Shown here in pieces: positions 1 to 33,818 of a DNA stretch of 33,818 nucleotides (the first letter of the stretch is position 1; each line of letters opens with the position of its first letter). The translations under genes were made by a program, and so were the position numbers. The notes under the pieces were generated by a model. That model did not search any database. It was not told the DNA's origin and was given only the letters and a program-made list of their open reading frames with translations. The stretch is from positions 1 to 33,818 of the forward strand of contig NZ_JAOULD010000015.1 of assembly GCF_029882185.1 (NCBI RefSeq), given 5' to 3'. This stretch comes from Candidatus Nitrosopumilus sp. Its GTDB lineage: Archaea; Thermoproteota; Nitrososphaeria; Nitrososphaerales; Nitrosopumilaceae.

Positions 1-105
1 AATTGTGACTAGCATGATGTCTTTCTTTGTTGCTCCTAGAAGTGTATCCGTAGACATTGAATGATTCTTCATTTTGTCGTATTTAATGACCCGAAATTTC
101 TATGA

Positions 106-261
106 TTTCGTAATCCTAATGGAGATTATGAAAATAATGTATTGACAGAATTCAATCTCAATGCAGACAGGAAGAGGTTTTGGTTGGGAAGGATTGAGAG
201 CATGGATGAGAATATTGTGAATGATTCGATGCCGATATCATTAGATCATTTCAAATTATAA
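106..261 (+). pseudogene. Decayed remnant of a small membrane-protein paralogue
   Basis: The frame ending at TAA 259-261 has no start codon and is cut upstream by TGA at 103-105. Its C-terminal half carries NLNADRKRFW and, 18 residues further on, DSMPISL. The intact minus-strand gene at 1714-2094 has NLNADRKRMW and DSMPISM at corresponding places. In a different frame, 116-139 reads LMEIMKIM, resembling LYQIMKIL of the same intact protein, so the copy seems to have lost internal sequence and shifted frame. No function is expected. It could instead be the tail of a gene beginning outside the window, but the in-frame stop argues against this. Confidence 0.6.
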
Positions 262-319
262 AAAAATCATTATTTGTATATAGATCAAGCTTATATTGTA
301 TTAAACGATAGTTTGCGAT

Positions 320-505
320 ATGACTGAAGATAATAACGAAAAACCAAAAATACAGCGTAGTGATATTCTCCCTAACGAAAACAACCTCGTTACTGAAACA
401 TATGAAGGAAAACCTTTGATTCATGCTCAAGCAAATTATGATGGAAAAGGAATTGTTAAGGCACAATCTAATAACAAGCAAACAAAATCAGACGATACAG
501 AATAG
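320..505 (+). CDS. Small hydrophilic hypothetical protein (61 aa)
   Basis: Not recognised. The 61 residues are strongly polar (rich in Asn, Lys, Asp, Glu), with no membrane segment, Cys motif or signal peptide, and are probably largely disordered. A TATA-like sequence at 292-298 lies about 25 nt ahead of the ATG, which fits a leaderless archaeal transcript. The stop codon directly abuts the ATG of the next gene, so the two are probably co-transcribed and translationally coupled. The small size makes the call moderate, but the promoter spacing and tight junction support a real gene. Confidence 0.55.
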   Translation: MTEDNNEKPKIQRSDILPNENNLVTETYEGKPLIHAQANYDGKGIVKAQSNNKQTKSDDTE

Positions 506-928
506 ATGACAGAATTTGATTATGTTGGGTGGATTGCAGCAATAGCAGCTGCAATTGGTCTAGGTTTTACTGCTTTTCAATTACGTGCAAACAATAAAAC
601 TCGCCAATTAGAATTAGTAGAAACTATTTATCATGACATTCATTCTTTAGAACAATTATTCTATGAGAGATATACGGGTAATCCAAAAAAAGAAGAACAT
701 TGGAGAACACTATTTTTTCAACAATTAGAATGGTTTGCTTTCTTAGTTAATGAAAAAAAAATCAAAGATAAAAAATCGATAGATTTTTTCAAACCTGCTT
801 TTATTGATTGGTGTAAATATCTTTTTTTAGAATTTGCAGATGAGGATCAGATAACAAACCCTACCAGATTTGAAGAATTAAAAAAATTGTATACAAAATT
901 TACAGGTCAAAATCTTCAAAAGACTTGA
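506..928 (+). CDS. Hypothetical protein with one N-terminal membrane helix (140 aa)
   Basis: Family not recognised. Residues about 8-25 form one hydrophobic helix (WIAAIAAAIGLGFTAFQL), followed by a basic turn and a roughly 110-residue helical cytoplasmic domain rich in aromatics (HWRTLFFQQLEWFAF, DWCKYLFLEF). The layout resembles a group of prokaryotic single-helix proteins of unknown role. The ATG immediately follows the stop of the 61-aa gene, which implies one operon. The minus-strand genes at 1179-1631 and 1714-2094 share the same plan (one N-terminal helix, then a helical domain) without clear sequence identity. Confidence 0.6.
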   Translation: MTEFDYVGWIAAIAAAIGLGFTAFQLRANNKTRQLELVETIYHDIHSLEQLFYERYTGNPKKEEHWRTLFFQQLEWFAFLVNEKKIKDKKSIDFFKPAFIDWCKYLFLEFADEDQITNPTRFEELKKLYTKFTGQNLQKT

Positions 929-1178
929 ACCCATTATTTTTCATAGCACAAACCTAGGCACGAAAAGGGTGGATTCTATTTTTATTCTTTGTCGATAAAA
1001 AAGGGAAAGCCCCCCTCACAGGCACAAAAAACGCGATATAACTAAAGTTATGATGTGAGTTGTTTTATTGGGAATTGTTTAAAAAATCACAAACAACCAT
1101 TGATTGTTGATTAATGAAAAAATAGATCAACCTAATTATTTTTTAAATTAAAACTATTTTTGTTAATTTACGCACAAG

Positions 1179-1631
1179 TTATTTCATTAATTTTTTGTAA
1201 ATACCTTCTGCTGAAACAGGTACTGTTTTTACATTTTTATTATTCTTACACCAATTTACTAAATCAACATTGTGCTTCATATGATCAGTTTTAGTTTTTT
1301 CATCTATGAAAAGTCCTGAACGGTACGCATCGTGTAGAAATCCCTCAAACGATTCTCCAATTCCTTTATCTATCTTTTTTTTGTTTAATAAATGAGTCAA
1401 TATATCGGAATAGTTCACATAGTCTCCAATAGTAAAATACAATCCCTCAATGTCTTTTACCATTCTTATTGCATGAATAATTTGATTAAAATCACTTAAA
1501 GTTTTAATTGAAATTTCTGTATATACTTTTTTTCGTTCTTTCCAATGATTTATGACTATGAATGTAGTAGATATTGCAACAGCTATTCCAGTTCCTATTG
1601 AAAGCATTGTTGAAATATCATCTAATGGCAT
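1179..1631 (-). CDS. Hypothetical protein with one N-terminal membrane helix (150 aa)
   Basis: Family not recognised. A hydrophobic segment at about residues 8-27 (LSIGTGIAVAISTTFIVI) is followed by NHWKERKK and a roughly 115-residue helical domain. A TATA-like TTATAAA at 1654-1660 on the opposite side of the start lies about 27 nt ahead of the ATG, supporting this start and a leaderless message. It has the same architecture as the proteins at 506-928 and 1714-2094. The 250-nt gap between 928 and 1179 is AT-rich; it contains a short palindrome (ATAACT-AA-AGTTAT near 1036-1049) and nothing else I can identify. Confidence 0.6.
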   Translation of the reverse strand: MPLDDISTMLSIGTGIAVAISTTFIVINHWKERKKVYTEISIKTLSDFNQIIHAIRMVKDIEGLYFTIGDYVNYSDILTHLLNKKKIDKGIGESFEGFLHDAYRSGLFIDEKTKTDHMKHNVDLVNWCKNNKNVKTVPVSAEGIYKKLMK

Positions 1632-1713
1632 ACTTTCAAATCACACACATCCATTATAAAAAATAACAAATTTACAAAATTTTATGAATCTACATAGCGA
1701 TTACAAAATGTAA

Positions 1714-2094
1714 TTAAATCTTATTTTTGCTCACAAAATTCATCGAAATAGGCATTGAATCAATCCTCTTTTCATCATTAACATCTCTCAATTCTTCAAA
1801 CCACATTCTTTTCCTATCTGCATTGAGATTCACTAATCTCTCAACAGTTTTGAATTTTCCAATACCTACTATCGGGTCTGATAATATTGCAGTCCTAAGA
1901 CGGTTGACTCTCAGTATTTTCATTATTTGATACAGATTGCCATCTTTTTCTATAGTATCCAAATGTTCAATCTGGCGATTTCCAAGGTTACCGATTCCTC
2001 GTTTGTAAAAGTTCAAAGAAATAACAATTGCAAAGATTGCAACACCAATCTCAACTACTAGTGAAATCCAATTAGGAATATCCCATTCTGCCAT
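1714..2094 (-). CDS. Hypothetical protein with one N-terminal membrane helix (126 aa)
   Basis: Not recognised. Residues about 8-27 are hydrophobic (WISLVVEIGVAIFAIVISLNF), followed by a helical, charged domain ending in NLNADRKRMW and DSMPISM. These last two motifs recur in the broken copy at 106-261, so this gene was duplicated locally and one copy decayed. An AT-rich CATATTA element lies about 27 nt ahead of the ATG. Anchored single-helix proteins of this kind may act as small signalling or scaffold proteins, but nothing in the sequence decides a role. Confidence 0.6.
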   Translation of the reverse strand: MAEWDIPNWISLVVEIGVAIFAIVISLNFYKRGIGNLGNRQIEHLDTIEKDGNLYQIMKILRVNRLRTAILSDPIVGIGKFKTVERLVNLNADRKRMWFEELRDVNDEKRIDSMPISMNFVSKNKI

Positions 2095-2198
2095 AGTATT
2101 GAAATTATGATTTCTAATATGTGATTATCTATGTCCCAAACCATCACATCTGATGCATTTTACATTCAAATGCATAATCCTATACAAGATCACGACAA

Positions 2199-2357
2199 TT
2201 ACTTTCTTAAATGCTCATCTAGCAATCCTCTGGTGTATCTGACATCCTCACATAGACTATCTATTTTTTGTATGTCTTTTTTGATTTTTGATAAATCTGT
2301 CTCTAATGACGTAATCCTGCTTGAATGGTTTACAAATTTGTGAAGCAAAAACCCCAA
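2199..2357 (-). CDS. Possible small coiled-coil protein or 3' gene fragment (52 aa)
   Basis: On the minus strand the frame ending at TAA 2199-2201 reads as convincing protein: a hydrophobic start (GFLLHKF), then an amphipathic charged helix containing ITSLETDLSKIKKDIQKID and ending in LLDEHLRK. No ATG is present. TTG at 2355-2357 or 2346-2348 would be the start, and an in-frame TAG lies about 8 codons further upstream. It may therefore be a TTG-started membrane-anchored coiled-coil peptide or the surviving 3' end of a longer gene. The overlapping plus-strand frame at 2131-2343 looks like its antisense shadow. Confidence 0.4.
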   Translation of the reverse strand: MGFLLHKFVNHSSRITSLETDLSKIKKDIQKIDSLCEDVRYTRGLLDEHLRK

Positions 2358-2460
2358 AATTAAAAAAAATTGCTAATTTTGAATAGTTAATTCTACCAAT
2401 ACAATCTTTTTTCTACGAATGGGAATATGATAATTCTATGAATAGACTATCAAAAAATAC

Positions 2461-2573
2461 AGAAGCTACAAAATGCTATTCCTATGTTTTTTCTAACAGC
2501 TACGCTGGAGCTATTCGTGAAGCTACACTTTTCCTATCTTTAGCTACACTTTCTAGGCATAGCAGCTATTCGT
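2461..2573. repeat. Clustered AGCTA-core short repeats in non-coding DNA
   Basis: The core AGCTA occurs six times within about 105 nt, at 2464, 2498, 2509, 2521, 2542 and 2564. Longer matches are AGCTATTCGT at 2509-2518 and 2564-2573, AGCTACACTTT at 2521-2531 and 2542-2552, and GAAGCTACA at 2462-2470 and 2519-2527. Spacing is irregular, so this is not a CRISPR array. The block lies in a stretch of about 340 nt (2358-2700) without a convincing gene. Together with the adjacent inverted repeat and hairpin it may form a structured RNA. Confidence 0.6.
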
Positions 2574-2602
2574 AAATTCTACAAAACACCCAAAGATAGG
2601 GC

Positions 2603-2627
2603 AAAGAGTGCTAAATCACTCTTTTTT
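2603..2627 (+). terminator. Stem-loop with T-run
   Basis: AAAGAGTG (2603-2610), loop CTAAAT, CACTCTTT (2617-2624), then three more T. This is a perfect 8-bp stem with a U-rich tail in the plus orientation. It could terminate an RNA covering the AGCTA repeat block, or isolate the regulator gene at 2701 from upstream transcription. Confidence 0.5.
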
Positions 2628-2700
2628 GTGCCTAAAAGGCCAATATGGAAAAGATCTGGAAATACGGTTTTAAGTAAAATTGATTTTATTAATTTCAGGT

Positions 2701-3084
2701 ATGTCCAATCAATTGCTGGTGTTTAAAGAAATCATTAGATCAAGACAGTCTCCAACCCAAAGAAAGACCGACAAGCAGACCCGGAAACTCTTACTATACT
2801 TATTCACAAGTACAAGAGGTGGATTTACACGTTTACGAATAATCATTCATTTGCTAGATCAACCATATAATACACATCAACTAGCACAGAAACTCAAACT
2901 TGATTACAAGGCTGTTCAGCATCACATGAAAGTGCTTGAGAAAAATAATATGGTTTTAAAAATTGGTGAAAAATACGGTGCAATATTTCACTTGTCTAAT
3001 TTCCTTGAGATTAACATCGGTGCCCTTGATGAAGCAATTGACAAATTAGATAGAAAAATGAATCACTCCAAAATCTACATCTGA
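2701..3084 (+). CDS. Winged-helix (ArsR-like) transcriptional regulator (127 aa)
   Basis: A small DNA-binding protein. The N-terminal 30 residues are basic. The helix-turn-helix core follows (NTHQLAQKLKLDYKAVQHHM, then KVLEKNNMV) with a wing (KIGEKYGAIFHLS) and a C-terminal helix that may dimerise. No metal-binding Cys cluster is visible, so an effector cannot be named. I chose ATG 2701 over the upstream in-frame TTG at 2680 because a TATA-like TTTTAAGTAAA at 2668-2678 sits about 28 nt ahead of it, as in the other leaderless genes here. It precedes glutamate dehydrogenase in the same direction, but that gene has its own TATA box, so regulation of gdhA is only a possibility. Confidence 0.75.
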   Translation: MSNQLLVFKEIIRSRQSPTQRKTDKQTRKLLLYLFTSTRGGFTRLRIIIHLLDQPYNTHQLAQKLKLDYKAVQHHMKVLEKNNMVLKIGEKYGAIFHLSNFLEINIGALDEAIDKLDRKMNHSKIYI

Positions 3085-3124
3085 TGTGGTCTATGAATTT
3101 ACGATCTAAAAATTTGAACTAAAG

Positions 3125-3136
3125 TTAATATAATAT
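3125..3136 (+). promoter_or_regulatory. TATA box of glutamate dehydrogenase
   Basis: TTAATATAATAT is centred about 27 nt ahead of the TTG at 3157. This is the spacing expected if transcription starts at or next to the start codon, and it supports the unusual TTG start. Confidence 0.55.
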
Positions 3137-3156
3137 GCACAGATTGAAAAAACATC

Positions 3157-4431
3157 TTGGTTAAAAATGATCCTTTTGCTAATGCAACAAAACAAGTTAA
3201 TGATGCATGTGATATTATCGGAATCAAAGACAAAGAACTGCGTAAATATTTGGCAATGCCAAATAAAGTTTTGAGAGTTAAAATTCCCGTTAAAATGGAT
3301 AATGGTAAAATTAGAGTTTTCACAGGTTTTAGAAGCCAACATAACAATGATAGAGGTCCATACAAAGGTGGTATTCGTTATTTTGATCCAGAAGGTGGAG
3401 TGGAATATATGGAACGTGAAGTTATGGCTCTTTCTTCATGGATGACTTGGAAATGTGCAATTGTAGATGTTCCTCTTGGTGGAGGTAAAGGTGCAATCTA
3501 TGTTAATCCAAAAACTGAGAAACTCAGTGAAGGTGAATTAGAGCGACTCACTAGAGGATTTGCATTCAAAATTTCTGAAATTATCGGTCCAGGAAAAGAC
3601 ATTCCTGCACCCGATGTTTACACTACAGGAAAAGAAATGACTCAGATCATGGATACTTTTAGCAAACTAAACGGCAACGTATATTCTCCAGGTGTAATTA
3701 CTGGAAAACCCATTTCTATGGGCGGCTCACTTGCAAGAAATGTTGCAACTGGATTAGGAGCAGCATACACTGTCAGAGAAGCTGCAAAGGCTCTGAAAAT
3801 TTCTCTTAAAGGTGCAAAAGTTGTTTTGCAAGGATTTGGCAATGCATCAACATTTGCAGGTGAGTATCTTGAGAAAATGGGTGCCAAAATCATTGCTGTT
3901 AGTGATTCTAAAGGCTCAATTTCAATTCCAAAAGGTGCAAAGGTTAGTGCAATTTTAGCACATAAAGAAGAGAAAGGCTCAGTTGTTGGATTTCCAGGAA
4001 GTACAAAAATCTCAACTGAAGAATTACTTACTACAAAATGTGATGTTCTAGTTCCAGGTGCATTAGAGAATCAAATTGATGCAAAAATTGCAAAAAATCT
4101 CAAATGTAAAATTATTGCAGAAGCTGCAAACGGTCCAACATTACCTGAAGCAGATCCTATCATTTATCAAAAGAAGATTTTAGTTATTCCTGATATCTTG
4201 GCAAACTCTGGCGGTGTTTGTATCTCCTACTTGGAATGGGTGCAAAACAATATGGGATATTATTGGAGCTTTGATGAGGTTGCAAACAAGATGGAGAAAA
4301 ACATCACCAAAGGATTCAAAGATGCATATGAACTTAGCAAAAAACACAAAATTGACATGAGAAAAGCAACCATGGTTTTAGCCGTAGAAAGAGTTCTTGA
4401 AGCATTTGACCAAAAAGGCATCTGGCCATAA
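3157..4431 (+). CDS. gdhA: Glutamate dehydrogenase (Glu/Leu/Phe/Val family)
   Basis: Catalyses reversible reductive amination of 2-oxoglutarate with ammonium, linking nitrogen to carbon metabolism in the cytoplasm; coenzyme preference (NADH or NADPH) cannot be read safely. At 424 aa it has the usual archaeal length. The substrate domain has the PYKGGIRY and KCAIVDVPLGGGKGAI segments, the latter carrying the catalytic lysine. PAPDVYTTGKEM follows, then a Rossmann domain with GFGNAS. The start is TTG: there is no nearby ATG, and the next in-frame one (residue 34) would remove conserved sequence. A well-placed TATA box supports TTG. In an ammonia oxidiser this enzyme may assimilate ammonium alongside glutamine synthetase. 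Confidence 0.95.
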   Translation: MVKNDPFANATKQVNDACDIIGIKDKELRKYLAMPNKVLRVKIPVKMDNGKIRVFTGFRSQHNNDRGPYKGGIRYFDPEGGVEYMEREVMALSSWMTWKCAIVDVPLGGGKGAIYVNPKTEKLSEGELERLTRGFAFKISEIIGPGKDIPAPDVYTTGKEMTQIMDTFSKLNGNVYSPGVITGKPISMGGSLARNVATGLGAAYTVREAAKALKISLKGAKVVLQGFGNASTFAGEYLEKMGAKIIAVSDSKGSISIPKGAKVSAILAHKEEKGSVVGFPGSTKISTEELLTTKCDVLVPGALENQIDAKIAKNLKCKIIAEAANGPTLPEADPIIYQKKILVIPDILANSGGVCISYLEWVQNNMGYYWSFDEVANKMEKNITKGFKDAYELSKKHKIDMRKATMVLAVERVLEAFDQKGIWP

Positions 4432-4433
4432 TC

Positions 4434-4811
4434 TTAGGTTAGAAAAGACTCGTAACTCCTTAACTGTTCAATAAACATTATCTTCCCTTTTGTAATCATG
4501 CGTAGTTTTCTTTTGAAAGAAAGATCTACTTTTGTTCTTCTTTGTAGTAATTGAATTGCTTTTCCAGTTAGAATACTTCCTTTTTTATCTCTGTCAAAAA
4601 GAATGATCAACCTTTCATGTTTTACAACAGAATCTGCAAAATCAACCATCCCCGCAAATCTGTGAAACTCTAAAACTTTTCCAGTGAAACCCAATTTCTT
4701 TAATGCATTAGAATCTCGCTTTCCTTCAACGACCACTGCACCATTTTCTATCGAATTTAATTCAAATACGAATTTTTTTAGTTCAAAAATTTCTTGCTCA
4801 GATACTAACAC
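4434..4811 (-). CDS. Small stand-alone Toprim-domain protein (UPF0292-like)
   Basis: A 125-aa Toprim-fold protein. VVVEGKRD supplies the conserved Glu29 and ILFDRDKKG supplies the Asp73-x-Asp75 pair expected to bind Mg2+, as in primases, topoisomerases, OLD nucleases and RNase M5. No second catalytic domain is present, which matches the archaeal stand-alone Toprim family of unknown function (a nuclease or RNA-processing role has been suggested for relatives). The start is GTG; no in-frame ATG precedes it, and an AT-rich TATA-like stretch lies about 27 nt upstream. It converges on gdhA with only 2 nt between the two stop codons. Confidence 0.8.
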   Translation of the reverse strand: MLVSEQEIFELKKFVFELNSIENGAVVVEGKRDSNALKKLGFTGKVLEFHRFAGMVDFADSVVKHERLIILFDRDKKGSILTGKAIQLLQRRTKVDLSFKRKLRMITKGKIMFIEQLRSYESFLT

Positions 4812-4895
4812 AATTTAAAATCTAATTTTACTTATTAAAACACACCTTGTTGAAAACCAATAAATTAATTCACCATGACAAATTAATGAAATCAA

Positions 4896-5036
4896 ATGAA
4901 AACCGAAACAGAAATTGCCGAGTATAGAAAAGAGATTGAAGAGCGATTGGTGAAATCAGAATCTATGGATGCTATGAAATACTATCAAGGCGTTCTTCGA
5001 TGTCTAGAATGGATAGTGACAGGACAAGACGTTTAG
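4896..5036 (+). CDS. Small conserved-looking ORF coupled to the amidotransferase (46 aa)
   Basis: From ATG 4896 the frame encodes 46 residues: a charged helix (EYRKEIEERLVKSESMD) then KYYQGVLRCLEWIVTGQ. No family recognised. An AT-rich AATAAATTAATT at about 4859-4870 lies about 30 nt ahead. The stop TAG abuts the ATG of the amidotransferase at 5037, and no separate promoter is apparent for that gene. This suggests a two-gene operon with translational coupling and possibly a small partner subunit. At this length the call rests on context and on the protein-like composition. Confidence 0.6.
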   Translation: MKTETEIAEYRKEIEERLVKSESMDAMKYYQGVLRCLEWIVTGQDV

Positions 5037-5720
5037 ATGTCTAAAGTATTACTTGTGCAAAATACCCGAATTGAAGGTTCGGGGTACTTGGGTGAACTTT
5101 TACAAAAAGATGGATTTGAAATCACATCTGTTAATGCAAAACATGAAAAACTTCCAGACGAAAATTTCTCTCTTGTTGTGATTTTAGGCGCTCCTGAAAG
5201 TGCAAATGATGATTTACCATATCTCCAAGCAGAACAACGATTAATCAAAAACTCTGTTGATGAGAACATTCCTGTACTTGGAATTTGTTTGGGCTCTCAA
5301 TTAATTGCTAAAACATTTGGAGCCAAAGTGTATGCTGGATCAAAAAAAGAAATTGGCTTTTACAATGATTTGAAAATTGACAATAATTCTAAATTATTTT
5401 CACGTTTCCAAAATACGTTTACCGTATTTCATTGGCATAGTGATACATTTGATTTACCTGAGGGATCTATCAGATTGGCCTCATCTGAGAACTATCAGAA
5501 CCAAGCTTTTCAGTACAAGTGTGCAATTGGATTACAATTTCATTTAGAAGTAAATGAAGATATGGTAAATCTATGGCTTGACAATACTGAAGAAAAACTA
5601 AAAGAAATCCCATATATTGATCCCCAAAAAATTCGTTCTGATATCGATGAAAATATTCCAATTGTAAAATCAAATATGAAGAATTTTTACAACAATTTCA
5701 AAACATCATTTGATCTTTGA
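5037..5720 (+). CDS. Class-I glutamine amidotransferase domain protein
   Basis: A 227-aa stand-alone GATase-1 protein. The nucleophile elbow is GICLGSQL (Cys84), and the His/Glu of the triad are in GLQFHLEV (His169, Glu171). The domain normally frees ammonia from glutamine for a partner synthase. The length and the HWHSDTFDLP segment resemble GuaA-like amidotransferase proteins of unassigned role more than the shorter archaeal GMP synthase subunit A. No synthase domain or obvious acceptor enzyme is adjacent. It begins directly after the stop of the 46-aa ORF, with which it is probably translated. It may be a gamma-glutamyl hydrolase-like enzyme instead; the substrate is unknown. Confidence 0.85.
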   Translation: MSKVLLVQNTRIEGSGYLGELLQKDGFEITSVNAKHEKLPDENFSLVVILGAPESANDDLPYLQAEQRLIKNSVDENIPVLGICLGSQLIAKTFGAKVYAGSKKEIGFYNDLKIDNNSKLFSRFQNTFTVFHWHSDTFDLPEGSIRLASSENYQNQAFQYKCAIGLQFHLEVNEDMVNLWLDNTEEKLKEIPYIDPQKIRSDIDENIPIVKSNMKNFYNNFKTSFDL

Positions 5721-7880
<2,160 letters not shown>

Positions 7881-7884
7881 ATAA

Positions 7885-7893
7885 CATTTAAGT
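7885..7893 (+). promoter_or_regulatory. TATA box of the enoyl-CoA hydratase
   Basis: CATTTAAGT lies about 28 nt ahead of ATG 7917, in the 36-nt gap after the synthetase. The hydratase can therefore be transcribed on its own despite being adjacent. Confidence 0.5.
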
Positions 7894-7907
7894 CTCACAT
7901 AACATGA

Positions 7908-8678
<771 letters not shown>

Positions 8679-8679
8679 C

Positions 8680-8727
8680 TATTTCTAATTTCTTTCCTAT
8701 TTTATTAATTATTTTTTCAGTTTTCCT
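8680..8727. terminator. T-rich convergent intergenic terminator
   Basis: The gap between the hydratase (plus) and the cupredoxin (minus) contains several T-tracts on the plus strand (ATTTCTAATTTCTTTCC, then ATTTTTTCAGTTTTCC), as expected for archaeal U-tract termination of the hydratase mRNA. There is no clear hairpin. Confidence 0.35.
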
Positions 8728-8731
8728 ATCT

Positions 8732-9253
8732 CTAAGATACCGTTACTATTCCAACTCTCCATGGATGGAACGAACAAAAGTAGTTGTAAACCCCTGATTC
8801 TTCAAATGTAAATTCAAATTTGTCTCCTGTGTTCATTGGTGGACTGTTAAACAATTGTATGACCTTTCCTTTCTCCCCAATACTTTGGATGTTGTGAGGT
8901 ACAGAATCATCATTTATCCATGTGACTGTTGTACCTGCTGGAATCTCGAGGTTTAATGGAGAATAGAACCCTGCACCAGTTACATCAAAGTTTCCATTAG
9001 GAATGAATATTTCTGCATTTAAAATCTTAGGTACTTGCTTCTCTAAAGTTTCTATGACGATAACATTATTTTCTATCAAAAATTTTATCATGTTTAGAAA
9101 TTCTGCCTCTGAAATAATCCCTTCGCCATACCATAGTGCAGTATTTTTTACCCACTCTGGAACTGGTTCTGCACTTGCAAAATTTACAGAAAATGAAATT
9201 AATAAAATTGATAATATTGAAACTGGAATAATTGTTTTAGCACTGTATTCCAT
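8732..9253 (-). CDS. Secreted cupredoxin-domain protein lacking the usual axial methionine
   Basis: The signal peptide (IIPVSILSILLISFSVNFASA) is followed by a short helical domain (WVKNTALWYGEGIISEAEF) that recurs in exported thaumarchaeal proteins, and then by a plastocyanin-like domain. Copper ligands visible are His in DDSVPHNI and Cys/His in YFCSFHPWR. Where relatives usually read HPWM, with Met as the axial ligand, this protein has Arg. It probably binds copper at the cell surface, as an electron carrier or store, with altered redox behaviour. I start at ATG 9251-9253 (173 aa), not the ATG 20 codons earlier, because AAATTTAAA at 9273-9281 sits about 28 nt ahead and this start opens directly with the signal peptide. 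Confidence 0.8.
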   Translation of the reverse strand: MEYSAKTIIPVSILSILLISFSVNFASAEPVPEWVKNTALWYGEGIISEAEFLNMIKFLIENNVIVIETLEKQVPKILNAEIFIPNGNFDVTGAGFYSPLNLEIPAGTTVTWINDDSVPHNIQSIGEKGKVIQLFNSPPMNTGDKFEFTFEESGVYNYFCSFHPWRVGIVTVS

Positions 9254-9272
9254 ATAGTACAGTATCTTTTGT

Positions 9273-9281
9273 AAATTTAAA
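9273..9281 (-). promoter_or_regulatory. TATA-like box of the cupredoxin gene
   Basis: AAATTTAAA on the plus strand reads as TTTAAATTT toward the cupredoxin, about 28 nt before ATG 9253. It selects the internal ATG as the real start. Confidence 0.5.
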
Positions 9282-9356
9282 TGATTATGTAGATTTTCAT
9301 ATTTTAAATCCAAATCCCAATATTTTATCGCTGAAAAACAGAATAAAAAAGAAGAG

Positions 9357-10403
9357 TTATTCTTCTACTATGAATAGACCTATCATTCCTGCATCTGCAT
9401 GACCTACGACATGGCAATGGAATAACCAAATTGCGGGTTTGTCGGGTTTGATAATGAATGATTCGAGTGTTCCCTGAACTAATGGGAATGTTTGAGAAGT
9501 TATTGTAGTCCCTCTCTCATTCGTGCTTGAAATCATTTTATTTCCATGTAGATGGAATGAATGGATTTGTTCACCTAGATTTGTTACATGAAATTCAACT
9601 GTTTCTCCAACTTTTGCCTTATAGACAGGCAATGTGTAATTGAACTGTGCAACAATCCCGTCTAGACCTTTCTCTGCAAAGATTTCTTCAAGAGCTTTTT
9701 CTCCCCCTGGAACCCCTTTACCGTTCATGATGAAGTATGGTGTAGGTCCTTTCTCCATTCTTTCAACATTGTGACCTATTTCTGACATTACGATTGGAAT
9801 ATGTCTGTCAATGTATGGTCTTGGAGGATTTCTTTCAATGATAATGTTGCCATAAAGACCTTGCAAAATATGATCTTTTATCCCAAGGCCTTCAGATGCT
9901 GCATGATCATGGAAAAATGTAGTTCCCCAAGTATTCACATTGTATTCATATGTCCATTCTTCACCCGGTGGAATCATTGAACCTGCTCCTACTCCTGTGA
10001 TGATATTGACAGGGGATCCATCATGTTTAGGATCATAGTCACTCATATGAGCATGAAAACTATGAGTCACATCATGATTGTTGATTACTCTCACTCGTAA
10101 TAGATCTCCTTGCTTTACCATTAGAGTTGGTGCTGGCACTGTTCCATTATATGTCCAAGCATGCCATACGGCATTGTCAGATATTTGAATGTCTGTTTGT
10201 TCAATTATCAATGTGTATTCTTTTACTGGTTGCTCTTCAGCTTCAGCAATTTGTGGTTGTAATTCAGATATCTTTTGAGTTTGAACATCATAGATAGTCT
10301 GTGTTTCTGTGTGTTCTGGTAAAAGTTGAATGTTCTCTATCACACCCACAATTAAAAATACAAGTACGATCGGTATTACTGCCAGGGCAAATTTTTTCTG
10401 CAT
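9357..10403 (-). CDS. Membrane-anchored two-domain multicopper oxidase
   Basis: 348 aa from the chosen ATG. A hydrophobic N-terminal helix (FALAVIPIVLVFLIVGVI) is followed by a spacer and two cupredoxin domains. Ligand clusters from that start: HSFHAH (His114, 117, 119), FFHDHA (His165, 167), HSFHLHG (His281, 284, 286) and HCHVVGHADAGM (His329, Cys330, His331, His335, Met340). Domain 1 has HDH rather than HCH, so the type-1 copper site is only in domain 2, as in small laccases. This argues against copper nitrite reductase, where type 1 is in domain 1. An outward-facing oxidase of copper or small reductants is likely. ATG 10403 is preferred over TTG 10427 because of TATA spacing. Confidence 0.88.
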   Translation of the reverse strand: MQKKFALAVIPIVLVFLIVGVIENIQLLPEHTETQTIYDVQTQKISELQPQIAEAEEQPVKEYTLIIEQTDIQISDNAVWHAWTYNGTVPAPTLMVKQGDLLRVRVINNHDVTHSFHAHMSDYDPKHDGSPVNIITGVGAGSMIPPGEEWTYEYNVNTWGTTFFHDHAASEGLGIKDHILQGLYGNIIIERNPPRPYIDRHIPIVMSEIGHNVERMEKGPTPYFIMNGKGVPGGEKALEEIFAEKGLDGIVAQFNYTLPVYKAKVGETVEFHVTNLGEQIHSFHLHGNKMISSTNERGTTITSQTFPLVQGTLESFIIKPDKPAIWLFHCHVVGHADAGMIGLFIVEE

Positions 10404-10425
10404 GAAAAAATCCTTTGTCTTATCC

Positions 10426-10432
10426 AATTAAA
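10426..10432 (-). promoter_or_regulatory. TATA-like box of the multicopper oxidase
   Basis: AATTAAA (TTTAATT toward the oxidase) lies about 26 nt ahead of ATG 10403. The 223-nt divergent region up to 10627 holds both promoters. I see no clear operator beyond a short GTATAC palindrome near 10567. Confidence 0.45.
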
Positions 10433-10598
10433 CCAAAAGCGCTTTTTCAAATGTAAGAATGTGAAGATGGGTTCTTATGTGATTCCATGATGCTATTACT
10501 AGATATTCTTCTAAAATTCGTGATCCGTTAAGATTTCAACATTATTCAATTCTGGCCTGGTTTTGTGTATACATTGTCTTGCAGTGTAAACTTATCTG

Positions 10599-10605
10599 TT
10601 ATATC
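10599..10605 (+). promoter_or_regulatory. TATA box of the divergent regulator gene
   Basis: TTATATC is centred about 25 nt ahead of ATG 10627, compatible with a leaderless transcript. Confidence 0.45.
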
Positions 10606-10626
10606 TAATTTTGAGACTGTTTTTAC

Positions 10627-10965
10627 ATGCAAGAATTAATTCAATCCCAAAAAATAATGGATGAAGATAGAAAGCAGGTTATTTTGGAAATACTTGCTGA
10701 CACATATTGCAAATTAATCCTCCACAATACTCTAGAAAAACCAAAATCTGCAATGGAAATATCTAATGAGAAAAAAATTCCTATTAGTACTGTGTATAGA
10801 CGATTACAGACTCTGTTTGATGCCAAATTACTTGCTATTTCCGGCTCGATCAATCAGGATGGGAAAAAATACTTTCTATACAAAAGTAGAATAAAGTCAA
10901 TCTCTCTAAAATGTGACTTGGAGGTCACAACTGTAGAATTGGTTCCAAATACACGCGTAAGTTAG
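10627..10965 (+). CDS. Winged-helix transcriptional regulator (112 aa)
   Basis: A short ArsR/TrmB-type DNA-binding protein. Helix-turn-helix: KSAMEISNEKKIPISTVYRRL, followed by QTLFDAKLLA and a wing through SGSINQDGKKYFLYKS. A 30-residue N-terminal helix and a short C-terminal strand complete it. No Cys/His metal site is obvious. It is divergent from the multicopper oxidase and shares the 223-nt intergenic region, the usual arrangement for a local regulator, so control of the oxidase and neighbouring cupredoxin is plausible but unproven. The following RHH-like gene begins within about 30 nt and may be co-transcribed. Confidence 0.75.
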   Translation: MQELIQSQKIMDEDRKQVILEILADTYCKLILHNTLEKPKSAMEISNEKKIPISTVYRRLQTLFDAKLLAISGSINQDGKKYFLYKSRIKSISLKCDLEVTTVELVPNTRVS

Positions 10966-10996
10966 ATGTTAGGAGCCTTTGTTTGAGATAAAATTG

Positions 10997-11593
10997 ATGG
11001 ACAAAAATCTTACTTCAAATCGACAAATCAATTCTTCAAAAAAAGAATCCACTCGAAGCATTACGTATAGACTTCCAGAAAAACTCGTTTCCGAGTTAGA
11101 AACCGAATCTACTCAAAGAGGCATTTCACAAAATGTGTTGGTTAGACAAATTCTAGAAAAATATGTTCAATGGGATCGTTTTTCTAGTAAAATTGGAATG
11201 ATTCCAGTCCCAAAAGGAATTCTTGAAGCATTGGGAGGAGAATTAGATGGAAAAGATATTGATGAAATAATCACTCTGATGTTTCCAATGATCAAGGACA
11301 CTGTTTTGTTTATCAAAGGTGGATATGATTTGGAAAGATGTATTGAAACATTAGAAGATTACATGAGAGCGTCTGGAATGAATTCTGATCATCGAGTGGA
11401 AGGTGATATGCACATATTTTTGATTCAACATGATTTGGGATTGAAGTGGTCTGTTTTTACTGAACAGTTGCTATCTCAGGTCTTCCATAATTTCTTACCT
11501 GAAAAAGAACTAACGTTTCAGACCACTGATAACACAGTAATTCTATCTGTCTCACTAGGTTCTGATTTTAATGAACATAATTATCACAACTGA
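10997..11593 (+). CDS. Ribbon-helix-helix DNA-binding protein with C-terminal unknown domain
   Basis: About 198 aa. After a polar N-terminus a CopG/Arc-like ribbon-helix-helix is visible (SITYRLPEKLVSELETES then GISQNVLVRQILEKYVQ), normally a dimeric DNA-binding unit. The remaining 130 residues form a globular domain I do not recognise. The start is uncertain: ATG 10997 is chosen, but an in-frame TTG at 10979 preceded by AGGAG (10971-10975) is possible. The upstream regulator ends at 10965, so the two probably form one transcript. Two DNA-binding proteins in tandem beside copper proteins suggest a local control module. Confidence 0.65.
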   Translation: MDKNLTSNRQINSSKKESTRSITYRLPEKLVSELETESTQRGISQNVLVRQILEKYVQWDRFSSKIGMIPVPKGILEALGGELDGKDIDEIITLMFPMIKDTVLFIKGGYDLERCIETLEDYMRASGMNSDHRVEGDMHIFLIQHDLGLKWSVFTEQLLSQVFHNFLPEKELTFQTTDNTVILSVSLGSDFNEHNYHN

Positions 11594-11611
11594 AATTCAA
11601 TAAATCCTTTG

Positions 11612-11619
11612 AAATATAT
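11612..11619 (+). promoter_or_regulatory. TATA box of the CBS-pair gene
   Basis: AAATATAT is centred about 26 nt ahead of ATG 11641. Confidence 0.5.
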
Positions 11620-11640
11620 CTTATACTATAATGTTCATCG

Positions 11641-12042
11641 ATGAGTTCGTTTGATTCTGTCCCGCAAAAAATTCGTGTAAAACAAATTATGAGAAATTCA
11701 ATCATTTCAGTTGACTCTTCTGCCACTGTCACTGATGCTGCAAAAATGATGGAAGATGCAGGAGTTGAGACTGTAATAGTCTTGGAAAATAATCTGCCCG
11801 TTGGAATTGTAACTGATAGGGATTTTGCAATAAAAATAACTACTCATTCTTATCCAATTAACACTCCTGTTAGAAGAATAATGTCTTCTCCTCTTATCTC
11901 CATTGATTCTGATTCTGATTTATGGGAGGCATCTGATTTGATGTCTACTAGAAATGTAAGAAAATTACCTGTTATTGATGATGACAAGGTTGTTGGAATT
12001 TTAACGTCTAGTGACTTAGTCAAACATATTGCTGATGACTAG
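11641..12042 (+). CDS. Stand-alone CBS-domain pair protein
   Basis: 133 aa made almost entirely of two CBS motifs. The first runs from IMRNSIISVDSSATVTDAAK to LPVGIVTDRDF (about residues 14-65); the second from MSSPLISIDSDSDLWEASDL to VVGILTSSDLVKH (about 77-130). Such Bateman modules bind adenine nucleotides or S-adenosylmethionine and report energy state to a partner. No catalytic domain is fused and no partner is obvious nearby. It is a single gene with its own TATA box. Confidence 0.88.
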   Translation: MSSFDSVPQKIRVKQIMRNSIISVDSSATVTDAAKMMEDAGVETVIVLENNLPVGIVTDRDFAIKITTHSYPINTPVRRIMSSPLISIDSDSDLWEASDLMSTRNVRKLPVIDDDKVVGILTSSDLVKHIADD

Positions 12043-12098
12043 AAATCACGATATCCATGCCAATTTCTTGAATTACTAGTGTGTCGGGTGGGAAAAGA

Positions 12099-12108
12099 TT
12101 ATTATAAT
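12099..12108 (+). promoter_or_regulatory. TATA box of the A-type Fe-S carrier gene
   Basis: TTATTATAAT-like sequence centred about 28 nt ahead of ATG 12132. Confidence 0.5.
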
Positions 12109-12131
12109 TTGAGCCGTCTTTTTTCATTATT

Positions 12132-12482
12132 ATGGCAACTGAGCAAACACAAAAAATGATCACAGTTACCGCAAAAGCAGCTGAAAAGATCCAAGAATTT
12201 ATGAAAGAAGAAGCAGAGGCCCCTGAATTCCTTAGAGTATACGTTCAAGGTGGTGGTTGTTCTGGTCTATCATATGGGATGGGTTTTGAAAAAACACCAG
12301 AAGAAGATGACCTTGTCTTAGAAGAAAATGGTGTCAAACTTCTAGTTGACAGCTATAGCGTTGATCATTTACAAGGTGCAAACGTAGACTATATTGAAAG
12401 CCTAATGGGTTCTGGATTCAAAATTAACAATCCAAATGTTACAAAATCCTGTTCATGCGGTCACTCTTTTAGCACTGAATAA
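12132..12482 (+). CDS. A-type iron-sulfur cluster carrier (IscA/SufA/ErpA family)
   Basis: 116 aa, the standard HesB-fold length. The three conserved cysteines are Cys43 (GGGCSGLSYGM) and Cys107/Cys109 (SCSCGHSF). They bind a cluster or iron and pass clusters to apo-proteins in the cytoplasm. The acidic segment EKTPEEDDLVLEENGVK is typical of the family. No suf or isc genes are adjacent and it has its own promoter. Which of IscA, SufA or ErpA it is closest to cannot be decided by eye. Confidence 0.92.
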   Translation: MATEQTQKMITVTAKAAEKIQEFMKEEAEAPEFLRVYVQGGGCSGLSYGMGFEKTPEEDDLVLEENGVKLLVDSYSVDHLQGANVDYIESLMGSGFKINNPNVTKSCSCGHSFSTE

Positions 12483-12583
12483 ACAATTTCATAATTTTTC
12501 ATTTTTATCTTCTCATAGCGATTGCTATGAGCCCCTTGTTTCTTGAAAATTTTACTATTTTTGATATTTTTTTGCGATACCCT

Positions 12584-12590
12584 CATATAT
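12584..12590 (+). promoter_or_regulatory. TATA box of dnaG
   Basis: CATATAT lies about 47 nt ahead of ATG 12634, so the predicted message has a leader of about 20 nt, unlike most genes here. The leader contains the Shine-Dalgarno-like AAGGAG. Confidence 0.45.
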
Positions 12591-12619
12591 CGAAAGCAGA
12601 GACCAAAATTATGATAATA

Positions 12620-12625
12620 AAGGAG
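12620..12625 (+). promoter_or_regulatory. Strong Shine-Dalgarno site of dnaG
   Basis: AAGGAG with an 8-nt spacer to ATG 12634. It fixes the start and is the clearest ribosome-binding site in a window where most genes appear leaderless. Confidence 0.6.
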
Positions 12626-12633
12626 ATGAACTT

Positions 12634-13779
12634 ATGTCCGGTAAATCAGGAATTGTCAAATATCACGTTAAACTTTCCTATGAAGTCGATGGACTCGTTG
12701 AAAGAGCAGATATAATCGGAGCCATCTTTGGCCAAACAGAAGGACTGTTAGGCCCCGAGATGAATCTGAATGAACTGCAACGAGTTTCTAAAGTAGGTCG
12801 CATTGAAGTAAATGCAAAATCTACATCAAACACTACAAATGGTGATGCATTAATTCCCATGAGTACTGATATTGATACATGTGCATTAATTGCAGCAGGT
12901 ATTGAGAGTATTGACAAAGTGGGTCCATTTGATTGTAAATTCAAGTTAGAAGCCATAGATGATGTACGAGCTGCAAAGAAAGATGATATTGTAAGACGCG
13001 CTAAAGAAATTAAACAAAAATGGGCAACCAAAACTGTTAGTGAAGGTGAAAGCATGCTAAATGATGTTCATCAAGGTGATGCTGGAAAACTATCCACATA
13101 TGGTCCATCAAAATTAACATGTAGTTCAGGCCTTACTACTTCCAATTGGGTTATTCTAGTTGAAGGAAGAGCAGATGTAATCAATCTTTTACGAGCTGGA
13201 TATGATAACGCTCTTGCAATTGAAGGTGCTAAAATCGACGAATCGATAAAAGAATTATGTGATTCAAAGGATACTGTAGTTGCATTCCTTGATGGTGACA
13301 GATCTGGTGGATTCATTCTCAAAGAACTCCAATCTCTTGTAACCTTAGACTATGCACTTCAAGCAGATACTGGTGTTGAAGTTGAAGAATTAACCCCACA
13401 AAGAATTGATGAAATACTAAGACCTATTGCTGATGAGATTAAAGAGGGAAAACCTGCACCTAAACTAAAAAGTGAAGATGATAAACCTGTAGCTGAAATG
13501 GCAGCAAAAATATATCCAAATCTCAATGAAACCCTTGAAGCAGTTGCATTAGACGGTGATCAAAATGAGATTTTCAAAGTTCCAATCAGCGAAGTTGTAA
13601 GTAAATTATCATCACAATCAGGAATCAAATATCTTCTATTGGATGGGATTATTACCCAGAGACTTTTAGAAGGCGCTAAAAATGCTGGTGTTGAATGTGT
13701 AATTGGTCATAGAGTGGCAAAACTATCAAACTCTGATGGTATGACACTGAAAACATTCGGCGACCTTGGTGTATCTTAG
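12634..13779 (+). CDS. dnaG: Archaeal DnaG-type primase / exosome-associated protein
   Basis: 381 aa. The archaeal DnaG family begins with KYHVKLSYEVDGLVERADII and GQTEGLLGPEMNLNELQ. The central Toprim domain supplies Glu177 (ILVEGRADV) and Asp220/Asp222 (FLDGDRSGG), followed by a long helical C-terminal region. In archaea this protein is a core partner of the RNA exosome (binding Csl4 and poly-A RNA) and can synthesise RNA primers in vitro. It lacks the bacterial zinc-binding and helicase-interaction domains, as expected. A Shine-Dalgarno site fixes the start. ribK starts 8 nt after the stop, which suggests co-transcription. Confidence 0.95.
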   Translation: MSGKSGIVKYHVKLSYEVDGLVERADIIGAIFGQTEGLLGPEMNLNELQRVSKVGRIEVNAKSTSNTTNGDALIPMSTDIDTCALIAAGIESIDKVGPFDCKFKLEAIDDVRAAKKDDIVRRAKEIKQKWATKTVSEGESMLNDVHQGDAGKLSTYGPSKLTCSSGLTTSNWVILVEGRADVINLLRAGYDNALAIEGAKIDESIKELCDSKDTVVAFLDGDRSGGFILKELQSLVTLDYALQADTGVEVEELTPQRIDEILRPIADEIKEGKPAPKLKSEDDKPVAEMAAKIYPNLNETLEAVALDGDQNEIFKVPISEVVSKLSSQSGIKYLLLDGIITQRLLEGAKNAGVECVIGHRVAKLSNSDGMTLKTFGDLGVS

Positions 13780-13786
13780 AATATAG

Positions 13787-14470
13787 ATGACTGAACTAAA
13801 GATTCAGCACATCCTAACTCTTTCATATTTACTCTCAAAAGGTGCAAAATACAACTATGTTTCTATTACTACATCTTCATTGGGTAAAAACATAAAAAAA
13901 TCACAACAAGCTGCCTCAAAACATCTCCTTGAATTAGAACAAAATCAATTCATTGAGAGGATAATTAATGGAAGAAACATCTCAGTCAAAATTACTCCAA
14001 AAGGATTTTCTGAAATGGTAAAACTCTCTTCAATTTTACAAAAAAGCCTTGATTCTTCACCATCTCATGTTGAACTCAAAGGTACACTAGTTTCTGGAAT
14101 GGGTGAGGGTGCATATTATATGGGATTGAAAGGTTATACAAAACAATTCGAATCAAAAATAGGTTATGTTCCATATCCTGGAACTCTTAATGTCAAACTA
14201 GATCAAAAAATCCATCAAGAAGCAATCAAGCAATTTGAAACTTTTGATGGTGTAAAAATTAAGAGCTTCTCTGATGGAAAAAGAACCTATGGATGGGTCA
14301 AATGCTTTAATGCAAAACTGAATAACTCTACAAACTGTGAATTGATAATTTTAGAGCGTACACATCATGATGATTCTATAATCGAATTGATTTCAAAAAC
14401 TTGTCTGAGAAAAATTGCTAAATTAAAAGATGGCTCTAAAGTGTCAATTAAAATTCCAATAGATTCCTAA
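13787..14470 (+). CDS. ribK: CTP-dependent riboflavin kinase with N-terminal winged helix
   Basis: 227 aa. The N-terminal ~90 residues form a MarR-like winged helix (SQQAASKHLLELEQNQFIER, wing NGRNISVKITPKG). The C-terminal domain is the archaeal RibK barrel, with GMGEGAYYMGLKGYTKQF and PGTLNVK as family motifs. It phosphorylates riboflavin to FMN using CTP. The fused DNA-binding domain in such proteins suggests FMN-dependent autoregulation (RbkR type). It follows dnaG by 8 nt. Its stop overlaps by 4 nt that of the convergent ribL, the next enzyme of the pathway. Confidence 0.92.
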   Translation: MTELKIQHILTLSYLLSKGAKYNYVSITTSSLGKNIKKSQQAASKHLLELEQNQFIERIINGRNISVKITPKGFSEMVKLSSILQKSLDSSPSHVELKGTLVSGMGEGAYYMGLKGYTKQFESKIGYVPYPGTLNVKLDQKIHQEAIKQFETFDGVKIKSFSDGKRTYGWVKCFNAKLNNSTNCELIILERTHHDDSIIELISKTCLRKIAKLKDGSKVSIKIPIDS

Positions 14471-15084
14471 ATCCCGTGAATGGATTCACCATATTCTTTT
14501 TGAATTTTAGAGCTTGAACTTTCAGGTATTGGAGACTGTAACCTTGCAACTATTGCATCAAGCTCAATTTTCTTACATCCTTCTGTAATGAATTTTTCTT
14601 GATGAATCTGATCATATCCTAGTGCAATAATTTGTGGTTTGACGTGATTCACTGTTTTGAAAATATCATCTTCCTGACCAATTAAACAAAGATCTACCAT
14701 TGACAATGAATTCACTAATTCTTGTCTTTGTTCTTGTGAATGCAGTGGTCTTCTTTTCTTCATCTTTACTGCTGTATTATCAGTTGCCACCACTACGACT
14801 AGTATGTCTCCTAGCTCTTTTGCTGCATTTAATGTGTAAATGTGACCTGGATGAATAATGTCAAAAACTCCTCCTGCTAAAACTACACATAATGAATTTC
14901 TCCCTGCATTTGTGAGTGTTTTTCTATCTTCATTTACTAATTGATTTTTAATTAATTCATCAATTTTTGAATCGATCATGTCTTCAGAAAATATGGTCTT
15001 TTTCTTGATTATTTTAGATACCTCTTTTCCTTCAATCTGACATACGTACATGATAGATAAGATGGTTTTTTCACTTTGCTCCAA
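14467..15084 (-). CDS. ribL: FAD synthetase-type nucleotidyltransferase with N-terminal HTH-like extension
   Basis: The C-terminal ~140 residues are a cytidylyltransferase-like domain with GGVFDIIHPGHIYTLNAA (HxGH site) and ALGYDQIHQEKF, matching archaeal RibL, which adenylates FMN to FAD. Before it lie about 65 residues (TILSIMYVCQIEGKEV, MIDSKIDELIKNQLVNEDRK, LTNAGRNS) that look like a small winged helix and are not part of the usual ~150-aa RibL. The start is TTG 15084; no ATG is available before residue 13, and coding-like sequence continues a little upstream without a start codon. It is convergent with ribK, so the two FAD-forming enzymes meet tail to tail. Confidence 0.85.
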   Translation of the reverse strand: MEQSEKTILSIMYVCQIEGKEVSKIIKKKTIFSEDMIDSKIDELIKNQLVNEDRKTLTNAGRNSLCVVLAGGVFDIIHPGHIYTLNAAKELGDILVVVVATDNTAVKMKKRRPLHSQEQRQELVNSLSMVDLCLIGQEDDIFKTVNHVKPQIIALGYDQIHQEKFITEGCKKIELDAIVARLQSPIPESSSSKIQKEYGESIHGI

Positions 15085-15128
15085 TGTTTCTTCTATTTTT
15101 GACCCTCTCTTTAATTCATCGCTAAAAA

Positions 15129-16166
15129 TTACATCTTTGGTTCAAGGCCTTTTGCCAATCTCAATGCATCAACAAGACCATCTGCATAACCAATACTTAA
15201 TATTGCTACCTCATCTTGATCATCTTCGAGAAATTTTTCTGCATCTTTAACATATAGTTCAGCATTTTCTAAAATAACTTGGAATTCTTTCTGGTCTTTG
15301 TATAGGGGCTCTACCTCTTCAAGTGCTTCTCTTACCATTGGGACATATTTTTTCATCATTTGAATTGAAATCTTTTTTGTTTTTTCTGTATTGTCAAATG
15401 GTTCGTCTATACATTGACCAAGTATTTTCAATGCATCTGATTCTGTGAAATGCAATCTTCCTGGAATTATTACTGTATGGGGTGGCTTTCCAAAATCTGT
15501 TTTCTTTAAACTGGATATTTTTCCTGAAATAATGGACTGATCTTTGAATCCTATCCTTGATGCAACTATGACATATGTTGATGAATCAATTACATTTCTT
15601 ATTTGCCCTTTTTCAGTTTCTAAGAGTCCATTTAATGCATCCTTTGGATCTAGGAAAAAGTCTTTGTCTTGATTATATTCTAAAAGAAGTACTGTGTGAT
15701 TTCCCTCTATGATATTTTTGTATATTACATAATATGGAGTTGTCAAAGATTTCATTTCGCTCATAATTGTTGCAATTCTTCCCACTTTGTAAAAATGCAA
15801 ACCACATTCTCCTATCATGGAAGTAAGTGATGAAGACGCATGAATGGAGTGTGTTTTGATTTTTTCTTCAATGGCTCTTGTTCTTAATTCAATGTGAGTC
15901 GTTGCAATGTATGGATCCCCATATGCTAATAATGCCACTTTCTTTTTCTTTGCGTTTTTTAAAATTTCATTGCCATCTTCAACAAGCCATCTTTTTGCCA
16001 GTTTGAATTCTCCTTTTGTAGCATTTTTGATCTTTACTAAATCTGATTTTCCAATTGGACTGGTAAATTGCTCCAAATAAACAATATCTGCTTTTGATAA
16101 AACATCTAATGCCTCACTTGGAATTGATTTGAATCCAGAAATTCCTAAACCTACAAACCAGAGCAT
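15129..16166 (-). CDS. dphB: Diphthine synthase with C-terminal DUF357-like extension
   Basis: The first ~255 residues are the SAM-dependent methyltransferase that builds diphthine on the elongation factor 2 histidine: LWFVGLGISGFKSI, DIVYLEQFTSP, ALLAYGDPYIATTH, then HTVIIPGRLHFTE near the end. At 345 aa it is about 80-90 residues longer than usual. The tail (YVPMVREALEEVEPLYK through SIGYADGLVDALRLAKG) resembles the stand-alone archaeal DUF357 helical family. This looks like a genuine fusion in one open frame. It overlaps the 3' end of lysK by 16 nt, so it is translated from the tail of the lysine operon. Confidence 0.9.
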   Translation of the reverse strand: MLWFVGLGISGFKSIPSEALDVLSKADIVYLEQFTSPIGKSDLVKIKNATKGEFKLAKRWLVEDGNEILKNAKKKKVALLAYGDPYIATTHIELRTRAIEEKIKTHSIHASSSLTSMIGECGLHFYKVGRIATIMSEMKSLTTPYYVIYKNIIEGNHTVLLLEYNQDKDFFLDPKDALNGLLETEKGQIRNVIDSSTYVIVASRIGFKDQSIISGKISSLKKTDFGKPPHTVIIPGRLHFTESDALKILGQCIDEPFDNTEKTKKISIQMMKKYVPMVREALEEVEPLYKDQKEFQVILENAELYVKDAEKFLEDDQDEVAILSIGYADGLVDALRLAKGLEPKM

Positions 16167-17293
16167 TGCTGAATTTTTCTATCGTGTAGTCTTTTTAAAT
16201 GCTGTAGTGTTTTCTTGAGAATTTCAATTCCTCTCAAATATTCATCAATTGAGACTTTTTCGTCAATTGTATGGGCTTCATGCGGATCTCCTGGACCATA
16301 TGTCACTACAGGAATATTCCATTGATTACCTAAAACATTCATGTCTCCTGTACCTGTTTTTCTGATAAGAGTTGGTCTTGAATGTTCTACTTCCATAACT
16401 CCAAGAGTAAATGCTCTGACCAATGGGGATGTGTGAGATGCCTCAAATGGCTCTGTTTCATCAAGAATTGAATAAAATGCTTCAACTTCTCTTCCCTGGG
16501 CAATTTCTTTGACCAAAGTTGCAATTTTTTGTTCAATGATTTTGCAGTTCATATCTACAGGAATTCTAATGTCAAATGTAGTTTCACAATCTTTTGGTGT
16601 CACATTATGACTTGTCCCCCCTTTGATTTCTGTCATGGTAACTGTAAGTAACATTCCTTTGCTTCTATTTTCTTGATTTGCTTCTAATCTGTCTTTGAGT
16701 TCTTTTACAAAAATCATTGATTCTTGAATTGCATTTTTTGAAAGCCATGGTGCACTAGCATGAGAACTATCATCCACACTAATTTTGAGATTGATTGCAA
16801 GTCTCCCTTTGTATGCAATAGTGACTTGTTTAATTCCACTTGGTTCTCCAAAAACTGCATAATCAATTCCCATCTTTTTCTTTACGAGATTTTTGATTCC
16901 TGTGGCATTGCCTTCTTCATCTACAGCTCCTACAAAAAATACGGTTCCGTTGTTGTTTTGAACTGATGCTGCAGCAAACAACATTGCCATTAACGGTGCT
17001 TTGGCATCAGATGCACCTCTGCCATACAATGCATCCCCTTCCTTTCTAACTTTGATTTTTCCTGGAACTACATCCATATGTCCACATAACATAATTTTTG
17101 GAGAGCCTGAACCTTTCTTTGCTATAATATTTCCCACTTCATCAATCTGGATATCTTCAAAACCTAAATCATCACATTTGTCCGCTAAAAATTCTGCCAT
17201 TGGTTTTTCACTCAATGATGGCGTGTAAAGTCTGAGTGACTTCTCTAGCATTTTTACTGCAAACCTTGGTGTTATTGTGAAATTGCTGTCCAA
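16151..17293 (-). CDS. lysK: [LysW]-lysine/[LysW]-ornithine hydrolase (M20 family)
   Basis: 380 aa M20 zinc peptidase. Metal-site motifs in order: MLCGHMDVVPG, GRGASDAKAPL, GAVDEEGN (general base Glu and ligand) and FGEPSG. The dimerisation domain is in the middle and the last ligand is in YGPGDPHEAHT. It frees lysine (or ornithine) from the C-terminus of the carrier LysW, the last step of the carrier-bound pathway. It starts at TTG 17293, 3 nt after the stop of the LysX ligase gene, so coupling is likely. A shorter in-frame start exists but would lose conserved N-terminal sequence. Acetylornithine deacetylase is the closest alternative; lysW/lysX context decides. Confidence 0.9.
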   Translation of the reverse strand: MDSNFTITPRFAVKMLEKSLRLYTPSLSEKPMAEFLADKCDDLGFEDIQIDEVGNIIAKKGSGSPKIMLCGHMDVVPGKIKVRKEGDALYGRGASDAKAPLMAMLFAAASVQNNNGTVFFVGAVDEEGNATGIKNLVKKKMGIDYAVFGEPSGIKQVTIAYKGRLAINLKISVDDSSHASAPWLSKNAIQESMIFVKELKDRLEANQENRSKGMLLTVTMTEIKGGTSHNVTPKDCETTFDIRIPVDMNCKIIEQKIATLVKEIAQGREVEAFYSILDETEPFEASHTSPLVRAFTLGVMEVEHSRPTLIRKTGTGDMNVLGNQWNIPVVTYGPGDPHEAHTIDEKVSIDEYLRGIEILKKTLQHLKRLHDRKIQQCSGL

Positions 17294-17296
17294 TTC

Positions 17297-18139
17297 TTAC
17301 TTTTCTATATTTAGCGCGTAATCTAGCATTAAGGAAGGAATGTCTACTTCACAAACTCTTACTGTGTTTTTGTATTCTGTTGTATTGTTTACTTCGTGCA
17401 CTACAAGTCCTTTCTCATCACTTTCCATTAAATCTACACCTACGATATCTCCTTGAATTGCATGTTTTGCCTTGATGCACATTTCCTCCATTTCTTGTGT
17501 AACTTTACATGGATCAGCTGTTCCTCCTAATGCCATGTTAGTTTTCCAATGCTTAGAAGAACGATAAATTGCAGCTACAATTTTGTCTCCTACCATAATT
17601 GCTCTGATGTCTCTTGGAGGTCTTTTCACAAATTCTTCCAAATAATGAACCTGATAAATTGGATACATGTTTTCTCTACTTTCAATAATTCCTTCAGCTG
17701 CATCTCTGTCATTTAATTTTGAAATTAGTCTACCCCAACTACCAACTGTTGGTTTGATTACTTTTGGATATCCTTGTGAATCTAATGCTTGTAAGGCTGC
17801 TTCTTTTGAAAATGCTACAGTTGCATCAGGTGTTGGCACTCCGAATTTTTTTAGTAACGTATGTGTAAATAATTTATTTCCTGCAAAAACTCCTGTGTAA
17901 AGACAATTGATCACTTTGACACCAATTCCTTCAAGAGCTGCAGTTGAATGAAGATTTCTATAGTAACTAACACATCTTTGAATTACAACTCCATAGTCTT
18001 CAGGTTTCTTTTCTAAATCTATTGCCAGTTTCTTACAATCAACCATCTGAATATTGATGTTCTTTTTCTTACCTGCTTCTAGCAGAGCTTTTTCTTCCCA
18101 ACGGATGGTATCGTAAAGAATGGTAACGTCAGGACTCAC
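17297..18139 (-). CDS. lysX: LysX-type LysW-amino acid ligase (probably lysine branch)
   Basis: 280-aa ATP-grasp ligase that joins alpha-aminoadipate (or glutamate) to the C-terminal side chain of LysW. Motifs: KVIKPTVGSWGRLISKL, PRDIRAIMVGDKIVAAIYR, KTNMALGG and a late VHEVNNTTEYKNTVR. I start at GTG 18137-18139, whose first bases overlap the stop of lysW (GTGA), rather than TTG 18148; this gives classic stop-start coupling. Neighbours are homocitrate synthase and lysK, which points to the lysine branch, while the paralogue at 23071-23928 sits beside argG. Substrate choice is inferred from context only. Confidence 0.85.
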   Translation of the reverse strand: MSPDVTILYDTIRWEEKALLEAGKKKNINIQMVDCKKLAIDLEKKPEDYGVVIQRCVSYYRNLHSTAALEGIGVKVINCLYTGVFAGNKLFTHTLLKKFGVPTPDATVAFSKEAALQALDSQGYPKVIKPTVGSWGRLISKLNDRDAAEGIIESRENMYPIYQVHYLEEFVKRPPRDIRAIMVGDKIVAAIYRSSKHWKTNMALGGTADPCKVTQEMEEMCIKAKHAIQGDIVGVDLMESDEKGLVVHEVNNTTEYKNTVRVCEVDIPSLMLDYALNIEK

Positions 18140-18303
18140 TGTCCCCAATCCTCGCCAACCGTTTGGGCAGGCTTTAGATCGAAACCGTTTGAACCTTTAG
18201 ATAGTTCAAAACTGGCTCCACATTCTGGACATGTTACGATTTCTCCTTCAAGTGCATCACTTGGGACAGAAATATCTGCATCACATTCTTCACATTTTGA
18301 CAT
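18136..18303 (-). CDS. lysW: LysW carrier protein, second copy, ending in Gln
   Basis: 55 aa. Two zinc knuckles CEEC (residues 4-7) and CPEC (25-28) and the acidic tail TVGEDWGQ identify LysW, the amino-group carrier protein. In characterised LysW the chain ends EDWGE, and the side-chain carboxylate of that last Glu is where the amino acid is attached. Here the last codon before TGA is CAG, giving Gln. The other copy at 23928-24095 ends in the expected Glu. Either the Gln is deamidated, this carrier works differently, or there is a single-base change. The stop overlaps the GTG start of the ligase; homocitrate synthase ends 22 nt upstream. Confidence 0.88.
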   Translation of the reverse strand: MSKCEECDADISVPSDALEGEIVTCPECGASFELSKGSNGFDLKPAQTVGEDWGQ

Positions 18304-18325
18304 ATTATCTCTTCATTATTCCTCT

Positions 18326-19492
18326 TTATTTATCATTAATTATCTTTTTTTCAAGTCTATCTTCTAATGGGATCTCTATTAGATCACCCATTCTTAGACC
18401 CTTTAATCCTGCAGCAACTGCTTTTGCACCTTCATCGTCTTTTTCCAGTCCCAATAATGACATCAAGTATGCTGCACCTGTTTTTCCAGCTAGTTCTCCA
18501 AATACTATTCTTCTTCTATTCCCAACTGCTCTAGGAGGAATTGGCTCATAGGCAGCAGGATTCTTAAGAATTGCAGCAAGGTGTGTACCTGCCTTGTGTT
18601 TGTATGCTGATGAACCTACAATTGGTTTAGAATCATATGGTTTGATTGAGGTGTATTCTTCAATTAATCTAGATAAATCAAGTAACATGTCTAATCTGAA
18701 ATCATTTGGTGATTTGTAAAGATAGGTTAATGCCACTGCAACTTCAGCAAGTGGAGGAATTCCTGTTCTTTCTCCAATACCATCAATTGTAGTATGAATT
18801 TGATCAACTCCTGCATCACATGCTGAAAATGCATTAGCAACTGCAAAACCAATATCGTTATGAACATGTGCATCTAATGGGACATCTACTACTTCTCTTA
18901 CTTTTTTAACAAAGTTATACATTCCAATTGGACGTAAAATACCAACAGTATCTGGGAGGCTTATTCTGTCTACTCCTGCTTCTTCAATTGCCTTACACAC
19001 TTTGAGTAAAAATTCTGGCTCTGCTCTACTTCCATCCTCAACTGTAAATCTAATTTTTAATCCATGAGATTTTGCATATTCTACTGTTTCAACTGCTCTC
19101 TCAAGTGCTTCTTCTCTTGAAATTCTTAATTTGTCTTTAAGATGAATGTCTGAAATTCCTAAATATGCTGCACACCACTTTGCATCACAATCTAATGAAG
19201 TGTCAATGTCTTCTTTTAGTGCTCTACCATGTGAGACAATGTCTGCCTTTAATCCTTGTTTGATTATTGTTTTAGTTGCTTCTTTGTGATCATTTGAAAC
19301 TACTGGAGAAATTTCAATTTGATCTACTCCGAAATAATCAAGCATCCATGCAATCTGAATTCTTTGTTTGTTTGTAAATGAAACTCCTGGATGCTGCTCT
19401 CCCTCTCTAAGTGTACTATCTAAAATTCTGATTTTCTTTGGATTTTTGTCGTATGCATTATACAGATTTGCATAGTGATTCGGATCTTTCAT
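18326..19492 (-). CDS. lysS: Homocitrate synthase
   Basis: 388-aa DRE-TIM metallolyase. Key signatures are RILDSTLREGEQHPGVSF near the N-terminus, DAHVHNDIGFAVAN and TTIDGIGERTGI. It condenses acetyl-CoA with 2-oxoglutarate to homocitrate, the first step toward alpha-aminoadipate and so lysine. Isopropylmalate or citramalate synthase are relatives, but they are usually longer with a LeuA regulatory domain, and the adjacent lysW-lysX-lysK favours homocitrate. A TATA-like GATATAAA at 19519-19526 lies about 31 nt ahead of the ATG, so this gene starts a second transcription unit in the lysine/arginine locus. Confidence 0.9.
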   Translation of the reverse strand: MKDPNHYANLYNAYDKNPKKIRILDSTLREGEQHPGVSFTNKQRIQIAWMLDYFGVDQIEISPVVSNDHKEATKTIIKQGLKADIVSHGRALKEDIDTSLDCDAKWCAAYLGISDIHLKDKLRISREEALERAVETVEYAKSHGLKIRFTVEDGSRAEPEFLLKVCKAIEEAGVDRISLPDTVGILRPIGMYNFVKKVREVVDVPLDAHVHNDIGFAVANAFSACDAGVDQIHTTIDGIGERTGIPPLAEVAVALTYLYKSPNDFRLDMLLDLSRLIEEYTSIKPYDSKPIVGSSAYKHKAGTHLAAILKNPAAYEPIPPRAVGNRRRIVFGELAGKTGAAYLMSLLGLEKDDEGAKAVAAGLKGLRMGDLIEIPLEDRLEKKIINDK

Positions 19493-19518
19493 TACAGAAA
19501 TCGTTGCATTAAATTGAT

Positions 19519-19526
19519 GATATAAA
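19519..19526 (-). promoter_or_regulatory. TATA box of homocitrate synthase
   Basis: GATATAAA on plus reads TTTATATC toward the gene, about 31 nt ahead of ATG 19492. Confidence 0.5.
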
Positions 19527-19593
19527 CATATTCGTACTAACTTCGTCGGAAATGCACAAAAATGATCCTAATTTAGTTTTTAAATTTAATTAC

Positions 19594-19610
19594 AAAACGA
19601 AAGTCGTTTT
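19594..19610 (-). terminator. Palindrome at the end of the Lrp-family gene
   Basis: AAAACGA-AAG-TCGTTTT is a perfect 7-bp inverted repeat overlapping the last base of the regulator's stop codon. It may be a terminator stem for the upstream arg/lys operon. Because it lies between that operon and lysS, it could instead be an operator bound by the Lrp protein. Confidence 0.4.
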
Positions 19611-20029
19611 TAGGCTACCTTTCTCAAAATAATGACAGTGTTAGTGTCTACTACTCCTGGAATCTTCCTTAATGCATCAATGCTGCTATTGATCTCTGCA
19701 ATGTTTGTAGCACTCATAATTGTTGTAATGTCATATTGACCTGTAATTTCATAAACTGTTTTGACTCCTTCTAATTTTGCAAGCTTTAATGATACTTTGG
19801 ATGTATCAGTTGCAGAATCCACTGAAACCAAGACAATTGCACTAGTTGCATTCTCTTCTCCAATTTCCAAAGTGAATTTCTTAATTGTTCCACTGTCTAC
19901 TAGATTTTTTACACGTCTTCTAACTGCTGATTCTGACAGTTTGAGTTTTTTACCTATATCTACAAATGATTCTCTAGAATCTTCTTTTAGATAACCGATG
20001 ATTTTTTCGTCTACTTTATCTTTGAACAT
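19610..20029 (-). CDS. Lrp/AsnC-family regulator (LysM-like)
   Basis: 139 aa: an N-terminal helix-turn-helix (DEKIIGYLKEDSRESFVDIG, KLSESAVRRRVKNLVDSGTI) and a C-terminal RAM ligand-binding domain (AIVLVSVDSATDTSKVSLKL through VVDTNTVIILRKVA). Its ATG lies inside the end of lysJ (14-nt overlap), so it is translated with the biosynthetic genes. Sulfolobus LysM, an Lrp-family lysine sensor, sits in an equivalent locus. By that analogy this protein may control lysine/arginine genes, including the lysS promoter about 100 nt downstream. Confidence 0.88.
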   Translation of the reverse strand: MFKDKVDEKIIGYLKEDSRESFVDIGKKLKLSESAVRRRVKNLVDSGTIKKFTLEIGEENATSAIVLVSVDSATDTSKVSLKLAKLEGVKTVYEITGQYDITTIMSATNIAEINSSIDALRKIPGVVDTNTVIILRKVA

Positions 20030-21197
20030 CTCTTTTTTGCTCCTCTTCAGTTAATACGGAATCAAGAGCATGTAAAACTTTTGTTATGTCTTCTTTAGAT
20101 ATTACTAGTGGCGGAAGAATTCTTAGAATATTTCTTCCTGAATACAACATTAAGACTCCTTTTTCCATTAATGCCATTAAAATATCTCTAACTTCAAATT
20201 TCATCTCTATTCCAATCATGAGGCCCTTTCCTCTGATTTCTCTTATCATAGTATGTTTTTCTTTTAGTTTTTCTAACCCTTCTCTGAACACCATTCCCAT
20301 TTTTTCAGAATTTTCAATCATTCCGTCTTCTGTAATTGCTTTGAGTGCTGCAGTTCCTGCTGCACAAGAGATTGGATTGCCTCCAAATGTAGATGAATGC
20401 TCTCCTTTGCTTATTGCAGCTAAAATGTCTGGTTTTACCAGAGTTGCCCCCATTGGCACACCGCCTGCAATTCCTTTTGCAAGACACAAAATATCAGGTG
20501 TGGTATTCCAATGCTCACATGCCCATAATCGTCCGGTTCTACCTAAACCAGCTTGAATTTCGTCAAAAATTAACACGATTCCTTTTTCATCACAAAGCTT
20601 TCTGACTTCTTGCAAAAATCCGTCTGGTGCAACAACAATTCCACTTTCGCCTTGTATTGGTTCTAAAATTACAAATGCAGTGTCTTCATCAATTTTCGAA
20701 CGCAATGATTCTATATCACCATATGATGCAAATGAAACTTTTTCAACGAGTGGAGCAAAAGCTTTTCTGTATTTTGGATTAAATGTTAATGATAGTGCTC
20801 CAAATGATTTTCCATGATAGGAACCTTTCATTGCGACCATTCCTTTTTTGCCTGTAAACTTTCTTGCAAACTTCATTGCAGCTTCGATTGCTTCAGCTCC
20901 GCTGTTGTTTAGATGAACTTGCGTTAATCCCTTTGGGGCTAAACCAATCAATGTTTTCAAAAACTCTTCTCTTGTTTTGTTATATAATGAACTATGTACT
21001 GTTATGATTTTATCAATTTGTTCTTTTATTGCATCATTAACTCTTTTGTTTTTATGACCAACTAAAGCTACCCCGTATCCTCCCATACAATCAATATACT
21101 CTTTTCCATCTATGTCCCAAACATGAGAGCCGACTCCTCTTTCAATTGTTACTGGGAATCTCTGATAGAGATTACCCATGTATTGATCTTCACTCAT
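20016..21197 (-). CDS. lysJ: [LysW]-aminoadipate/glutamate semialdehyde aminotransferase
   Basis: Class-III PLP aminotransferase, 393 aa from ATG 21197. NNSGAEAIEAAMKFAR binds phosphate, FDEIQAGLGRTGR carries the PLP-binding Asp, and Lys241 in LAKGIAGGVPMG is the Schiff-base lysine. It transaminates the carrier-bound semialdehyde to LysW-lysine or LysW-ornithine using glutamate, serving both branches if the pathway works as in Sulfolobus. The ATG overlaps the lysZ stop by 8 nt (ATGAGTGA); a TTG six bases earlier is the less likely start. An acetylated-substrate ArgD is the alternative; lysW in the operon argues for the carrier-bound substrate. Confidence 0.92.
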   Translation of the reverse strand: MSEDQYMGNLYQRFPVTIERGVGSHVWDIDGKEYIDCMGGYGVALVGHKNKRVNDAIKEQIDKIITVHSSLYNKTREEFLKTLIGLAPKGLTQVHLNNSGAEAIEAAMKFARKFTGKKGMVAMKGSYHGKSFGALSLTFNPKYRKAFAPLVEKVSFASYGDIESLRSKIDEDTAFVILEPIQGESGIVVAPDGFLQEVRKLCDEKGIVLIFDEIQAGLGRTGRLWACEHWNTTPDILCLAKGIAGGVPMGATLVKPDILAAISKGEHSSTFGGNPISCAAGTAALKAITEDGMIENSEKMGMVFREGLEKLKEKHTMIREIRGKGLMIGIEMKFEVRDILMALMEKGVLMLYSGRNILRILPPLVISKEDITKVLHALDSVLTEEEQKRDVQR

Positions 21198-21993
21198 GTT
21201 CAATCACCGTACAATTATCATGTGCAATAGCTGATGATATTGGATTTTTTCTTTGACCATTTCCAATCAAAGCTTCTTTGACTCCCATATCTAATGCTTC
21301 AGTGGATGCCAAAATCTTTTTTTCCATTCCTGGTCCAATTTTTGGCCTAATCTCTTTTGCTTCAGCCAATGTTAATTTTTGAACTAGTTTATCGTCCATT
21401 AATAATCCATCCACATTTGTGATGAATAATACTTTATCACATCCTACCTTACCTGCTACATATGCTGCTGCTCTGTCTCCGTCAATGTTGAGAAATTCTG
21501 ATTCTTCACTCATTGCTATGGGTGAAATAACTGGTGTAAGCCCCTGATCTAGGAGGGATTTGATGAATTTTGCATTGACTTCGCGAATTTTTCCAGTATA
21601 TCCGCCATCAATTGCTTGTTTTCTGCCTTTTTCATTTACAATTAATAATTTCTTTTTTCTATCAGCTTCGATTACTTTGGCATCTACTCCTGAAAGACCA
21701 ATTGCATTAATGCCGTTTTTCTGAAGCATTTGAACAATTGTTTTGTTAATTCTACCTGACATAACCATAGTGAAAATTTCTGCTGTCTCCTTGTCTGTGT
21801 ATCTGCTTTTGATACCGCTCGGAGAGGTTACAAATTTTGGTTCTTTTCCTAATTGTTCACATACTTTGGTGACTTCTTTTCCACCGCCATGAACAATAAT
21901 TATTCCCTCTGTTTCTGCTACTTTTTTAATATCTGAAATTGTTGATGGATGTAAATCGTCTACTACACTTCCGCCGATTTTAATTGTGATCAT
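21190..21993 (-). CDS. lysZ: [LysW]-aminoadipate/glutamate kinase
   Basis: 267-aa amino-acid kinase of the ArgB fold: KIGGSVVDD at the N-terminus, VHGGGKEV, NIDGDRAAAYVAG and GPGMEKKILAS. It phosphorylates the carrier-linked aminoadipate or glutamate side chain. It is encoded 2 nt after the lysY stop codon and overlaps lysJ at the other end, so the three are translated together. Only one kinase gene is seen, so it probably serves both the lysine and arginine routes. Confidence 0.92.
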   Translation of the reverse strand: MITIKIGGSVVDDLHPSTISDIKKVAETEGIIIVHGGGKEVTKVCEQLGKEPKFVTSPSGIKSRYTDKETAEIFTMVMSGRINKTIVQMLQKNGINAIGLSGVDAKVIEADRKKKLLIVNEKGRKQAIDGGYTGKIREVNAKFIKSLLDQGLTPVISPIAMSEESEFLNIDGDRAAAYVAGKVGCDKVLFITNVDGLLMDDKLVQKLTLAEAKEIRPKIGPGMEKKILASTEALDMGVKEALIGNGQRKNPISSAIAHDNCTVIEHE

Positions 21994-21995
21994 TT

Positions 21996-23042
21996 CTAAA
22001 CTGGAGTGAGTGGGGTGTATCTCAGTCCGTCCATTTCATCAAAACCACACATTACATTCATGTTTTGAATGGCAGAACCTGCTGCACCTTTCATTAAATT
22101 ATCTGATGCAGACAATGCAATCAATCTGTTATTGTCTTCATCTAAATCAAATCCTATATCACAAAAGTTTGAACCTACTAAGAATTTTGGATCTGGGAAT
22201 TTGTATAATCCTTTTTTGTCTCTGATCAGTCTGATGAATTTCTCTTCTCCATAAGCTTGACGATATAGTTTCCATAATTCTTTTTCTTCAATATCTTTTT
22301 TCAGGAATGTGTGGTTTGTACACAAGATTCCACGAACTACATCTACTGCATGTGGACTCATTGAGACATGAATTTTCTTTCCTGCAATTTCGCTGAGCTC
22401 TTGTTCAATTTCACCGGTGTGTCTGTGCTTTGCTGGTTTGTATGGTCTGATTACCCCTGCACGCATTGCATGTGCTGTTCCTGAACCAGAACCTGCACCT
22501 GATGAACCAATCTTTGAATCTACTACAATATGTTCAATATCAATAATGTCATTTCGAATTAATGGCGCCAGTGCCAGCATTGATGTTACGGCCATACATC
22601 CTGGACAAGAAACAAGTTGTGCTTTTTTGATTTGTTCTCTGTGTAATTCCGGAACTCCGAAAACTGATTTTTCTAAATAATCTGGATGTGGGTGTTTCCA
22701 ACCATACCATTTATCATATGCTTCTTGATCATGCAATCTGTAATCTGCACTCAAATCAATCACTTTGATTCCTCTGTCGTATAGTGCTTTGACAATTTCA
22801 GTCGCTGTTCCATGTGGTACTGCTGTGAAGACCAGATCACATTTGTCAGTTAATTTATCATAATCTAATTCTGAGAATGTGAGATCGGTAAATCCCTTCA
22901 AACTTGGTTGGACTCTGTGTAGATATTCCCCTACATGTTGTCGTGATGTGACCATTGCGATCTCGACATCTGGGTGGTTGACAAGAAGACGAAGTGTTTC
23001 TCCTCCTACATATCCAGATGCTCCAACAACTCCTACTTTCAT
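21996..23042 (-). CDS. lysY: [LysW]-aminoadipyl/glutamyl phosphate reductase
   Basis: 348-aa ArgC-type reductase. GASGYVGGETLRLL binds NADPH, Cys149 in VSCPGCMAV forms the thioester, and HRHTGEIEQEL and SPHAVDVVRGI are family segments. It reduces the phosphorylated carrier-bound substrate to the semialdehyde. A TATA-like sequence in the short gap to the preceding ligase gene suggests an internal promoter for lysY-lysZ-lysJ and the regulator. Confidence 0.92.
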   Translation of the reverse strand: MKVGVVGASGYVGGETLRLLVNHPDVEIAMVTSRQHVGEYLHRVQPSLKGFTDLTFSELDYDKLTDKCDLVFTAVPHGTATEIVKALYDRGIKVIDLSADYRLHDQEAYDKWYGWKHPHPDYLEKSVFGVPELHREQIKKAQLVSCPGCMAVTSMLALAPLIRNDIIDIEHIVVDSKIGSSGAGSGSGTAHAMRAGVIRPYKPAKHRHTGEIEQELSEIAGKKIHVSMSPHAVDVVRGILCTNHTFLKKDIEEKELWKLYRQAYGEEKFIRLIRDKKGLYKFPDPKFLVGSNFCDIGFDLDEDNNRLIALSASDNLMKGAAGSAIQNMNVMCGFDEMDGLRYTPLTPV

Positions 23043-23063
23043 GATAAGACCACTTCTAATGTA

Positions 23064-23072
23064 GTATAATTT
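23064..23072 (-). promoter_or_regulatory. Internal TATA box ahead of lysY
   Basis: GTATAATTT on plus (AAATTATAC toward lysY) is centred 26 nt from ATG 23042, and it overlaps the ligase stop codon. It probably drives the shared Y-Z-J genes independently of argG. Confidence 0.45.
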
Positions 23073-23928
23073 ATTTTCTTATGTATCTTAGAGCAAATTC
23101 TACCATTTCTTTTGGTATATTTCGCTGTGCAACTCTTGATAATCCTTTGAATTCTACTGTGTTGTTTACTTCGTGGATAACTAATCCATTTTTCTCATCT
23201 TCCATCATGTCAATTCCTAAAATTCCTCCTCCCATGGCTTTGGATGCTTTAGATGCCATATCTTCCATCTCTTTTGTGATCTCACAAAGCTCTGGATCTG
23301 CCCCTAGTGCAATATTTGTCTTAAATCCTCCTGAAGATTTTCTATACATGGCAGCAATTGGCTCATCCCCTACCGTGATAACTCTAATGTCTCTTGGAGG
23401 TCTCTTGATTAATTCTTGTAAATAGTAAATTCTATCATGAGGGCTATCTGTAATGTCTCTTATTTCAAAAACTGCCTCCATTGTATCTTTGTCCTTAAGT
23501 GGCAATACCCCTCTTCCCCAACTTCCTATGACTGGTTTGATAACTAGGGGGAATCCTACTTTTTCCAAGTTTTCTGTTGCACTTTCACTTGAAAATGAAA
23601 AATATGTCTTAGGTGTTGGAATATTGTTCTTTTTCAAAAGCAATGTCATGAACATCTTATTTCCACAAATGTTTGCAACTTCAAATTTGTTTAGTACTGG
23701 AATGTCCATGAATTCAAGACTGGCTGTAAAATGGAGTCCTCTAAAATAACTAACACATCTTTCTAAAACAATATCTCCTAAATCATAATCTTCTTTTTTG
23801 CTATCTGTATTGATTTGAGTGATCTTTGCATCTAACATCAATACATCGTGACCTAATTCCAATGCTTCTTTTTGTAGCATCTTTTCTTCCGCTCTTAGAC
23901 GGTCAAAGACAATACAAACTTTTGACAT
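23071..23928 (-). CDS. argX: LysX/ArgX-type LysW-amino acid ligase (probably arginine branch)
   Basis: 285-aa ATP-grasp ligase paralogous to the one at 17297-18139. It has PLVIKPVIGSWGRGVLPL, PRDIRVITVGDEPIAAMYR, KTNIALGADPELC and VIHEVNNTVEFKGLSRV. KTNIALGA replaces KTNMALGG at the substrate-side segment, a difference that may relate to substrate choice. It follows argG and a normal lysW and precedes the shared Y-Z-J genes, so I infer it loads glutamate onto LysW for ornithine and arginine. The ATG overlaps the lysW stop by one base (TAATG). The symbol is a context-based suggestion. Confidence 0.82.
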   Translation of the reverse strand: MSKVCIVFDRLRAEEKMLQKEALELGHDVLMLDAKITQINTDSKKEDYDLGDIVLERCVSYFRGLHFTASLEFMDIPVLNKFEVANICGNKMFMTLLLKKNNIPTPKTYFSFSSESATENLEKVGFPLVIKPVIGSWGRGVLPLKDKDTMEAVFEIRDITDSPHDRIYYLQELIKRPPRDIRVITVGDEPIAAMYRKSSGGFKTNIALGADPELCEITKEMEDMASKASKAMGGGILGIDMMEDEKNGLVIHEVNNTVEFKGLSRVAQRNIPKEMVEFALRYIRK

Positions 23929-24095
23929 TACTCTCCCCAGTCTTCGCCTACAGTTTCTGCTTGTTTTAGCTCAACATTTGATCCGTCTTTTTTTGCGATT
24001 TCAAAGTCAGCACCACAATCAGGACAGGAGACAATTTCTCCTACTGAGGCATCGTCTGGGATGTTTATTGTTGCATCACATTCTGGGCAGTTCAT
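23928..24095 (-). CDS. lysW: LysW carrier protein, canonical copy ending in Glu
   Basis: 55 aa with zinc knuckles CPEC (residues 3-6) and CPDC (24-27), an acidic middle, and the canonical C-terminus TVGEDWGE, whose last Glu carries the growing amino acid. The ATG overlaps the argG stop (ATGA) and the stop overlaps the ligase ATG (TAATG), so argG-lysW-argX is tightly coupled. Compared with the copy at 18136 it shares the SVGEIVSCPDCG-like core and the EDWG tail. Confidence 0.92.
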   Translation of the reverse strand: MNCPECDATINIPDDASVGEIVSCPDCGADFEIAKKDGSNVELKQAETVGEDWGE

Positions 24096-25291
24096 GTTTT
24101 TGTTGACCTTTTCTTTTGTAATTTATTAGCTTCTGTTGACTGCATTCCCCATAATTCTACGAATCCTTTGGCTGATCTTTGATCAAATGTTGATTCTGCA
24201 CCATAAGTTGCGATATCGTGACTGTACAATGAATAACTGGACTTTCTTCCGACTACTCTGATGCTTCCTTTGTATAATTTTAGTTTCACAGTTCCTGAAA
24301 CTGGTTTTTGCGATGCTTCTATGAATCCATCAAGATCTGTTTTGAGAGGGTCTTGCCAGAGTCCTGAATATGTCAAATATGCCCATTCATCATCAATAAT
24401 TGATTTGAACTTGTTTTCGTGTTTAGTATGGACCATTTTTTCTAAATCTGCATGTGCTTCAATTAGACAAGTTGCTGCTGGAGTTTCATACACTTCTCTA
24501 GATTTGATTCCAACAACTCTGTCTTCTATATGATCAACTATTCCAACACCTGCATTACCTGCTTTTTTGTTAATGTATTCAATTAATTTTACTGGCTCCA
24601 TTGTGTTGCCATCGACAGCAATTGGGATTCCTTTGTTGAATTTAATTTCCAAGTATGTTGGTTTATCTGGTAAGTTTTTTGTTTTTACCCAAATGAATGC
24701 ATCCTCAGGTGGTTCATTGTAAGGATCTTCTAAAACTCCTCCTTCAATTGCACGACCCCACAAGTTTTGATCAATACTGAATTTTTTAGCCACTGTATCT
24801 ATTTCAATTCCATGTTTTTTAGCAAATTTTAATTCTGTATCTCTATCCAAGTTTTTATCTCTAATGGGAGCTATGATTGGAAGATCAGAACCAGAACGTA
24901 ACGTGATATCAAATCTTACTTGATCATTTCCTTTTCCAGAACAACCATGTGCAAGTGATGTGACTTTTTCTTTTTTTGCAATCTCTAAAACTTTTTGAGC
25001 GATTAATGGTCTTGCAAGTGCTGTTGCAAGACAGTATTTTTTTTGATAAAGTGCATTTGCTTTAATTGATGGGAAAATGTAATCTTTGACAAACTCTTTT
25101 CTTGCATCAATGTTGTAGTGTTTTTTTACACCAAGCTTTTTTGCTTTTGATGCAATCTTTTTCCAATCGTCTCCTTGCCCAACATCTACTGTAACTGTGA
25201 TGACGTCCATATCATGTTCGTCTTGAAGATATTTTACAACCACTGAGGTATCGAGTCCTCCTGAAAATGCAAGAATTCCTTTTTGAGTCAT
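24092..25291 (-). CDS. argG: Argininosuccinate synthase
   Basis: 399 aa. The ATP pyrophosphatase loop AFSGGLDTSVVVKYL at the N-terminus, HGCSGKGNDQVRFD and YNEPPEDAFIW are family hallmarks. It condenses citrulline and aspartate, the penultimate arginine step. It is first in the operon, with stop-start overlap into lysW (ATGA). argH and the carbamoyltransferase are not in this window. Confidence 0.96.
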   Translation of the reverse strand: MTQKGILAFSGGLDTSVVVKYLQDEHDMDVITVTVDVGQGDDWKKIASKAKKLGVKKHYNIDARKEFVKDYIFPSIKANALYQKKYCLATALARPLIAQKVLEIAKKEKVTSLAHGCSGKGNDQVRFDITLRSGSDLPIIAPIRDKNLDRDTELKFAKKHGIEIDTVAKKFSIDQNLWGRAIEGGVLEDPYNEPPEDAFIWVKTKNLPDKPTYLEIKFNKGIPIAVDGNTMEPVKLIEYINKKAGNAGVGIVDHIEDRVVGIKSREVYETPAATCLIEAHADLEKMVHTKHENKFKSIIDDEWAYLTYSGLWQDPLKTDLDGFIEASQKPVSGTVKLKLYKGSIRVVGRKSSYSLYSHDIATYGAESTFDQRSAKGFVELWGMQSTEANKLQKKRSTKT

Positions 25292-25306
25292 AAAACATCT
25301 TTTCCG

Positions 25307-25325
25307 TTATATTTTGGAATTTATC
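25307..25325 (-). promoter_or_regulatory. TATA-like region of argG
   Basis: Reading toward argG, AGATAAATTCC (about 30 nt from ATG 25291) and AAAATATAA (about 20 nt) are both possible TATA boxes. The divergent 132-nt region also serves the ABC importer operon on the other side. Confidence 0.35.
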
Positions 25326-25393
25326 TTTTGTGATGGGATCAAAATCAATTATTTTGAAAAATTTTCTGACTAGCTTGAGCTAAAATTCGATGA

Positions 25394-25403
25394 TTATTTA
25401 ACC
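25394..25403 (+). promoter_or_regulatory. TATA box of the ABC importer operon
   Basis: TTATTTAACC is centred about 26 nt ahead of ATG 25424, giving an essentially leaderless message. Confidence 0.5.
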
Positions 25404-25423
25404 GCCAGATATAACGCTGTTTT

Positions 25424-26449
25424 ATGAAAAGTCATTTGATTATTTCTGCCAGCATTGCAGTTATTCTCATTTCTGTATCTGGAATTGCTCTTAATTCTGA
25501 AAATTCTTTGAATGAAAATAAAATACGTATCGCATATTTTCCAAACATTGGCCATGCAATCCCGATAGTTGGAATTGAAAAAGGGTTTTTTGAAGCAAGT
25601 ATAGGAAACACCACAAAGATAGAAACCCGAGTTTTTGATAGTGGACCTCAGGCAATCGAATCACTTTTTGCCAATTCGATTGATGTTGCATATGTGGGTC
25701 CTGGCCCTGCAATAAACGGATTTCTAAATTCAGAAAATCACAATGTGAAGATTCTTGCAGGAGCTGCAAGTGGTGGTGCAAGCTTTATTGTTCATCCTTT
25801 ATCTGAAATAAACATTGCGTCTGATTTCGCAGGAAAAAAAATTGCCGCTCCTCAAATTGGAAACACACAAGATGTATCCTTGAGAAATTATTTGTCAGAA
25901 AATGGACTCAAACCAGCTGAAAAAGGTGGCTCTGTAATTATTTATAATATTCCAAACCCTGACATTTACACATTGTTTGTTAAGGGTGATATTGATGGTG
26001 CTTGGGTAGCGGAACCTTGGGCTACTATCTTAGAATATGAGTTGGATGGAAAACGATTGTTTCATGAAGAAGAATTATGGCCAAACAATGAGTTTGCATC
26101 TGTTCTTTTAATTGGCAATACAAATTTTGCAGAAAAAAACCCCACAATAATTAAAAATTTGTTGAAATCTAATAGCGACATTGCAGATTGGATTAATCAA
26201 AATCCTATGGAAACTAGAATTATTTTTAATAATTTTTTAAATTCTCATTTGGGCCAATCCTTATCTGATGATGTTGTAGATATTGCATTATCAAATCTTG
26301 TAATCACTGATGATCCTTTATCTGATTCTGTTCATTCATTTGCTGAGAAAGCAGATGCCTTAGGTTATCTTGGAAGAAATGGATATGATTTGTCTGGTAT
26401 TTTTTACTACTTTGATACAAATTCTATCAATGGAAATGATACTACATGA
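25424..26449 (+). CDS. ABC transporter substrate-binding protein (SsuA/TauA/NrtA type)
   Basis: 341 aa. An N-terminal signal or anchor (LIISASIAVILISVSGIAL, no lipobox Cys) is followed by a NMT1/SsuA-like two-lobed domain: IRIAYFPNIGHAIPIVGIE, FDSGPQAIESLFANSIDVAY, VGPGPAINGF, VKGDIDGAWVAEPWATIL. The family binds nitrate, sulfonates, taurine, thiamine precursors and similar small solutes. The exact ligand cannot be read from sequence. It overlaps the ATPase gene by 4 nt (ATGA), so the three-gene importer is one operon. Confidence 0.88.
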   Translation: MKSHLIISASIAVILISVSGIALNSENSLNENKIRIAYFPNIGHAIPIVGIEKGFFEASIGNTTKIETRVFDSGPQAIESLFANSIDVAYVGPGPAINGFLNSENHNVKILAGAASGGASFIVHPLSEINIASDFAGKKIAAPQIGNTQDVSLRNYLSENGLKPAEKGGSVIIYNIPNPDIYTLFVKGDIDGAWVAEPWATILEYELDGKRLFHEEELWPNNEFASVLLIGNTNFAEKNPTIIKNLLKSNSDIADWINQNPMETRIIFNNFLNSHLGQSLSDDVVDIALSNLVITDDPLSDSVHSFAEKADALGYLGRNGYDLSGIFYYFDTNSINGNDTT

Positions 26450-27210
26450 CCAAACTTGAGGCAAAAAATATTGTAAAATATTTCAGTCATGATTCTCACA
26501 AACTCAAAGCATTAGGTGGTGTGAATCTCAAAGTTGAGGCAGGAGACTTTGTGTGCTTGGTAGGTCCATCAGGTTGTGGCAAATCTACCTTTTTACGCAT
26601 AGTTGCAGGTCTGGAAAAGCCTGACGATGGTCAAATCTTGTTTGACGGTCATATGGTTTCAGAGACAGGTCCAGAGAGGATTATGGTGTTTCAGGAAGGG
26701 GCATTATTTCCATGGCTTAAGGTTCAGGATAATGTGGAATTTGGATTAAAGATGGCAGGTATTCCAAAAGAAGAGCGTGCCAAAATATCTCATCGGTATT
26801 TGGATATGATGCAATTGACCAAGTTTGCAGATTCCTATACTTATCAACTATCAACTGGAATGAAGCAGCGTGTTGCAATTGCAAGAGCACTTGTAATGGA
26901 TCCTGACGTATTGTTAATGGATGAGCCTTTTGCTGCACTTGATGCACAGACCCGTGATTTACTATTAGTTGAAATGCAATTAATTTGGGAGAAAACAAAA
27001 AAGACAATTTTGTTTGTAACTCATAGTGTTTCAGAAGCTGCAGTACTTGGAACCAAAGTTGCAATTTTCAGTAATCGCCCATCTGTAATTAAAAAAGAAG
27101 TTGACAATAATTTTCCAAGACCTAGAATAACTGAAGATGAATCATTGCTGAAATTTCAGCAAGACATCTTGGCAGAACTTAGACCCGAGGTAAAAAAAAG
27201 TAAAGAGTAA
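26446..27210 (+). CDS. ABC transporter ATP-binding protein (SsuB/TauB type)
   Basis: 254 aa. Walker A GPSGCGKST, Q-loop MVFQEGALFPWLKV, signature LSTGMKQRVAIARAL, Walker B VLLMDEPFAALD and switch histidine in FVTHSVSEA are all intact. It powers import of the solute captured by the preceding binding protein. ATG overlaps the upstream stop; the permease follows after 5 nt. Confidence 0.94.
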   Translation: MTKLEAKNIVKYFSHDSHKLKALGGVNLKVEAGDFVCLVGPSGCGKSTFLRIVAGLEKPDDGQILFDGHMVSETGPERIMVFQEGALFPWLKVQDNVEFGLKMAGIPKEERAKISHRYLDMMQLTKFADSYTYQLSTGMKQRVAIARALVMDPDVLLMDEPFAALDAQTRDLLLVEMQLIWEKTKKTILFVTHSVSEAAVLGTKVAIFSNRPSVIKKEVDNNFPRPRITEDESLLKFQQDILAELRPEVKKSKE

Positions 27211-27215
27211 CAATC

Positions 27216-27974
27216 ATGGCAAAAAATTACACGTTTCATAGAATTGCATTTTATATTGGAATAGTAGCAGTTTGGCAAATCATTGCAATGCTTGGAGTTT
27301 GGCCTGAAAACATTTTCCCATCTCCATATGAGGTTGCAGAAGATTTGGCATATGGTGCAGCTGATGGTAGTTTGTTGTATGGAATAGCAACTAGTGTGTG
27401 GAGATTATCTATTGGTTTGGCAATTGCAATTGGTGGAGGAATTGTACTTGGAATATTTATGGCAAGAGTTGAGGTGATTAACCAAACTGTCGGTTCTCTA
27501 GTTCTGGGTTTACAATCAATTCCTTCTATTGCTTGGGTGCCTTTGGCAATACTTTGGTTTGGTTTAACTGATGGGGGGATAGTTTTTGTCACTGCAATTG
27601 GCGCTATTTTTGCAGTAACAATCAACACCTATACTGGAGTCAAAAACATCAATCCTCATTTTATTGAGGCAGCCAGAAACATGGGTGCAAAGGGCAGCCA
27701 GTTGATCACTTCGGTTTTGATTCCAGCAGCTTTTCCATACATGATTTCTGGCTTTAAACAAGGCTGGGCTTTTGCATGGAGGGGTGTAATTGGTGCTGAA
27801 ATCTTGTTTTCATTCCTGGGATTGGGCTTTTTGCTTAATACTGGTCGTTCTCTAAATGATGTTTCGCAAGTCATTGGAATAATGATTGTGATCATGGGAA
27901 TCGGTCTGGCAGTTGATGGTGTGATTTTCAAGAGATTGGAAAACAAAGTAATGTCTCGTTGGGGTTTGAGATAA
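27216..27974 (+). CDS. ABC transporter permease (SsuC/TauC type)
   Basis: 252 aa with about six hydrophobic helices. The cytoplasmic EAA loop that docks the ATPase is EAARNMGAKGSQLITSVLIP. It ends the importer operon; a T-run at 27976-27981 right after the stop may terminate it. Substrate unknown, as for the binding protein. Confidence 0.92.
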   Translation: MAKNYTFHRIAFYIGIVAVWQIIAMLGVWPENIFPSPYEVAEDLAYGAADGSLLYGIATSVWRLSIGLAIAIGGGIVLGIFMARVEVINQTVGSLVLGLQSIPSIAWVPLAILWFGLTDGGIVFVTAIGAIFAVTINTYTGVKNINPHFIEAARNMGAKGSQLITSVLIPAAFPYMISGFKQGWAFAWRGVIGAEILFSFLGLGFLLNTGRSLNDVSQVIGIMIVIMGIGLAVDGVIFKRLENKVMSRWGLR

Positions 27975-28055
27975 TTTTTTTATTAAAATTATTGTTTGTT
28001 ATTTAATAAATAATACCATCTTATTGTACGATCATCGGCTTTGTTATTATCATAA

Positions 28056-28066
28056 TTACTTATATT
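28056..28066 (+). promoter_or_regulatory. TATA box of the large copper protein
   Basis: TTACTTATATT is centred about 35 nt ahead of ATG 28096, predicting a leader of about 8 nt. The rest of the 121-nt gap is AT-rich without recognisable structure. Confidence 0.45.
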
Positions 28067-28095
28067 CCCAATGTGTGTGAATCTCTCAATAACTT

Positions 28096-31000
28096 ATGAA
28101 ACGAACACAAACAATGCTAATAACGACAGTTATACTTTCAATTGCATTGACATCTGTTTTTGCATTTGATTTTAAAAACAACAACGCTGACACTTTAGAT
28201 ACTCAAATTCCATTTGCAGCTGAAGCAAAACCTGGTGATCAACATAATATCACGATGGAGGCTGTAGCAATGCCTGATGGTTTGTATGCATACAGAATGG
28301 TGTCATACAATATCAATGGTGGTGATGACTTGGTCGGAACTCAATATTCTGGCAAACCCTCAATCCCAGGACCTACACTCATTTTGACTGAAGGTGATGA
28401 GGCAAATGTTACTCTTATCAACAGTGCTTGTGAAAACAACTTTGTTGATGGTCCATCACACCCACTCGGTGTACCAACATTTTCTGAAACATCTCTGCTA
28501 GGAATTCATGTACATGGTGTTCATTATGACATTAGTGATGATGCAACATATTCAAGAATGAACATGGCAGAAAGTTCAGGAGCTCAATGTGGTGGTGATA
28601 TTGAATATAGTTGGATAGCTGCTCCAGGAACCGCCGGTGCGTGGCCATACCATGATCATATGTTTTCCATCAACGAAGTTGGTGCAGAAGAATTAGGTCT
28701 ATTTGGCACTGTGATCATTAATCCTGCTAATGGTAAGGTTAATGGTCTGGTAGATGATCAAACCGGAGAAGTAAAACAAGTCAATATTGACAAAATTGAA
28801 AAAGAATTTGTTCTATGGATGGTTTCATCTGAAACTCTTGGTAGAAGTATTTTCTATGGAAATGAAATTGATTATGATACTTCTGACTATTCTGGTGATT
28901 CTGGAATTAGAGAAACAGCCCTTTGGACAAATCCAAATCTAGTTGCAACCGATGGCAAAATTTACCGATTCCATGTAATGGGATTAGGTGATGAAGTTCA
29001 TGCATTTCATTTACATGGACACAGATGGACTGAAGACATTCATAAAAAAGCGTCTGAAGAGGATATCATCGATGTAAAGGAAATTGTTCCATTACAACGT
29101 CATACTTTCCTTGTTCAAGCAAGTGATAATGATGCTGCAGATTCAACTCATGATGATCCTGAAGGATGGATGTATCATTGTCACATAACAGATCACATGG
29201 AACAGGGAATGTCTGGAATGATGAATGTCTTACCAGAATACCAAAGTGATGATCTTCCAGTAATCGGTGCAACATTCACTTTAAGTGATGAACCAGGACT
29301 CTGGATGAAAACACTTGATGCAGGTATTGCTGATGAATTAGATAACTATCTTGCAGATAAAATTGGTCTTCAAATAGATGCAAAAGACGGTACAGGATTC
29401 CCACTAGGTTACATTAGTGATGCTCTAGAAGCAGCTGTACCGGGTGCAGGAACTGATTTCTCTAATTCAGAAGGACGTTCTCTTGCAGTAATTAATCTTG
29501 GTGAAACAGTCAACTTTGGAATGAAAGATTCACAAACAAAACACACAATCACCACATTGATTTATCCTCAGGGTGCTGAACTTTTGGGTGGGAATGGAAT
29601 TCTAAATGCTGTTCCTGGTCTAAGTCACTTTGATCAACAATTAGGAATTAGAGGTTCTACTCTTTTGACTGATAAATCTGGTGTTCCAACGGGATTAGAT
29701 GAACCTGGACTGTATGTCTTTGTATGTAAAATACATCCTTACATGTTCAGTGCAGTAATCGTAGATGATCCTGAAACTAATCTTTACATCGAAGGAGATC
29801 TTAACAAACCATTCCCATTACTTGACTTGTCTGAAAACCTTGTGGTTTTAACAAGAACTGGTACTGGTGTTGAATTTGGTGAATTAGGTACTACTTTCCC
29901 AACAGTTGTTCCACCTACCCATGATCTTGCAAAATCACTTCTCACAACATTCTATGTGATAACTGATCCAAACAATTGGAGAGATTATCAACAAGATGAT
30001 TGGAACATCAATTTGCCACCTGTATTGGTCACTACTAATACAGAAGAATTGGCAGTTGCATTGCCTTACAGTACTGCAACAACACAATTTGCTGCAGGCG
30101 TATTGGGATTGACAAATTCTACAGGTAATGGACCAACACTTGCTCAAATCGCAGGTCTTGAAATGGATAAGGTTATTCCAAATCCTGAAGTAGAGGATCC
30201 TGAAATTGATGGAATTGGTGAGGTTTGGGTAAATACCCAATTTGAGACAACACTAAACAAGAATCATCCTGGAACTCCATCAGATAAACCAGGTACAATT
30301 ACTGTAATTGACACAGGCAAATGGAATATTGAAAGGAAGATTGCACTTCCTGAAATCAATATGAATCACCCACACAACATGTGGACTGACACCAAAAACG
30401 AAGTGATCTATCAGACACAATGGTTTGGAAATGAAATGGCAGTAATTGATAGAGAAAGCGGTGAATTAATCAAAGAAGTGTTCACTGGACAATCTCCATC
30501 ACATGTCATGACCTCTCCAGCTACTGATAGTATCTATATCGCTGTAAATGGTGAAGAAACTGTAAACGAATTTGATTCTGTCACATATGAGATGACAAGA
30601 CAACTTTCAACAGGATTCCGTTCACATCCTCATGGTCATTGGGTAAGTAGCTCTGGTCAATATCTTGTAACTCCTGACTTTATTGGACTGAAAGCATCAA
30701 TTCTTGATCTTGAATCTGGTTCTGCAATTAGTTCAGACAATGTTTTGTTTGGACCTATTGCAACTGGTATGAAAGGTGACGAATCTGTATTCTATACTGC
30801 TGACTTCTTGGGCAATTCAATGACTGCAATAGATCCATCTGATGGTGAAATTCTCAGTAACATTGATTGGCTAGACCATGGACTAATAGGACTTCCTATT
30901 CAAACACCTATCAGTCCAGATGATCAATACATGGTAACAGCACTCACACTTGGTGGAAAAATCGGTGTAGTGGATGTTTCTTCATCTAATCCTGAAGATC

Positions 31001-31398
31001 ATTTTGTTACTGCAATCTTAGATTGTGATCCTGGATGTCATGGTGTACAGTGGGGAGCTAAAGATGGCGGTGGATACTATGCATATGTATCCAGCAAATT
31101 CTCAAATGTCATGATAGTGGTGGATCCTAACCCTGATGACGATGTTGAAACAGATGATGCAGAAATTGCTGGAAGAGTACTTCTTGCAGACAATGATGCT
31201 GATTCTGATGACCGAGTCATTGGATATGAGGGATTTGGAGGACAAGGTGTTCTTGCAATTCCTAATGTCTATGAAGGTTGGATTCAAAACACTGTAGATA
31301 CTTGTGATGTGCCTGGAAATGGTAACGGTCCTTGTGGTAAAGAAATCAAAGATTTCTTAAAAGACCTAACTAACGACCAACAAGATCCCCTAGATTAA
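28096..31398 (+). CDS. Secreted multicopper oxidase-cupredoxin-beta-propeller fusion (1100 aa)
   Basis: Signal peptide (LITTVILSIALTSVFAF). Residues ~50-385 form a multicopper oxidase: His138/140/143, His186/188, His302/305/307/309, then HCHITDH (361-367) and Met372, giving a trinuclear site and a type-1 site. Residues ~460-560 form a separate cupredoxin with His483, Cys544, His547 and Met550. Residues ~730-1060 are a YVTN-like beta-propeller (ITVIDTGKWNIERKIALPE, GNEMAVIDRESGELI, SMTAIDPSDGEIL). Histidines recur about once per blade (758/760, 803, 844/846/848, 928, 982). An electron-transferring periplasmic oxidoreductase is likely. Nitrite or other nitrogen-oxide chemistry is possible in this organism, but the substrate is unknown. 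It has its own promoter and a T-rich terminator. Confidence 0.9.
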   Translation: MKRTQTMLITTVILSIALTSVFAFDFKNNNADTLDTQIPFAAEAKPGDQHNITMEAVAMPDGLYAYRMVSYNINGGDDLVGTQYSGKPSIPGPTLILTEGDEANVTLINSACENNFVDGPSHPLGVPTFSETSLLGIHVHGVHYDISDDATYSRMNMAESSGAQCGGDIEYSWIAAPGTAGAWPYHDHMFSINEVGAEELGLFGTVIINPANGKVNGLVDDQTGEVKQVNIDKIEKEFVLWMVSSETLGRSIFYGNEIDYDTSDYSGDSGIRETALWTNPNLVATDGKIYRFHVMGLGDEVHAFHLHGHRWTEDIHKKASEEDIIDVKEIVPLQRHTFLVQASDNDAADSTHDDPEGWMYHCHITDHMEQGMSGMMNVLPEYQSDDLPVIGATFTLSDEPGLWMKTLDAGIADELDNYLADKIGLQIDAKDGTGFPLGYISDALEAAVPGAGTDFSNSEGRSLAVINLGETVNFGMKDSQTKHTITTLIYPQGAELLGGNGILNAVPGLSHFDQQLGIRGSTLLTDKSGVPTGLDEPGLYVFVCKIHPYMFSAVIVDDPETNLYIEGDLNKPFPLLDLSENLVVLTRTGTGVEFGELGTTFPTVVPPTHDLAKSLLTTFYVITDPNNWRDYQQDDWNINLPPVLVTTNTEELAVALPYSTATTQFAAGVLGLTNSTGNGPTLAQIAGLEMDKVIPNPEVEDPEIDGIGEVWVNTQFETTLNKNHPGTPSDKPGTITVIDTGKWNIERKIALPEINMNHPHNMWTDTKNEVIYQTQWFGNEMAVIDRESGELIKEVFTGQSPSHVMTSPATDSIYIAVNGEETVNEFDSVTYEMTRQLSTGFRSHPHGHWVSSSGQYLVTPDFIGLKASILDLESGSAISSDNVLFGPIATGMKGDESVFYTADFLGNSMTAIDPSDGEILSNIDWLDHGLIGLPIQTPISPDDQYMVTALTLGGKIGVVDVSSSNPEDHFVTAILDCDPGCHGVQWGAKDGGGYYAYVSSKFSNVMIVVDPNPDDDVETDDAEIAGRVLLADNDADSDDRVIGYEGFGGQGVLAIPNVYEGWIQNTVDTCDVPGNGNGPCGKEIKDFLKDLTNDQQDPLD

Positions 31399-31412
31399 GT
31401 ATAACTTCAAAC

Positions 31413-31436
31413 TTTTCTTTTTCTTTTTTTATTTTC
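31413..31436. terminator. Long pyrimidine/T tract between convergent genes
   Basis: A plus-strand tract of 24 nt, almost all T with a few C and A, follows the 1100-aa gene by 14 nt and reaches the stop of the convergent transporter. It fits archaeal U-tract termination. Confidence 0.5.
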
Positions 31437-32529
31437 TAATCTTTAGTGATACCACAAATGCGCATATGATTACTATGATTGCAAAATACATCACTGCAGT
31501 ATAATCAAACAAAAATGCAATACTTCCTGCTATTACTGGGCCAACTACTGTTGCAATTGATATTGTAGAGCTGAAAATCCCCGTTGATGTTGAACGTGGA
31601 TTGTTTTCCATCAGGTGGAAATTTCCACCAATAAACAAAAATGCCCATGTTGCACCAACAAGTGACATAAACGGCATTGCCATCCACCAGTCTGTAATTA
31701 CTGCTAACCCAACAAATACAAATGTTGTAAATCCTATACCGATTTGAAACTTTGCTACATTTGATAGGTGAATCTTGCTTGCCATAACATTCATCAAAAT
31801 AAAAGCAGTCAATGTGTTTGCAACATACACAATTGATATTTGATAAAGTTCTGCACCTAATTTTTCCATTAACATTATTGGAAGAATTGTCCAAACTGCT
31901 GCTGCCCCAATATGTCTTAGTAACAATGATGAAAAGAGAAACTTGTTTTTTAAAATTACATTTTTTGTAGTTCCAGGTGTTAGTTCTTTTACCTGTTGCG
32001 GGTTTGGCAATTTGATTGTGAATAACAATCCAATCACAAATGAAGCAGCACTAATCAAGAAAATCAATCTCAGATCATTTGCAATTCCTGCAGCTGCAAT
32101 TCCGGCAAGCCATCCCAATGCATGAAACGAAATTACAGTTGCTGCTCTCTTTTTGTCAATATTTGCCTCGTAGGTATATGCAATCATTGCAGGAATCATA
32201 ATTCCGCTTGCAACCCCTGCAGCAATTCTGACTAGGAAAAACATGCCAAGGTCGTCTGCAAAATAATGCAATCCGAATGTAATTGCGCACCCAATAAAGC
32301 CAATTCTGATGAATTTGAGCCTGGTTCCTTTCTTATCTGAGTGCCTTCCAAAATAAATTTCAGATAAAATCTGGGCAAAACTAAATGATGCTACTAAAAG
32401 TCCAATCTCAAATACTGATTCTGTAACGCCTCTTGCTATGATAGGCATAAACACAAAGATTATGGAAATTCCAGCATGTTGAAAAAAAGTGGCACTACGA
32501 ACTAGATTGTTTACTTGAGACTTTTGCAT
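31429..32529 (-). CDS. Major facilitator superfamily transporter
   Basis: 366 aa with about 11-12 hydrophobic helices. The loop 2-3 motif is present as IYFGRHSDKKGTRLKF (a G-x3-D-x2-G-x-R/K type motif A). The half-repeat is visible, with a basic central loop (KLPNPQQVKELTPGTTKN). It is a secondary transporter, perhaps drug/metabolite efflux. Substrate unknown. Single gene, converging on the copper protein. Confidence 0.88.
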   Translation of the reverse strand: MQKSQVNNLVRSATFFQHAGISIIFVFMPIIARGVTESVFEIGLLVASFSFAQILSEIYFGRHSDKKGTRLKFIRIGFIGCAITFGLHYFADDLGMFFLVRIAAGVASGIMIPAMIAYTYEANIDKKRAATVISFHALGWLAGIAAAGIANDLRLIFLISAASFVIGLLFTIKLPNPQQVKELTPGTTKNVILKNKFLFSSLLLRHIGAAAVWTILPIMLMEKLGAELYQISIVYVANTLTAFILMNVMASKIHLSNVAKFQIGIGFTTFVFVGLAVITDWWMAMPFMSLVGATWAFLFIGGNFHLMENNPRSTSTGIFSSTISIATVVGPVIAGSIAFLFDYTAVMYFAIIVIICAFVVSLKIRK

Positions 32530-32636
32530 AAATATACAAAATTATCTTTAACCTAATTTCAATATACGTATCAATCACATCTTTCTGCAGTTTTTCTGAA
32601 AAGAGTTAAACTGTCCAGTATTACTTTGAAATCAGA

Positions 32637-33599
32637 TTGACAGAAAAAGAATCTTTTCTTGATGCAATGAAAAATCGTATTCTGTTGTTTGACGGTGCAA
32701 TGGGAACTGAAATTCAAAGACATGATCCTAAACCTGAAGACTTTCCAAATAATCAAGACGGGTTTAACGATGGCTTAGTTATTACTCATCCTGAATGGAT
32801 TAAACAAATTCATAGAAATTATTTAGATGCTGGTGCTGATTGTATTGAAACTAATTCTTTTGGTTCAAATAAAATTAAACTTGATGAATATGGTTTTGGT
32901 GATCAAACAGTAGAGTTTAACAAGAAAATTGCTACTTTGGCATCTGAAGTATGCAATGAGTATACTGACAAACCTCGGTATGTGATTGGCTCTATGGGTC
33001 CTACTGGATACCTTCCAAGTTCAAATGATCCTGATTTGGGCCAAAAACCTTTGGATGAAATTAGAGAAGCATTTGAGTTGCAATCTGAAGGATTGATTCT
33101 TGGAGGCGTTGATGCATTACTCATTGAAACCAGCCAGGATATTCTTGAAGTAAAATTGGTAATTGAGGCATGTCACAATGCCATGAAAAAAACTGGCAAA
33201 AAAGTCCCAATAATTGCAAACACTACTTTAGATCAATATGGTAAGATGTTGCTTGGTACAAACATCCAAGCTGCATATACAACAGTATCTGACATGGGAA
33301 TCGACGTATTTGGATTAAACTGTTCTACTGGACCAATTGAGATGACTCCGAGTGTTAGATGGCTAGATGAACAAAATGAACATAGTGTATTGGTTGTTCC
33401 AAACGCTGGCATGCCTGAAAATGATGGAGGTCAAGCAGTTTACAAGATGACTCCTGAAAAAATGGGTGCAGCTTTAGGTGATTTTCTAAATGAATTCAAA
33501 AAAGTCCGAATTATTGGCGGTTGTTGTGGAACAAATCCTGAGCACATCAAAGCATTAAGGAAGGTAATTGACGAAAAAGCTAATTCTATCAAGGGTTAA
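32637..33599 (+). CDS. Homocysteine S-methyltransferase (MetH N-terminal domain)
   Basis: 320-aa stand-alone homocysteine-binding barrel. LLFDGAMGTEIQRHDPKPED at the N-terminus and the zinc cysteines in FGLNCSTGP and GGCCGTNPEH match module 1 of cobalamin-dependent methionine synthase. The start is TTG (no ATG for 10 codons). The partner gene at 33632 carries the next module, so methionine synthase is split here, with this protein presenting zinc-bound homocysteine. A stand-alone betaine or S-methylmethionine-type methyltransferase is the alternative, disfavoured by the neighbour. Confidence 0.88.
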   Translation: MTEKESFLDAMKNRILLFDGAMGTEIQRHDPKPEDFPNNQDGFNDGLVITHPEWIKQIHRNYLDAGADCIETNSFGSNKIKLDEYGFGDQTVEFNKKIATLASEVCNEYTDKPRYVIGSMGPTGYLPSSNDPDLGQKPLDEIREAFELQSEGLILGGVDALLIETSQDILEVKLVIEACHNAMKKTGKKVPIIANTTLDQYGKMLLGTNIQAAYTTVSDMGIDVFGLNCSTGPIEMTPSVRWLDEQNEHSVLVVPNAGMPENDGGQAVYKMTPEKMGAALGDFLNEFKKVRIIGGCCGTNPEHIKALRKVIDEKANSIKG

Positions 33600-33631
33600 G
33601 TATTTACAAAAACAGATGTGATTTTACTACA

Positions 33632-33818
33632 TTGACAGTTCCTAGAGTAAGTTCAGCATTGAAGGCAGTTGATCTAAAACAAATCCCACCACCTCTGATA
33701 ATTGGAGAAAGAATTAACACTCAGGGTTCTCGTAAAGCAAAGAAACTAGTTCTTGCTGATGATTATGATGGATTAGTTGATTTGGGTAGAATCCAAGTTG
33801 AGGATGGAGCTCACTGTC
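33632..33818 (+). CDS. metH: Methionine synthase pterin-binding module, 5' end (partial)
   Basis: It begins at TTG 33632, 32 nt after the preceding stop, and continues past the window edge (62 codons visible). PPPLIIGERINTQGSRKAK is the start of the methyltetrahydrofolate/pterin-binding domain of MetH. By family, pterin, cap and cobalamin domains should follow outside the window. Like its neighbour, it begins TTG ACA. Confidence 0.8.
   Translation, partial: MTVPRVSSALKAVDLKQIPPPLIIGERINTQGSRKAKKLVLADDYDGLVDLGRIQVEDGAHC

Follow-up and report, generated by a model that had tools for sequence, protein, structure and literature searches.

A LysW carrier protein encoded with a C-terminal glutamine in Nitrosopumilaceae and other Thermoproteota, and its possible deamidation by LysK

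In the described LysW carriers, the γ-carboxylate of the last Glu is joined to the amino group of the substrate, forming an isopeptide bond (PMC9303977). The GSWGR motif of the ligase recognizes the EDWGE tail, and the E54A mutation in the haloarchaeal carrier (argW of Natrinema gari) abolished arginine synthesis and resulted in arginine auxotrophy (PMC10433800). By the accepted rule, a LysW has to end in Glu; in the organisms considered here a LysW, and sometimes every copy, ends in Gln, whose side chain offers no carboxylate to activate. A C-terminal Gln is also found in Pup, where it must become Glu before ligation through the γ-carboxylate, and some lineages encode Glu. Dop carries out this deamidation of Pup-Gln and also cuts Pup conjugates, for which it is retained in species whose Pup ends in Glu (PMC3511204). 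The string EDWGQ occurred in no paper of the open literature searched, and a search there for LysW with Nitrososphaera gave nothing relevant. In a metabolic model of Nitrosopumilus maritimus the LysW route was filled in, and the last residue drew no comment (PMC6038301). Gln-ended LysW occurs in microbes that rank among the most abundant of the ocean and soil.

Two LysW genes at the lysine and arginine locus

The window, meaning the whole stretch of 33,818 nucleotides that was analyzed, contains two LysW genes, and the source genome (102 contigs, 99% complete) contains exactly these two. The open reading frames and codons confirmed the claim of an earlier note on this DNA that one protein ends in EDWGE and the other in EDWGQ, the latter through a CAG codon before the stop. 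The relevant features are as follows.

16151..17293 (−): LysK, [LysW]-lysine hydrolase of the M20 type, candidate deamidase (PDB 5xoy, E=1.1e-52; TIGR01902, 277 bits, cut-off 163)
17297..18139 (−): LysX, ATP-grasp ligase loading LysW, with the GSWGR motif (TIGR02144, 325 bits, cut-off 275.6; PDB 3vpd, E=2.3e-62)
18136..18303 (−): LysW of the lysine unit, proposed pro-carrier, 55 aa, EDWGQ end (NF041070, 88.6 bits, cut-off 75)
18136..18141 (−): final Gln codon with the stop codon, CAGTGA; LysX starts at a GTG that overlaps this stop
18326..19492 (−): homocitrate synthase-like protein, first step towards aminoadipate (TIGR02146, 381 bits, under the cut-off of 413.6; also isopropylmalate synthase models)
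20016..21203 (−): LysJ aminotransferase (TIGR00707, 441 bits; NF042418, 408 bits, under the cut-off)
21190..21993 (−): LysZ, LysW-aminoadipate/LysW-glutamate kinase (NF010662, 302 bits, cut-off 194)
21996..23042 (−): ArgC/LysY reductase (TIGR01850, 417 bits)
23071..23928 (−): ArgX-type ligase beside the Glu carrier (TIGR02144, 288 bits; position)
23928..24095 (−): LysW of the arginine unit, EDWGE end (open reading frame translation; passed NF041070)

The 18136..18303 protein has the two CxxC pairs and the small zinc-ribbon fold sequence of a LysW/AmCP carrier, and it is encoded with a ligase and the LysZ, LysY, LysJ and LysK enzymes. It departs from these carriers at the C-terminal Glu that is loaded on its γ-carboxylate, in place of which Gln is encoded (tail TVGEDWGQ; codons GAG GAT TGG GGA CAG TGA). 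The arginine LysW ends in TVGEDWGE. Both proteins scored above the cut-off of the NCBIfam carrier model NF041070 and under that of TIGR01206. Judged by its homology and context, the 18136..18303 protein is a LysW with the last residue changed.

The Gln-LysW gene is flanked by the homocitrate synthase-like gene and by LysX and LysK, the unit to which the earlier note had assigned it; the identity of the homocitrate synthase rests on this context. The Glu-LysW gene is flanked by ArgG and the ArgX-type ligase, after which come ArgC, LysZ and LysJ. The start of the arginine LysW and the stop of ArgG overlap by four bases (24092-24095), and this overlap, together with that of LysX and the lysine LysW stop, suggests that the carriers are translationally coupled to their neighbors. 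The CAGTGA overlap with the LysX start was kept in Nitrosopumilaceae and missing where lineages use TAA or TAG stops. It was rejected as a constraint on the last residue, because it fixes only the third base as G, still allowing GAG, and because Gln also occurred with TAA and TAG stops. After LysK lie two genes (14467-16166) that we take to resemble those for diphthine synthase (Dph5) and a RibL-type cytidylyltransferase. Across the Nitrosopumilaceae loci read, both kept their linkage to the lysine genes, and in another family (f3, below) only the Dph5-like gene was kept beside them.

The last residue of LysW across Thermoproteota

Because a single C/G change would suffice, the earlier note had allowed for a sequencing error or a strain-specific mutation. 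LysW loci were fetched by protein search with the last residue left free. In the first 111 loci, where some contigs appeared twice, once from each of two collections, 104 of the 111 tails ended in Gln; the 7 with Glu included the second LysW of the window. No third residue was seen at this position in loci fetched in this way. Gln-stop orthologues were present in single-contig genomes and in named strains (Nitrosopumilus sp. Nsub, Ca. Nitrosopumilus salaria BD31 and Nitrosarchaeum sp. BD3). When 400 genomes of the class were surveyed with codon-exact patterns, 263 had a Gln LysW, and all surveys together placed Gln-ended LysW in several hundred genomes. Reversed-pattern controls gave almost no matches (3/398 genomes in the phylum-wide sample described below). 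Error and strain mutation are refuted by these results, and we assign them practically no probability.

Across lineages the Gln codon was CAG or CAA and the stop was TAA, TAG or TGA. Because codons and stops vary, we concluded that the residue, and not the DNA string, is conserved. Recoding of the stop codon was rejected, since the stop type varies while Gln stays last. Two matches were discarded: that in G471 (CAATAG) was not a LysW, and the second match in G288 (CAGTGG) had no stop after it, and only the other match in that genome scored as LysW.

In Nitrosopumilaceae, the lysine copy nearly always ended in Gln and the arginine copy nearly always in Glu. The regularity for which the earlier note had proposed an alignment of this family, one copy always ending in Gln, therefore held for nearly all lysine copies, with exceptions that had Glu in both copies (G114, G148, G149, G161 and G169). 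G244 and G245 had Gln in both. At one further locus (L269, G005) the lysine LysW was lost, and the sole LysW, at the arginine position beside LysX and ArgX, ended in Glu. Orthologues ending in Glu had been named in the earlier note as grounds for diagnosing an error or a strain-specific mutation; they do occur, in the five genomes above, but from their positions on the tree they are rare switches within a long-conserved Gln lineage. Among 95 distinct LysX sequences of this family, a minimum of 2 Glu/Gln changes was needed, compared with 15 at the wobble position of the glycine codon before it, or 3 when only purine/pyrimidine changes were counted; this comparison is rough, because the wobble changes were mostly A/G transitions whereas Glu/Gln requires a transversion. 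The Gln in Nitrosopumilaceae is probably not simply drifting.

The other ammonia-oxidizer families (f2 to f4, their naming guessed from kinship) differed in their patterns. In f2, genus g23 had lysine Gln and arginine Glu, and G305 had Glu in both copies. In f3, both copies ended in Gln in G297, G303, G304, G289, G353, G364 and G436; G300 and G393 had Gln in the arginine copy and Glu in the lysine copy, and G292 and G389 had the reverse. Genus g24 of the same family (G288, G293 and G296) had lost the arginine LysW, kept ArgX, and retained one LysW with a Gln end, so that a single Gln-LysW must serve both ligases (L239, L240 and L241). In f4, all 58 matches, from 35 genomes, ended in Glu. Five f4 loci (L248 and L265-L268) had LysW with no adjoining homocitrate synthase-like gene in the cluster. 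At L249 (G336), the arginine LysW and ArgX were both absent from their usual place in the cluster, and the single LysW ended in Gln.

A phylum-wide sample contained Gln LysW in families f32, f37, f55 and f58, and restriction of the trait to ammonia oxidizers was thereby rejected. The scope is thus wider than the earlier note expected, extending to the arginine copy and to families outside the ammonia oxidizers. Mixed states occurred within genus g118 (Gln in G553 and G573, Glu in G499 and G533) and within genus g134 (Gln in G561, Glu in G526). The f32, f37 and f55 genomes searched had a single LysW each. G458, a genome of one contig, had one LysW, ending in Gln, in an ArgC-LysZ-LysW-LysX-LysJ-LysK cluster. 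LysW was present in three plasmid records, and no relative was found in virus contigs. In a tree built from 79 thinned LysX sequences, the neighboring LysW switched between Glu and Gln at least 10 times, with 8 changes forced by well-supported branches, and on an ArgX tree of 44 sequences it changed at least 3 times with G244 and G245 left out; both were quick trees with some long branches.

In several single-contig genomes every LysW ended in Gln, whether two copies (G297, G303 and G304) or one (G288, G293, G296 and G458), and Gln-only genomes kept the pathway enzymes. The idea that only the Glu copy functions, the Gln copy being inactive, therefore fails there, and lysine synthesis through the other carrier, an option offered in the earlier note, cannot be general. 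A related explanation, that Gln-LysW stays unloaded as a decoy, regulator or structural partner of LysX while a Glu copy carries all the substrate, agrees with the one Glu copy of most Nitrosopumilaceae; being already refuted for the Gln-only genomes by their full enzyme set, it seems to us quite improbable. We infer from these genomes that Gln-LysW is covalently loaded with aminoadipate or glutamate.

In archaea, tRNA-Gln is generally loaded at first with Glu, which is then amidated. Given so general a route, a minor share of Gln codons might be read as Glu, and a small pool of LysW-Glu might suffice. Such misreading would mean that the bulk of an essential carrier is inactive, and it would not explain the long conservation of Gln; we consider it highly improbable.

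Partner enzymes and the proposed deamidation

Because genomes with Gln alone keep the whole pathway, either Gln is converted to Glu after translation or the chemistry is different. Alignment of 143 Gln-associated and 22 Glu-associated LysX sequences revealed no column that separated the two states; the GSWGR motif was kept in 165 of 165, and the Glu-associated LysX sequences of Nitrosopumilus were 96% identical to Gln-associated ones. No separating column was found in the LysK, LysZ and ArgC alignments. Position 98 of LysJ (Phe/Leu) was considered as a tracker of Gln-only genomes and rejected, because it follows lineage. Outside the set of 165, a LysX-like ligase beside a Gln LysW (L279:9000-10004, G537) reads GSHGR.

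A different chemistry could bypass the side chain and attach substrates through an ordinary peptide bond to the α-carboxylate of the terminal Gln, which is how RimK-type ligases work. LysX is itself a member of the RimK family of α-L-glutamate ligases, and the α-carboxylate is free in the Gln and Glu forms alike. However, new geometry would be needed in LysX, LysZ, LysY, LysJ and LysK at each of the at least 10 switches, whereas near-identical LysX enzymes serve both forms and no column separates them; this route is accordingly improbable. Coordinated change in five enzymes per switch was not seen, and conversion of Gln to Glu needs one hydrolase. Pup-like deamidation, as put forward in the earlier note, thus appears to be the most economical reading.

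We propose that the EDWGQ LysW functions as an amino-group carrier but is synthesized as an inactive pro-form. The Gln side-chain amide would be hydrolyzed once to give Glu, LysX (or ArgX) would then load the γ-carboxylate, and LysZ, LysY and LysJ would act on the carrier-bound intermediate. LysK would free lysine or ornithine and leave LysW-Glu, which could enter later cycles with no deamidation. LysK would also be the likeliest deamidase, because its normal reaction hydrolyzes a γ-amide formed by this C-terminal residue (with R-NH in place of NH2); the primary amide would be the smallest version of its substrate. The Gln residue, its conservation, its repeated switching, the Gln-only genomes and the unchanged partner enzymes are direct observations; that Gln-LysW is a pro-carrier deamidated to Glu, most likely by LysK, we regard as having an even chance of being correct. 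If deamidation does occur, LysK is probably the enzyme responsible.

LysK scored above the cut-off in 13 of 13 genomes searched, 12 of which carry Gln LysW, and TIGR01902 identified just one protein in each of G303, G244, G245 and G336. The metal-site residues H72, D96, E126, E127, E150 and H341, assigned by analogy with M20 enzymes, were invariant in 40 sequences. LysK occurs in Glu-only genomes too, and its presence therefore does not discriminate between the states. Deamidation by some other amidase or glutaminase encoded elsewhere would fit the same genomic evidence, and M20 enzymes vary in the amides they accept. Against this, no amidase was common to the clusters of Gln genomes that were compared, no shared deamidase was found in cluster gaps outside the ammonia oxidizers, and switching within a genus favors an enzyme already present in every lineage; we consider another amidase unlikely, although the least so of the alternatives.

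If LysK simply tolerated Gln, near-neutral switching would be expected in all lineages, but Nitrosopumilaceae strongly retain Gln and f4 lacks it. This weighs against the proposal, and some advantage or barrier would be needed to account for it; in ammonia oxidizers Gln may, for example, stop the loading of new carriers before LysK is present.

If deamidation primes LysW, an essential pathway has a hidden and possibly regulated step; if it does not, the chemistry of LysX differs from the accepted view. The broader proposal, that lysine and arginine synthesis in ammonia-oxidizing archaea and several other Thermoproteota starts with LysK-run carrier deamidation, is more tentative, with the odds slightly against it. 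It would make this a second, independent case like that of Pup and Dop, the logic of one hydrolase that activates and releases having arisen twice.

Comparison with known systems

The LysW/ArgW carriers of Thermus, Sulfolobus, Thermococcus and haloarchaea (PDB 3vpb, 3wwl and 5k2m) resemble the lysine LysW of the window in length, in the two CxxC pairs and in the acidic EDWG tail, and they are likewise encoded in an operon with LysX, LysZ, LysY, LysJ and LysK; they end in the loaded Glu, whereas the window protein ends in Gln. LysK of the window aligns along the length of the described LysK (PDB 5xoy, with the E value given above) and keeps the metal-site residues, the proposed difference being an additional deamidase activity. 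RimK-type ligases and the pearlin carrier peptides share C-terminal peptide extension on a scaffold, and LysX is a RimK-family enzyme, but they extend the α-carboxylate whereas LysW uses the γ-carboxylate.

The likeness to Pup and Dop of actinobacteria lies in a small carrier with a Gln end and with Glu in sister lineages, as found here. Pup is a disordered protein tag and LysW a zinc protein with metabolites as its cargo, and no homology between them is known. The relatives of the window protein are LysW proteins, and we claim no membership in the Pup family. The logic of one hydrolase with two jobs would, if LysW is deamidated as proposed, fit LysK too, with different proteins.

Follow-up and report, generated by a model that had tools for sequence, protein, structure and literature searches.

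The window analysed here, a stretch of 33,818 nucleotides from Candidatus Nitrosopumilus sp., encodes a genuine fusion protein: behind a signal segment it carries a complete two-domain multicopper oxidase (MCO), followed by a type-1 cupredoxin and a seven-bladed beta-propeller. The family to which it belongs is widespread among ammonia- and methane-oxidising bacteria and archaea and constitutes a conserved, cross-domain copper protein system. Four specific histidines of the propeller are fixed across archaea and bacteria, which is well beyond chance given a mean top-letter frequency per alignment column of only 0.60.

Domain architecture and copper ligands

The fusion gene and its domains are located as follows:

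28096..31398 (+): MCO-cupredoxin-propeller fusion protein, 1100 aa (uninterrupted ORF, Pfam, structure model)
28096..28164 (+): hydrophobic N-terminal signal or anchor segment, residues 1-23 (sequence; model helix 2-21)
28237..28725 (+): MCO domain 1, approximately residues 48-210, with half of the trinuclear ligands (Pfam, motifs, model)
28507-28515 (+): ligand motif HVHG of MCO domain 1
28651-28659 (+): ligand motif YHDH of MCO domain 1
28789..29247 (+): MCO domain 2, approximately residues 232-384, type-1 site and other half of the trinuclear ligands
28999-29022 (+): ligand motif HAFHLHGH of MCO domain 2
29170-29211 (+): ligand motif MYHCHITDHMEQGM of MCO domain 2
29278..29775 (+): separate cupredoxin, approximately residues 395-560, type-1 ligands H483, C544, H547 and M550 (alignment, model)
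30199..31293 (+): seven-bladed beta-propeller, residues 702-1066 (Pfam, models, fold matches)

Two Pfam models, Cu-oxidase_2 (1.8e-13) and Cu-oxidase_3 (2.7e-4), matched the first third of the protein over their cutoffs, and a YncE-like propeller was weakly matched at residues 756-836 (E 0.0011); with 18.9 bits the protein missed the gathering score of the YncE-like model PF21783 (27.1), the fold class being nevertheless the same. The ligand set of the MCO is complete, with HVHG and YHDH in domain 1 and HAFHLHGH and YHCHITDHMEQGM in domain 2, and the arrangement is that of a two-domain MCO, with HxH pairs in both cupredoxin domains and an HCH with an axial Met. In the separate cupredoxin, each of the four type-1 ligands is kept in approximately 97% of relatives. 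A search of PHROGs was without match. The earlier note had proposed that one exported chain joins a complete MCO, a type-1 copper domain and a propeller, and this was borne out by the ORF, the Pfam matches, the ligand motifs and the seven-blade model. Among solved structures, the MCO part is closest to two-domain (small) laccases such as 6rhq and 3cg8 (2e-16 to 1e-12), which likewise have the type-1 Cys only in domain 2 but are without the cupredoxin-propeller extension.

Conserved histidines and fold of the propeller

The AlphaFold model of the fusion protein (42 sequences) had a pLDDT of 82.3 and a pTM of 0.84, and that of the propeller alone 92.7 and 0.93, respectively. The strand order in the model corresponds to seven blades, the first of which is completed by the C-terminal strand. 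Conservation was assessed over 103 aligned members of the family and 15 representatives of less than 60% identity, and the residues of interest are located as follows:

30373..30375 (+): H760, invariant (alignment; model strand 759-764)
30502..30504 (+): H803, invariant (alignment; model strand 801-806)
30631..30639 (+): H846 and H848 (alignment)
30901..30903 (+): Q936, near-invariant, at the site where other blades carry His (alignment)
31039..31041 (+): H982 (alignment; model strand 981-989)

H760 and H803 were present in 103/103 members, H982 in 102/103 and H846 in 100/103, and these four are kept in 14-15 of the 15 representatives. H848 is mostly kept (90/103), whereas H758 (33/103), H844 (40/103) and H928 (3/103) are not conserved. 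The equivalent positions of the remaining blades are A889, Q936 and either Q1050 or Q715; His is found at four of the seven blades, and the others have Ala or Gln almost without exception. The histidines listed in the earlier note do occur in the protein where it placed them, but its picture of one histidine per blade stands only in part: conservation holds for H760, H803, H846 and H982 and for the most part for H848, and fails for H758, H844 and H928.

In the AlphaFold model, H760, H803, H846, A889, Q936 and H982 lie among the opening residues of strand 1 in successive blades. The first strand of a YVTN/WD40-type blade is the innermost, and the strand starts ring one mouth of the channel. The model thus does not put H760, H803, H846 and H982 on outer loops, as each of them opens the innermost strand of its blade. 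Going by the model, an axial cluster of conserved propeller residues is plausible, as is a third metal site in the propeller, and we infer that the conserved histidines may converge on one point. The four histidines are also kept in cupredoxin-propellers of 710-717 aa that are without an MCO, encoded at four loci of a separate archaeal branch (L016, L017, L018 and L037; families f2/f3 of the order). These shorter proteins have additional histidines at sites equivalent to 777, 862, 866 and 897, making a larger His cluster.

The closest relative in fold is the YVTN/YncE-type S-layer protein 1l0q (Z 36.8-37.8), which is also the closest in sequence (7e-33 with the family profile), followed by lactonases (Z ~33), the hydrazine synthase beta subunit (31-32) and NosZ (30-32); a Foldseek search also matched NirN. 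Unlike the fusion protein, YVTN/YncE propellers including 1l0q have neither such a fixed His set nor fused copper domains. The beta subunit of hydrazine synthase (5c2v_B), also an enzyme of the nitrogen cycle, shares the propeller fold and a profile match of 2.7e-16 but is without copper domains, and the cutoff of its model NF052340 (560 bits) was missed more than tenfold, the best relative tested scoring 52 bits. SBP56/methanethiol oxidase was not among the Pfam matches of the fusion protein at E 0.1; it was also not among the fold matches listed, an absence that carries no weight. The fold alone is compatible with a metal enzyme and with a scaffold alike.

The analogy with nitrous oxide reductase drawn in the earlier note holds for the general plan, since NosZ and L-NosZ (NF052460) likewise combine a seven-bladed propeller with a copper cupredoxin and supply His from several blades, but it fails in detail. 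In NosZ of clades I/II, the cupredoxin is C-terminal and its CuA site holds a Cys pair, whereas the fusion protein has the single C544 in place of such a pair and its cupredoxin lies on the other side, N-terminal to the propeller. CuZ has seven His ligands against four near-invariant His, with H848 as a fifth, and the MCO partner is a property of the fusion family. The scores also fell far short of the NosZ and L-NosZ cutoffs: there was no match to TIGR04244/TIGR04246 (NosZ) at E 0.01, a true NosZ scoring 1128 bits on the NosZ NCBIfam model; the fusion protein reached 27.4 bits of the 700 required for NF052460, weak matches overall being 27-60 bits; and the profile comparison with S. meliloti NosZ was not significant (probability 9.9%). 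Membership in NosZ or L-NosZ was rejected on these profile scores, and the fusion protein is, judging from its sequence, not a nitrous oxide reductase. A His-to-His mapping on NosZ is ambiguous because of the repeat symmetry of the propeller, the structure order and the profile alignment being one blade apart. L-NosZ sequences had no match in 301 genomes of the Chloroflexi group, and a nos_propeller search of ten family-bearing genomes gave no match anywhere, but the controls were likewise silent and this negative therefore carries no weight.

Other propeller proteins were seen alongside the family. On contig C58 of the same genome (L039:856-2343), an exported protein has an N-terminal cupredoxin and a YVTN propeller with PHN, PHN, HHG and PHG at successive blades; it scored 76 bits against L-NosZ (cutoff 700), above the fusion protein, and its full cupredoxin form looks rare in relatives. 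At L157:3984-5465 (-), a 494-aa YVTN propeller lies directly beside the L014 cupredoxin-propeller, a member of the family, and scored 140 bits for hydrazine synthase beta and 119 bits for L-NosZ, both far below cutoff.

Gene arrangement, distribution and the link to MCO3

The MCO accompanies the propeller in several arrangements. Nitrosopumilus has one chain with complete ligands (4/4 full-length named loci), and methanotroph-type genomes have a complete two-domain MCO gene directly upstream of the cupredoxin-propeller gene (7 pairs). The upstream neighbour in Nitrospira is a three-domain MCO; that it might be a fusion of both split MCO genes was considered and rejected, its motifs matching an ordinary three-domain MCO. 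Two adjacent genes, A and B, together encode the MCO in Nitrosomonas and Nitrososphaeraceae. Gene A has kept the domain-1 ligands and lost those of domain 2, and gene B encodes a degenerate domain 1 and an intact domain 2, followed by the cupredoxin and propeller. Strict complementary loss of ligands was found in 39 of the 46 A/B pairs, the remainder being one motif short or truncated, and none of the 46 has both MCO halves intact in one chain. One example is given here:

L073, 5827-9653: tandem pair with complementary ligand loss (38 similar loci)

The trinuclear site of two-domain MCOs is shared by neighbouring chains, one contributing its domain 1 and the other its domain 2. On this basis, A and B are expected to depend on one another, and complementary ligand loss over two genes predicts a heteromeric MCO, an unusual arrangement. 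The fusion protein falls among other Nitrosopumilaceae in the propeller tree, and the methanotroph branch is their neighbour there, support being modest (80-89).

No neighbours beyond the MCO recurred in the loci read. An SsuA/nitrate-type ABC transporter is encoded by three genes directly upstream of the fusion gene (25424-27974, +), and a convergent gene for an MFS protein lies downstream. The neighbourhood with the upstream ABC transporter genes is kept in the close Nitrosopumilus relatives L045 and L046 but not in L047/L048, and hence it was not counted in the system. A second, ordinary two-domain MCO of 356 aa is encoded at 9357-10427 (-) and shares 26% identity with the MCO region of the fusion protein.

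The full-length protein was found in 4/61 near genomes, the source genome not counted. Named genomes were also scanned and yielded 273 relatives; hosts among the best 80 of these, which were retained, include archaea (Nitrosopumilus, Nitrosocosmicus and other Nitrososphaeraceae), bacterial nitrifiers (many Nitrosomonas including N. europaea, and Nitrospira), methanotrophs (Methylomicrobium, Methylocystis and Methylothermaceae) and single bins of Rokubacteria, Chloroflexi and Acidobacteria. Within the archaeal class, 42/400 genomes were positive (E < 1e-20) and the family is therefore an accessory trait in archaea. Nitrosomonadaceae were positive in 87/125 genomes, often with two paralogues of ~930 and 615 aa. 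The 147 genomes of Nitrospiraceae comprised 33 with the family and amoA, 14 with the family only, 13 with amoA only and 87 with neither, corresponding to 33/46 genomes with amoA versus 14/101 without detected amoA (Fisher p 7.8e-12, odds ratio 15.8, ancestry and missing contigs being ignored). An amoA search of 22 family-bearing genomes had no match even in N. europaea, and single amoA negatives in drafts therefore mean little, drafts being prone to lose amo contigs.

The archaeal version appears to match the published MCO3 lineage, going by homology and by synteny at the Nitrosocosmicus-type locus L156, where an A/B pair is followed by ferredoxin-like and small monooxygenase-like genes. The same order, an MCO3 pair with ferredoxin and monooxygenase, is given for NFRAN_2029-2033 of N. 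franklandianus in the source paper, which also places the two MCO3 genes (NFRAN_2029/2030) among the most induced in biofilms of this species and attributes conversion of hydroxylamine to HNO to MCO4a of N. maritimus (PMC12448741). The fusion protein is homologous to the pair over the MCO, cupredoxin and propeller, but is one chain with a complete MCO, whereas MCO3 is described there as two copies; the text of that paper names neither the cupredoxin, the propeller nor the complementary ligand loss (PMC12448741). No description combining MCO and propeller with Nitrosomonas or comammox was found in the open-access full-text literature. The system is hence partly known as MCO3, and its architecture is apparently undescribed as far as the open-access literature was searched. 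Two MCO genes of N. europaea, which may or may not be the A/B pair, are strongly co-induced late in phage infection (LFC 6.16 and 6.14; PMC13356812).

The interest that the earlier note saw in the protein for unknown steps of archaeal ammonia oxidation finds no support in this distribution: the family is patchy in Nitrosopumilus, most genomes of which are without it, and common in ammonia-oxidising bacteria, and N. viennensis and N. maritimus both lack MCO3 (PMC12448741). A universal role in archaeal ammonia oxidation cannot be assigned to it.

Proposed function and alternatives

Our favoured reading, held tentatively, is an exported copper oxidase system that likely oxidises a reactive compound arising on the side when ammonia or methane is oxidised. 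The four His and the Gln would be clustered on one face of the propeller around its axis and would most likely bind a metal, copper being favoured, or a small substrate. The type-1 cupredoxin would take electrons from the propeller or an external donor and pass them to the MCO, where they would enter at the type-1 copper and be used by the trinuclear centre to reduce O2 to water. The most likely job would be the extra-membrane oxidation of hydroxylamine, HNO or NO, serving as protection and not as an obligatory energy path. A reactive nitrogen compound is the favoured substrate; this substrate, the propeller metal and the direction of electron flow are what we infer.

Such a system is supported by the complete ligands of the MCO and cupredoxin, by the four His and one Gln near-invariant at equivalent blade positions, by the recurring MCO partner, whether fused, two-domain, three-domain or split A/B, by the amoA association in Nitrospiraceae and the 87/125 positive Nitrosomonadaceae genomes, and by the match to the biofilm-induced MCO3. 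That an MCO and a cupredoxin keep company with the propeller across lineages and gene arrangements is in keeping with a path for electrons. Counter-evidence comes from five short cupredoxin-propeller loci (L100, L106, L114, L120 and L123) with no MCO gene within the flank examined, and from the 14 Nitrospiraceae genomes with the family and no detected amoA and the 13 with the reverse. The most specific version, a propeller forming a third, hitherto undescribed copper active site of four His and Gln that oxidises hydroxylamine, HNO or NO, is wired by the cupredoxin to the O2-reducing MCO and is common to AOA, AOB, comammox Nitrospira and methanotrophs, we consider unlikely.

The MCO might instead do all the chemistry, acting like a laccase on cell-surface or matrix components, with the propeller as a binding or assembly scaffold and its histidines structural, which we regard as somewhat unlikely. 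WD40 blades carry Gly-His, a model for structural blade His, and the conserved polar loop residues N818 and N1004 could hydrogen-bond the histidines. Many non-metal propellers are among the best folds (the S-layer YVTN protein 1l0q, Z 36.8, and the lactonases), and the authors of the N. franklandianus study propose surface modification for the biofilm-induced MCO3 (PMC12448741). Structural His would however be expected in most blades, whereas four particular blades keep it and the others have Ala or Gln, and the cupredoxin-propeller also occurs without a fused MCO. That the family is found mostly in copper-monooxygenase organisms would suit copper handling, as an outward Cu(I) oxidase or a copper buffer for hosts needing much monooxygenase copper, and other AOA MCOs do respond to copper limitation (PMC7785015); yet the copper-responsive archaeal MCOs are MCO1 and MCO4, not MCO3 (PMC7785015), no copper transport gene recurs beside the family in the loci read, and we hold this role to be distinctly improbable.

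It is very improbable that the protein reduces nitrogen oxides (N2O or NO) at a catalytic copper site in its propeller, as NosZ does. This reading can draw on the shared seven-bladed fold class and the weak L-NosZ matches, but these lie far below the 700-bit cutoff, the NosZ profile comparison was not significant, the cupredoxin is an N-terminal single-Cys type-1 domain and not CuA, the histidines are four, and a reductase would hardly be expected to have an O2-reducing MCO as its partner. Moreover, N. maritimus reduces N2O (PMC11408285) yet is without MCO3 (PMC12448741).

Hydroxylamine, HNO and NO have to be dealt with by methanotrophs and by aerobic nitrifiers, bacterial and archaeal alike, and several of the enzymes involved are unassigned. 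A shared copper system in which the His cluster is fixed and an oxidase partner recurs offers a concrete and testable candidate for such steps, and N. europaea carries the family, which makes a genetic test possible. This makes the family a good candidate for one of the copper enzymes yet to be assigned in ammonia and methane oxidisers.
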